The position numbers were made by a program, and so were the translations under genes. From Bacteroidota bacterium (GTDB taxonomy: Bacteria > Bacteroidota > Bacteroidia > B-17B0 > Aurantibacillaceae), in contig JAFDYI010000031.1 of the NCBI GenBank assembly GCA_018267475.1, positions 1 to 50,260 on the forward strand: a DNA stretch of 50,260 bases. The letters run 5' to 3'. Position 1 is the first letter of the stretch, and every line of letters begins with the position of its first letter. Under the pieces are notes generated by a model. The model did no database searches. It was not told where the DNA came from and was given only the letters and a program-made list of their open reading frames with translations. Shown in pieces: positions 1 to 50,260 of this stretch.

Positions 1-12
1 TCGCTTCTTTGC

Positions 13-35
13 ATACTTTCTTTTAAAGAAAGTAT
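13..35. repeat. Perfect 11-bp-arm palindrome
   Basis: ATACTTTCTTT and its exact reverse complement AAAGAAAGTAT are separated by one base. A run of A follows on the right. It lies outside any gene and could form a hairpin at the end of a transcript entering from the left edge, or be part of a dispersed intergenic repeat together with the hairpin at 44-79. Confidence 0.7.
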
Positions 36-43
36 AAAAAAAA

Positions 44-79
44 GAAACTTAGCGCTTCAGCAAGCTCAGCGCAAGTTTC
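44..79. repeat. Imperfect inverted repeat with GAAACTT / AAGTTTC ends
   Basis: GAAACTT(A)GCGC at 44-55 pairs with GCGCAAGTTTC at 69-79, leaving one bulged A. The intervening bases hold a further small AGC/GCT pairing. It sits immediately after the palindrome at 13-35, so the two look like one composite REP-like intergenic element. That reading is an inference; copies elsewhere in the genome would be needed to prove it. Confidence 0.5.
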
Positions 80-103
80 AAAGAAATCAATTTAAAGCAA
101 ACA

Positions 104-129
104 AAAAAGGGGCTTAAAAGCCCCTTTTT
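104..129 (-). terminator. Intrinsic terminator of the Cys-rich peptide gene
   Basis: GGGGCTT (109-115) pairs exactly with AAGCCCC (118-124) around a two-base loop, flanked by A5 on one side and T5 on the other, so it could work in both directions. Read on the minus strand it starts 11 bases after the stop codon of the cysteine-rich gene. Confidence 0.85.
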
Positions 130-139
130 GCTCATAAAA

Positions 140-277
140 CTACTTCTTGCAAGTACAGCCACAGGTGCAAGAGGCGCCGGGACAGTTACCGCCACAAGAA
201 CAAACGCTGCTGCATGAGCAGTTGTTGCAAGTGCAAGCTTGGCTTACACAAGTGCTTTTTTTGTTGATGGATTTCAT
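140..277 (-). CDS. Small 12-cysteine metallothionein-like peptide
   Basis: This 45-residue reading frame has ATG at 277 and TAG at 140. Twelve cysteines (residues 10, 15, 17, 20, 22, 26, 28, 32, 37, 39, 41, 43) make up over a quarter of the protein, mostly as CxC and CxxC pairs. The rest is Ser, Thr, Gly, Asn and Lys, with no His, acidic or aromatic residues. That composition is typical of metallothioneins, so a role in binding soft metals (Cu, Zn, Cd) in the cytoplasm is inferred; no family match could be tested. There is no signal peptide. The gene has its own -7 box at 326-333 and a strong terminator at 104-129. The upstream same-strand neighbour is an AraC regulator with a CxxC domain. 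The alternative, a RiPP precursor, is less likely because no modifying enzyme is nearby. Confidence 0.75.
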   Translation of the reverse strand: MKSINKKSTCVSQACTCNNCSCSSVCSCGGNCPGASCTCGCTCKK

Positions 278-325
278 GTTTTTTTGTGTTTTTTAAAGGT
301 GAAACAATAGATGCTTTTTACACTA

Positions 326-333
326 CAAAGGTA
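326..333 (-). promoter_or_regulatory. -7 box (TACCTTTG) for the Cys-rich peptide gene
   Basis: Minus-strand TACCTTTG matches TAnnTTTG exactly, 48 bases ahead of the ATG. Directly upstream of it on the minus strand is the near-palindrome GGCTA-C-TAGCC (335-345), a plausible operator. The -33 element is weak (TTGC at 351-348). Confidence 0.6.
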
Positions 334-334
334 C

Positions 335-345
335 GGCTACTAGCC
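335..345. promoter_or_regulatory. Candidate operator palindrome GGCTA-C-TAGCC
   Basis: Five-base arms pair perfectly around one central C. The site abuts the -7 box of the Cys-rich peptide gene, where a regulator could block or activate transcription. The neighbouring AraC-type protein is the obvious candidate, but this is an inference from position only. Confidence 0.4.
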
Positions 346-397
346 TAGCAAGGGCGGTACATCATTTAGGCTTCTTTGTATATAATTTTTGGAAATA

Positions 398-955
398 TTA
401 TCGTCCTTTTTGGCGCTGCTCGCCTATATCTTTAAAATGCGAAGGACTCAGTCCGGTTATTTTTTTAAATTGAGCCGATAGGTGTTGGCTGCTGCTGTAC
501 CCTAGTTGAAATGCAATTTCAGAAAGGCTTTGTTGCCGATACACCAACGACTCTTTTACCTTTTCTATCCGTTGGTTAATAAAGTGTTTTTCAATAGTGA
601 TACCCTCTATCGACGAAAATAAATCGCTTAAATAACTGTACTCGTAAGGTATTTTTTCGGTAATAAAAGCCGATAGTTTTTTCTTCCTTTCATTAGGAGT
701 ATCTAAATATTCTAAAATGCGGTTTTTCACTTTTTCAACTACAGCTCCTACTCGGGTTTCAACCAAGTCAAAGCCTTGCTGAACTATATTTTTTTGTAGT
801 TCGCTTAGTTGTTCTTTAGTAAGGGGGTCTTTTAATAATACCTCTCCTAAACGCACCGATTGGTAAGGTATGTTTAGCTTGTGTAATGTTTGCTGCACCG
901 AGCTTATGCAACGCGGGCAAACCATGTTTTTTATCAATAAGTGTTTTGCAGGCAT
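398..955 (-). CDS. AraC-type regulator with N-terminal CxxC (HMA-like) domain
   Basis: At 185 residues this is a short AraC/XylS-type protein. Residues 1-65 resemble a heavy-metal-associated fold with a CxxC pair (Cys13, Cys16). About residues 110-178 hold the two-helix-turn-helix DNA-binding domain, ending in the typical 'SSSQHLSAQFKKITGLSPSHF' region. Short regulators of this kind are common in Bacteroidota, often near metal-resistance genes, and many appear to lack one of the two cysteines. It begins 29 bases after paaB on the same strand, so read-through from paaAB is possible. The gene that follows it encodes the 12-Cys peptide. Sensing of a thiophilic metal and control of that peptide are inferred, not shown. 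Confidence 0.8.
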   Translation of the reverse strand: MPAKHLLIKNMVCPRCISSVQQTLHKLNIPYQSVRLGEVLLKDPLTKEQLSELQKNIVQQGFDLVETRVGAVVEKVKNRILEYLDTPNERKKKLSAFITEKIPYEYSYLSDLFSSIEGITIEKHFINQRIEKVKESLVYRQQSLSEIAFQLGYSSSQHLSAQFKKITGLSPSHFKDIGEQRQKGR

Positions 956-984
956 CTAAAAAGGTTTGTGCAAATACCTTATTT

Positions 985-1275
985 TTAGATATATTTAATA
1001 CCCTCCGGAATTTGGTAAAAAGTGGGGTGGCGATACACTTTATCATTAGCCGGTTCAAAGAAAGGGCCTATATCCTCAGGGCTGCTGGCTACAATGGCTG
1101 CGGCTGGCACTACCCATAAAGCAGAACCCTCGCCCCTGCGTGTATATAAATCGCGGGCATTTCCTAAAGCCATCTCTTTATCAAAAGCATGCAAGCTGCC
1201 GCAATGAACAAAAGGTTGACCTGATTTTTTTTGTACAAACACTTCCCACAATGGGCCTTGATTATCTGTTGCCAT
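985..1275 (-). CDS. paaB: 1,2-phenylacetyl-CoA epoxidase subunit PaaB
   Basis: The 96-residue product matches the PaaB family in length and signatures: WEVFVQ near the start, then the 'HCGSLHAFDKEMAL' region and a stretch around 'ARDLYTRRGEG'. PaaB is the small structural subunit of the oxygen-dependent multicomponent epoxidase (PaaABCE) that acts on phenylacetyl-CoA, and it bridges PaaA-PaaC units. It lies 51 bases downstream of paaA. The genes normally next in the operon, paaC, paaD and paaE, are not here; a regulator gene follows instead. Confidence 0.9.
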   Translation of the reverse strand: MATDNQGPLWEVFVQKKSGQPFVHCGSLHAFDKEMALGNARDLYTRRGEGSALWVVPAAAIVASSPEDIGPFFEPANDKVYRHPTFYQIPEGIKYI

Positions 1276-1326
1276 GTTTTTTTAGTATTTTAAGTTGTTT
1301 TTTATAATTCTAATGATTTAAAAAAA

Positions 1327-2268
1327 TTACGCTGCTACGGCTTCTTTTTTCTTTTTAGCATAAGCTGCCGCTGCTGCCCTCACCCATTCTCCATTTTTAT
1401 GTGCTTGGTTACGAGCGTCTAAACGTTCTTTGTTACACGGGCCGTTCCCTTTTATCACATTGTAAAACTCGCTCCAATCGGGCTCCGTAAAATCATAGCC
1501 TTTTTTTGCTTCGTTCCACTTTAAATTTTTATCCGGAATGGTTAGTCCTAAGTATTCGGCTTGCTCTACGGTTCTGTCCACAAATTTTTGTCGCAACTCG
1601 TCGTTTGTTTCGCGTTTAATGCGCCATTTGATGGCTTGCTCGCTATTAGGCGAGTCTTTATCGGGCGGGCCAAACATCATCATAGTAGGAAACCACCAAC
1701 GGTTTAGCGCGTCTTGCGCCATCTCTTTTTGCTCGGCAGTACCAAACGAAAGGCGACACATAATTTCATATCCTTGGCGTTGATGAAAGCTTTCTTCTTT
1801 GCAAATGCGTACCATAGCGCGGCTATACGGACCATAAGAGGTGCGTTGCAGCATTACCTGATTCATAATAGCGGCTCCATCAACCAACCAACCAATAGCA
1901 CCTATATCGGCCCAGGTAAGTGTAGGGTAATTAAAAATAGAAGAGTATTTTGCTTTGCCAGTATGCAGAGCGTCTAACAGTTCATCACGACTGGTACCTA
2001 AGGTTTCTGCGGCAGTGTATAAATACAAGCCGTGCCCGCCCTCATCTTGCACTTTGGCAAGAAGCACCATTTTGGCACGCAGGCTTGGGGCGCGAGTTAT
2101 CCAGTTTCCTTCGGGCAGCATACCTACTATTTCGCTGTGGGCGTGTTGCGATATTTGGCGTATAAGATGTTTGCGATAGTTTTCGGGCATCCAATCTTTA
2201 GGTTCAATAAAATCGTTTTGCTCTAAACGAGCATCAAATTTTTTTTCTAATTCGGGTGTATTACTCAT
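1327..2268 (-). CDS. paaA: 1,2-phenylacetyl-CoA epoxidase catalytic subunit PaaA
   Basis: This 313-residue protein has normal PaaA length. It carries the ferritin-like di-iron pattern: Glu46, Glu76-x-x-His79 (in QDEGGHG) and Glu159-x-x-His162 (in KEESFHQ). PaaA epoxidises the aromatic ring of phenylacetyl-CoA using electrons from the reductase PaaE. The C-terminus is a Lys/Ala-rich tail. Start ATG at 2268 follows a good -7 box. PaaA normally needs PaaC for folding, and PaaC is not encoded in this window, so the missing subunits must be elsewhere or the pair is an orphan. Confidence 0.93.
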
Positions 2269-2292
2269 AGAAAAGTTGTTTTTGTATCCCTA

Positions 2293-2300
2293 CAAAGGTA
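2293..2300 (-). promoter_or_regulatory. -7 box (TACCTTTG) for paaAB
   Basis: Exact TAnnTTTG on the minus strand, 24 bases ahead of the paaA ATG. No clear TTTG -33 element is seen at the expected distance. Confidence 0.55.
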
Positions 2301-2403
2301 CTATTTTTTTATGCTTTAAAAAAGATTTTTTTGTCTTTATTTTACAAGAACATGAGCCTAATCATAACAAACAGCCACTTTGTTTAAAAATAGGCGGCAT
2401 AAA

Positions 2404-3708
2404 ATGTGTTTACACAGGTATTTAATGCCATATTTGCGTATGAATTTATTACCCTATTTTTTTCTAAATAAAGAAAAAATAAGACAACCTAAATACCTTG
2501 TTTTTATCTTTATACTGCTTGTTGCCTTTTCTGTAAGCTCTTATTTTATTGGTAAAGGCGTAGCCTTGTATGCTGATTTTACTGTTTTTTGGCAGGCCGG
2601 AAAAAATTTTAGCGAAGGGCTTTCTTTGTACAGTCGTGTGGGTGGGGCAGAACGCTACATATACCCCCCTTTTGCAGCCATGTGTTTTCAATCTTTTTCG
2701 TGGCTTAGCTTGCAGCAGGCAGCTACTGTATTTTGTTTTTTTAATCATTTGTGTTGGATACTTATTATATACTACACAAAACAAATACTGATACTGGTTG
2801 GTTTTGCAGCAGAACAAAGCCGTGCGTTTTTATTCATTGCTTTTATATTGTCGTTTCGGTATTTTTTGTATCACATCAGTTTTATGCAGATGAATGAGCT
2901 GGTGCTGCTGCTTAGTCTTTTGGGTTGTTACTATCATTTAATTAATAAAAACAACCAGGCTATATTGGTATTAGTAGTGGCTACTTTTATTAAAATTATT
3001 CCTATTTTTATTTTGCTTTGGGTGTTGCGCAAATGCAAGGTAAGAAAATACCTTCTATCCATATTCGTAGCCTCTTTTTGTGTGTTAGTGCCTCTTGCTG
3101 TTCGGGGTATTGCGCAAGGCTCTATGGATATAAGCGAGTATTACACTACTTTTTTAGAGCCTTTTAAACAAGGGCGAGTAGAGCCTAACATGCACAATTA
3201 TGCCTTAAATGCCGCTTTGTACAAAATTTTTTCTTATACCGAAGATGGAGCTAAGCACGGCTACATCATAAGCCTGTTGTCGCCAAAAACTATTGATATT
3301 ATTTATAAAACAATTGCTTTGTTTTTACTTGCCGGCTTTTTTTGGATACTTAATCCTTTTAAAAAAGAATCGAACTATCAATACGCTTACCATATTAGTT
3401 TTATTTTGATGATGACGCATCTGATTTCCGGTATTACCTGGGAATACCATTTGGTATCTTTATTTTTTGTGCTTAGCGTAGTAGCCTCTGATTATTTAAA
3501 CGCTCAAAAAACGCAAAAGAAATACTACTACCTGTTGGGGGCTTTTCTTTTATTTAACTCTCTTATAGGCAGCGATACCGTTGGTTTTTACCTCTTTTAC
3601 AAAAGCTGCGGTTACAGTTTTTTAACTTGGCAACTGCTTGTTTTGGCCGGATATATGCTGTATAAAAGTGTAAAAAAACAAAAAACAGAGCATGAAAATT
3701 TTAGTTAG
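2404..3708 (+). CDS. GT87 (DUF2029)-like polytopic membrane glycosyltransferase
   Basis: This is a highly hydrophobic protein of about 434 residues with some ten predicted membrane spans. After the first span comes an extracytoplasmic motif, 'YADFTVFWQAGKNFSEG' followed by 'YIYPPFAAM', typical of the GT-C fold GT87/DUF2029 family, which transfers mannose or similar sugars from polyprenyl-phosphate donors. The Asp of 'ADF' is the likely catalytic residue. Substrate is unknown. The open frame reaches back to a TTG at 2380; ATG codons at 2404, 2425 and 2440 are all possible starts, and 2404 was chosen arbitrarily as the first ATG. Its last codons overlap the acetyltransferase remnant. Confidence 0.72.
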   Translation: MCLHRYLMPYLRMNLLPYFFLNKEKIRQPKYLVFIFILLVAFSVSSYFIGKGVALYADFTVFWQAGKNFSEGLSLYSRVGGAERYIYPPFAAMCFQSFSWLSLQQAATVFCFFNHLCWILIIYYTKQILILVGFAAEQSRAFLFIAFILSFRYFLYHISFMQMNELVLLLSLLGCYYHLINKNNQAILVLVVATFIKIIPIFILLWVLRKCKVRKYLLSIFVASFCVLVPLAVRGIAQGSMDISEYYTTFLEPFKQGRVEPNMHNYALNAALYKIFSYTEDGAKHGYIISLLSPKTIDIIYKTIALFLLAGFFWILNPFKKESNYQYAYHISFILMMTHLISGITWEYHLVSLFFVLSVVASDYLNAQKTQKKYYYLLGAFLLFNSLIGSDTVGFYLFYKSCGYSFLTWQLLVLAGYMLYKSVKKQKTEHENFS

Positions 3709-3796
3709 AAACGTAGAAATTGGAGATTATAAACCTATAACCGACTTATCAAACCAATTAGGTTATCAGTATGGTAATAAAATAATCAAGCAATAA
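3692..3796 (+). pseudogene. Truncated GNAT acetyltransferase N-terminus
   Basis: A 34-residue frame starts at ATG 3692, inside the end of the GT87-like gene, and stops at 3796. It begins 'MKILVRNVEIGDYKPI' and continues 'TDLSNQLGYQ', which is the usual first strand and helix of a GNAT N-acetyltransferase. A full GNAT is about 140-160 residues, and none of the acetyl-CoA-binding part follows because dnaE ends four bases later. It is therefore most likely a decayed gene remnant. Confidence 0.65.
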
Positions 3797-3799
3797 AAA

Positions 3800-6700
3800 T
3801 TATTTTAGCTCGTACTCTATGTTAGGAAAATGGTTTAACGCTAATATAAGTTCGTCGGTAATAGCTACCTTTTTAGTTTTGGAATACATTTTTACCGATA
3901 CGCTATTGGTTCTGTCTTCCACAAAAAACTCAATAAGGCAAGAACCCGGGTAGCCCCCTATAAGGCTTTCTATATTTTCTATAAAGGCGGGGCTTACATC
4001 AAAAACACTCATCTTTAATTGTAAGCACGTGAAAGCCGTTTCTTTTTTTTCGGGTAGTAATTCTATCTGTTGTATTTTAGGCTCATATTCACCGGGTTTA
4101 TTATACTTATCTACAATACGAATTTTCATAAACAGATGCATGCCTTCTATCATATAGCTTCTATACTCTAAATAGTTTTTACCAAACAGCGTAAACTCAT
4201 AAGAATCCATGTAATCTTCTAAAGAAAAAGAGCCATACGGGTTGCCGTTTTTCGCTGTTTTATGTTGCACCTTTGATACAATGCCGGCTACCGTTAATTC
4301 TTTATTCATCATAGTCGCGTTTATTTCTTTAAACTCGGAGAGCGAATTTTTTACAAAACGCTGTATCACCATTTTATACTGATCCAAAGGGTGCCCCGAT
4401 ATATAAAAGCCTACTACTTCCTTTTCTTTTAATAATTGTTCTAATTGCCCCCAAGGCTCTACTTTAGGTAAAACAGGTTCGTTTATAGACACATCGCTTT
4501 CTTCACCAAACAAAGAGGCTTGGTTGCTCTCTACGCCATTATTAAATATCTTTCCGTATTTTATTAGTTTATCAGTAAGGGTTTGCCCGTCTTTATCGGG
4601 CACAAAAAACATAGAGCGTGTCATTCCTTCAAACGAATCAAAAGCACCCGCCATAGAAAGAGCTTCTATACTTTTTTTATTAATGGCTTTGGTATCTAAC
4701 CGGCGCGCTAAATCAAACACACTGTTGTAGCCTTTATTTTCATTCCGATCTGTGATAATACCCGCTACCACATTGCTACCCACGCCTTTTATAGCTTCTA
4801 AGCCAAAACGTATATCGCCTTGGGCGTTTACCGAAAAGCTTCCTATACTTTCGTTTATATCAGGGCCTAGCACCTTTATATTCATTCGTTTACATTCGTC
4901 CATAAAAAAGGTAACACTATCTATATTCCCCATATTGTGTGTAAGGGTAGAGGCCATAAACTCGCTGGGGTAATGGGCTTTTAAATAGGCTGTTTGAAAG
5001 GCTAAATAAGCATAGCAGGTAGAGTGTGATTTATTGAAAGCATAGCTGGCAAAGGCCTCCCAGTCTGTCCACACTTTTTCACATGTTTTAGCATCGTAAC
5101 CATTTGCCGCACAGCCTTCAATAAATTTGTTTTTCATTTTATCCAGCACCTCTTTTTGTTTTTTTCCCATAGCCTTTCGCAGCACGTCGGCATCGCCTTT
5201 ACTAAATCCGGCTAATTTTTGCGAAAGCCTCATTACTTGTTCTTGATATACCGTAATACCATAGGTTTCTTCCAAAAACTCGTCCATGCCGTCTAAGTCA
5301 TAAACGATGGCTTCTTTTCCGTTTTTCCTATTGATGTAATTAGGAATGTAAGCCAAGGGCCCCGGACGATATAAAGCATTCATAGCAATAAGGTCGGTAA
5401 ACGAGTCGGGTTTTAAATCTTTCAAATGCTTTTGCATACCGGGACTTTCAAACTGAAAGATGCCGTTTGTTTCTCCTCGCTGAAAAAGAGCTAGGGTTTT
5501 TTCATCTTCTAAAGAGATGGCATCCATATCCAACTCTATTTGATACCTTGCTTTTACGTGGGCGGCAGCATCTTTTATAACACTAAGAGTGCGTAAGCCT
5601 AAAAAGTCCATTTTTAAAAGGCCTGCATTTTCGGCTACCGAGTTGTCAAACTGGGTAACTAGCATGTTGCTGTCTTTAGCTTTCGTAATGGGCACAAACT
5701 TGCTCATTTCATCGGGGGTAATGATGATGCCGCAGGCGTGAGTGCCCGTATTGCGTACGCAACCTTCTAAATCATAAGCCTGTTTTAAAACTTCTGATTG
5801 CGCACTTTTTTCTTCTGCTATTTTTCTAAAATAGCGCGCTTGTTCCACTATCTCTCGCCGGTCTTTTATTTCTTCTAAGTATTTTTTATCTATCTCTCCT
5901 GGGGCTAACAAAGCCTTTAAAGAGGAGGCGGGATTGTCGGGGTAGGATTTTGCTAGCAGCCCCGCATCAGATAAAGGGAGGTTGAGCACGCGGGCGGTAT
6001 CGCGTATAGCCGATTTACCCCCTAAGGTACCATACGTAATAATTTGCGCTACCTGGTTGTTTCCATATTTGTTAATCACATAATCAATCACTTTTGCGCG
6101 CCCTATATCATCAAAATCAATATCAATATCGGGCATGGATATACGGTCTGGGTTTAAAAAACGTTCAAAAAGCAAATCGTATTTTATAGGATCTATATTA
6201 GTAATGCCTAAGCAATAAGCCACGGCTGAACCCGCAGCGCTTCCTCGTCCGGGTCCTACGCTTACCCCCATTTCGCGTGCAGCGGTAGTAAAATCTTGTA
6301 CAATTAAAAAGTATCCGGGGAACCCCATTTTCTGCATCACGCTCAGCTCAAAGTCTAAACGATCTTGTATTTCTGTAGTTAGGTTAGGGTATCGTTTTTC
6401 GGCTCCCTTGTAGGTAAGGTATTTAAGATATGCGTTTTCTCCGCGCATGCCTTTTCCCTCATCATTAGGATCTTCGTCGCGCTTATCTTTAAAATCTTCC
6501 GGTATTTGAAATTTAGGAAGCAACACATCGCGCCCCAACTTAAAGGATTCAATTTTATCTACAATAAGGTTGGTGTTTTCTAAAGCTTGTGGTATGTGCG
6601 CAAATATCTGCTGCATCTCTGCCGGAGATTTAAAATAGAATTCATCGTTAGGAAACCCGTAACGATAGCCTCTGCCCCGCCCTATAGGAGTTTCTTTTAA

Positions 6701-8170
6701 CGTTCCGTCTTTAATGCAAAGCAGTACATCGTGCGCGGCGGCATTTTTTTTATCGGGGTAATAGTTGCTGTTGGCGGCAAAATAAGGAACCTCATATTTT
6801 TTGGAAAAGCGCAATAAGGTTTCGTTTACTACTTTTTCTTCAGGAAGAAAATGATTGTTTAGCTCTACATAAAAATCCTCGCCAAAATGTTCTTTCCACC
6901 AAACAAAAGCCTCTTCCGCCTGAGTTTCGCCCGTATTTAAAATTAAATGAGGGATTTCGCCGGTTAAAGAGCCCGTTGTAGCTATTAAACCTTCTTTGTG
7001 TTGCAACAACACCTCTTTATCTACACGGGGCACGTAATAAAAGCCGTCGGTAAAGCCAATAGAACTTAGTTTGGATAGATTTTGGTATCCTGTTTTATTT
7101 TTAGCTAAAAAAACTTGTGTAAAACCGTTATCTTGTTTGGTTTTATCTAAATGGTTTTTGCACACATAAAGCTCGCAGCCAATAATTGCTTTTAATTCTT
7201 GTTTTTTTGGTTCTTGTTTTTCTCCTTTTTCAACGGCTACGTTGTGTTCTTTTATAGCTTTATTTTTTTTATCGATGCTTTGCCAAAATAAAAAAGCGCC
7301 GTACATATTACCATGATCGGTAATGGCTAAAGCCGGCATGTTGTTGGCAATAGCACGTTTAACTAAATCGTCTATATCGCTTACCGCTTGCAGCACCGAA
7401 AACTGTGTGTGGTTGTGCAGATGAGAAAAAGGAATTGAAGCCGCTGGCGTGGTTGCTTGAGCTACTGCATCTGGTATGGCATTATCTTTATTTTTCTGTT
7501 CTTTTAGCTTTGTTTCGTGGGCAAGAAGATGAGATAAATCAGGGGCTGCATAATTTAGTTTTTGAAGTTCGACAAGTGGTAACTCGGTTACCCTTAAAAC
7601 ATTTCTTTTTAGCAATTCAAAAAATGCTTTTGAGGTAGCTTCTACATCAAAAGCGGCATTATGGGCTTCGGCAAATTGGGTATTAAATAATTTTTGATAC
7701 AACTCGCTCAGGGTAGGCCATTTATATTTGCCGCCTCTGCCACCGGGTAAGGCACAAAAATCGGTAACGGCATCGTTTTTAGTGTCTATTACTGCTTTTT
7801 TATCAAGATAATTAGGAACCCCTAAGCGGTAAAGTTCTGCCCCAACAATACTTAAATCAAATGATATATTGTGTCCGCACAAATACGGAGCTTGTTTTAC
7901 CACTTCAGCAAATTCATTAAGAACATCTGACAGCTCTTTACCCTCGGCTGTGGCGCGCTCGGTAGTGATGCCATGCACCTGTGCCGCATTAAACGGAATA
8001 GTAAAGCCATCGGGTTTTACTATCATGCTATTAGAAGATATTAAGCTGCCATAAACATCGTGCAATTGCCATGCTATTTGCACCACGCGAGGCCAGTTGT
8101 CGCTATCGCTTATGGGGGCGTTGTAATTGCGGGGCAAGCCGGTAGTTTCGGTATCAAAAATTAAAAACAT
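3800..8170 (-). CDS. dnaE: DNA polymerase III alpha subunit with fused 3'-5' exonuclease
   Basis: This 1456-residue replicative polymerase is longer than the roughly 1160 residues of the E. coli protein. Residues 1-190 form a DEDD exonuclease (FDTETTGL at 5-12) usually supplied by separate DnaQ. A PHP domain starts near residue 248 (HLHNHTQFSVL). The polymerase palm has the PDIDIDFDD aspartates near residue 680. QASLF near residue 1214 fits a sliding-clamp-binding motif, followed by an OB-fold region. The fused layout is known in Flavobacteria and relatives, so it is a lineage feature and not a new fusion. The gene is monocistronic, with weak -7-like sequences about 40-60 bases upstream. Confidence 0.95.
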   Translation of the reverse strand: MFLIFDTETTGLPRNYNAPISDSDNWPRVVQIAWQLHDVYGSLISSNSMIVKPDGFTIPFNAAQVHGITTERATAEGKELSDVLNEFAEVVKQAPYLCGHNISFDLSIVGAELYRLGVPNYLDKKAVIDTKNDAVTDFCALPGGRGGKYKWPTLSELYQKLFNTQFAEAHNAAFDVEATSKAFFELLKRNVLRVTELPLVELQKLNYAAPDLSHLLAHETKLKEQKNKDNAIPDAVAQATTPAASIPFSHLHNHTQFSVLQAVSDIDDLVKRAIANNMPALAITDHGNMYGAFLFWQSIDKKNKAIKEHNVAVEKGEKQEPKKQELKAIIGCELYVCKNHLDKTKQDNGFTQVFLAKNKTGYQNLSKLSSIGFTDGFYYVPRVDKEVLLQHKEGLIATTGSLTGEIPHLILNTGETQAEEAFVWWKEHFGEDFYVELNNHFLPEEKVVNETLLRFSKKYEVPYFAANSNYYPDKKNAAAHDVLLCIKDGTLKETPIGRGRGYRYGFPNDEFYFKSPAEMQQIFAHIPQALENTNLIVDKIESFKLGRDVLLPKFQIPEDFKDKRDEDPNDEGKGMRGENAYLKYLTYKGAEKRYPNLTTEIQDRLDFELSVMQKMGFPGYFLIVQDFTTAAREMGVSVGPGRGSAAGSAVAYCLGITNIDPIKYDLLFERFLNPDRISMPDIDIDFDDIGRAKVIDYVINKYGNNQVAQIITYGTLGGKSAIRDTARVLNLPLSDAGLLAKSYPDNPASSLKALLAPGEIDKKYLEEIKDRREIVEQARYFRKIAEEKSAQSEVLKQAYDLEGCVRNTGTHACGIIITPDEMSKFVPITKAKDSNMLVTQFDNSVAENAGLLKMDFLGLRTLSVIKDAAAHVKARYQIELDMDAISLEDEKTLALFQRGETNGIFQFESPGMQKHLKDLKPDSFTDLIAMNALYRPGPLAYIPNYINRKNGKEAIVYDLDGMDEFLEETYGITVYQEQVMRLSQKLAGFSKGDADVLRKAMGKKQKEVLDKMKNKFIEGCAANGYDAKTCEKVWTDWEAFASYAFNKSHSTCYAYLAFQTAYLKAHYPSEFMASTLTHNMGNIDSVTFFMDECKRMNIKVLGPDINESIGSFSVNAQGDIRFGLEAIKGVGSNVVAGIITDRNENKGYNSVFDLARRLDTKAINKKSIEALSMAGAFDSFEGMTRSMFFVPDKDGQTLTDKLIKYGKIFNNGVESNQASLFGEESDVSINEPVLPKVEPWGQLEQLLKEKEVVGFYISGHPLDQYKMVIQRFVKNSLSEFKEINATMMNKELTVAGIVSKVQHKTAKNGNPYGSFSLEDYMDSYEFTLFGKNYLEYRSYMIEGMHLFMKIRIVDKYNKPGEYEPKIQQIELLPEKKETAFTCLQLKMSVFDVSPAFIENIESLIGGYPGSCLIEFFVEDRTNSVSVKMYSKTKKVAITDELILALNHFPNIEYELK

Positions 8171-8362
8171 ATTGATGGCATAGTTTGTTTAAAAAATAGG
8201 TGTTGCGTGGTGTAAAGGTACAACAACAAAGGCACGCTTAATAGGCTGTTCATAAATTATAAAAGCTTGATTTATAGCGTCCTTATTTTTATGAACAAGG
8301 CCCCCTCGTCTCCTTTTTCTACTCTTTCAAAAAAGGGCTGCATTATCTCTCCTATATTTACT

Positions 8363-8370
8363 TACCTTTG
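8363..8370 (+). promoter_or_regulatory. -7 box (TACCTTTG) for the sulfotransferase-nuclease pair
   Basis: Exact TAnnTTTG, 36 bases ahead of the ATG at 8407. No good -33 TTTG is present. Confidence 0.5.
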
Positions 8371-8406
8371 CTTTTCCAACCATGCTTTTTATGGACTGTT
8401 TAATAT

Positions 8407-9447
8407 ATGATTGATAAACCAGATGACATAAACATTCATTTTATTTTAGGCTCCGGCAGAAGCGGTACCACATTATTGTTTCACATGCTTAATAACCACG
8501 AAAATTGTGTGGCTACCCCGGAATTGAAACACTTGCTTTATTTTTACAAAAAACACCAACACACAAAAGAAGTAAGCCCTCAGCTTCTTAGCGATATTAA
8601 TTACTTTGCCAAAATATCCAAACAGGCTGATGATATGTTGGATTATTACGATTATTCTAATGCCTCTTTTAATTTAAAAATAGGAGAGAAAATAAACTAC
8701 TTTGAATTGTGCAGGCGGGTTTATTTTATCTTTGCTCATAACAAAAAAGATAAAACAAAAATCAATACCATTATTGATAAAAACCCCACTTACACTTTGC
8801 AAGTAGATACTTTAAGCGCCGCTTTACCTCAAGCCAAATTCCTCTATGCGCTAAGAGATTACCGAAGTTATGTATTGTCGAACATACAAAGCAAAGGATA
8901 TAGTGCCAAGAATTTACCGATACAGTATCATGCCTTGGTGTGGCGTTTTTACAACAAGTTAGTGCTTGCTTTACAAAAAAAATATCCGGATAAAAGCAAA
9001 ATAGTATGGTATGAAAATTTGGTAAAGGAAAAAGAAAAAACCTTTCAAGAAATTTGCCTTTTTTTTAATATCCCGTACGACGAGCAGTGCTTTGATTTTC
9101 AACAGGATATTGCCCCCAAAACAAGTACCCAAAGGCACGAACGTATTTCTAACAAGATAAACGCTTTATCTAAACCTATAAACACCGACCGAGTAGAAGC
9201 TTGGAAAAAAGATTTTAATGCTTCTCAGTTAAAAACTATTGAGTTTTGGTGCGCTAAAACAGGAGAAAAATTTGGATACAAACCCACACAAAAGATAAAA
9301 TGGTATGACGCTCTCCGGATTATTTTTTTATCTATTCCCTACTACCCAAGAGTTTGGCTGTTCTTTCAATTAAAATCGGTTCGCTTAGATTTTTACTTGA
9401 ACGAAGGACGACGAGCGGTTTTTTTTAACAAACAAACAAAAACATGA
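8407..9447 (+). CDS. PAPS-dependent sulfotransferase family protein
   Basis: This 346-residue protein has the 5'-phosphosulfate-binding loop GSGRSGTT at residues 15-22, right after the first beta strand. A second region (about residues 195-225, 'SKIVWYENLVKEKEKTF') has the layout of the 3'-phosphate-binding part. Such enzymes move sulfate from PAPS to carbohydrates, lipids or proteins; the acceptor here is unknown. No signal peptide is seen. Its TGA overlaps the ATG of the nuclease gene by four bases, so the two are probably translationally coupled. Confidence 0.82.
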   Translation: MIDKPDDINIHFILGSGRSGTTLLFHMLNNHENCVATPELKHLLYFYKKHQHTKEVSPQLLSDINYFAKISKQADDMLDYYDYSNASFNLKIGEKINYFELCRRVYFIFAHNKKDKTKINTIIDKNPTYTLQVDTLSAALPQAKFLYALRDYRSYVLSNIQSKGYSAKNLPIQYHALVWRFYNKLVLALQKKYPDKSKIVWYENLVKEKEKTFQEICLFFNIPYDEQCFDFQQDIAPKTSTQRHERISNKINALSKPINTDRVEAWKKDFNASQLKTIEFWCAKTGEKFGYKPTQKIKWYDALRIIFLSIPYYPRVWLFFQLKSVRLDFYLNEGRRAVFFNKQTKT

Positions 9448-10211
9448 AAACACATTACACTGCTTTTATTTTTATTCTTTTTCTGTTTTCGGCCAGATGT
9501 TATGCGTGGGGCCCTGAAGGACATAAATATGTAGCTGAAATAGCAGCGCATTTTTTGAAAAAAGAAGCCAAAGATTCACTACAGAAGTATTTAGGTAATA
9601 TGAGCCTGGAGGATGCCGCCGTATGGATGGATAAGGTGCGCAAAGACCATACCTACGACTATATGAAACATTGGCATTTTATTAATATAGAAAAAGACAA
9701 AACCTATGTAAAAACAGAAAAACCGAATGTGATAAATCAGTTAGAAAAACATATTGTAGAACTGAATCAAAGAAAAGGGCTCGGTTCAGATGAAGTATTA
9801 AACACACTAAAAATAGTAATACACCTAGTAGGCGATATACACATGCCTTTGCATTGTGGCTACGGAAGCGATAAAGGAGGTAACGAAATAAAAGTATTGT
9901 GCATAAAAAAACATACCAGCCTGCACCATGTATGGGACGATGATATTATTAGATATAAAAAAATAACGTTAGACGACTGCTTAAAAATGGCGAACACGTT
10001 TACAGCGCAGCAAATACAAGACATTCAAAATAAAAACATAGAGCAATGGATGGTAGAGTCGCGGGCGTTATTACCTATGGTATATAATTTTAATGACGAT
10101 TTTATTAGTCAAGAATACGTAAATAAAAATGCTTCCATCATCAAGATGCAGCTATGCAAAGCAGGCTTACGATTAGCTATGGTTTTAAACCATGCATTTG
10201 GGGCAAAATAA
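9444..10211 (+). CDS. Secreted S1/P1-type zinc nuclease
   Basis: A signal peptide (residues 1-21) would be cut just before Trp22 in 'YA-WGPEGH', giving the N-terminal Trp plus His27 that bind zinc in the S1/P1 family. Other family ligands are visible in 'MKHWHFI', 'HLVGDIHMPLH' and 'HHVWDDD'. The 255-residue length fits. Members cleave single-stranded DNA and RNA, leaving 5'-phosphates, and may serve in phosphate or nucleotide scavenging outside the cytoplasm. It is coupled to the sulfotransferase gene by an ATGA overlap, an unusual partnership. Confidence 0.88.
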   Translation: MKTHYTAFIFILFLFSARCYAWGPEGHKYVAEIAAHFLKKEAKDSLQKYLGNMSLEDAAVWMDKVRKDHTYDYMKHWHFINIEKDKTYVKTEKPNVINQLEKHIVELNQRKGLGSDEVLNTLKIVIHLVGDIHMPLHCGYGSDKGGNEIKVLCIKKHTSLHHVWDDDIIRYKKITLDDCLKMANTFTAQQIQDIQNKNIEQWMVESRALLPMVYNFNDDFISQEYVNKNASIIKMQLCKAGLRLAMVLNHAFGAK

Positions 10212-10266
10212 ATTAGCGCAAAAAAAACCTTTTCGCACAAAACAATCTAAATTTACAGTTAATTCG

Positions 10267-10274
10267 TATTTTTG
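10267..10274 (+). promoter_or_regulatory. -7 box (TATTTTTG) for valS
   Basis: An exact TAnnTTTG ends at the in-frame TTG (10272), so that TTG is unlikely to be the start. The ATG at 10290, 15 bases downstream, is preferred. Confidence 0.55.
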
Positions 10275-10289
10275 GCTCCTAATTTTATT

Positions 10290-12944
10290 ATGAGCGACAT
10301 TCAAAAAACATACAACCCAAAAGCAGCCGAAGATAAATGGTATCCCTACTGGCTGCAACATCATTTTTTTAAATCAGTACCAGACCACCGCCCACCCTAC
10401 ACTATTGTAATACCCCCTCCCAACGTTACAGGGGTATTGCACATGGGGCACATGCTCAACAATACCATTCAAGATGTGCTTATTCGCCGCGCCCGCATGC
10501 TCGGCTACAACGCCTGCTGGGTGCCCGGCACCGACCACGCCTCTATTGCTACCGAAGCTAAAGTAGTGGCCTTGCTAAAAGAAAAAGGCATCCATAAAAA
10601 AGACCTTACGCGCGAAACTTTTTTGAAGCATGCCTGGGATTGGAAAGAAAAATACGGAGGCATCATCTTAGAGCAACTAAAAAAATTAGGCGCCTCATGC
10701 GATTGGGATAGAACCCGATTTACTATGGAGGAAGAGCTAAGCGAAGCGGTGATAGATGTATTTATCGATTTATACAACAAAGGGTTTATATACCGAGGTG
10801 TGCGCATGGTTAATTGGGACCCGCAAGGACTTACCGCCGTAAGCGACGAAGAAGTACTGTACAAAGAAGTAAACTCCAAACTACATTACGTACGTTATAA
10901 AATAGAAAACACCACAAACGAGTGGATAACTATTGCCACTACCCGCCCCGAAACTATTTTAGGCGATACCGCCGTATGCGTAAACCCTAATGATGAACGC
11001 TACATACACCTGAAAGGAAAGCGCTGCATCATACCTATTGTAAACAGAAGCGTGCCTATTATTTTTGACGAATATGTAGATAAAGAATTTGGTACAGGCG
11101 CTCTAAAAGTTACACCTGCCCATGATATAAACGATTATAACCTGGGTTTAAAGCATCAATTGCAAACCATTGATGTGATTGCTGATAATGGAACGATCAA
11201 CAACATAGATACCCCCTCTTACCATGAAAAAGACCGCTTTGCGGTACGCAAACAAATAATACTTGACTTAGAAACAGCGGGGCATCTGCTAAAAACAGAA
11301 GACATAAAAAACAAAGTAGGTACCAGCGAACGTACCGGCGCTGTAATAGAACCCAAACTATCTATGCAGTGGTTTTTAAAAATGGATAAAGTAAGCAAAC
11401 CCGCCTTAGATGCCGTTTTAAAAGAAGATGTAAAGCTGATACCCGAAAAGTTTGTAAACACCTATAAACACTGGATGGAAAACGTGCACGATTGGTGCAT
11501 CTCGCGCCAGCTGTGGTGGGGGCAACGCATCCCCGCATGGTACGCGCCTACAGGAGAATGTGTAGTAGCAAAAATAGAGGAAGAAGCCCTTCAACAATTT
11601 AAAACAAAGAATTTAAACATTAAAACAGGGGAACTTCGGCAAGATAACGACGTGTTGGACACCTGGTTTTCATCATGGTTGTGGCCCATTACGGTATTTG
11701 ACCCACAGGTAATTCGTAACGGAAAAGAAAAAGCCAATGCCGATTTGCAGTACTACTACCCTACCAACGATTTAGTTACAGCCCCCGAAATTTTGTTTTT
11801 TTGGGTAGCCCGTATGATGATTGCCGGATACGAATACTTAGATAAAAAACCATTTAGCAACGTATATCTTACCGGCATTGTGCGCGATAAGCAAGGGCGA
11901 AAAATGAGTAAATCGTTAGGAAACAGCCCCGATCCATTGGAACTGATTGAGAAGTACGGAGCAGATGGGGTGCGTGTAGGCATGCTTCTATGCTCGCCCG
12001 CAGGTAATGATTTAATGTTTGACGAAAACTATTGTGAACAAGGTCGCAATTTTGCTAACAAAGTATGGAACGCTTTTCGTTTAATAAAAGGCTTTGAAGT
12101 AAACAACACACTGCCGCAACCTCAAACATGCAAAACCGCCATAGAATGGTTTAAAAACAAACGAAACGAACAACTAGAAATTATTAACGACCACTACACC
12201 AAGTACCGCATGAGTGACGCGTTAATGACCACCTACAAGTTGGTATGGGACGATTTTTGCGCTTGGTATTTAGAAATGATAAAACCCGAATTTATAGACG
12301 GAAAAGCTCAAGCTATTGATAGCACAACCCACCACGCTACTATTCTTTTTTTAGAAGAACTACTGAAAATGATGCACCCGTGGATGCCTTTTATTACCGA
12401 AGAAATATGGCACTTAATTAAAGAGCGCGAGGAGAAAGAGTGTATTATAGTAGCTCAATGGCCTGCTTATGAAAAGTGCAATACAGATATTATATCGGTA
12501 GGTGAAAGCATTAAGGAAATTATCTCTAACATTCGTTTAATAAGACAACAAAAACAAATTTCACCAAAAGAAAAACTTGCTTTATATGCCAAATCAAACC
12601 CTCAAAAGTTTGTTCTTGACTATGACGACTTAGTAATAAAATTAGGGAACCTAAGTGATTTTACGCATCGGGCCGAGGCAATGCCCAACAGTTATTCTTT
12701 CCAAGTAAAAACCACCGAGTTTTTTGTGCCTTTAGCAAATAACATAAATACTGAAGAAGAGAAAGAAAGGCTTGCTAAAGATTTGGAATACAATAAAGGT
12801 TTTTTGCTTTCTGTACAAAAAAAATTAGCTAACGAAAAGTTTGTAGCTAATGCAAAAGCCGAACTGGTAGCGTTAGAGCGAAAAAAACAAGCCGATACCG
12901 AAGCTAAAATTAAAGCTTTAGAAGAGCAGATAAAAAATCTTTAG
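10290..12944 (+). CDS. valS: Valyl-tRNA synthetase
   Basis: This 884-residue class I synthetase charges tRNA-Val. The HIGH signature appears as HMGH near residue 50 in 'PPNVTGVLHMGHM', and KMSKS near residue 538 in 'GRKMSKSLGNSPDP'. The editing (CP1) domain lies between them with 'TTRPETILGDTAV'. An anticodon-binding domain follows, and the last 65 or so residues form the Lys/Glu-rich coiled coil typical of ValS. The start at 10290 was chosen over an upstream in-frame TTG because a promoter box overlaps the latter. Its stop codon lies inside a hairpin that probably terminates the opposing gene. Confidence 0.97.
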   Translation: MSDIQKTYNPKAAEDKWYPYWLQHHFFKSVPDHRPPYTIVIPPPNVTGVLHMGHMLNNTIQDVLIRRARMLGYNACWVPGTDHASIATEAKVVALLKEKGIHKKDLTRETFLKHAWDWKEKYGGIILEQLKKLGASCDWDRTRFTMEEELSEAVIDVFIDLYNKGFIYRGVRMVNWDPQGLTAVSDEEVLYKEVNSKLHYVRYKIENTTNEWITIATTRPETILGDTAVCVNPNDERYIHLKGKRCIIPIVNRSVPIIFDEYVDKEFGTGALKVTPAHDINDYNLGLKHQLQTIDVIADNGTINNIDTPSYHEKDRFAVRKQIILDLETAGHLLKTEDIKNKVGTSERTGAVIEPKLSMQWFLKMDKVSKPALDAVLKEDVKLIPEKFVNTYKHWMENVHDWCISRQLWWGQRIPAWYAPTGECVVAKIEEEALQQFKTKNLNIKTGELRQDNDVLDTWFSSWLWPITVFDPQVIRNGKEKANADLQYYYPTNDLVTAPEILFFWVARMMIAGYEYLDKKPFSNVYLTGIVRDKQGRKMSKSLGNSPDPLELIEKYGADGVRVGMLLCSPAGNDLMFDENYCEQGRNFANKVWNAFRLIKGFEVNNTLPQPQTCKTAIEWFKNKRNEQLEIINDHYTKYRMSDALMTTYKLVWDDFCAWYLEMIKPEFIDGKAQAIDSTTHHATILFLEELLKMMHPWMPFITEEIWHLIKEREEKECIIVAQWPAYEKCNTDIISVGESIKEIISNIRLIRQQKQISPKEKLALYAKSNPQKFVLDYDDLVIKLGNLSDFTHRAEAMPNSYSFQVKTTEFFVPLANNINTEEEKERLAKDLEYNKGFLLSVQKKLANEKFVANAKAELVALERKKQADTEAKIKALEEQIKNL

Positions 12945-12960
12945 TATTTATCTACTAAAG
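12932..12960 (-). terminator. Terminator of the multicopper oxidase operon
   Basis: CTTTAGTA (12939-12946) and TACTAAAG (12953-12960) pair perfectly around six bases. Read on the minus strand the stem is followed by a run of six T. It begins 17 bases past the oxidase stop and overlaps the end of valS. Confidence 0.7.
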
Positions 12961-12976
12961 AGAGGTAAATGAAACG

Positions 12977-14671
12977 CTAATTCACTGTTATTTTTTTTCG
13001 GACAATACTCCCGTTTTGGCGCAATGAAACGATGTAAACACCTTTCTCATAATTGGATACATTTAAGGCGTAAGTACTTCCGGTGAAGCGATCAGTATGT
13101 ACTGTTTTCCCTAACACATTGCATACCTCTATTTCGGTAGCTGCATCCAAACAGTTTACAGTTACTATTTGCTGCGATGGATTGGGGTATAACCGCACTT
13201 GCTCTAAACCGCTTGTGTACACAGCTATTCCCGACCACCCGGCAGGCATTACTTCAAATTGCCCCATCATTCCATCATCTTCATGCATCAAAATATGACA
13301 ATGGTACATATATGGGATCGTGCTATCCGAAAAGGTTGTAAAACGCATAATAATACGTACCGTTTCGCTGGGTTGTACTAGTACTACATCTTTCCAGCCT
13401 CGCTCTTCGGGTGGAGGAGGATTTCCGTCTCTATCCAAAACAAAAAAGGATACATCGTGTATATGAAAAGGATGAGCCACCATAGTAGAGTCGTATAAAG
13501 TCCATATCTCCGTATTATTTAAGGGTATTCTGTAATCAATACGCATCATATCAAAAAGCAAATGATTAAAATAAAAAGGCCCGTCCATTACCGTCATGCT
13601 ATCTGCGGTAAAAGTAATGCTGCGGGTAGTGTTTGCTTGCGACTGAGTATAGGGCGTTACCGATACCAGCGACGAAGGTATAAGCGTTATAGGGTTTGCT
13701 GTAGGGGCTATCACATTTAATTTCAGTATATTAAAGTTAATACCATTCAAAGGGCTATTCATAGGAGGGCCTGAGGCCATAGGCATAGTAGGGCCGCCCT
13801 GTACCCCTGTAGGAAGTTCAGATGCGTAACTCATTAAATACAAGGTTTGTCCGTTCATAGCATTTAGATTGAGTAGTATTTCAGCACGCTCTCCGGGCGA
13901 TAAACGAATGCGCGTAACAGGCACCGGCGCACTCAGTAAGCCCCCGTCGTTTCCTATCACATAAAATGTTTTGTTCGCCGTAAAGCCAAAATTAAAAGTG
14001 CGCTCGCCAGAGCCATTAAGCAAGCGCAAGCGAACTACCTGGGCTGGTAGATTATATTGAGCATTGGTTACACCGTTTACCAACAAGGTGCTGTCCTGCA
14101 TGCCGCGCGGCATAAATTGATTATTACTGTCTAGCTGCAAACACTTCACTATTAGCGGAATATCATCTATTCCATATTTTCTTGGCAAGGGTAAGGTCGC
14201 CTCTTCCGAATCGCGCACTATAATAAGCCCCGAAGCCCCTTTTATGGCTTGTTCGGCTGTTTTGCCCATAAAATGAGGGTGGTACCAATACGTAGCTGCC
14301 TTATTTAATATGGTAAACGAAGGATTCCAAGTGCCGTTATTTAGTATTGGACTGTGGGGACCTCCATCATCTTTTGCCGGCACGTGCATGCCGTGCCAAT
14401 GCAGAGTAGTCGTGTCGCCTATGTGGTTGGTAACAACAAAGGCAGCTGCCTGCCATTTATTTAAAATTAAGGTAGGTCCTAAAAAATGATGCGCGTTGAA
14501 AGCCAGAGTTTGGGTTATTTTTCCCGGTAGTATTTGCATACTATCCCTGTGCATAGTTAAAGAAAAATTACTTCCTACTAGCGTATCGGGTATAGGAATG
14601 GTGTTTTGTGCTTTTGTTTGTTGCAAGCAACACAACAGTGCTGCTGCACTTATTATGCGTGTAAAAAACAT
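12977..14671 (-). CDS. T9SS-secreted multicopper oxidase
   Basis: This 564-residue protein has an N-terminal signal peptide and cupredoxin domains. Copper ligands are seen in HWHGMH (91-96), HPH (131-133), 'HPFHIHD' near 400 and 'HCHILMHEDDGMM' near 460, giving the type 1 and trinuclear copper sites of the CotA/bilirubin-oxidase/laccase group. The last 75 or so residues ('LYPNPSQQIVTV' onward) are a type A T9SS sorting domain, so the enzyme should be exported and released or anchored at the cell surface. Likely roles are oxidation of phenols or metals such as Cu(I) or Mn(II); the substrate is unknown. It starts two bases after the preceding T9SS gene, so the two form one operon. Confidence 0.92.
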   Translation of the reverse strand: MFFTRIISAAALLCCLQQTKAQNTIPIPDTLVGSNFSLTMHRDSMQILPGKITQTLAFNAHHFLGPTLILNKWQAAAFVVTNHIGDTTTLHWHGMHVPAKDDGGPHSPILNNGTWNPSFTILNKAATYWYHPHFMGKTAEQAIKGASGLIIVRDSEEATLPLPRKYGIDDIPLIVKCLQLDSNNQFMPRGMQDSTLLVNGVTNAQYNLPAQVVRLRLLNGSGERTFNFGFTANKTFYVIGNDGGLLSAPVPVTRIRLSPGERAEILLNLNAMNGQTLYLMSYASELPTGVQGGPTMPMASGPPMNSPLNGINFNILKLNVIAPTANPITLIPSSLVSVTPYTQSQANTTRSITFTADSMTVMDGPFYFNHLLFDMMRIDYRIPLNNTEIWTLYDSTMVAHPFHIHDVSFFVLDRDGNPPPPEERGWKDVVLVQPSETVRIIMRFTTFSDSTIPYMYHCHILMHEDDGMMGQFEVMPAGWSGIAVYTSGLEQVRLYPNPSQQIVTVNCLDAATEIEVCNVLGKTVHTDRFTGSTYALNVSNYEKGVYIVSLRQNGSIVRKKITVN

Positions 14672-14673
14672 TT

Positions 14674-15567
14674 TTATTGTTTATACATTTTGTGAATAAA
14701 CACATCGTTCCCGGCCGTTACCTGAATAAAATACATTCCTTTTTCAAGGTCAGAAACAGGTATCGTGTAATCTTGATTGATATTTTTGTGAGTGTATGAT
14801 TTTACCTGCTTTCCGAGTATATCAAACAACTCTATTTTTGTGTCAGAAAATACAGATTCGTGGGCCGTTAAAACAACCTTATCTGTAGCGGGGTTAGGGA
14901 ATATCCGTACTTTAACGGTAGAGGGATTATTTGTTTTTATACCCGAAACCGATCCTGCAAAAGAAAGATTATCTATATACAAATAGCTGTTGGCCGAAGG
15001 GGTTGATTTGCTAGATGCTAAAATAATTTGAGCCGTATCGGGGTTGTTTCCATTTTTATACGTTAGGTTTATGGTAAAGGCAGCCCAACTCATAACCATG
15101 CCGGTAAGGTTTTGCACAGCAAAAGCCACCGTATCTCGTGTGTTGCTTGTACTGTTCCATTGAGTAAGATAAACAGCTACCATAGATGTATCATTACTGC
15201 CAAAGGGCATGTATTGCCAATTTCCCATAAGACTTTGAGGGCGCTGAGTAAAAGGAAAACCTCCCGATACCTTTAGGGTAGTGGTGTTAATGGTTCCGGT
15301 AGTGGCAATGCCCGGCACTACGCCCATGCCCGAAACGGTTTTTGATGTAAGTTTTAAATACGCATGACCGGGATTTCCGGGGGTACCCATGGTGCAAGTA
15401 TAAACACCCATTGCATTTGTAAAGGCATTTAGATTGTCCCAATTATTCGGGTTTTGATAAGCACCTCCCACCAGTGTCCAACTTTCAAAACCTCCGTTAG
15501 GTATTTGTGCGGAAGCCGTAACTGTAATAAAAACACCGCAAATAGTGGATAGTATCGTTTTTTTCAT
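14674..15567 (-). CDS. T9SS-sorted secreted protein, PCMD-like
   Basis: This 297-residue protein starts at ATG 15567; an upstream in-frame extension to 15618 would precede the -7 box at 15583-15590. The signal peptide 'MKKTILSTICGVF' is followed by a beta-rich region beginning 'GGFESW' and 'NNWDNL', reminiscent of PCMD or jelly-roll carbohydrate-binding domains. A type A sorting domain ('VRIFPNPATDKVVL' onward) ends the protein. The central region also contains 'LYIDNLSF', which often closes such domains. It is co-transcribed with the multicopper oxidase; a shared task at the cell surface is inferred from this only. Confidence 0.72.
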   Translation of the reverse strand: MKKTILSTICGVFITVTASAQIPNGGFESWTLVGGAYQNPNNWDNLNAFTNAMGVYTCTMGTPGNPGHAYLKLTSKTVSGMGVVPGIATTGTINTTTLKVSGGFPFTQRPQSLMGNWQYMPFGSNDTSMVAVYLTQWNSTSNTRDTVAFAVQNLTGMVMSWAAFTINLTYKNGNNPDTAQIILASSKSTPSANSYLYIDNLSFAGSVSGIKTNNPSTVKVRIFPNPATDKVVLTAHESVFSDTKIELFDILGKQVKSYTHKNINQDYTIPVSDLEKGMYFIQVTAGNDVFIHKMYKQ

Positions 15568-15582
15568 TGTTATTTTTTTTTG

Positions 15583-15590
15583 CAAATATA
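15583..15590 (-). promoter_or_regulatory. -7 box (TATATTTG) for the T9SS-oxidase operon
   Basis: Exact TAnnTTTG on the minus strand, 15 bases ahead of the chosen ATG at 15567, which supports that start. Confidence 0.6.
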
Positions 15591-15698
15591 GCAAAATGGG
15601 CGACAACATTTTTGACACTTTGGTTTACACAAAAATGCGTACCTTAGAGCGCTTTTAAAAAGCACACACCAGTATTGTTTTTACAAACAAAAAAAAGT

Positions 15699-16421
15699 AT
15701 GAGTTACAAACGCATTTTATTAAAATTATCGGGAGAGGCCCTTATGGGGAATAAAAAATTTGGTATTGATAATGAGCGCTTGGCTCAATATGCTACGGAA
15801 ATAAAAGACGCGGCTGATGCGGGTTGCCAAATAGCTATTGTGATTGGAGGAGGAAATATCTTTAGAGGCATACAAGCTGAAAAAGGAGGTATGGACCGGG
15901 TGCAGGGCGACTATATGGGGATGCTGGCTACCGTTATCAACTCTATGGCTTTACAAAGCGCCCTTGAAAGTTTAGGCGTAGAAACCCGCTTGCAAAGCGC
16001 TATAAAAATGGAACAAATATGCGAACCTTTTATTCGTCGTAAAGCGGTGCGTCATTTAGAAAAAAACCGAGTAGTTATTTTTGGTGCAGGTACCGGAAAC
16101 CCTTATTTTACAACCGATACAGCAGCCACCCTTAGGGCTATTGAAATAGAGGCTGATGTTATTTTAAAAGGAACACGTGTAGATGGTATTTATACCGCCG
16201 ATCCGGAGAAAGACAAAACAGCCACCAAATACGAAACGATTTCGTTTACCGAAGTATATGAAAAAGGCTTGGAGGTTATGGATATGACCGCCTTTACCCT
16301 TTGCAAAGAAAATAAACTGCCCATTATTGTATTTGATATGAACCAAAAAGGCAACTTAAAAAAACTATTGGGAGGCGCAAAAATTGGCACCTTGGTTGAA
16401 GTTGAACATCCTGTTTCGTAG
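15699..16421 (+). CDS. pyrH: UMP kinase
   Basis: This 240-residue member of the amino-acid-kinase fold phosphorylates UMP to UDP. Signatures are 'KLSGEALMG' near the start, 'GGGNIFRG', '[12 protein letters not shown]' and '[13 protein letters not shown]'. The ATG at 15699 gives the usual bacterial length; the frame extends back to a TTG at 15675 that would add eight unneeded residues. A near-match -7 sequence, TACCTTAG, lies about 50 bases upstream. The gene converges with the OstA-like gene, only six bases away. Confidence 0.97.
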
Positions 16422-16427
16422 AAAAAA

Positions 16428-18071
16428 TTATTTTTTATTTTCTAACAAAGTACCTTGCTGTTTCAGCAAATCTTCTTTGCTTTTGGGTTTTAAATGACCT
16501 TGCCATAAAAAACCTTCTAGTTCAATGTCTTTTACATTAAGACCTTTCATAGGAAGCATGTTGGCTTTTGCTTTTTTGAAAAAAAGTATTTGGTCTAACT
16601 TTCCTGCTTTTTGCTTGGCAACCAGCATGCTGCTATTACAAAGGTTTACCCCTTGAAACTTTTTTTTACTATTTTGCAAATAGTAAGCCGTTTGCACATT
16701 TTCATTTACTGTTATTTTTCTAAGAGTATCGTTTGAAAAATAAGCCCACAAGGTTTTCCCTTTTATCTGGTTGTAATGCAGGGTATCTAATTGCTCTATG
16801 ATAAAGGTGTTTTCAGGGATATAAATTTTATCTATTTTTTTGTTATTTAAAAAAGCCCGTATTACGATTCCGCTTAGCTGTGTTTCTTTTTCCCAAAGTA
16901 TGGGTTGATGAATTAGCGTTAGGCTGCTATCGTAAGCGGTATATATCATCGTGTCGGATACGCCTTGCATATCTTTTTTATAAATACGTACGCAGCAATA
17001 GGCTTTCAACACCATGCTGTCTTTGATGATGTAATTTAACGTATCCTTCGTAAGGTATTGTATTTGTTTGTTTTTTTCTTCTTTTAAAAGGTTGGTATCT
17101 TTCTTTATGCTATTGACAGAATCTTGTATGTTTTTTTTCAAAACCTTTACATTTTTATTAAAGGCCAACATGCTGTCGGCTACGGCAAACAAGGTATCTT
17201 TATCCATTATTTTGGTAAGTAAAGCACGTTCGGTTACCCACATGCAACCTGTTTTCTGGTTGCTGTACGATTTTTCGCCGCTTATAATCATTTTTTCAGC
17301 GGTATCAATCAATTCTACGTGATGAAAACCATAACCCGTTTGCTCCTTCCGAAAATAATGAATGCTATCTGCTTTTAAGATATTTTTTTCGGAATATATT
17401 ATGGCTTTTTTGGTAAGGTGTGAAATTTGTGTTTGGGTATTATACCAGCCTCTTTCACAATATAATTTATCTTTTTTACTTACTATGTTTGTAGGGCTTA
17501 CAAATACAGCTGTTTTAGGCGCCGTTAAATACACTAATGTGTCGGAAGTCATGGTATAGTCCGGGTTTACCAATAGCACATCGTACTTAAAAGAAACACT
17601 TTTGCTTTCAGAAAAATAATATCCATGTCGGCTGGTAAGCGTATTTTCTTTTGACACAATGGTTCCGCCTGTTTGATAGTTAGCTGTTTTATTTTTTGAA
17701 TCAAAATTTAAGGAGGTGGTAGTAAGCGTCATATCGTTATCGTGGCACACTACGTTTCCATCTATCAGTCCCAGCTTGGTATTACCGTCATATCGTGCAT
17801 TTTTTCCGGTTATGGTTAGGCTATCACCTTGCCGTATAAAGATATTGCTGTAGGCTTCAATAAGATTATTATCTAAAAAATAGGCACTGTCGCAAGTCAT
17901 CAGCATACCGTCTTTAGTGGTAAATTGTACGTGCCCAAGCAAGCGCTTAGCGCCTCCTTTATAGTTTTGTACAAATTTTATTTTATCGGCTTTGTAGTCT
18001 ATTTTTTCTTGAGAAAAAGAAGCAAAAAAGGCCAATAGAAACAAAAAGAGGGTTCCGTTTTTTAGACTCAT
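16428..18071 (-). CDS. OstA-like (LptA/LptD N-terminal-like) periplasmic protein
   Basis: This 547-residue protein has a signal peptide (residues 1-20). Repeating beta-strand units follow, such as 'LLGHVQFTTKDGMLMTCDSAYF' and then 'IEAYSNIFIRQGDSL' and 'NARYDGNTKLGLIDGNVVC', which match the OstA/LptA jelly-roll that handles lipopolysaccharide between the membranes. It is longer than LptA and lacks the LptD barrel. OstA-like proteins of this size are common in Bacteroidota. A role in LPS transport is inferred. The start at 18071 lies only eight bases after an exact -7 box. Confidence 0.82.
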   Translation of the reverse strand: MSLKNGTLFLFLLAFFASFSQEKIDYKADKIKFVQNYKGGAKRLLGHVQFTTKDGMLMTCDSAYFLDNNLIEAYSNIFIRQGDSLTITGKNARYDGNTKLGLIDGNVVCHDNDMTLTTTSLNFDSKNKTANYQTGGTIVSKENTLTSRHGYYFSESKSVSFKYDVLLVNPDYTMTSDTLVYLTAPKTAVFVSPTNIVSKKDKLYCERGWYNTQTQISHLTKKAIIYSEKNILKADSIHYFRKEQTGYGFHHVELIDTAEKMIISGEKSYSNQKTGCMWVTERALLTKIMDKDTLFAVADSMLAFNKNVKVLKKNIQDSVNSIKKDTNLLKEEKNKQIQYLTKDTLNYIIKDSMVLKAYCCVRIYKKDMQGVSDTMIYTAYDSSLTLIHQPILWEKETQLSGIVIRAFLNNKKIDKIYIPENTFIIEQLDTLHYNQIKGKTLWAYFSNDTLRKITVNENVQTAYYLQNSKKKFQGVNLCNSSMLVAKQKAGKLDQILFFKKAKANMLPMKGLNVKDIELEGFLWQGHLKPKSKEDLLKQQGTLLENKK

Positions 18072-18079
18072 ATACGATG

Positions 18080-18087
18080 CAAAGATA
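18080..18087 (-). promoter_or_regulatory. -7 box (TATCTTTG) for the OstA-like gene
   Basis: Exact TAnnTTTG on the minus strand with only eight bases to the ATG, implying a very short leader. Confidence 0.5.
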
Positions 18088-18119
18088 CAAGCAAAGCTGT
18101 AATGCCCAATTTTTAAAGG

Positions 18120-18824
18120 CTAGCTAAGCACATATTTTTCTGAGGTTAGTATTTTTTTCATGTTTCTATGAAATGAATTGATGATGCGCCTATGAAAAAA
18201 AGGATACATAAACTTATCTCTAAAGTTAGAGTCGCTTTTGAAGTAGCTGGTATGTACGATTTTTATTTTTCCGTTTTTACCTTCGGTATATTGGATGCGC
18301 TGCACCCCTTTTGATTTGTTATCATCTAAATAACTAAACTCTATTACTTTATCTTTGTTGTTTACGGTAATAATTTCAAAAGCAACCGGAATTTTAAAAG
18401 CGCCCAGCAGTATTTTTAAATTTAAAAAATAAACTTGCCCTGTATCTACTCCGCCTATGGCATCTTTACGATAAAAAATATGGTCGGGGTACTTTTGTAA
18501 AAGCAAACCAAAAGATACACGCCCACCTTCCCATGATTTGGATGGATTGGCCGATACATAGCCATTCCATATATCTTGCAGTTTTCCTTTTAAAAAAAAA
18601 GATTTTTCTGATTTTCGGTATGAGGACAGGTCTTTGTCTTTTCCCCAAGAAGAGTGTATCTCCTTAAACTGATGCTTTCCTTTTTTTATTTCTTGTTTTA
18701 TGTATCGTCTTATTTTTCGCTGCTCTATACGAGATAGGGTAATATCATCTAATTTTAATTGCCCGTATAAACACAACTGCGTGCATGAAAAAAAAAGTAC
18801 TATGTATTTAATAATCTCTTTCAC
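18120..18824 (-). CDS. Secreted protein of unknown function
   Basis: I do not recognise this 234-residue protein. It starts at a GTG (18824). A signal-like hydrophobic N-terminus (about residues 6-21) contains Cys14 and Cys18, but no clear lipobox. A basic stretch 'RIEQRKIRRYIKQEIKKGKH' follows, then a beta-rich domain with several aromatic residues. The last part, with alternating strands and a C-terminal helix, loosely resembles SRPBCC-like folds; this is weak. It lies 48 bases upstream of the OstA-like gene on the same strand, so it might share an envelope role, but that gene has its own -7 box. Confidence 0.6.
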   Translation of the reverse strand: MKEIIKYIVLFFSCTQLCLYGQLKLDDITLSRIEQRKIRRYIKQEIKKGKHQFKEIHSSWGKDKDLSSYRKSEKSFFLKGKLQDIWNGYVSANPSKSWEGGRVSFGLLLQKYPDHIFYRKDAIGGVDTGQVYFLNLKILLGAFKIPVAFEIITVNNKDKVIEFSYLDDNKSKGVQRIQYTEGKNGKIKIVHTSYFKSDSNFRDKFMYPFFHRRIINSFHRNMKKILTSEKYVLS

Positions 18825-19079
18825 AAAAGTTTTTAAAAAGAAGCTAAAAGTATAAAAAGTTTAATAACAAAAAAGCAAAAACAATCTTTACTCTTACTCT
18901 TTTAACTATTTCGCGATAAGATTAACGTATTTTAACCGTAAGTGCAGTTCCTTTACACAGAACCGATTAACACCAAACCATTATCCTTTTTCGTTTCGCC
19001 AATACTTTTTTTTGCAAGCTATTGAGAACAACTCAAGTGTGCCATAAACCCGAGCCTTATATCTCTAACGCAAGCACGT

Positions 19080-20651
19080 TCAACTCAACGACAAGATGCA
19101 CTGCATCAAGCCTAAATCGTCAAACGATATGGGTTTGCTGGGTTTTCGTATTCCTTTTCTATACAGGGCATGCTCGGTAGCCTCGCCCATAGCTACCGCC
19201 TTGTAATGCGCTTGCCATTTGTTTTTTTCAAAAAAAGCGTGTACGTTGCTGGGGGAGGTAAAAACTACTATCTGGGTTTTTGTATCAATTTCTATGCCCT
19301 GTTTCAGGGTTTCGTACACCACTAAATTGATGGCATTTTTGGTAAACTGCTGTTGCACGCTTTGCATGCTTTCTTTAGGTCCCGGAAATAATACTTTGGC
19401 GTTACCCACCAAAGAGGCAAACTGCTTGCCTACCATTTTGGTATCGGTGTTTTGCCCTATAAAATCGGCCCGATGCCCGTGCTTTCGTAGCTCGGCCGAT
19501 GTTTCTTTGCTGATGCAGCCAAACTTTACTTTGCCTATGTTGGGCTTTTGGCTAAAGAAAAAACGCACCGCATGTTTGCTGCTAAAAAAAATCCAATCGC
19601 TTATGGGTAAATGAAAAAAGGGAATGGCTTTAACATCAATCAAACTTTGGGCGGTAACATCAAAATTCAATTTTTTTAATGCTTTTTCTAAATAATCTTT
19701 TTCTCTGCATGTTTTCGTTACAAATACTTTTTTAGGGCTTAGGGTATTTAGTTTTTCTACAATACGCTCGGGCAAATCAAAACCCAATATCGTTTCGTAA
19801 TACAGTTGCACCGGCTGTTTATCCCAAGCTTCGGCTTTGCTTACCCATACTTTAAACGTATATTTATCTTTTTCGTTTAGCTCGGTTTCGCAGTACACGC
19901 CTAATGGCATTTGACATCCACCTTCCAACAGATTGAGCACACGTCGCTCAATAGCAACACGGGTTTGTACATCTTCCTTATTTATTTTTCCAACTACAAT
20001 TTCCATACCCATATCGTCTTCGCGTATCTGCCAGGCCAACACACCTTGAGCCGGTGCGGGTATAAACTCTTGCGGACTTAGTTTTACAACCGTAAACTTG
20101 CTTGTATCTAAGTCTAATCGTTCTATACCTGCGGCAGCCAGTAAAATGGCATCGTATTCTCCTTTTTCCAATTTCTTTAACCGGGTAGGCACGTTTCCGC
20201 GCAGGTCTTTTATAGTAACGTCGTCTCTAAAAGCTAATAGTTGCGCTTTTCTTCTTGCCGACGAGGTGCCTACTACCGCCTTCTCTTTTAGGCTAAATTT
20301 TTCTTTTTCGTTTACACATTCATCGCGTATGATAAGCCAATCGGCCGGGTTTTCTCGCTCCGAAACACCCGCTACCATTAAACCATCAGGGCTTATAGTT
20401 GGCAAATCTTTATGAGAATGTACGGCTATATCAATCTCTTTACTTAGCAAAGCCTCTTCCAGTTCTTTAGTAAAAAAACCTTTGCCTTCCATCTTATCAA
20501 AAGAAGTATTCCACTCTTGCGATCGATCGCCCTGGGTGCTTATCACTTTTATCTCTACTTCGCAATTCTGCTCTTCTAGTAATTTTTTAGTATAATGTGC
20601 CTGCCATAGCGCAAGGTCGCTGCCCCGAGTTCCTATAATCACTTTTTTCAT
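19080..20651 (-). CDS. hemC: Fused porphobilinogen deaminase and uroporphyrinogen-III synthase
   Basis: This 523-residue protein joins two consecutive haem-pathway enzymes. Residues 1 to about 305 are HemC, with 'GTRGSDLALWQ', the catalytic region 'AVHSHKDLPT', 'GTSSARRKAQL' and the dipyrromethane-cofactor cysteine in GGCQMPLG near residue 245. Residues from about 310 on match HemD (uroporphyrinogen-III synthase), with 'DWIFFSSKHAVRFF' and 'VVFTSPSNVHAFF'. HemC makes hydroxymethylbilane, and HemD closes it to uroporphyrinogen III, so fusion would allow direct hand-over of an unstable intermediate. Fusions of this kind are known in some bacteria, including Bacteroidota. Confidence 0.93.
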   Translation of the reverse strand: MKKVIIGTRGSDLALWQAHYTKKLLEEQNCEVEIKVISTQGDRSQEWNTSFDKMEGKGFFTKELEEALLSKEIDIAVHSHKDLPTISPDGLMVAGVSERENPADWLIIRDECVNEKEKFSLKEKAVVGTSSARRKAQLLAFRDDVTIKDLRGNVPTRLKKLEKGEYDAILLAAAGIERLDLDTSKFTVVKLSPQEFIPAPAQGVLAWQIREDDMGMEIVVGKINKEDVQTRVAIERRVLNLLEGGCQMPLGVYCETELNEKDKYTFKVWVSKAEAWDKQPVQLYYETILGFDLPERIVEKLNTLSPKKVFVTKTCREKDYLEKALKKLNFDVTAQSLIDVKAIPFFHLPISDWIFFSSKHAVRFFFSQKPNIGKVKFGCISKETSAELRKHGHRADFIGQNTDTKMVGKQFASLVGNAKVLFPGPKESMQSVQQQFTKNAINLVVYETLKQGIEIDTKTQIVVFTSPSNVHAFFEKNKWQAHYKAVAMGEATEHALYRKGIRKPSKPISFDDLGLMQCILSLS

Positions 20652-20839
20652 TCTTAATCGCTCTAGTTTTTTGTTTTTTATTTGTTACGCGCAAGCGAAG
20701 TAAAAAAAAATACTTGTTTGCGCCAAAGGTCTTTCCTTTTTTAGGTTTAAATTCTGAATTTTATCATAAAATGCAAAAATAATGAAACCTTTTAATATGA
20801 TGCACGTATAAAGCTATACAACCCTAAAACCGCCCGCCT

Positions 20840-21703
20840 ATGAGACAGCTAAAAATTACCAAACAAGTTACCAACCGCGAGACTGCCTCCTTAGATAAAT
20901 ACCTACAAGAGATAGGCCGCTTAGACCTTATTACCGCCGATGAAGAAGTGGAGCTGGCACGCAAAATACGACAGGGCGACCACCGCTCTTTAGAGCGCCT
21001 GGTAAAAGCCAACCTCAGGTTTGTGGTGTCGGTAAGCAAGCAGTATCAAAACCAAGGCTTAAGCCTACCCGACCTAATAAACGAAGGCAACTTAGGCTTG
21101 ATAAAATCGGCACAACGCTTTGACGAAACACGCGGCTTTAAATTTATTTCGTATGCCGTGTGGTGGATACGACAAAGCATTTTACAGGCCTTGGCCGAAC
21201 AAAGCAGGGTGGTGCGCCTACCCCTAAACAAAATTGGCTCCATCAACAAAATTGGAAAAGCTTACAACAAACTGGAGCAATTGCTGGAGCGCGAGCCTAC
21301 CCCCGACGAAATAGCCCAGGCGGTGGACTCAGCCCCAACAGACGTGGTAGAGATATTGCGTACCGGCGGCAGGCACGTATCGATGGATGCGCCCCTTAGC
21401 GCCACAGATGATGGCGGCAGTATGTACGATGTGATGGAGGAAAAAGATTCTATTAGCCCGGATAAAGAACTGCTGCTGCAATCTTTACGCGATGAGATAG
21501 AGCGCTCCCTCTCTACCCTTACCGATAGAGAAGCCAATGTAGTACGCCTGTACTTTGGGCTAAGCGGCAACCCACAACTATCTTTAGAAGAAATTGGCGA
21601 GCGCTTTGACCTAACCCGCGAACGAGTACGACAAATAAAAGAAAAAGCCGTACGGCGCCTCAAACACACCTCGCGAAGCAAATTGCTAAGAAATTATTTA
21701 TAG
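20840..21703 (+). CDS. rpoD: Primary RNA polymerase sigma factor (RpoD/SigA)
   Basis: This 287-residue protein is the short sigma-70 form seen across Bacteroidota, without the region 1.1 and long non-conserved insert of E. coli RpoD. Region 1.2 ('[16 protein letters not shown]') is followed by region 2 ('[20 protein letters not shown]', '[13 protein letters not shown]'), region 3 and region 4 ('[20 protein letters not shown]'). It should direct transcription from the -33/-7 promoters found in this window. It starts at ATG 20840; no exact TAnnTTTG was found upstream. Confidence 0.96.
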
Positions 21704-21771
21704 CATGACATGGAGTATAAAGCATCTGTTTAAAAAATATGTACTTTCGCTTGCTTAATTTAATTGACTAG

Positions 21772-23148
21772 ATGAAACCCTCTATCCCTAAAGGAACACG
21801 CGATTTTTCGGCTACCGAAATGGCGCGCCGCAACTATATTTTTGAAGTAACAAAAAAATACTTCCGCCTATATGGCTTTGAACAAATAGAAACCCCTGCC
21901 ATGGAAAACCTAAGCACCCTTACCGGAAAGTACGGCGAAGAGGGCGACCAGCTTTTATTTAAAATACTGAACAGCCGCATACATGAAAGCAAAGAAAAAG
22001 AAAAACTAAATCATGAATTTTCTTTAAGCCTTGAAAAAGCCAGAAACACCGAAGTGCTAACCGAGCGCGCCCTGCGCTACGACCTTACCGTACCTTTTGC
22101 CCGATACGTAGTCATGCACCAACACGAACTAACTTTCCCTTTCAAACGATTTCAAATACAACCGGTATGGCGCGCCGACAAACCCCAAAAAGGCCGTTAC
22201 CGCGAGTTCTATCAATGCGATGCCGACATGATAGGAAGCCCCTCGCTAACAAACGAAATAGAACTCATACACCTAATGAACGATGTGTATAAAGAACTTA
22301 AAATACCCGTTAGCATAAAGATAAACAATAGAAAAATTTTAGCCGGCATAGCCGAACTAATTGGTGCGCCCGATAAAATAGTAAACATAACTGTAGCCAT
22401 TGATAAATTAGACAAAATTGGAATTGAAAACGTAAAAGAAGAACTAAAACAGAGTTTGTCTGCCACTCAAATAACAGAATTAGAACCTCTTTTAACGTTT
22501 AAAGGCAATACCCAAGAAACTATTTTGTTTTTAAAACAATACTTAAAAAACACAGCTGCTGGGCAAAAAGGCATTGAAGAATTGGAAACTATTTTTAATG
22601 CAAAAACAGATATACAACATGCCACATTAGAGTTAGACATAACCCTTGCCCGAGGCCTAAACTACTACACAGGGGCTATTTTTGAAGTAAAAGCCAATGC
22701 AGGCACCTTTACTTCAAGCATTACCGGGGGTGGAAGATACGACGACCTAACCGGCATTTTTGGGTTACCCAATATGAGCGGTGTAGGTATTTCTTTTGGT
22801 ATTGACAGAATATACGACGTAATGGACGAACTGCACTTATTTGACACCACCTTATGTAAAACACAAAGTGCGCAGTTGTTGCTTATGCACATGGGGGAAG
22901 CCGAGCAAATGCACGCCATGCAGTTATTACCTGAATTACGAAAAGCAGGTATTAGCGCCGAAGTATATCCAGATGTAACAAAAAAACTAAACAAACAGTT
23001 TGATTACGCCACTAAAAAAGACATTCCCTTTTTAATAGTAATAGGTTCTAACGAAGCCGCAAACAAAGAATATACGCTAAAAACAAAAACCGAAAAAACG
23101 GAACAACTAACCCTTCATCAAATCATCGAAAAAATAAAAAAAACATGA
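21772..23148 (+). CDS. hisS: Histidyl-tRNA synthetase
   Basis: This 458-residue class II synthetase charges tRNA-His. Landmarks are 'IPKGTRDF' at the N-terminus, motif 1 around '[12 protein letters not shown]', motif 2 near 'RPYRW'-like '[20 protein letters not shown]', the His-A loops '[14 protein letters not shown]' and 'GGGRYDDL', and a C-terminal anticodon-binding domain. A near-match -7 box (TACTTTCG, 21742-21749) lies 22 bases ahead of the ATG. Its stop overlaps the next gene's start by four bases. Confidence 0.96.
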
Positions 23149-23612
23149 AAAAAATAAGCCTTTTCTTTGCCGCCTTGTTCCTTTATTTAGGAAGCGCCTA
23201 TGCCCAAGAAAAAAAAATGTGGGTACAAGTAAATATAGACCTGTCTTTTAAAAACAAAGATGGAGCCGACCTCTTAGGTTCTTCTTTTGTAAACGATAGT
23301 ATTGTAGTGTATAATATAGTGGAAGGAAAAAAAATAAAAGTGAACAAACCCCATGCCGACTACCCCAACAACCACTTTACTTTTTACGATAAAGCAACAC
23401 AAAGCACTATTTTGCGTGTGTTTTTAGAGGAAGAAACAACGCTACTGCAACTAAACGCTAAAACCACCGACACCATTAAGTGTAGTTTAAAAAAAGAAAA
23501 AGGCGCGGTACACCTTTATAAAGTATGGTACAACGGCAAACTAAAATATAAGTTTGGGAAAGGAGCGCCCGGTATCATTACTGTTTTATACCCAACTAAT
23601 AAATGCAATTGA
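23145..23612 (+). CDS. Small secreted protein of unknown function
   Basis: I do not recognise this 155-residue protein. It has a clear signal peptide with cleavage after 'GSAYA' (residue 20) and a mature part that is basic and rich in beta-strand-forming residues. It contains a single Cys beyond the signal peptide in the middle and another near the C-terminus (PTNKCN). Its ATG overlaps the hisS stop (ATGA), which means it is co-transcribed and probably translationally coupled to hisS, although there is no obvious functional link. Confidence 0.65.
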
Positions 23613-23691
23613 GCCGCTATTTTGCAAGCTAAACTTGTGCTAAAAAAGGTTGCAATTCCACTATCTGTTTTCGGTTAAATAAAATGTTTAG

Positions 23692-23699
23692 TATCTTTG
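23692..23699 (+). promoter_or_regulatory. -7 box (TATCTTTG) for ribF
   Basis: Exact TAnnTTTG, ending ten bases before the TTG start. A TTTTC at about 23668-23672 stands near the expected -33 position. Confidence 0.55.
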
Positions 23700-23709
23700 T
23701 ACTTGCATT

Positions 23710-24636
23710 TTGAATGTATATCGCTCCATACACGAAATTCCTCCCATTAAATTACCCATTGTTACCATTGGTTCTTTTGATGGAGTTCATTTAGGGCACA
23801 AACAAATTATTGAGCGCTTGCAAAAAGTGCAACAGCAAAGCGGAGGCGAAACCTTTGTGTTTACCTTTCATCCACACCCACGCCAAGTACTTTTTCCTAA
23901 AGAAACGGATTTAAAACTACTAACCCTTACAGAAGAAAAACTTGGCTTACTAGAGCGTTTAGGGGTAAATCACGTGTTGGTATTTCCTTTTACCCAAGCG
24001 TTTGCCCAGCAGTCGGCACACAGCTACGTGCACGATATTTTAGTGCAAGCCATTGGCGTAAAAAAAATGGTAATAGGCTACGATCATCGTTTTGGAAACA
24101 ACAGAGAAGGCAATATGGATACGCTAAAAAAATACGCTGCGCAGTATCATTTTGAAGTAGAAGAAATTCCTGCCCATGAAATAGACCATGTAAACATAAG
24201 CTCCAGCAAAATACGAAAAGCCTTAGATGCCGGAGATATAAAAACCGCCAATACCTACTTAGGCTACCCCTACTCCATCAGCGGAAAAGTAATTGACGGT
24301 AAAAAATTAGGTCGTACCTTGGGCTATCCTACTGCCAACATTTTAATTGAAAACCACAACAAGCTCATACCTAAAACAGGCGTGTATGCGGCTAAAACCA
24401 CTATAAACGGCATCACCTACAAAGGCATGATGAGCATTGGGTACAACCCCACCACCGATAAAGACCAAAAAATAAAAATAGAATTGCATATTTTTAATTT
24501 TGACGCCAACATTTATAATACTACTTTAACGCTTCAAATACAAGCTCGTTTGCGCGACGAAGAAAAGTTTGCCTCGCTTAACGATTTAAAAAATCAACTG
24601 CATGAAGACAAAGCACAAGCTCTCGCTATTTTGTAA
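23710..24636 (+). CDS. ribF: Bifunctional riboflavin kinase / FAD synthetase
   Basis: This 308-residue protein converts riboflavin to FMN and FMN to FAD. The N-terminal adenylyltransferase domain has 'TIGSFDGVHLGHKQII' (HxGH type, from residue 19), and the C-terminal kinase domain has 'GRTLGYPTANI' and the 'KTGVYAA' region. No ATG exists near the N-terminus; TTG at 23710 gives the expected family start, with ATT one codon upstream as an alternative. The nearby ATG at 23714 is out of frame. With a -7 box ten bases upstream the mRNA leader must be very short. The 3' end overlaps the LRR gene by 35 bases. Confidence 0.95.
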   Translation: MNVYRSIHEIPPIKLPIVTIGSFDGVHLGHKQIIERLQKVQQQSGGETFVFTFHPHPRQVLFPKETDLKLLTLTEEKLGLLERLGVNHVLVFPFTQAFAQQSAHSYVHDILVQAIGVKKMVIGYDHRFGNNREGNMDTLKKYAAQYHFEVEEIPAHEIDHVNISSSKIRKALDAGDIKTANTYLGYPYSISGKVIDGKKLGRTLGYPTANILIENHNKLIPKTGVYAAKTTINGITYKGMMSIGYNPTTDKDQKIKIELHIFNFDANIYNTTLTLQIQARLRDEEKFASLNDLKNQLHEDKAQALAIL

Positions 24637-25231
24637 TACAGCGCTGCTGCTGTTAGCCTTTTGCGGAACCGGTTGGGCCCAAGAGCAAAAAGAGTTGTTG
24701 GACTCCGCCCAGCTGGTTGAAACCTATACCTTTATGAGCCTTACCGAAGCATTAGAACACCCCGAAATGGTAATAAAACTAGAGCTGCGTAAGCAAAAAA
24801 TAAAAACATTTCCTCCCGAAATTTTTCAATTTAAAAACCTGCAATGGCTTGATTTAGGAAGAAATCAACTAAAAGAAATTCCCGACAGTTTATACAAGCT
24901 GAACAACCTTCAGTACCTAGATGTATCGCGCAACAAGTTAGGCTCACTGCCTAAAGAAATTGGAAAGTGCGGCAACTTATTTTACTTAAATGCAAACAAC
25001 AACGACTTGTATTTTTTACCTCCGCAAATAGGCAATTTAGAAAATTTGCGCATGCTTGATTTGTGGAGCAACGATTTATCTGATTTTCCGGAAACAATGC
25101 AAAACTTGAAAAACCTAACCACTATAGATATACGAGGCATTTTAATAAGCGACGATGTAGTAAAAAAATTAAAAAGAATGTTGCCCCACACACACGTAGC
25201 TTCTAGCCCACCGTGCAATTGTAAACTGTAA
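24602..25231 (+). CDS. Secreted leucine-rich-repeat protein
   Basis: This 209-residue protein has a signal peptide (residues 1-26, ending 'GTGWA'). About five leucine-rich repeats of the 23-residue type follow, for example 'LQWLDLGRNQLKEIP', 'LQYLDVSRNKLGSLP' and 'LRMLDLWSNDLSDFP'. Such repeats bind proteins; the partner is unknown. The C-terminus ends 'PPCNCKL'. Its ATG lies 35 bases inside ribF in another frame, yet this overlap encodes the positively charged start of the signal peptide, so the start is convincing. It is followed two bases later by the ferredoxin gene. Confidence 0.82.
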   Translation: MKTKHKLSLFCNTALLLLAFCGTGWAQEQKELLDSAQLVETYTFMSLTEALEHPEMVIKLELRKQKIKTFPPEIFQFKNLQWLDLGRNQLKEIPDSLYKLNNLQYLDVSRNKLGSLPKEIGKCGNLFYLNANNNDLYFLPPQIGNLENLRMLDLWSNDLSDFPETMQNLKNLTTIDIRGILISDDVVKKLKRMLPHTHVASSPPCNCKL

Positions 25232-25233
25232 AA

Positions 25234-25557
25234 ATGAACCCTTTAGTATTTGACATACACGTTTTTGTTTGTACCAACCAACGTAGTGGTACCGAAAAAA
25301 AAAGCTGCGGCGAACAGCATGGCTTAGACCTTACAGCTGCTTTTAAAAAAGCCATAAAAGACAAAAAACTAACTAAATCTATCCGGGCACAACGCGCCGG
25401 GTGCTTAGGTATTTGCGATTTTGGGCCTACCGTAGCCCTATATCCCGAAGGTGTTTTTTATGTAAACGTACAGCTAAGCGATGTAGAAGAAATTGTGCAA
25501 TCGCATATTGTAGAAGGAAAAATAGTAGAACGTCTTTTGTTAAAAAAAGACAGATAA
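25234..25557 (+). CDS. Thioredoxin-like [2Fe-2S] ferredoxin
   Basis: This 107-residue protein has four cysteines (13, 25, 57 and 61) in the C-x11-C ... C-x3-C pattern of thioredoxin-fold [2Fe-2S] ferredoxins, within 'HVFVCTNQR' and 'RAGCLGICDFGPTVALYPEG'. These proteins carry single electrons; their partners here are unknown. The gene follows the LRR gene by two bases, so it is probably in the ribF-LRR-ferredoxin transcript. A link to flavin cofactors made by RibF is possible but speculative. Confidence 0.88.
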   Translation: MNPLVFDIHVFVCTNQRSGTEKKSCGEQHGLDLTAAFKKAIKDKKLTKSIRAQRAGCLGICDFGPTVALYPEGVFYVNVQLSDVEEIVQSHIVEGKIVERLLLKKDR

Positions 25558-25587
25558 CCTCTTTCTTATAGATACCCAACAATCCAA

Positions 25588-25595
25588 TATATTTG
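25588..25595 (+). promoter_or_regulatory. -7 box (TATATTTG) for the cation efflux gene
   Basis: Exact TAnnTTTG, 34 bases ahead of the TTG start at 25630. TTTC at 25562-25565 is a partial -33 match about 22 bases upstream. Confidence 0.55.
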
Positions 25596-25629
25596 TACCT
25601 ATTACGCACCGTTTATACCGTTAATAAAA

Positions 25630-26505
25630 TTGACACACGAGCAAACAGCCATAAAAACAACGTACTTTAGCATTGCCGGAAATGCAGCGCTGGCTTTAAT
25701 TAAAGGTTTGGCCGGTTTTTTCGGGAACTCGTATGCCCTGGTGGCAGATGCCATAGAATCTACTACCGATATTTTTTCGTCTATCTTAGTGCTACTGGGA
25801 TTAAAATACGCCAACAAACCCGCCGACAAAAACCACCCGTACGGGCATGGACGGGTAGAACCCTTAATAACCTTTATAGTAGTCGGCTTTCTTATTACAT
25901 CAGCCACTATTATTGCTTACGAAAGCATTCAAAACATATACACCCCACACAGCCTTCCCAAAAGTTGGACCCTGCTTATACTCGGCGCCATTATTATATG
26001 GAAAGAAATTTCGTACCGCATTGTACTAAAGAAAAGCAACCAAACAAACAGCTCCTCCTTAAAAGCCGATGCCTGGCACCACCGCAGCGATGCCATCACT
26101 TCAGTTGCTGCTTTTATTGGTATTTCTATTGCGCTTATTTTTGGAAAAGGCTATGAAACTGCCGATGATTGGGCGGCCCTATTTGCTGCCGCCTTTATTT
26201 TGTACAACAGTTATCTTATTTTCAGGCCGGCCTTAGGCGAAATTATGGACGAAAACACCTATGAAGACCTTATCCAAAACATTAGAGTAGTGTCGGCCAC
26301 GGTGCCGGGTATTATGGGTACCGAAAAATGCTTTGTAAGAAAATCGGGGCTCAAGTACCATATTGATTTACACGCTCTAGTTGATGCCAACCTAACCGTA
26401 AAAGAAGGGCACGATATTGCCCACCGATTAAAAGATACTCTTAGAGAAAAAATGCCGCAGCTTGGACATGTTTTAATACATATAGAGCCCAGCTGTTTGG
26501 CTTAA
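25630..26505 (+). CDS. Cation diffusion facilitator (CDF) family transporter
   Basis: This 291-residue inner-membrane protein should export divalent metals (Zn, Fe, Co, Mn or Cd) in exchange for protons. It has the CDF metal-site motifs 'ALVADAIESTTDIFSS' in helix 2 and 'DAWHHRSDAITSV' in helix 5, plus 'HPYGHGRVEPL' in the first loop. A cytoplasmic C-terminal ferredoxin-like domain ends in 'GHVLIHIEPS'. The start is a TTG at 25630, and no ATG is near. Its exact metal cannot be told from sequence alone. Confidence 0.92.
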   Translation: MTHEQTAIKTTYFSIAGNAALALIKGLAGFFGNSYALVADAIESTTDIFSSILVLLGLKYANKPADKNHPYGHGRVEPLITFIVVGFLITSATIIAYESIQNIYTPHSLPKSWTLLILGAIIIWKEISYRIVLKKSNQTNSSSLKADAWHHRSDAITSVAAFIGISIALIFGKGYETADDWAALFAAAFILYNSYLIFRPALGEIMDENTYEDLIQNIRVVSATVPGIMGTEKCFVRKSGLKYHIDLHALVDANLTVKEGHDIAHRLKDTLREKMPQLGHVLIHIEPSCLA

Positions 26506-26512
26506 ACCAACT

Positions 26513-27607
26513 CTATTCCGGCTTTGAAACAGAATTGTTTTGTTGTTTTTTCTTACGAAGGTAAACCGGAATATCATCGCCTAACAAATAACCCCAAGGC
26601 TGCAAAGAGGGTATCCTATCAAAAATAACTTTAGTAATGGCTATAGCCGGCAAAGCCAAAAACATACCGGAAATACCAATAAGCATACCGCCACAAATAA
26701 TACCCAGCATAGAAAAAAGTGCATTTATTTTCACTTTAGAGCTAACTACCTTAGGAATTAAGATATTGCTATCTATCAAATGAACCACCATAAACAGTAT
26801 GGCTATGCTAAGCAAAATGCTTAAATCGGTAGAGCCGCTAAGCGCTATAAGCATGGCAAACAATGCGGATAAAAAAATACCCACATACGGTATCAGATTT
26901 AAAAAAGCAGTAAGCACCCCTACAAACACCGCGTACCGAACCCCCATCACCATCAAACTAATAGATACCAACAACGCTATTATCAGCATTTCTATAAGCA
27001 AACCCACCAAATAACTATGCACTACTGTTTTAATTTGAGATACAATGCTCTTTAAAACAACATGATGCTGAGGCTTTACCAAGCGATTTAAAAACTCTAA
27101 AAACAAACCACGATACGAAAGAATTAAAAACATATAAATAGGAACAAAAACCAACATCATTAAAATAGATGAAAAATGCGACAAGGTGCTGCTCATAAAC
27201 GCTTTGCCCATATCTATAGATTGTAAAGAGAAATGAAGTAAATAGCTTTTTTGCTTGCTGTAGCCTATATTAAAGCGTTCAAAAATCCAATCTTGTATGT
27301 TGTAAATATGCGCTGTAACATTTTCTTGTATCTTAGGAAAATCGGCAGAAAAAGCCGCTATTTCCGAACCTATAAAAACAAGAATGCCGCTGCCCATAAG
27401 CAAAAAAAACAATAAGGCCGTTACCACCGCCCAAGTATGAGAAAAGCAGACTTTTGCTTGCAAAAAAGAAACTACGGGTTGCAGCAACACAGCCAATAAA
27501 AAAGCTAAAAAAAGAGGCACTAAAAGGCTGCTTAAAAAATAAACGCTTGCCACACAAGCAAAAAAAACAAAAAATACGGCCGCCGTTTTAAAAACAAAAC
27601 TATTCAT
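26513..27607 (-). CDS. AI-2E family transporter (PerM-like)
   Basis: This 364-residue polytopic protein has about eight membrane spans, with a pair at the N-terminus, a long amphipathic stretch, then a C-terminal cluster containing 'FLNLIPYVGIFLSALFAMLI' and 'LIPKVVSSKVKINALFSM', both standard for the AI-2E/PerM/YtvI family. Members have been linked to autoinducer-2 or sodium export, but most are uncharacterised. The gene converges with the CDF gene seven bases away. No exact -7 box was found upstream. Confidence 0.88.
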   Translation of the reverse strand: MNSFVFKTAAVFFVFFACVASVYFLSSLLVPLFLAFLLAVLLQPVVSFLQAKVCFSHTWAVVTALLFFLLMGSGILVFIGSEIAAFSADFPKIQENVTAHIYNIQDWIFERFNIGYSKQKSYLLHFSLQSIDMGKAFMSSTLSHFSSILMMLVFVPIYMFLILSYRGLFLEFLNRLVKPQHHVVLKSIVSQIKTVVHSYLVGLLIEMLIIALLVSISLMVMGVRYAVFVGVLTAFLNLIPYVGIFLSALFAMLIALSGSTDLSILLSIAILFMVVHLIDSNILIPKVVSSKVKINALFSMLGIICGGMLIGISGMFLALPAIAITKVIFDRIPSLQPWGYLLGDDIPVYLRKKKQQNNSVSKPE

Positions 27608-27664
27608 AATACAAATGTTATTATGTTTGCAAAGTACTGCTTTTTTTCACAAAAATAAATACCG

Positions 27665-27937
27665 CTATCTCTTTAATTCAAAATTTCGGTACCCTTTTAG
27701 GTCTGCTTCTTGGGCTTGAACTTCCGTAACTTTTGCTTGAGTTGGCCCTACATAGCACCACTCTATCAACTTGTTGATGTTTTCTTCTGCGCCTTCGGCC
27801 TCTATATACACATCGCCATTGGCTGCATTTTTTACAAAACCAGACAAACCTAACTCTAATGCCTTATTAAGCGTAGCAAACCGGTAGGATACGCCTTGCA
27901 CAAAGCCTTTTACCACTATGTTGTAGTGTCTGCTCAT
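27665..27937 (-). CDS. acyP: Acylphosphatase
   Basis: This 90-residue protein has normal acylphosphatase length and hydrolyses acyl phosphates such as acetyl- or carbamoyl-phosphate. Both catalytic residues are present: Arg19 in 'GFVQGVSYRF' (phosphate loop) and Asn37 in 'LSGFVKNAANGDV'. The C-terminus 'YRNFELKR' is also as expected. It is 52 bases downstream of efp on the same strand, so they may share a transcript. Confidence 0.94.
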   Translation of the reverse strand: MSRHYNIVVKGFVQGVSYRFATLNKALELGLSGFVKNAANGDVYIEAEGAEENINKLIEWCYVGPTQAKVTEVQAQEADLKGYRNFELKR

Positions 27938-27989
27938 TTTTTTTAACTGCTACTACCCTACTCTTCGTAAAAAGCCTTTGCAAAAAAAA

Positions 27990-28556
27990 TTACTTTTTTA
28001 TACGCTCTACGTAAGTAGCGGTGCGGGTGTCTATTTTTATTTTTTCGCCTTGGTTTATAAACAACGGTACCATAACCGTAGCGCCGGTTTCTACGGTAGC
28101 CGGTTTTAGGGTGTTTGAGCTGGCGGTATCGCCTTTTATTCCGGGCTCGGTATAAGTAATTTCAAGCTCTACAAAGGTAGGTGCTTCGGCCAAGATAGGT
28201 GTTTCTTCCTCAAAAGTAACTTTTACTTCCATGCCTTCTTTTAAAAAGTTAATACCATCGCCCAAGGCAGCAGTAGGTATGTGTATTTGCTCGTAGGTTT
28301 CATTATCCATCACTACAATAAAATCACCTTCCGGGTAAATAAATTGCATCATTTTGTATTCTACGCGCACCATGGTTACCTCTTCGCCACTACGAAAGCG
28401 GTTTTCGGTTTGCTTCCCTGTTTTTAGGTTGCGCATTTTAGCTTGATAAAAAGCGCGTAAGTTGCCGGGGGTGCGGTGTTGCCATTCGGTAATTAAGCAA
28501 AGTTCGCCGTTGTAACGAAGTACGCAGCCTATTGATACATCTCCTGTGTTTGCCAT
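27990..28556 (-). CDS. efp: Elongation factor P
   Basis: This 188-residue protein has the three beta-barrel domains of EF-P, which relieves ribosomes stalled at polyproline. The tip loop of domain I reads 'HRTPGNLRAF' (Pro30-Gly31-Asn32-Leu33-Arg34). E. coli has PGKGQAF here, with modified Lys34; this protein has Asn at that place and an Arg two residues later, so beta-lysylation by EpmA is impossible. The same RTPGNLRAF loop appears to occur in other Bacteroidota (from memory), so it is likely a clade feature. No modifying enzyme gene is present in the window. Confidence 0.93.
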   Translation of the reverse strand: MANTGDVSIGCVLRYNGELCLITEWQHRTPGNLRAFYQAKMRNLKTGKQTENRFRSGEEVTMVRVEYKMMQFIYPEGDFIVVMDNETYEQIHIPTAALGDGINFLKEGMEVKVTFEEETPILAEAPTFVELEITYTEPGIKGDTASSNTLKPATVETGATVMVPLFINQGEKIKIDTRTATYVERIKK

Positions 28557-28599
28557 ATTTTTTTGAGTTATTGAGTTATATAATTTTTGAGTTGTGAAT

Positions 28600-29571
28600 T
28601 TAATTGGCCGCCGTTGGCTCTACTGTTACGCCCATGCTGCTAAATTTTTCTATCCTGTCGGCTATGCGTTTTTCGGCGGTTTGTTTAGATAATTGTTTCA
28701 TGCCGGCAGCAATGGCTTCTTTTACATTTTTATATACCTCGGCCGGGTTGTTGTGCGCTCCGCCTAAGGGTTCGGCTATGATACCGTCTATTAAATGGTT
28801 GCCCATCATATCAGTAGCCGTTAGTTTCAGTGCTTCGGCTGCTTTTTCTTTAAAATTCCAGGTGCGCCACAAAATGGTAGAGCAGTTTTCGGGAGAGATA
28901 ACCGAGTACCAAGCGTTTTCAAGCATCAGCACTTTATCGCCTATGCCTATGCCTAAGGCCCCCCCCGATGCTCCTTCACCAATAATGATGCAAAGTACGG
29001 GCACATTTAGTTGCATCATTTCCAATAAATTACGAGCTATGGCTTCGCCCTGCCCACGCTCTTCGGCTTCTAAACCGGGGTAAGCGCCCGGAGTATCAAT
29101 AAAGGTTATGATGGGTTTGTTAAATTTTTCTGCCAGTTTCATTAAACGGAGTGCTTTTCTATAGCCTTCGGGATTGGGCATGCCAAAATTTCGGTACTGG
29201 CGTTCTTTGGTATTACGGCCTTTTTGTTGCCCTATAAGCATGTAGGTAGTGCCATCTATATCGCCAAAGCCGCCTATCATGGCTTTATCGTCTTTTACGG
29301 TACGGTCGCCATGCAGTTCTATAAAATTACCGTTGGTAAGGGCGTTGATATAATCTAAAGCGTAAGGGCGGTTGGGGTGGCGCGATAGTTGCACGCGTTG
29401 CCAAGGACTAAGGTGAGTATAAAGTTCTTTTTTTGTTTCGGTTATTTTATCCTCCATTTGTTTGATAGAGGGGGAAACATCTACTTTACTTTTGGCGGCA
29501 ATGTCTTTGAGCTTTTGAAGTTCTTTTTCAAGTTCTTCTATAGGCTTTTCAAAATCAAGATAATTACTCAT
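28600..29571 (-). CDS. accA: Acetyl-CoA carboxylase carboxyltransferase subunit alpha
   Basis: This 323-residue protein moves the carboxyl group from carboxybiotin to acetyl-CoA, the first committed step of fatty acid synthesis, together with AccD (not in this window). It shows '[18 protein letters not shown]', '[12 protein letters not shown]' and '[12 protein letters not shown]' of the crotonase-like fold, with an N-terminal helical region. The ATG at 29571 follows an exact -7 box by 20 bases. The efp gene lies 43 bases downstream, so accA-efp-acyP may be one unit. Confidence 0.96.
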
Positions 29572-29591
29572 TCCGGTAAAAAATTAGGGGG

Positions 29592-29599
29592 CAAATATA
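29592..29599 (-). promoter_or_regulatory. -7 box (TATATTTG) for accA
   Basis: Exact TAnnTTTG on the minus strand, 20 bases ahead of the ATG. The gap to the mqnE stop is otherwise A/T-rich. Confidence 0.6.
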
Positions 29600-29653
29600 T
29601 TATTTTAAAATGGATTGTAAAATTTGCTTTTTTAACTAAAGAAAGAAGGCTTT

Positions 29654-30808
29654 TTATTCTGTTTCTACCGGCAATTCGCTAAAATCGTGTACGGTATGGT
29701 ATAGGGTATCGCGCTCTATAGGGCGTAAGCCGGCTTGTTTTATCAGTTCTACCAATTGTTGCGTGCTAAGCGCCGGATTTTTTTCTTCGGCACCCGCCAT
29801 AGAGTATATTTTGGTGGTGTCGTCAATGGTTCCGTCCAAATCGTCAGCGCCGAAGTGAAGGGCTAATTGTGCCGTGCTTCGTCCTATCATGGCCCAGTAG
29901 GCCTTTATATGGTCAAAATTATCTAAATAAATACGACTGATGGCGTAGTTGCGCAGGTCTTCTATAATGCTTGCCTCGGGCACCTGGCTCATTTGGTTGT
30001 CTTTGTTTCTAAATTTTAATGGGATAAAGGCATTAAAACCTCCTGTTTTATCTTGCAGTTGGCGCAGCTGCTCTAAGTGGTCTATGCGGTGATGAAATTT
30101 TTCTATATGTCCGTACAACATGGTAGCGTTGCTTTTGCCGCCCAGTTTATGCCACTCTTCATGAATAGACAGCCATTCTTGAGCGCTGCACTTGCCGCCC
30201 GCTATTTGGTCGCGTATTTCGGGGGCAAAAATTTCGGCTCCGCCGCCCGGCATAGAGCCTAAGCCGGCTTCTTTCATGGCTTTCATTCCATCGGCATAGC
30301 TTATTTTTGCTTTTTTAAAGATGTAGTGATACTCAACCGGAGTAAGCGCTTTTATATGTAACTGTGGGCGGTGTTGTTTTATTTTTTGAAACAGTTCGGT
30401 GTAAAAATTAAAATCTTGTTTTGGAATAACCCCGCCTGTGATGTGCACCTCGGTTACGGGTTTATCGTCCCACTTTTTTATAATATCTAAAATTTGAGTC
30501 ACCGAAAGTTCCCAACCTTCTTCTTTTTGTTTTATCAGGCGCGAGTACGAGCAGAACGAGCAGGTGTAAACACATATATTAGTGGGCTCCACATGAAAAT
30601 TTCGGTTAAAAAACACCTTATCGCCCGTTTTTTTATGTTTTACAACATGAGCCAAGGCTCCTACAAAACCCAAATCGGCTTTTTCAAAAAGCAATACCCC
30701 CTCTTCAAAAGAAATGCGTTTGTTGCTTAGCACCTTATCCGCTATTTTTTTTAGTTCGTGGCTGATGTGCGTGCTGTTTAGGTAGGTTTGAAGGCCTTCG
30801 GGTTTCAT
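29654..30808 (-). CDS. mqnE: Aminofutalosine synthase (radical SAM)
   Basis: This 384-residue radical SAM enzyme makes 6-amino-6-deoxyfutalosine in the futalosine route to menaquinone. The iron-sulfur cluster cysteines are C79-x3-C83-x2-C86 in 'NICVYTCSFCSYSR'. MqnE-type signatures, and not those of the related MqnC, include 'GLGSMPGGGAEIFAPEIRDQ', 'SNATMLYGHIE' and 'GFNAFIPLKFRN'. The stop of nadC and the ATG are only nine bases apart, so nadC-mqnE form an operon. The other mqn genes are not in the window. Confidence 0.93.
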   Translation of the reverse strand: MKPEGLQTYLNSTHISHELKKIADKVLSNKRISFEEGVLLFEKADLGFVGALAHVVKHKKTGDKVFFNRNFHVEPTNICVYTCSFCSYSRLIKQKEEGWELSVTQILDIIKKWDDKPVTEVHITGGVIPKQDFNFYTELFQKIKQHRPQLHIKALTPVEYHYIFKKAKISYADGMKAMKEAGLGSMPGGGAEIFAPEIRDQIAGGKCSAQEWLSIHEEWHKLGGKSNATMLYGHIEKFHHRIDHLEQLRQLQDKTGGFNAFIPLKFRNKDNQMSQVPEASIIEDLRNYAISRIYLDNFDHIKAYWAMIGRSTAQLALHFGADDLDGTIDDTTKIYSMAGAEEKNPALSTQQLVELIKQAGLRPIERDTLYHTVHDFSELPVETE

Positions 30809-30817
30809 TTGGCAAAG

Positions 30818-31684
30818 TTACGAAATAGCCTTTAAACTTAAATCTAAACTTTTTATTTGATGTGTTAGTGCCCCTACCGATATAAAATCAACGCCGGCCA
30901 AGGCATATTGACGTATGTTTTTTTGCGTGATGCCTCCGCTGGCTTCTGTTTGATAGGCTCCGTTGATGAGAGTTACCGCCTTTTTTACCTCAGCAACCGA
31001 AAAATTATCCAACAAAACTCGGTTTACCTTGCCATGGGTTATTATTTTTTTTACATCAGATAGGTTGCGGCATTCTACCTCCACAGCTAATTTTAATTTA
31101 TTTTTTTTAAGATAAGCCTGCGCCGCATCAACGGCCTGCGTGATGCCTCCTGCAAAATCAATATGGTTGTCTTTTATTAAAATCATATCGTATAGGGCGT
31201 AGCGGTGGTTGGCTCCCCCGCCTATTACAACCGCCCATTTTTCAAAAAAACGAAACAAAGGAGTTGTTTTTCGGGTGTCGATTACCTGTGTATGTGTGGA
31301 TTTGCACAAACTTTGCAGGTGGTGTGTTTGGGTGGCAATGCCGCTCATGCGCTGCATCACATTAAGTAAAAGGCGCTCGGCTATCAATAATTTGTAAGTA
31401 GGGCCCGATACTATAAAGGCCACATCGCCTTTTTTTACCGGAGTACCGTCTTTTATTTTTACGGTTATTTTTATATTTTTATCTATTTCTTTTAAAATAA
31501 AACAAGCGGCTTCTACGCCGGCCAAAACGCCTTCTTGTTTCACCAAAAGTTGCATACGGCCTATTTGATTTTTTTTTAGAGTAGATAGGGTGGTATGGTC
31601 GCCGGGGCCTACATCTTCGGCAAGGGCTTGTTTTATAAAAGTTTTGAAATTAAAGTTTTTTTGGTGTTTTGTGATATAACTCAT
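30818..31684 (-). CDS. nadC: Nicotinate-nucleotide pyrophosphorylase (carboxylating)
   Basis: This 288-residue protein makes nicotinate mononucleotide from quinolinate and PRPP in de novo NAD synthesis. Motifs are 'EDVGPGDHTT', 'VIDTRKTTP', 'GGGANHRYALYDMILIKDNH', 'AVEVECRN' and 'EASGGI' near the C-terminus. The ATG at 31684 is preceded by a divergent promoter region shared with the rlmH 5' remnant. Because a 3.2-kb gene has been inserted behind that region, nadC now sits 116 bases downstream of the stop codon of a large surface-protein gene on the same strand. Confidence 0.95.
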   Translation of the reverse strand: MSYITKHQKNFNFKTFIKQALAEDVGPGDHTTLSTLKKNQIGRMQLLVKQEGVLAGVEAACFILKEIDKNIKITVKIKDGTPVKKGDVAFIVSGPTYKLLIAERLLLNVMQRMSGIATQTHHLQSLCKSTHTQVIDTRKTTPLFRFFEKWAVVIGGGANHRYALYDMILIKDNHIDFAGGITQAVDAAQAYLKKNKLKLAVEVECRNLSDVKKIITHGKVNRVLLDNFSVAEVKKAVTLINGAYQTEASGGITQKNIRQYALAGVDFISVGALTHQIKSLDLSLKAIS

Positions 31685-31703
31685 CTTGCAAAAAATAAAA
31701 GTC

Positions 31704-31711
31704 CAAAATTA
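31704..31711 (-). promoter_or_regulatory. -7 box (TAATTTTG) for nadC
   Basis: Exact TAnnTTTG on the minus strand, 19 bases ahead of the nadC ATG. It coincides with the left end of the 96-bp repeat. The second copy (34995-35002) has no gene to drive on that strand within the repeat, but points toward the surface-protein gene. Confidence 0.5.
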
Positions 31712-31799
31712 AGAATAGTTTTGTGGAATGAAAATAGTGCTGCTGCAAATAGATAAAACCGACCAAGCCTATATAGAACAAGGGGTGCAGGAGTTTAGT
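31704..31799. repeat. 96-bp direct repeat, copy 1 (nadC/rlmH promoter + rlmH 5' end)
   Basis: This segment matches 34995-35090 at 95 of 96 bases; the only difference is C at 31743 versus T at 35034. It contains the divergent promoter region and the first 24 codons of rlmH. With copy 2 it brackets a 3195-bp insert (31800-34994) that holds one complete gene with its promoter. Confidence 0.95.
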
Positions 31800-31844
31800 G
31801 TTATTTCGTTATATTTAATTTTGATACAAACACTTTATCCTTAA
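31728..31844 (+). pseudogene. rlmH 5' remnant
   Basis: From ATG 31728 the first 24 codons equal those of intact rlmH at 35019 (one silent CTG/TTG change). Then 14 codons of antisense surface-protein sequence follow before TAA. The product would be a 38-residue stub lacking the methyltransferase knot, so it is dead as an enzyme. It still keeps the TAGTTTTG -7 box at 31716-31723, which may fire into the 3' end of the neighbouring gene. Confidence 0.85.
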
Positions 31845-34800
31845 CAACAATACGCGCTATGTAAAATCCTGATGCTAAAGACGCAACAGAAAAAGGTACT
31901 ACATTTTCACCCTTAGTTAAGCATAAATGAACCGATTGTATTAACTGCCCACCTATACTGTATAAGTTAAGTTGTGTATTTATACTTTCTTCTACACTAA
32001 TTTTAACAATACAGTTGTCTGATGCTGGATTGGGGTATAGCAGCATTGCCTCGCCGCCATTACTTGATGAATTTATTTGATTAATACTGGCACTATTATT
32101 TATAGTATTAATGGTTTGATTAGTTAATACTGGGGGATTGTAATCGAAAAAAATTGCTGCCCTATTCTTAAATTGAGTTCCTTGTGGTAATCCTTTTTTT
32201 GCATGAATACTATATGCTATGGTGCCTATGCTCCCTAAAGCAGAATTGTTTTGATACGGCAAATTAATATTATTAAATGTAAAAGAAACAAGTCCATTAT
32301 TTGTCATTGAAGCAATATAGTTATGATTAGAATATCCTGGTCTTAATGATTCCCAATTAAAATTAGCATCTAAAGTGTCCATAACAATAATTTTATTAGC
32401 GTTTGCCGTTCCTGTATTTTGGAAATGTATTACATAATCAAAAACGGTATCGTTAGAATTGACATAACCTAGCGGCCCTATTCCTTTCGGGTAAACTTCT
32501 TTAAAATTAGGATCAAATGATTCAACTACTTCGCCACTGTAAGATCCTATATTATTCCAAGGAGTATAATCATTAAGCCAATTGCTTACGGGCGAAGTAT
32601 ATGAAGTCGTATCCACAAAATCAACATTAGTACTAATAGGGATATTAGTAGGCACATTATAATTTATTAAAGCAGCAGTTGAAGCTCCCGGTGTTAAAGA
32701 AATGGTACTTGTATTATTATACCAATGGAGGCTTAGCAAAGGGTTTACTAATGACAAATTTATTCCAGAAGCGCCTAAATAAAGTAATTGCCCATCGTTG
32801 GCGTATCTTAATTGAATATTGTTTTCTGTTACCGTTCCATCATTTTGAATAATTACTTGTTGTGCATAACTACCACCAGGTGTAAGGTAATTAATGCTTG
32901 AATTGATAATATGTACATCGTGCAAAGGGTTTATATTATTAGCAAAATTAACTGTGTACGTGCAACCTGATGATGCTGTAATGTTTAACACATTGTTGTT
33001 ACTTTGGCAAGCACTCAATGGGTACAGATGTTGTATTACTTCTTGTATGTTATAGCTACCGGTGGGTAAAATAAAACTGTAAATGCCCGACGTGTCTGTA
33101 AACATATAACTACTTACGGGATAAGCAGTTACTACATTGTTATTTTTTACAAGAATGTGTTGTAAGGGAGGCTCTCCCGCATCTTGTATGCAATTACCAT
33201 TCGCGTCATAATAAACGGTTCCCGTAACGGTGCAATAACAACTGTTGTTTGCGGTATTATAGCCAAGAGAAAATAGACTTGTAGCGGTACAACCTAAAGC
33301 GTCAGTAACCGTTACCGAATACCTGCCCGTTGCTACCCCTGAAATGGTTGCTGCACTTGATGAAAGAGGATACCAATTATAACTATAAGGTGGGGTTCCC
33401 CCTGTTGGTATTGCTGTTACAGAACCATCACTTGTATAAATACAACTGGCAGGGGTACTGGTAAATCCCGTATTTATTGAAGATACTGCTTCAAGAGTTA
33501 CCGACTTGTTTTTTTGGCAACCTAAAGCATCAGTAATGACACATGAATAAGTACCGGCTCCAAGGCCTCCTATAGAAGATGTGGTGGCCCCTGTATTCCA
33601 ATGATAGGCAATAGGCCCATAACTTGAAGATGCATTAACAGAGGCAACACCGTTGTTATTAGGACACAAGGGGTTTACTTCACTGGTATAAACGCTTAAA
33701 TTGGATATGGGAGGCACATAAGCAATACCTGTTTGTTTGCATTGATTAGCGTCTGTAACTTCAAAAGAATAATTGCCTGAAGGAACGCCTGTAAGGATAA
33801 GCCCTGTTTGAATCGGAGAAGTTGCCCATGTAACAGAATAAGGGGCCAGCCCTCCGCTTACAGTTAAAGTAGCTGAACCCGTAGGCGAAGAACAAGAGCT
33901 TTGTGTAGCTGTATATGTAACATTTATAGGCGTACTTGAAGCAATATTAAAATTAGTATCACCAATGCAACCATTAACATCACTTACCTGTACACTATAG
34001 TATCCGGGAATTAATCCTGATGCCGATTGAGTAGTTTGCCCGTTGCTATACACATAACTATATGGGGGGGTACCTCCGCTGCCAAATGAAATAGCACTTC
34101 CATTACTTAGGGTACAAGTAGCTGCCGTTGTAGCAACGTGTGGATATACATTCAAGCTTTGAGGTATGTAAGCATATGCACTTCCCATACAGCCTTGTGC
34201 ATCCGTAACAACGATATCATAATACCCTGTTGTGAGGTTAGAAATTTGCGGCGTAACTTGGCTATTACTCCATAGGTAGGTATAAGGGGCTACGCCATTA
34301 GAAATGGCCGTTACGCTTGCTGTTCCATTTGTGCAGTTAGCAGAAGTAGTTGTAACAGATACGCTTATATTAGATATCTGAACTACTGAAATAGTATCTA
34401 TATTGGGTGTAGAGCAACCATGTGCATCGGTTATTGATAAAAAATAATTGCCTAAAGGCAGAATTGCGTTAGGTCCAGTAGCAACAGAGCTGCCTACAGA
34501 ATTAGTCCAAACAATTGTATATGGCGCATAGCCCCCTGATACCGATGCAACATAAGTTCCTGTTGTAGCTGGACACAATGGGGTACTGTACGTTAAAGTA
34601 TTTGAAAAAGGAAAATTTGTACTCCCAGAGCCTAATATGTTAAGATTATTAGACCCCGAGGCATAACATGAGTAAGAAGAATAACCAGGTAAATTACGCA
34701 AGGTATCTGTTAAATTATTTGTAGTATGGCTTGCGTTTCCGCCACTATATGACCAATAATAGGTGATGGGCGGCGTTAAACCCGTAACGCTGGCTACAAC

Positions 34801-34926
34801 AATACCATCATTATGGCAAGGCGTTTGAGTCATAGTAAAAGAAAGTGTTTGAGCTTTAATACAAGAAATATGTAAGAGAAACAATGCCCAAAAACACCAC
34901 TGGTTTACTTTACGAAATATTTTCAT
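31801..34926 (-). CDS. SprB-repeat surface protein with DUF7619 and T9SS type A sorting domain
   Basis: This 1041-residue protein is secreted (signal peptide about 1-25). Some seven SprB-type repeats of about 70 residues follow; each ends like 'GYYDIVVTDAQGC' or 'GRYSVTVTDALGC'. An SdrD/Cna B-like domain comes near residue 570 ('VTGTVYYDANGNCIQDAGEP'). A DUF7619-like domain ('SFDPNFKEVYPKG', 'IHFQNTGTANANKI', 'FFDYNPPVLTN') precedes the sorting domain 'LLYPNPASDNCIVKI'. SprB-family proteins serve in gliding or adhesion. Gene and promoter fill exactly the insert between two 96-bp repeats of the rlmH 5' end, so it arrived by insertion. No terminator follows its stop. Confidence 0.88.
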   Translation of the reverse strand: MKIFRKVNQWCFWALFLLHISCIKAQTLSFTMTQTPCHNDGIVVASVTGLTPPITYYWSYSGGNASHTTNNLTDTLRNLPGYSSYSCYASGSNNLNILGSGSTNFPFSNTLTYSTPLCPATTGTYVASVSGGYAPYTIVWTNSVGSSVATGPNAILPLGNYFLSITDAHGCSTPNIDTISVVQISNISVSVTTTSANCTNGTASVTAISNGVAPYTYLWSNSQVTPQISNLTTGYYDIVVTDAQGCMGSAYAYIPQSLNVYPHVATTAATCTLSNGSAISFGSGGTPPYSYVYSNGQTTQSASGLIPGYYSVQVSDVNGCIGDTNFNIASSTPINVTYTATQSSCSSPTGSATLTVSGGLAPYSVTWATSPIQTGLILTGVPSGNYSFEVTDANQCKQTGIAYVPPISNLSVYTSEVNPLCPNNNGVASVNASSSYGPIAYHWNTGATTSSIGGLGAGTYSCVITDALGCQKNKSVTLEAVSSINTGFTSTPASCIYTSDGSVTAIPTGGTPPYSYNWYPLSSSAATISGVATGRYSVTVTDALGCTATSLFSLGYNTANNSCYCTVTGTVYYDANGNCIQDAGEPPLQHILVKNNNVVTAYPVSSYMFTDTSGIYSFILPTGSYNIQEVIQHLYPLSACQSNNNVLNITASSGCTYTVNFANNINPLHDVHIINSSINYLTPGGSYAQQVIIQNDGTVTENNIQLRYANDGQLLYLGASGINLSLVNPLLSLHWYNNTSTISLTPGASTAALINYNVPTNIPISTNVDFVDTTSYTSPVSNWLNDYTPWNNIGSYSGEVVESFDPNFKEVYPKGIGPLGYVNSNDTVFDYVIHFQNTGTANANKIIVMDTLDANFNWESLRPGYSNHNYIASMTNNGLVSFTFNNINLPYQNNSALGSIGTIAYSIHAKKGLPQGTQFKNRAAIFFDYNPPVLTNQTINTINNSASINQINSSSNGGEAMLLYPNPASDNCIVKISVEESINTQLNLYSIGGQLIQSVHLCLTKGENVVPFSVASLASGFYIARIVVKDKVFVSKLNITK

Positions 34927-34951
34927 TGGTTTTTGTAATTAATTTTATATA

Positions 34952-34980
34952 CAAATATAGAACTTTTTTTAAAATTGCAA
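34952..34980 (-). promoter_or_regulatory. -33/-7 promoter of the SprB-repeat gene
   Basis: On the minus strand, TTG (34980-34978), an 18-base spacer and TATATTTG (34959-34952) form a good Bacteroidota promoter 25 bases ahead of the ATG at 34926. It lies wholly inside the insert, 14 bases from its right end. Confidence 0.65.
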
Positions 34981-34994
34981 TGTATAATTATAAA

Positions 34995-35090
34995 CAAAAT
35001 TAAGAATAGTTTTGTGGAATGAAAATAGTGCTGTTGCAAATAGATAAAACCGACCAAGCCTATATAGAACAAGGGGTGCAGGAGTTTAGT
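34995..35090. repeat. 96-bp direct repeat, copy 2 (intact rlmH 5' end)
   Basis: Second copy of the repeat at 31704-31799, with one mismatch. It continues without a break into functional rlmH, so this copy is joined to the original gene body. The other copy is joined to the original nadC side. Confidence 0.95.
35007..35014 (+). promoter_or_regulatory. -7 box (TAGTTTTG) of rlmH
   Basis: Exact TAnnTTTG followed by only four bases (TGGA) before ATG, implying a leaderless or nearly leaderless mRNA. The same box is present in the remnant copy at 31716-31723. Confidence 0.5.
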
Positions 35091-35489
35091 AAGCGCCTAA
35101 GTCGATATATTTCTTTTGAAACCGTTACCATTTCTATTTCTAAAAGCACGCGCAGTAGAAGCATTGCCGAACAAAAACAAGAAGAAGAAAAGCAGCTTCT
35201 TACTCGTTTAGAAAAAAGCGATTGCGTGTACTTATTAGACGAAATCGGAAAAGAATATACTTCTATACAATTAGCGCAGCAAATACAAAGCGTGCTGAAT
35301 GCCGGTAAAAAAAACATCTATTTTGTGATAGGCGGCCCCTATGGTTTTACCGATGCGTTGCGTAGTAAATACCCGCTTATCAGTCTTTCTAAACTCACCT
35401 TTTCGCACCAGATGATTCGTTTGTTTTTTTGCGAACAACTTTATAGGGCTTTTACTATTATTAAGGGCGAAAAATACCATCATTCGTAG
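35019..35489 (+). CDS. rlmH: 23S rRNA (pseudouridine-1915-N3) methyltransferase
   Basis: This 156-residue SPOUT-class enzyme (YbeA/RlmH) methylates pseudouridine 1915 in helix 69 of 23S rRNA using S-adenosylmethionine. The knot signatures are 'LLDEIGKEYTS' , 'FVIGGPYGF' and 'LSLSKLTFSHQMIRLFFCEQLYRAF', close to the family consensus, and the length is standard. It begins inside the second 96-bp repeat. The gene was evidently kept whole when a large gene was inserted next to it. Confidence 0.96.
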   Translation: MKIVLLQIDKTDQAYIEQGVQEFSKRLSRYISFETVTISISKSTRSRSIAEQKQEEEKQLLTRLEKSDCVYLLDEIGKEYTSIQLAQQIQSVLNAGKKNIYFVIGGPYGFTDALRSKYPLISLSKLTFSHQMIRLFFCEQLYRAFTIIKGEKYHHS

Positions 35490-35495
35490 ATTTTT

Positions 35496-35526
35496 TTTGC
35501 ACTACAAGCCTAAAAAACTATTTTTG
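35496..35526 (+). promoter_or_regulatory. Full -33/-7 promoter for the small lipoprotein gene
   Basis: TTTG (35496-35499), a 19-base spacer and TATTTTTG (35519-35526) match the Bacteroidota consensus exactly, 17 bases ahead of the ATG at 35544. It is the best promoter seen in the window. Confidence 0.75.
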
Positions 35527-35543
35527 CGCCCACTTTATTTTTT

Positions 35544-35945
35544 ATGAAAAAAACAATCTTATGTGCGGCTGTCTTTTTAACCTTTGCAAGCAGCTGCTCT
35601 TCGCCCAAATCGGCGGCTGTAGCCACAGTAGAAAACGTAGCTAAACAAGAAACCGAACAGTTAGTGGTATCGTACCTAACTCGTAAATTAGCGCCCAACC
35701 ACCCACAATTAGCCGGTCTTTTGGGTAGCGCTGTAGCCTCTACCGCCATGTCCTATATATTGGGTAGCAACGGCACTAATACCGGAGCACTTAGCAATTT
35801 AGTTGCTTCTCAATTTGGGGTGTCGCCGCAGGCAGTTACCAACCATGTAAACAGCAGTGGCAGCACTTTAGGCAGTTTGGCTTCTTTTTTGGTACAAAAT
35901 ACCAACCCCTCTACCCTAACTACCCTGCTAAGCGGGCTGAAATAA
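35544..35945 (+). CDS. Small lipoprotein of unknown function
   Basis: I do not recognise this 133-residue protein. The N-terminus is a lipoprotein signal with the lipobox 'TFASSC' (Cys at about 18), so it is probably anchored in a membrane. The mature part is rich in Ala, Ser, Thr, Asn and Leu, with several predicted helices and no Cys. It resembles small conserved Bacteroidota lipoproteins of unknown role. It has an excellent promoter of its own. Confidence 0.65.
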   Translation: MKKTILCAAVFLTFASSCSSPKSAAVATVENVAKQETEQLVVSYLTRKLAPNHPQLAGLLGSAVASTAMSYILGSNGTNTGALSNLVASQFGVSPQAVTNHVNSSGSTLGSLASFLVQNTNPSTLTTLLSGLK

Positions 35946-36084
35946 GCGCTTTTTTACCTAATACAGCAGGCTTAAAGACAGCTTTGCGGTTTTACTGTTA
36001 CCTATAAGGCTAAACAAAACGCGTATTTTATTTTCGTTTTAACATTTTTTATGTTGCATTAACATTTCCTATTTATTTTTATTG

Positions 36085-36092
36085 TACCTTTG
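36085..36092 (+). promoter_or_regulatory. -7 box (TACCTTTG) for the PCMD-like gene
   Basis: Exact TAnnTTTG that overlaps the in-frame TTG at 36090, which argues for the ATG at 36114 as the real start, 21 bases downstream. Confidence 0.6.
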
Positions 36093-36113
36093 CAGTCACT
36101 AAACAAAAAAAAC

Positions 36114-37109
36114 ATGATTAAAAAATCTACTTTAACGTTAGTCGCTATGGCGACCGCAGGCTGCATCACAGCACAAGTGCAACTACCTAATCCGGGTTTT
36201 GAAAACTTGGGAAACCCTAGTCCGGGCGTATCTTCTGAGCCTACTGGTTGGTACTCAAACAAATCAGGATCTAGCATTGCTAAATTAGGGCCACAAACTT
36301 GTTTTCAAGATGGAACGGCAAAACATTCGGGATCCTATTCGGTGCGCATAGAAACCGACTCTTATTTTGGCACAGCTGTAAACGGAAGCGCTACTACCGG
36401 TGTGGTAAACGCTCCTTCTATGACGGACAAATCGCAAGGATATATTGGTACCATTAACTATACTACCTCAAGCGACGATCGTCGTTATGCTTGTGCTGCA
36501 CGCCCAGACAGCTTAGTAGGTTGGTATCTATACACCGCAGGAGGCAGCTCTGAGCAAGCAAAAGTGCGCGTGATTTTACATACCGGAGACTACAACGACC
36601 CCGAAACCCCTGTAAGCAGCAACCACCCCGACTTATCAGCCAACAAAATAGGCGATGCTTTATTTGTATCGGCTGCTGGGGTTAACATAAGCAATTGGAC
36701 TCGTTTTAGCGTGCCTTTTAACTATGTAAGCTCCTCTACACCTGTGTATGCTATGGCCAATATGACCTCATCATACAATCAAATGACTACTACAACCGGC
36801 AGTAAATTATGGATTGATGATTTAGCTCTTATATACAATCCGACAGGCGCTGGCATTGAATCGTACAACAACCAAAACAACGCACATGTTTTTTATGCTA
36901 ATAAAAATTTAAACGTGTCGTTTAATAATAAAGCAGAAGCAACTTCTACTGTTATCGTGTACGATTTAACCGGTAAGGTATTGGTTTCTAAACAAGTAAA
37001 CGAAAATCAAAACAATGTAATAAGCCTATCTGATTTAACATCGGGTATGTATATGTATGTAATTTCTGGTACCTCATCTCAAAAAGCCGGAAAATTTATT
37101 GTTGAATAG
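36114..37109 (+). CDS. PCMD-like secreted protein with T9SS type A sorting domain
   Basis: This 331-residue protein starts at ATG 36114. A signal peptide ('MIKKSTLTLVAMATAGCITA') leads to a beta-sandwich region with 'PNPGFENLG', 'ARPDSLVGWYLY', 'VSSSTPVYAMANMT' and 'KLWIDDLALIY', which is the layout of the PCMD (putative carbohydrate metabolism domain) family. The C-terminal 75 residues form a type A sorting domain ('LTSGMYMYVISG'). It probably binds or acts on a glycan at the surface. A strong terminator follows and a TonB-dependent receptor comes next, a pairing that suggests nutrient capture. Confidence 0.75.
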   Translation: MIKKSTLTLVAMATAGCITAQVQLPNPGFENLGNPSPGVSSEPTGWYSNKSGSSIAKLGPQTCFQDGTAKHSGSYSVRIETDSYFGTAVNGSATTGVVNAPSMTDKSQGYIGTINYTTSSDDRRYACAARPDSLVGWYLYTAGGSSEQAKVRVILHTGDYNDPETPVSSNHPDLSANKIGDALFVSAAGVNISNWTRFSVPFNYVSSSTPVYAMANMTSSYNQMTTTTGSKLWIDDLALIYNPTGAGIESYNNQNNAHVFYANKNLNVSFNNKAEATSTVIVYDLTGKVLVSKQVNENQNNVISLSDLTSGMYMYVISGTSSQKAGKFIVE

Positions 37110-37128
37110 TTGATGATATTTAACCTAA

Positions 37129-37166
37129 AAAAATCCCGCCGAAGAAGTATCTTTGGCGGGATTTTT
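37129..37166 (+). terminator. Intrinsic terminator after the PCMD-like gene
   Basis: AAAAATCCCGCC (37129-37140) pairs perfectly with GGCGGGATTTTT (37155-37166), and the stem can be extended by GAAG/CTTT around a six-base loop. It begins 19 bases after the stop codon. A TATCTTTG box (37148-37155) lies within the loop and the second arm. Confidence 0.88.
37148..37155 (+). promoter_or_regulatory. -7 box (TATCTTTG) for the TonB-dependent receptor gene
   Basis: Exact TAnnTTTG, 23 bases before the ATG at 37179. It sits inside the preceding terminator hairpin, so terminator and promoter overlap. Confidence 0.45.
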
Positions 37167-37178
37167 ATTGTAAGAGAT

Positions 37179-39638
37179 ATGGAAAAATGGATACGTTTAT
37201 TTTTACCCATTCTTGTTATTTACACCCATGCGATGCAGGCGCAAAGCCCTACGGGTGTAGTAAAAGGAACGGTGTATGACTTTACTACTAAAGAGCAACT
37301 GCCCGGCGCCACCATACAAGTACTTAACAACCTGAGCAAAGGTACGGCAACGGATATAAACGGGCGCTATATGCTGGAGATGGATACAGGGTACAGCCGT
37401 TTGGTATGCAGCTTTGTAGGCTTAAAAACCTACACCTTTTCGGTGCATGTAGAAGAAGGCCGAGTTACCGAACAAGATGTTTATTTAAAATCAAATGCAA
37501 AATCGCTGGAAACAGTAGTGGTTTCCTCTGGTAAATTTGACCAACATATAGAAGATATTACGGTATCTATGGAGGTTTTAAAACCCAAACTTATTGCCAA
37601 CAAAAATACCACCAGTATTGAAACCGCCCTAGAGCAAGTACCCGGGTTAAGCATTATTGATAACGACCCGCAAATACGAGGCGGTAGCGGCTTTACTTTT
37701 GGCGTAGGCAGCCGTGTGCAAATTTTGCAAGATGGCATTCCGCTGCTGAGCGGCGATGCCGGAAGACCTGAGTGGAACTATGTACCCGTAGAAAACATAG
37801 AGCAAGTGGAAGTGATAAAAGGAGTTTCGTCGGTGCTATACGGCTCCTCAGCCCTTAACGGCGTTATCAATGTGCGTACCGCCTACCCTCGCAGCACACC
37901 CAAAACCATGATTACGGTTTCTTCGGGCGAATATAGTCTGCCACAAAGCCCGGTAAACCAAAAAGATTGGTGGTACAACAACAAAATTCCGGGCTTAGCA
38001 AACATCAATTTCTTTCACTCCAGAATTATTAAACAAAACCTTGATTTTGTGGTGGGTGGCAACTTCAACATGGATCAAGGCTACGTGCAAGCGCCTCCTC
38101 CCGCTATTTATTTACCATGGGATATAAAACGAGCGATGAATATCACCGCAAAAGATTCTATTCATACCTTTACCAATAGCGATATGCTAAAAGTACGAGG
38201 CCGGATTAATTTCAACTTACGATATCGTTCTAAAAAAATACAAGGTTTAAATTATGGCGTAAACGGAAACGGCATGTATAACAAAACCAATATGATAATG
38301 GCCTGGTTAGATGATTCAGCAAATATAAACAAGGGCTACCCCGGCGCTGTTTTTTTAGAAAGACAAGTTATGTTTAATGTAGATCCCTTCATAAAATACA
38401 GCACCCAAAGCGGTATTCACCATAGCTTAATTGGCCGCATTTTTCACACCGACAATCAAATAACAAACAATCAATCCAACAATGGCACCAACTATTTTTT
38501 TGAGTATCAGGTACAGCGTGCCTTTAAAAGTTTAGGGCTTACTGCCACAGGGGGCTTGGTAAGCAATATATCCACCTCCACTTCCAACATGTATGCTTCC
38601 AGTGGTACGCCTCATAACGTAATGCAAAACCGCTCAGCCTATATACAAGTTGATTACAAACTATGGCGCATTATTACCCTATCCGGAGGAATTAGGTACG
38701 AATACTTTAAGATGAATTCCGCACCGGGCAACTATGTACCCATTGCCAGAGGAGGCGTAAACGTACAATTATTAAAAGCTACTTACGCGCGCTTTTCAGC
38801 AGGACAGGGGTACCGGTTTCCTACTATTACCGAGCGCTTTATTACTACTCGGGCGGGTATGTTTGCTGTATTTCCCAATACGGCACTCATTCCGGAACAA
38901 AGCACCAGCTATGAGCTAGGCCTAAAACAAGGTTTTAAAATAGGAAGTTTTATGGGCTATATAGATGGGGCTGTTTTTAGTCAATCGTATAAAAACACGA
39001 TTGAATTTTTATTTGGTGAGTGGGATCCTTCTATTGCTATTGCAGGCTTTAAATTTATTAACACGGGCAACTCTACTGTAAACGGTATGGATTTTTCTAT
39101 TAGCGGCACCACCCCCGAAACTAATAAACGCTTTGGCGTTACCGCTTTGCTTGGTTACACTTATGTAAACCCGGTATCAACCACGCCCAGCTATACCTAT
39201 GCCCAATACGTACCCATAGCCGGAAACCCAAACAATCCGGAACAACTAAGTTACAACAGCACCAGCTACAACCCCACCGGCAATATTATGAAATACCGTT
39301 TTCAACATCTTGTAAAAGCCGATGTGGAATTTAAAATTTATCGTTTTAGCTGGGGGATAAGCTACCGCTATTACAGTAAAATGGCCAATGTAGATAAAGC
39401 TCTAGGCGACTTAGAAACACTGACCAACAATCCTTTTTTCTATCCTATAAAATCTATTGGTTTTTGGAACAGTCATAAAGGCTTTAATATCTTTGATACC
39501 CGCCTAAGCTATCGTGTAAACTCAAGACAAAAAGTATCTCTCGTTTGCAGCAATGTGTTTAATGTAACGTATATGCTGCGCCCCATGAAGCTAGAGCCCC
39601 CTCGCACTACTATGATTCAGTATGTATATGAGTTTTAA
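37179..39638 (+). CDS. TonB-dependent outer-membrane receptor
   Basis: This 819-residue receptor has a signal peptide and a carboxypeptidase-regulatory-like domain (about 28-115: 'GVVKGTVYDFTTKEQLPGA'). A plug domain follows ('SIETALEQVPGLSIIDNDPQ', 'VEVIKGVSSVLYGSSALNG'). A 22-strand barrel ends in 'YEF'. It should import a siderophore, vitamin or sugar with TonB-ExbBD energy; the ligand is unknown, and no SusD partner is adjacent. The open frame reaches back to 37110 but that part is the terminator, so ATG 37179 is the likely start. Confidence 0.92.
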   Translation: MEKWIRLFLPILVIYTHAMQAQSPTGVVKGTVYDFTTKEQLPGATIQVLNNLSKGTATDINGRYMLEMDTGYSRLVCSFVGLKTYTFSVHVEEGRVTEQDVYLKSNAKSLETVVVSSGKFDQHIEDITVSMEVLKPKLIANKNTTSIETALEQVPGLSIIDNDPQIRGGSGFTFGVGSRVQILQDGIPLLSGDAGRPEWNYVPVENIEQVEVIKGVSSVLYGSSALNGVINVRTAYPRSTPKTMITVSSGEYSLPQSPVNQKDWWYNNKIPGLANINFFHSRIIKQNLDFVVGGNFNMDQGYVQAPPPAIYLPWDIKRAMNITAKDSIHTFTNSDMLKVRGRINFNLRYRSKKIQGLNYGVNGNGMYNKTNMIMAWLDDSANINKGYPGAVFLERQVMFNVDPFIKYSTQSGIHHSLIGRIFHTDNQITNNQSNNGTNYFFEYQVQRAFKSLGLTATGGLVSNISTSTSNMYASSGTPHNVMQNRSAYIQVDYKLWRIITLSGGIRYEYFKMNSAPGNYVPIARGGVNVQLLKATYARFSAGQGYRFPTITERFITTRAGMFAVFPNTALIPEQSTSYELGLKQGFKIGSFMGYIDGAVFSQSYKNTIEFLFGEWDPSIAIAGFKFINTGNSTVNGMDFSISGTTPETNKRFGVTALLGYTYVNPVSTTPSYTYAQYVPIAGNPNNPEQLSYNSTSYNPTGNIMKYRFQHLVKADVEFKIYRFSWGISYRYYSKMANVDKALGDLETLTNNPFFYPIKSIGFWNSHKGFNIFDTRLSYRVNSRQKVSLVCSNVFNVTYMLRPMKLEPPRTTMIQYVYEF

Positions 39639-40000
39639 AAAAAATCGCCTTAATACAACTACACTCGCTTCGCCTTGAAATGGATTTATAATCCTACAAG
39701 TATTTCTAAAAACAGGAACAGCTATTTTTTTTATTAAAAAATATTTTATATGTTTGACATTGAGCTTTGATCGTTTCTCACTATTTTTTGCTCAATTATG
39801 ACATTATGAATGAATTAAAAAAGATACGTCGCAATATAAAACAACAGATAAGAGAGCCTCCATTATCCTCTTCCTTAAACATTATTTACAAAAAATAAAA
39901 CCTTTTATATCTAAACAAATGGAAGCTAGCAACCATTTCAAAAAACAGGGCGACACCGAAAAGCCAAACGAGTAGGGAAAATAAAAATAAAAATAAAAAA
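39639..40000. other. 362-bp intergenic region, A/T-rich
   Basis: No convincing gene is seen. An exact TATGTTTG -7 box (39749-39756) is present about 245 bases ahead of the TM2 gene. A 30-codon ATG frame (39806-39898) has a basic N-terminus but no recognisable motif and is not called. Just before the TM2 gene is a simple A/T repeat ('aaaataaaaataaaaata'). Confidence 0.6.
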
Positions 40001-40339
40001 ATGGACGCACAAAAAGTCGATATGTTTATAATGTCAAACAGTAAATTCTTTGAAAGTCATCAAATGAATATGATTAGAGAACGGTTACTTGTCCTTGATG
40101 ACTCAAAATGGGCAACGTTATCAGTAGTTCAGTTTAAAGATCCAACTACAACCCTTATCGTTTCGATTTTAGCAGGTGGTTTAGGTATAGATCGCTTTAT
40201 GATTGGCGATACAGGACTTGGAATTGGTAAACTTTTAACTTGTGGCGGCGCAGGTGTTTGGACAATTATTGATTGGTTTATGATTCAAAAAGCTACAAGA
40301 GAAAAAAATATGCAAAAAATTCAACAATTTTTGTACTAA
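40001..40339 (+). CDS. TM2 domain-containing membrane protein
   Basis: This 112-residue protein has a short N-terminal cytoplasmic part. Residues about 48-95 form the TM2 domain: two hydrophobic helices with the signature 'GIDRFMIGDTGLGIGKLLTC' in between, then 'WTIIDWFMI'. TM2 proteins occur in bacteria and animals, often with unknown function. The stop TAA shares one base with the next ATG (TAATG), so the following gene is translationally coupled. The base composition of this operon looks more A/T-rich than its neighbours. Confidence 0.88.
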   Translation: MDAQKVDMFIMSNSKFFESHQMNMIRERLLVLDDSKWATLSVVQFKDPTTTLIVSILAGGLGIDRFMIGDTGLGIGKLLTCGGAGVWTIIDWFMIQKATREKNMQKIQQFLY

Positions 40340-40755
40340 TGACACTCAACAGGAACAAGCTGTATTTAATATTATTTATGGCCTGTTTAGCGGGGTATAT
40401 TTGGCTTTACTTTAGTATAACAAAAAACTTGACTGAAAACAACTCAGTAGAAGTTTGTTTGATAAAGCATGTAACAAATATACCTTGCCCCTCCTGTGGC
40501 TCAACCCGGTCAATAGTTTCTCTTTCAAAAGGTGACTTTATTGGCGCGCTTGTTTTAAACCCAATGGGTTATTTAATTGCACTTATCATGCTGATTAGCC
40601 CCATTTGGATTGTTTCTGATGTTATAGCAGGAAGTAATACCTTATTTAGCTCTTATCAAAAACTAGAAGCTTACCTAAAAAAACCAAAGTATGCAATCCC
40701 TTTAGCTCTGCTTATTATTGCTAATTGGGCTTGGAATATCTTTAAAGGATTATGA
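40339..40755 (+). CDS. DUF2752 domain-containing membrane protein
   Basis: This 138-residue protein starts at ATG 40339, overlapping the TM2 stop. It has about three membrane helices and the DUF2752 signature CPSCGSTRS (Cys50, Cys53), which lies between helix 1 and helix 2 and looks like a metal or redox site. The function of the family is unknown. TM2 and DUF2752 proteins are often neighbours in Bacteroidota (from memory), so the link here is likely meaningful. Its stop overlaps the next ATG by four bases. Confidence 0.87.
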   Translation: MTLNRNKLYLILFMACLAGYIWLYFSITKNLTENNSVEVCLIKHVTNIPCPSCGSTRSIVSLSKGDFIGALVLNPMGYLIALIMLISPIWIVSDVIAGSNTLFSSYQKLEAYLKKPKYAIPLALLIIANWAWNIFKGL

Positions 40756-41180
40756 TACACATAAAAAAAATTAACTACGAACCCAGTGAACATGAAACTG
40801 AAACAGCGTCAAGCAGTTATTTGATGTCTTTAATTGCCATTATAGTAGGCCTTCCCTTGCCCATCATAAATTTAATAGCAACACTCATGTTTTACTTAGG
40901 CAATAGAAACACCACATACTTTGTTCGCTGGCATTGCACCCAGGCATTATTATCGCAACTGTCCCTGCTTTTTATAAACAGTTTTGGATTTTGGTGGACC
41001 ATTTCCATAATTTTTACCGAAGAAATTATTACAAATAAATATATTGCGTATATAATTGCAGTACTAATTTTCAATTTGACAGAATTTATTGCAACTATCT
41101 ATACAGCCATACAGACAAGGAAGGGAATTCATATAGAGTGGTGGTTTTATGGCTCAATAACAAATTTTATTTGCAAATAA
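40752..41180 (+). CDS. Small integral membrane protein, DUF4870/Tic20-like
   Basis: This 142-residue protein has a polar N-terminal tail with several acidic residues, then three or four hydrophobic helices. The stretch 'TYFVRWHCTQALLSQ' resembles the 'R-x-H-x-x-Q-A-L/I' region of DUF4870/Tic20-like small membrane proteins. The match is moderate, and no function is known. Start overlaps the DUF2752 stop by four bases. The M48 peptidase gene follows five bases later. Confidence 0.62.
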   Translation: MIHIKKINYEPSEHETETASSSYLMSLIAIIVGLPLPIINLIATLMFYLGNRNTTYFVRWHCTQALLSQLSLLFINSFGFWWTISIIFTEEIITNKYIAYIIAVLIFNLTEFIATIYTAIQTRKGIHIEWWFYGSITNFICK

Positions 41181-41185
41181 ACATC

Positions 41186-41983
41186 ATGAAAAAGATTCTC
41201 ATTCAAGGAATAGTAACAGTTTTCCTTTTTTTTGGAACATGGTTTATATCAGCACAAATTGATTGGATAAAAATTTTTAAAATTCAACAAATGACTGACA
41301 AAACAGAGCAAAAATTAGGAGAACTCTTTTGGGAAGTTTTAAAAAAAAATGAAAAGGAGAACAAAAATACCTGCGCAGTAACTTCAATTGATAGTATTGT
41401 AACAAATATATGTAAAGCAAACAAAATAGATAGGATGAAAATAAAAATTCATATACTTACTAAAGATGATGTCAATGCTTTTGCATTACCAAACGGACAT
41501 CTAATTATTTATAGTGGGCTTATATTAAACTCTGATAGTCAAGAAGCATTGACTGGCGTTATTTGCCATGAAATTGCACACATTGAGCTTAATCACGTAA
41601 TGAAAAAACTAGTAAAAGAAATAGGGCTTTCGGTTTTAATATCCATGACAACGAGCAATGGCGGAGGAGAAGTTGTAAAAAAAGCTGCAAAAATACTTTC
41701 TTCATCAGCATTTGACCGAAGTTTAGAAAAAGAAGCAGATATAAAAGCGGTTAATTATCTAATAAAAGCGAGAGTAAATCCAGAACCTTTTGCAGATTTT
41801 TTGTATAAACTTTCTGATAAAGAGTATGAATCAACAAAGTATGTAACGTGGATTAGCACACATCCAAATTCAAAAGAGCGAGCTGAATATATTATTGAAT
41901 ATAGTAAAGGAAAAATTACAGAATACAAATCTATTTTGTCCCTCAAAACATGGAACAGTCTGAAAGAAAAATTGAAAGACTAA
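41186..41983 (+). CDS. M48-family zinc metallopeptidase
   Basis: This 265-residue protein starts at ATG 41186. It has a hydrophobic N-terminus (about residues 4-24) that is either a signal peptide or a membrane anchor, then a M48 peptidase domain. Zinc ligands are His128 and His132 in HEIAH and Glu183 in 'EKEADIKAVNYL'. It is closest to BepA/LoiP/Oma1-like M48B/C enzymes that act on misfolded envelope proteins. Being last in the operon with three small membrane proteins, it may process or control them; this is inferred from order only. Confidence 0.86.
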   Translation: MKKILIQGIVTVFLFFGTWFISAQIDWIKIFKIQQMTDKTEQKLGELFWEVLKKNEKENKNTCAVTSIDSIVTNICKANKIDRMKIKIHILTKDDVNAFALPNGHLIIYSGLILNSDSQEALTGVICHEIAHIELNHVMKKLVKEIGLSVLISMTTSNGGGEVVKKAAKILSSSAFDRSLEKEADIKAVNYLIKARVNPEPFADFLYKLSDKEYESTKYVTWISTHPNSKERAEYIIEYSKGKITEYKSILSLKTWNSLKEKLKD

Positions 41984-42081
41984 AACACAAACCCATTACG
42001 AACAAGAAAAAAGAAAAACCAACTGCTTTATTTCACCCCAACGCAGTACCTCGCAACTCAAAACCTCAGCGGTTGCGCTTA

Positions 42082-42624
42082 CTAGTAATTTAAGGTGCCG
42101 CTTAAGGTATAAGTAGTACCACAGCTAATACCGCTAAAAGTACAGGTATTAGGAGATCCTGCGGTAACAGATACAGAACCCGTTGAAGCAGGATAGCTGT
42201 TTAGGCTGGCATCGAAATAGGTAAAAGTGCAATTACCGGTAGAAGGTCCGCTGGCTACAATAGCATAACTACCCGAAGCGGGGGCTGATGAACCCGAAAA
42301 AGTTATTTTCACAATATCACCGGCAGAGGCCGTTCCTTTTAAAATAAAATTACTTCCTGACGCCGCCCCATTATCAGTAGTTGATTCTGAAGTTCCGTTC
42401 ACACTCATGCTGCCCGTTGGATTGACTGGCGTAGTATTAGTAGGCGTGCTGGTAGTAGCGCCACTGGTAGTACCTGCTGTATGATTAGGGTCGGGGTTTC
42501 CGCCTGTGCCCGCCTGGCTAGCGTAAGTTACATGCGTAATGCTGTTATCGTCTTTACTGCAAGAAAAAATAACAGCGCAGCAAACAGCCGCAACCGAACA
42601 AATAGTAAATACCGTTTTTTTCAT
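42082..42624 (-). CDS. Ser/Thr/Gly-rich lipoprotein
   Basis: This 180-residue protein has a lipoprotein signal with the lipobox 'VIFSC' (Cys at about 22). A low-complexity stretch of Thr, Gly, Asn, Pro and Ser follows to about residue 75, probably a flexible linker, and then a beta-rich domain with two cysteines in 'TGNCTF' and 'SGISCGTTYTLSG'. I do not recognise the domain. Surface display is likely but not shown. An exact -7 box lies 29 bases upstream. Confidence 0.65.
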   Translation of the reverse strand: MKKTVFTICSVAAVCCAVIFSCSKDDNSITHVTYASQAGTGGNPDPNHTAGTTSGATTSTPTNTTPVNPTGSMSVNGTSESTTDNGAASGSNFILKGTASAGDIVKITFSGSSAPASGSYAIVASGPSTGNCTFTYFDASLNSYPASTGSVSVTAGSPNTCTFSGISCGTTYTLSGTLNY

Positions 42625-42653
42625 TCTATATTTTAATTAAAGGTTTGGTGTTA

Positions 42654-42661
42654 CAAAACTA
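42654..42661 (-). promoter_or_regulatory. -7 box (TAGTTTTG) for the Ser/Thr-rich lipoprotein
   Basis: Exact TAnnTTTG on the minus strand, 29 bases ahead of the ATG at 42624. Confidence 0.5.
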
Positions 42662-42767
42662 ACCGCAAGGTACAACATTTTTTTATATCTCGCAAAAAAT
42701 TAACTTTTTAAACAGAATTCAACCTTTCTTTGTTCTACCTCCATAACCTTTAATAAACAAGAGAGCC

Positions 42768-45700
42768 TTAACGTACCAATGTTACAGTGCCATTCAGTTC
42801 ATGACGTTGCAGCAGTACATCTTCAAACCCTACCTTCCACACATACACATCGCCCATACAGGCCTTTCCTTTATAGGTACCATCCCAACCCGTTTCTAAA
42901 TCTTCGGCATGAAAAAGGTGCAAGCCCCACCTGTCAAATATATCTAAAGTAAAAGTGCCGCTCATAATACCAATGCCCGTTCCTTTAAAAAATTCGTTTT
43001 TTCCATCGTTGTTGGGCGTAAAGGCATTGGGTATATAAAAAGTAACCGCATTGTTTACGGTAATTATTTCCGAAATAGAATCACGGCAACCATAGCTGTT
43101 TTGTATCCATTCGGTAACCGTGTATTCACCCGGATTGGGATTTTGATATAAATGCCACGGGTTTTGTAAAACAGAGGAATTAAGCGTGTCGTTTTCTACA
43201 AACATATCGCCAAAATTCCAACGCCAGGGCACGTTCAAGCTATCACCCGCTACCCCAATAGATTGGTCTAAAAACTGTACCTGCTGCGTGATGACATCTA
43301 CATTTTTTGGGGTATAGGTAAAATTAGCTTTGGGCCTTGGATATACTTGTATGTAATTATTTTTGCTTACCGTAGTAACGCAGCCATTATTAGCGGTAAC
43401 ACTAAGACCTATAGTGTAGTAACTGCTTTGTGTGTGTGAGGCGTTGTTGTATATCATTTGTGGCTGGGTATTGTTTGAATAAGTGATGGCGGCCCCGTTA
43501 CCAAAATTCCAATTCCATAAAACCACCGGAGGGGCCACCGAAACGGTGTCGTAAAAACTTACCAACAAAGGAGGGCAACCCGAAAGAGGCACGCCGCTTA
43601 AACTTACTGTAGGACTGGGTTGAACCACTACGGTTTCGGTAGTGTCGTGTTTGCACCCCACACTGGATACTACTTGCAAGTTTACGGTATAAGTTCCTGC
43701 AGGAGTAAGTAAATATGCGGGGGCCGGCGAGGTAGAGGTACCGGTACCAAAATTCCAATTCCATTGGGAAATAGTACCGCTGTTGGCTATTGATTGGTCT
43801 ATAAAATTAGTAGGGTTGCCGCTGCAAGCATTAGTGTAGGTAAACATAGCTTTAGGGTTGGGATTTATAGTAATAGAAAAAGTAGTGTTAGGCCCTACGC
43901 AACCGTTGTATGTATCGCTTACGGTAATAACATTGCTCATAGCCGTTGGCACATGACCTATCGCATAAAACGAAGGGACAGCAGTGGTGCCGCTTGTAGT
44001 AGAAAGCCCTATGAAAGGAGTGATATTGGCCGTCCACGTGGTATTAGCGCTTGCCGCCGTCGGTATAGTAGAAAACGTAATGATAGGCACGGTATCTTTC
44101 GGGCAGTAATTTAAATTGGGTTGTACCACTATAGGGGTTGGCTTAATCAAAATAGGATAGGTAGCCGGTGGCCCCGTGCAACCATTGTATATAGGGGTAA
44201 TAGTAATAGTAGCTGCCATGTTGGTACCCGTCGTATTGATGCCCGCTGTAAATGTGGGAGGCGCGCCCACCCCTGAAGTACCCAAACCAATAGCCGCGTT
44301 GTTATTGGCCCAATAAAAATTAACGTTAGTGGCCGGAGTAGTAGTAAGTGTTGGCTGCGGCACGGTATCTTTCCAACAAAATGTAAAAGGAAACAAAGTA
44401 GCCACCACGCTGGGTATGGGCTTTACTTGTACGGTATAACTTTGTGTGGTAGCGCAACCGGCATCAGAGGTTACCGTTAGTGTAGGCGTGTAAACTCCTG
44501 CCTGTGGATAGGTATAACTTGGATTTTTTGTAGAAGAGGTATCGTGCGATGAGGTTGCATCTCCAAAATTCCAACTATATAATACATTAGTAGCAGGCGA
44601 TGAACTGTTACTGAACTGAGAGGGAGTGCCTAAACAGGCAGGGGGCGCTGAAAAAAGTACGACCGGGTACGGCTCTATTATTGCAATACCCGACTGAACA
44701 TTTTTACAGCCAAAAGAATTAGTGGCCGCCAACGATACATTAAAAGTACCCACATTAGCGTATGTATGCGTTGGATTTAATGTATTAGAACTGCCTGAGC
44801 CATCGCCAAAATTCCAAGTGTAGGTGGTGGCAGTACTGGTATTGGTAAAGGAAGTTACATTTCCTATACAAACAGGCGCAGCCGTAAAGCTGATAGCAGG
44901 CAAGGGGTTTACCACTACGTTGGCAGTATAGGTAGCAGAGCAGCCTACCGAGCTGCTGATGCTATACGTTACCGGAAAGGTGCCTGCGGTAGTGTATGTG
45001 TGCGAAGGGTTGCTTGCCGTAGAGCTAGTGCCATCTCCGAAATGCCAACTAAAAGAAGACAAAGTGCCTTGGTTGCTAAGTAAAACCGACTGGTCGGTAA
45101 ATTGGGTAGCCTGATGCAAGCAAGGCTGTGTGGCGGTAAACGAAGCCACCGGGGACACAGAGGAACCTATAACCGTATCACTAAGCACTAAGGTGCAACC
45201 CACCTGACCGGCGTTAGAAAAAGTAACCATAGTTACAGAATACGTGCCGGGTGCATTTACAGTAGCTGTTTGGGCAGTAGCCCCCGACACAATACCAGGG
45301 CCAGACCAGTTATAGCTGGCTAAACCCACCGGTGCCGTCATGGTAGTGTTGCCGCCTATGCAGGGCTGTGGCTGGTGCGTAATAAGCTGAAGAGGGGCGC
45401 AATCAACGGTAAGGTAGGCGTAACCGAAGTGCCCGCCCTTACTGCAATCGCTGCTTTCAAAAGTAATGGTTACATTTTGCCCCACATAACTGTTAAGCGG
45501 TATAAAAATAGGGGTCCAGTTTTTGTAATAAAACAAATAATTTCCGGTAGGATCTATCACGTGCTGAAAGCCTCCTACGTTAATAGCTTGATCTACGTTT
45601 ACATCGTAGCTGGCACAATTTATCAGGTTGCCGCTTTGGTCATACATACGGATTCTAAAATAGGGTTGATCAACAGCGGTATGCCCTGCGGTAGCAGCTT

Positions 45701-46499
45701 GGTCAAGCACTACAGCATACCAATAAGTTATCGTTTTGTTGGTAGGCGTTACCATAAAGGTATTAGAAATTGTTTGGTGGTTGTATGGAAACACGGTATT
45801 GGTGCCCGAGTTAGAAAAAGCCGTACGTTGCACATAGGCACTATCATCGCCCAGGCGCAAGGAATAGCTGTGGCCGGGCGCTACCGTATTGATGGGTACA
45901 TTTCTGTCCATACCGCCATTACACAGCTCTTGCACACAGCCCATAGAGTTGTACCCCCCGTTAGAGTTTAATCCGTTTACAGTTAAGTTTCCATAACCAT
46001 ATACTTGGCCGGTGGTGGGGTCTGTTTCGCTAAGAGAAGATCCTTGATTGTTCCATTTTCCTGTCCAATTACTTAAATTTCCTGAAGAAAAATCTAAGTT
46101 GTTGCAACTGGCATTTTGTACTTGGTTGGGCTGAGTTTTGCGAGCTGCCCTTTCTTCTGCTATGGCAGGAAGGTATTTATATCGATATAAATTTTCTAAA
46201 AAAGGAAGTTTATCGATCCAATACTGCTGTGCATTGTGCTTAGTAATTGATTTTTCTTCTACTAGTTGGTAATACTGTTCCCAGCCCAATAAGCTGTATT
46301 TAGCCGCGTAGCGCAAAAAATCCTTACACTCATCTTGAGTAATACCTATTTGAGCGCAAAGTTTATCTTCTATTTTGCCCCAGTTGTACCAAGCGGGCGT
46401 TGTTTTCATACAATCGTGTATAGCGCTGTTTCTTGACTGCGCCTGCAAAAATACAGGCAAAGCAAAACAAACAATGAAAATATATTTTTTCAAGCGCAC
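42768..46499 (-). CDS. Large PKD-repeat surface protein with CHU_C (T9SS type B) domain
   Basis: This 1243-residue protein has a signal peptide (about 1-21) and then an unusual helical, charged segment (about 22-125). Residues about 130-370 are a jelly-roll-like module ('LDFSSGNLSNWTG'). Next come PKD domains, each with a 'WNFGDG' or 'WHFGDG' core, six in total, and two PKD-like modules ('IGLGTSGVGAPPTFTAG', 'IGLSTTSGTTAVPSF') among them. The last 95 residues are the CHU_C domain ('YIPNAFTPNNDGKNEFF', 'GWDGTYKGK', 'YVWKVGFED'), the type B signal for T9SS export. Likely roles are adhesion, gliding or polysaccharide binding. Confidence 0.88.
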   Translation of the reverse strand: MRLKKYIFIVCFALPVFLQAQSRNSAIHDCMKTTPAWYNWGKIEDKLCAQIGITQDECKDFLRYAAKYSLLGWEQYYQLVEEKSITKHNAQQYWIDKLPFLENLYRYKYLPAIAEERAARKTQPNQVQNASCNNLDFSSGNLSNWTGKWNNQGSSLSETDPTTGQVYGYGNLTVNGLNSNGGYNSMGCVQELCNGGMDRNVPINTVAPGHSYSLRLGDDSAYVQRTAFSNSGTNTVFPYNHQTISNTFMVTPTNKTITYWYAVVLDQAATAGHTAVDQPYFRIRMYDQSGNLINCASYDVNVDQAINVGGFQHVIDPTGNYLFYYKNWTPIFIPLNSYVGQNVTITFESSDCSKGGHFGYAYLTVDCAPLQLITHQPQPCIGGNTTMTAPVGLASYNWSGPGIVSGATAQTATVNAPGTYSVTMVTFSNAGQVGCTLVLSDTVIGSSVSPVASFTATQPCLHQATQFTDQSVLLSNQGTLSSFSWHFGDGTSSTASNPSHTYTTAGTFPVTYSISSSVGCSATYTANVVVNPLPAISFTAAPVCIGNVTSFTNTSTATTYTWNFGDGSGSSNTLNPTHTYANVGTFNVSLAATNSFGCKNVQSGIAIIEPYPVVLFSAPPACLGTPSQFSNSSSPATNVLYSWNFGDATSSHDTSSTKNPSYTYPQAGVYTPTLTVTSDAGCATTQSYTVQVKPIPSVVATLFPFTFCWKDTVPQPTLTTTPATNVNFYWANNNAAIGLGTSGVGAPPTFTAGINTTGTNMAATITITPIYNGCTGPPATYPILIKPTPIVVQPNLNYCPKDTVPIITFSTIPTAASANTTWTANITPFIGLSTTSGTTAVPSFYAIGHVPTAMSNVITVSDTYNGCVGPNTTFSITINPNPKAMFTYTNACSGNPTNFIDQSIANSGTISQWNWNFGTGTSTSPAPAYLLTPAGTYTVNLQVVSSVGCKHDTTETVVVQPSPTVSLSGVPLSGCPPLLVSFYDTVSVAPPVVLWNWNFGNGAAITYSNNTQPQMIYNNASHTQSSYYTIGLSVTANNGCVTTVSKNNYIQVYPRPKANFTYTPKNVDVITQQVQFLDQSIGVAGDSLNVPWRWNFGDMFVENDTLNSSVLQNPWHLYQNPNPGEYTVTEWIQNSYGCRDSISEIITVNNAVTFYIPNAFTPNNDGKNEFFKGTGIGIMSGTFTLDIFDRWGLHLFHAEDLETGWDGTYKGKACMGDVYVWKVGFEDVLLQRHELNGTVTLVR

Positions 46500-46521
46500 A
46501 ACTAATTTCCTAATAATGAAA

Positions 46522-46529
46522 CAAATGTA
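46522..46529 (-). promoter_or_regulatory. -7 box (TACATTTG) for the PKD/CHU_C gene
   Basis: Exact TAnnTTTG on the minus strand, 22 bases ahead of the ATG at 46499. Confidence 0.55.
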
Positions 46530-46582
46530 CTAAAAATGTGCCAAAAGCATCGTTTAAACCAATAAGTATGAAAAACTGTAGT

Positions 46583-47863
46583 TTAATTAACTTTTTTAGG
46601 AACTCTTAACAATAAAATAAAGCCTACTATAAAAATAATGATGAGCGATAGTACTGAGTTTCGAATTCCTCCCGTAAGATCTTCTATCAAACCAAAAGTA
46701 GTAGTACCTATGGCTAAACCTATTTTTTCGCTTACATCAAAAAAGCTAAAATAGCTGGCGTGATCGGTGGTTTTTGGGAGCATTTTAGAATACGTACTTC
46801 TAGATAAGGCTTGTATGCCTCCCATTACAAGGCCTACACTGGCAGCCACAAAATAAAACTCGACAGGAGTATCTACAAACAAAAAAGTGCATACACATAT
46901 AGCAATCCAAACCATTATAGTAATGCCTATGGTTTTAATATTGCCAATAATGGAGGACAGCCTTGACATTAAAAAAGCGCCGGCAATGCCTAAAAACTGA
47001 ATAATTAAAATAGATACGATGAGGCTGGTTTGTTGTTGGTTTTCATTTTCCCATTTAATGGCTTTGGCGGCAAAAGGCACCGCCATGATCATGATGGTTT
47101 GCACTCCCATATTGTACATAAAATAGCTGCTCAAAAAACGGCGCAACTGTATGTGTTTTTTTAATTCATGCCATACATTTTTTAATTCTTTGTAACCACT
47201 ACTTAATAACTGTTTTTTTTCTTTTATTTGTTTGCCTGATGAAGGTAAACGCCTAAAGGTAATTTGTGCAAAACCGATCCACCACAGCCCTACCAATAAG
47301 AAAGTATATTGTATTTTCGGAATGGTTTTAGTAAAAACAGCCAACACTAAAATAATGATGAGTAAAAGAGAACTGCCCACATAGCCCATAGAAAAACCAC
47401 GTGCACTAATGCTATCGTGTTGATTGGCATCGGCTATTTCAGGGAGGTATGCGTTATAAAAAACCAAGCTGCCCCAGTAACCTACGCTGGCAAACATAAG
47501 GGCAAGCATGCTCAACAAAATATAATCGGTACTAAAAAAACTAAGTGCCATGCAGCTAAAAGAGCCCAAATAACAAAACAATTGCAAAAATCGTTTTTTG
47601 CTGTCGGAGTAATCAGCTATACCTGAAAGCAAAGGGGAAGATATTGCTACTATCAAATAAGAAAGAGCCACCACGTAGCCATAAAAAGCGGTGTTGATAA
47701 AAGTACCTCCCATAAAAGGAATGAGGCCTCCTAAGTTGTTTTTTGTAATTTTTTCGTAAAAAATAGGAAAGATAGCGGAAGAAATAATTAAGGGGTAAAC
47801 GGAGTTAGCCCAGTCGTAAAAAGTCCAAGCGCGAATGGTTTTTTTATCGTTTTTTACTATCAT
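46583..47863 (-). CDS. MFS transporter, UMF1 family
   Basis: This 426-residue protein has about twelve membrane helices. The N-terminus 'RAWTFYDWANSVYPLIISSA' is the hallmark of the UMF1 (Atg22-like) family of the major facilitator superfamily. The loop 'GIADYSDSKKRFLQLF' is a variant of the MFS motif A, and 'GGIQALSRSTYSKMLP' is another conserved region. The substrate of bacterial UMF1 proteins is unknown; the yeast relative exports amino acids from the vacuole. It is downstream of pheS on the same strand, 65 bases away, and no exact -7 box is seen. Confidence 0.88.
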   Translation of the reverse strand: MIVKNDKKTIRAWTFYDWANSVYPLIISSAIFPIFYEKITKNNLGGLIPFMGGTFINTAFYGYVVALSYLIVAISSPLLSGIADYSDSKKRFLQLFCYLGSFSCMALSFFSTDYILLSMLALMFASVGYWGSLVFYNAYLPEIADANQHDSISARGFSMGYVGSSLLLIIILVLAVFTKTIPKIQYTFLLVGLWWIGFAQITFRRLPSSGKQIKEKKQLLSSGYKELKNVWHELKKHIQLRRFLSSYFMYNMGVQTIMIMAVPFAAKAIKWENENQQQTSLIVSILIIQFLGIAGAFLMSRLSSIIGNIKTIGITIMVWIAICVCTFLFVDTPVEFYFVAASVGLVMGGIQALSRSTYSKMLPKTTDHASYFSFFDVSEKIGLAIGTTTFGLIEDLTGGIRNSVLSLIIIFIVGFILLLRVPKKVN

Positions 47864-47928
47864 ACCAATTGTGAGGCTTTTCTATCGCAATAAAAATAAC
47901 AAAAAAACCAACATGACTCTGTTTTAAT

Positions 47929-48954
47929 TTATGCTGATTGAAATTGTTTTAAGAAGCGAACATCGTTTTCAAAAAACAAACGAATATCGGTAACCTTATA
48001 TTTAAGCATAGCTATGCGTTCAATACCCATGCCAAAAGCAAAGCCGGTATATTTAGCAGCATCTATGCCGCAATTGCCAAGCACTTGCGGATCTACCATG
48101 CCGCAACCCATAATTTCTAGCCAACCGCTGTGCTTGCAGATGGTGCAACCCGAACCGTTACAAATACTGCAAGATACATCAACCTCGGCACTGGGTTCTG
48201 TAAAAGGGAAAAAGCTGGGGCGCAAACGAATTTTTGTTTCGGCTCCAAAAAAACGCTGGGCGAAATACAAAAGAGTTTGCTTTAAATCGGCAAACGAAAC
48301 GTTTGTATCAATATACAAACCTTCTACTTGATGAAACTGGCAATGACTCCGTGCCGACACGGTTTCATTTCGGTACACGCGGCCGGGTGATATAGTGCGA
48401 ATAGGCGGTTTATTATTTTCCATTAGGTGCACTTGCACCGATGATGTTTGTGTGCGCAACACTATTTCCGGGTTGGTTTGTACATAAAAAGTATCTTGCA
48501 TATCGCGGGCAGGGTGGTCCTCTGGTGTATTAAGTGCAGAAAAATTATGCCAATCATCTTCTATTTCTCTTCCTTCGCTTAATGTAAATCCAATGTCTTC
48601 AAATATCTTACTTATTTCATTCTTTACTAAATGAATGGGATGCTGAGCCCCGATAGATGTTATAGGGGATGCCGGAAGGCTCAAGTCTTTAGTGCTGCTG
48701 CTATCTACTTCTATGTTTTCGAAATGTTCTTTTAGGTAATTTATTTTTTCTTGCGCTTTATTTTTTAGTTCATTTAGTTTTGCTCCAAATTCTCGTTTTT
48801 GATCGGGGGCAATAGTTTTAAAATCTTCAAACAAAAGAGTTACATCGCCTTTTTTTCCAAGCCATTTAATGCGGTACTCTTCTACTTGCTCTTTATTTTG
48901 TGCTGAGAAAATACTGATCTCTTGCAAAATGGATTCTATTTTTTCTTTCATCAT
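47929..48954 (-). CDS. pheS: Phenylalanyl-tRNA synthetase alpha subunit
   Basis: This 341-residue class II synthetase subunit holds the catalytic site for charging tRNA-Phe with PheT (not in the window). Landmarks are an N-terminal coiled coil (1-80), 'HPARDMQDTFYV', 'QFHQVEGLYID' and motif 3 'GFAFGMGIERIAMLKY'. The stretch 'CSICNGSGCTICKHSGW' forms a four-Cys zinc-site-like insert found in many bacterial PheS. Start is one of two adjacent ATGs (48954/48951). The gene follows the small conserved gene and the DsbD-like gene, suggesting one operon. Confidence 0.96.
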   Translation of the reverse strand: MMKEKIESILQEISIFSAQNKEQVEEYRIKWLGKKGDVTLLFEDFKTIAPDQKREFGAKLNELKNKAQEKINYLKEHFENIEVDSSSTKDLSLPASPITSIGAQHPIHLVKNEISKIFEDIGFTLSEGREIEDDWHNFSALNTPEDHPARDMQDTFYVQTNPEIVLRTQTSSVQVHLMENNKPPIRTISPGRVYRNETVSARSHCQFHQVEGLYIDTNVSFADLKQTLLYFAQRFFGAETKIRLRPSFFPFTEPSAEVDVSCSICNGSGCTICKHSGWLEIMGCGMVDPQVLGNCGIDAAKYTGFAFGMGIERIAMLKYKVTDIRLFFENDVRFLKQFQSA

Positions 48955-48975
48955 GTTTTTAAATGGATAGGCCTG

Positions 48976-49317
48976 TTAGTCGTTTAATTTATTTCTATCA
49001 AAATACTCTATTATAGAGCGCACCATAAGGTTGTTTTGTTCTGCCGGTTTTAAAAAAGGCAATTGTTCTTTTACTTCAAAATGAGGCCAACCATCGGCAT
49101 CACGCCCAGAAAAAGCGTAGTATCCATAGGGTTCTAAAAGGGTACAGATGGCCACGTGCATCACATCTACTTTTTCATGTTTTTTAAATTTTCTATAGCC
49201 CATACCCAATTCTTGCACGCCAATTAAAAAAAGCACATCTTGTATATCGGGTTGCATGCCAAATTTTTCAGCTAAATTATCTAACAAAGTTTGCCACTCG
49301 CCTTTTTGCTTCGTCAT
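48976..49317 (-). CDS. Conserved small protein of unknown function
   Basis: I cannot name this 113-residue soluble protein. It is acidic to neutral and has mixed helix and strand, with no signal peptide or cysteines beyond one in the middle ('HVAICTLLEPYGYY'). The region 'GVQELGMGYRKFKKHEKVD' and the 'SGRDADGWPHFE' turn look conserved, and proteins of this type are widespread in Bacteroidota (from memory). It sits between pheS (21 bases) and the DsbD-like gene (four bases), so it is co-transcribed with them. Confidence 0.72.
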   Translation of the reverse strand: MTKQKGEWQTLLDNLAEKFGMQPDIQDVLFLIGVQELGMGYRKFKKHEKVDVMHVAICTLLEPYGYYAFSGRDADGWPHFEVKEQLPFLKPAEQNNLMVRSIIEYFDRNKLND

Positions 49318-49321
49318 TTTT

Positions 49322-50260
49322 TTATAGATGTTTTTGTTTGTAATTGGCTATAGCGTGTGTAAGCCAGTTTTTAAAAACGGGTATGTCTTTTCCAGTGTCG
49401 TAACCGATGCCGTTTTCGCTTAATAGGGTTTCGTTTTCATCAATAATAACGTAGTAAGGCTGCGAGCTGATGTTGTATTTACTAAGTTGAAAATATCCCC
49501 ACTTCATTCCTTCGGTTTCCAGTAACACTTTATCACTACCCCATTGCACTTCTTTTTGTTGCTCTTGCGGTAGTTTTTTTCTATCATCTACAAACAGCGA
49601 TACTATAACCAGGTCGTTGCTTAAAATTGCTTTTACTTCGGGGTTCGTCCATACATTATCTTCCATTTTCCGGCAATTGGCGCAAGCGTGCCCTGTAAAA
49701 TCTATCATCAAGGGCTTGTGTACTTCTTTTGCGTATTGCATCGCACTTTCGTAATCGTTGTCAAATACGCGAAGGCCTTCGGGGCCATCTACCATTTTTT
49801 GCGCTAAGCCGGAAGCTGATGTCGCAGGTACGCTTACCCCTGCTTCAGGCCGCCGATTCCATTCGGCATAAGTAGATGGAGGTATTACTCCACTCAGTAG
49901 CTTTAGTGGGGCGCCCCACAAGCCGGGTATCATATACACCGAAAAAGAAAAAGCCAGTATGGCAAAAAACAAACGTGGAATAGAAGTATAAGGTGTATCG
50001 CTATCGTGGCTTAATTTAAACCATCCCATTAAATAAATTCCGGTAAAGGCAAATAATACAATCCATAAAGTAAGGAATACTTCGCGTGTTAAGATATTGG
50101 TTTGATATACCAAATCGGCATTAGATGCGAATTTTAAAGCCAAAGCCAACTCCAGTAAACCTAAAGTAACTTTTACGGTATTAAGCCAACCGCCCGACTT
50201 AGGCATGCTTTGCAACCAACTGGGCACAATGGCAAACAAACCAAAAGGAATAGAAAAACC
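49322..50260 (-). CDS. DsbD-like thiol-disulfide interchange protein (5' part missing)
   Basis: This is the last 312 residues of a longer gene; the frame stays open to the window edge with 'GFSIPFGLFAIVPSW', which belongs to the DsbD/CcdA membrane domain. About five membrane helices are followed by a periplasmic thioredoxin-like domain with the active site 'GHACANCRKMEDNVW' (CxxC), near residue 205 of this fragment. DsbD moves electrons from cytoplasmic thioredoxin across the inner membrane to reduce periplasmic disulfides. The usual N-terminal domain lies outside the window. A four-base gap separates it from the next gene. Confidence 0.9.
   Translation of the reverse strand, partial: GFSIPFGLFAIVPSWLQSMPKSGGWLNTVKVTLGLLELALALKFASNADLVYQTNILTREVFLTLWIVLFAFTGIYLMGWFKLSHDSDTPYTSIPRLFFAILAFSFSVYMIPGLWGAPLKLLSGVIPPSTYAEWNRRPEAGVSVPATSASGLAQKMVDGPEGLRVFDNDYESAMQYAKEVHKPLMIDFTGHACANCRKMEDNVWTNPEVKAILSNDLVIVSLFVDDRKKLPQEQQKEVQWGSDKVLLETEGMKWGYFQLSKYNISSQPYYVIIDENETLLSENGIGYDTGKDIPVFKNWLTHAIANYKQKHL

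Follow-up and report, generated by a model that had tools for sequence, protein, structure and literature searches.

A single surface-protein gene inserted between nadC and rlmH of a Bacteroidota bacterium is flanked by a 96-bp duplication of its target

How bacteria gain single genes without a visible mobile element is an open question, and the nadC–rlmH locus of this Bacteroidota bacterium poses it in compact form. In the window (the whole 50,260-nt stretch of DNA that was analysed), the promoter region between nadC and rlmH is present twice, as direct repeats with one surface-protein gene between them, and we asked how such an arrangement could have arisen and how the two neighbouring genes could have survived it. 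The parts of the locus are as follows (window positions).

30818–31684, minus strand: nadC, the left neighbour, intact (TIGR00078, 298 bits).
31704–31799, plus strand: left copy of the 96-bp target duplication, an orphan fragment with the nadC/rlmH promoter core and the first 24 rlmH codons, contiguous with native DNA upstream of nadC.
31800–34994, no strand assigned: inserted, probably foreign segment of 3195 bp, absent between nadC and rlmH in 5/5 informative congeners and an outlier in third-position GC.
31801–34926, minus strand: inserted gene, encoding a predicted cell-surface protein of 1041 aa with SprB repeats, an SdrD_B-like stretch, DUF7619, and a T9SS C-terminal sorting domain.
34995–35090, plus strand: right copy of the target duplication (96 bp), which matches the left copy at 95/96 bases and is continuous with functional rlmH.
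35019–35489, plus strand: rlmH, the right neighbour, intact by ORF and domain profile matches.

An initial annotation had described the 96-bp duplication with one difference, and sequence comparison across the window returned exactly those coordinates. The sole mismatch (31743 C, 35034 T) is synonymous and falls in rlmH Leu-6 (CTG/TTG); four of five congeners have C at this base, as the left copy does, and thus it is probably the functional, right copy that changed after the duplication. The rlmH reading ends after 24 codons in the left copy, while in the right copy it extends through a full 156-aa RlmH (PF02590, 5.6e-49), again as first described, and the outer side of each copy is contiguous with native DNA. 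Also borne out was the description of the 3195 bp as one SprB-repeat surface-protein gene plus its promoter: we found a single complete ORF, with one base between its stop codon and the left repeat, and an upstream region with a promoter-like box. The duplication is not a chance occurrence, because no other direct repeat in the 50-kb window reaches 35 bp with 85% identity and because other long direct pairs in the 1.56 Mb scanned of this 2.76-Mb genome (G000) are mostly tandem paralogues or within-gene repeats. No third copy of the 96-mer was found in the genome. A domain profile search returned no transposase or integrase domain in the insert and no inverted repeat was found at its ends, in agreement with the initial annotation.

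The limits of the repeat bear on the survival of the neighbours. The −7 consensus of Bacteroidota promoters is TAnnTTTG, and the putative boxes of nadC and rlmH both fit it. The three candidate boxes of the locus, each identified by pattern only, are placed as follows.

31704–31711, minus strand: putative nadC −7 box TAATTTTG, retained next to nadC through the left copy; the last base of the box is also the first base of the repeat.
34927–34994, minus strand: upstream region brought by the insert, comprising the 68 bp 5′ of the ATG, with TATATTTG, a TAnnTTTG-type −7 box, at 34952–34959.
35007–35014, plus strand: putative rlmH −7 box TAGTTTTG, kept beside rlmH by the right copy.

Because the repeat holds the putative −7 boxes of both genes, nadC and rlmH would each retain a putative promoter core of their own, one repeat copy apiece, and both would survive the insertion. 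A plain insertion at this site, without duplication, would sever one neighbour from its promoter core. The earlier statement that the arrangement keeps an essential neighbour intact thus stands for the integrity of both neighbours but not for essentiality, which is unsupported: rlmH is dispensable in Escherichia coli. Read-through from the inserted gene into nadC is likely, because the stop codon adjoins the left copy and no terminator or structured RNA was found in that copy, ahead of nadC.

A comparison of nadC–rlmH with close relatives had been proposed at the outset, and it returned an empty site in all informative cases. Five congeners have the two genes on a single contig, and in all five nadC and rlmH are divergently oriented with 36–213 bp between them; among relatives within the family they are divergent within 36–707 bp at 25 of the 29 rlmH loci checked. 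Because all five informative congeners have this arrangement, the comparison, which is between species with one genome per species and covers the rlmH locus only, indicates that the insertion is the derived state. In many other genera, nadC and rlmH are separated by ∼410–430 bp, and this longer spacer apparently reflects a small gene that is missing in the present genus. We also considered rlmH as a recurrent attachment site and rejected the idea, as the partial rlmH sequences in two genomes (G046 and G064) come from overlapping contig ends or from contigs of strain variants; across the 78 rlmH-bearing genomes of the family, no genuine partial copy other than the present one was detected.

The inserted gene has a signal-peptide-like start, SprB repeats (88 bits), DUF7619 (130 bits), and a type A T9SS sorting tail, together with an SdrD_B-like stretch that falls narrowly short of the Pfam threshold, and its product is predicted to be secreted and anchored at the surface. 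Full-length relatives, at 41–56% identity, are scattered across Bacteroidota and lie mostly in Chitinophagales. The nearest known relative, 56% identical, is in a congener (G003), on a different contig from rlmH, and in a tree the two genes pair with full support and long branches. A search of the present genome for a syntenic source locus did not find the neighbourhood of the G003 gene, and there is no close paralogue in the genome (the closest is ∼40% identical and partial). Among plasmid, phage, and viral-contig sequences, we found only partial SprB-like matches and no plasmid or phage record with most of the gene. At fourfold-degenerate sites, the inserted gene has a GC content (GC4) of 0.298. 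The 175 long genes of the genome that were compared average 0.472 (SD 0.071), which places the gene at the 1.1 percentile and below every listed gene of more than 700 aa, with AT-rich third positions also seen in a few other genes of this genome; GC4 of the G003 relative is 0.276. Because its third positions are AT-rich and its nearest relative is only 56% identical and lies elsewhere in a congener, we consider the inserted gene to be probably foreign. Separately, a 265-aa ORF at 41186–41980 of the window (plus strand) has the lowest fourfold GC (0.16) among the 175 sampled genes and is without long flanking repeats; it is possibly another recent foreign gene.

The initial annotation had raised the question of whether other T9SS genes lie between direct repeats of neighbouring gene ends. 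We found that the form of the scar recurs, with two further cases in the 1.56 Mb of this genome, but that the cargo is unrelated to T9SS. On contig C14, the repeat is 62 bp long (60/62) and lies at a T9SS gene end, and the 1321 bp between its two copies hold an Abi_2/PD-T4-5-like defence gene and a DUF6804 gene. On contig C5, a 73-bp repeat (71/73), made up of the final 24 codons of an M23-LysM gene and its stop codon, flanks a 1969-bp segment. This segment carries ArsR, DUF1697, and AHSA1 genes, and their GC3 is 0.24–0.30 compared with 0.51 in the neighbouring host gene; the neighbourhood of this insert is not conserved in congeners. A third case lies in a congener (G001, contig C44), where a 78-bp repeat (88.5%) includes the 5′ end of an acetyltransferase-like gene and the 2723 bp between its copies carry an MBOAT-like acyltransferase gene and a partner gene, names that were read from the sequence and not from a profile search. 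As a control, 400 kb from a different genus of the family were scanned and contained no such scar. At all four loci, one copy of the repeat lies in an intact gene end, the other is an orphan, and the cargo contains no recombinase. The four repeats are mutually unrelated, and their lengths (62–96 bp) are close together, in a sample of four that is too small to call a fixed size. These scars in the genome and a relative suggest a recurrent way of gaining genes here. They lend no support to a cassette specific for T9SS surface genes, as the cargo at the other scars is unrelated and no relative of the inserted gene was found beside rlmH or with flanking repeats of this kind. One candidate for the latter, a 52–67-bp similarity (∼75%) upstream of two adjacent surface genes at the G003 orthologue, was rejected as shared promoter DNA.

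Several other repeats were set aside. Long direct pairs on C33 (755 bp), C36 (359 bp), C5 (1074 bp), and C34 (within genes) are paralogues or internal repeats, and a 39-bp pair in G009 looks like two terminator hairpins. The pairs at 20–24 kb of C5 and 32–34 kb of C37 are repeated pieces of Rhs-like genes (C5 20272–23791 and C37 32799–34440); their core fragments range from 38 bp (100%) to 208 bp (95%), and the arrangement resembles tip displacement with orphan fragments remaining. At C33 39346–43240, two adjacent T9SS genes have a common 755-bp 3′ end that is 96% identical, which suggests a recent duplication or gene conversion. On C14 (L134), an AAA_14/DUF4143 ATPase gene (28740–29918) lies between near-identical palindromes (28680–28732 and 29899–29949, contig coordinates) that centre on TGTCCATTTTCGGAAT...ATTCCGAAAATGGACA.

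The locus shares features with several known kinds of insertion. The SCC elements of staphylococci also insert next to rlmH (orfX) with direct repeats, but they use the 3′ end of the gene and their own recombinases, whereas the present insert lies at the 5′ end and is without a recombinase. More generally, the recombinase and shared attachment site of integrase-type islands are absent: the insert is one gene only, and the repeat differs at each locus. Composite transposons and insertion sequences likewise leave an insertion flanked by a target duplication, but their duplications are much shorter (4–10 bp for those in PMC3031569), and they bring a transposase and terminal inverted repeats; the insert with its 96-bp duplication has none of these. 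The closest likeness is to insertion with long target duplication, described from the comparison of Helicobacter pylori 26695 and J99, where it goes with restriction-modification genes (Nobusato et al. 2000, Gene 259:99–108, as relayed in PMC1643837 and PMC3874152). As those accounts present it, a short segment of one or a few genes is flanked by direct repeats of the target of the order of 100 bp, with a length that varies by site, and the pattern was attributed to movement without a connection to any known mobile element; none is visible here either. At the rlmH locus, the orthologous site is empty in relatives, a target of about 100 bp is duplicated with each copy contiguous with native DNA (96 bp here; 62, 73, and 78 bp elsewhere), and transposase, integrase, and terminal inverted repeats are absent. 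Unlike the H. pylori cases, the host is a member of Bacteroidota and the comparison is between species rather than strains; restriction-modification cargo, which in the relayed literature is an association and not part of the definition, is replaced here by a surface protein, a defence-like gene, a regulator-enzyme set, and an acyltransferase pair. By analogy, and on every defining feature tested from these accounts, the rlmH insertion is an insertion with long target duplication.

We think it probable that a foreign segment with one T9SS gene was captured during the repair of a break or fork and that the 96-bp target was copied to both sides. Anatomy, derived state at the site, atypical composition, and recurrence with other cargo are the observations behind this reading; the strand-level step is one that we infer. 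The incoming DNA may have arrived by natural transformation: ComEC is encoded in the genome, which makes DNA uptake possible, ComEC alone being no proof of competence. The segment, which would have needed no recombinase of its own, would have entered the nadC–rlmH divergent promoter while a broken or stalled replication fork was being repaired. Synthesis or joining would have restarted ∼60–100 nt behind the point of departure, so that the stretch of target that runs from the nadC −7 box as far as rlmH codon 24 would be copied onto both sides. Selection would favour promoter-duplicating insertions at such a compact site, because only these leave both nadC and rlmH expressed. With the repeats in place, RecA should be able to mediate precise loss of the gene or its amplification in tandem. 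A search for Ku (PF02735) had no match in this nearly complete genome (99.15%), which disfavours end joining of the Ku type; one match is present in a congener (G004). The genome has one reverse transcriptase gene, and the putative promoter that the insert brings with it speaks against an origin from an mRNA copy. Homology-facilitated illegitimate recombination (PMC3240628; discussed in PMC5361080), a process of transformable bacteria, likewise joins foreign DNA to the chromosome with no recombinase on the incoming DNA. It is a possible route, but it requires one homologous anchor and one illegitimate junction, and an anchor is not identifiable here, the closest relative of the gene being 56% identical. 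The four repeats of 62–96 bp could also hint at a defined enzyme instead of untidy repair.

The main rival is Campbell-type insertion-duplication, in which a circle carrying the gene and one 96-bp patch integrates by a single homologous crossover, the circles coming by excision from a strain that already has the repeat-gene-repeat unit and spreading the unit within the species. The anatomy is identical to that of a Campbell integration, repeats of 62–96 bp could pair by homology, and ComEC is present, but the first joining of the foreign gene to a piece of rlmH is left unexplained, four loci have four unrelated repeats, and the search of plasmid and phage records offers no carrier. We regard circle integration as an unlikely origin; it may account for spread after the first event. 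Less probable again is an eroded island, integrated by a recombinase at the 5′ end of rlmH with duplication of its attachment site and then reduced to one gene. Integrases can rebuild gene ends with direct repeats, as SCC elements do at the 3′ end of rlmH, yet there is no integrase remnant, a single base separates the left repeat from the stop codon, no further real partial rlmH is found in the family genomes, and a different sequence is duplicated at each of the other three scars. The gene could also have been left between two rlmH 5′ ends if a longer rlmH-gene segment was duplicated in tandem and then trimmed by deletion, a common course of events in bacteria, but the gene must first adjoin rlmH, when the congener orthologue is elsewhere and no congener has the gene there, and two exact deletions would be needed here and again at every other locus, so that we give this route hardly any credence. 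An artefact of metagenome-type assembly is conceivable for a 37-contig draft but highly improbable for copies that are told apart by an internal base, have a length below that of common reads, and lie deep within a 118-kb contig, with an anatomy that recurs independently, and a false join would require the gene to be flanked by rlmH ends elsewhere.

Capture during repair with duplication of the target thus fits best, which retains the derived single-gene gain, the over-long duplication, and the inferred repair origin of the earlier proposal of an unusual gain by a cassette-type or repair-based mechanism, and drops the dedicated surface-gene cassette. The kind of insertion is already known from H. 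pylori; the phylum, the general cargo, and the recurrence are new here. It is a tentative and rather doubtful extension that the genus has an unrecognised insertion process with 60–100-bp target duplication, moving any segments of one to three genes without an element-borne recombinase, and that the H. pylori pattern would be one case of a general route by which bacteria gain genes. The cargo of such insertions need not be restriction-modification genes, and their signature, an orphan gene end on one side and the intact gene on the other, is detectable. The scar explains how an insertion into a tight divergent promoter can be tolerated, and with recent scars in one lineage, whose copies in this genome are 97–99% alike, the process is testable.
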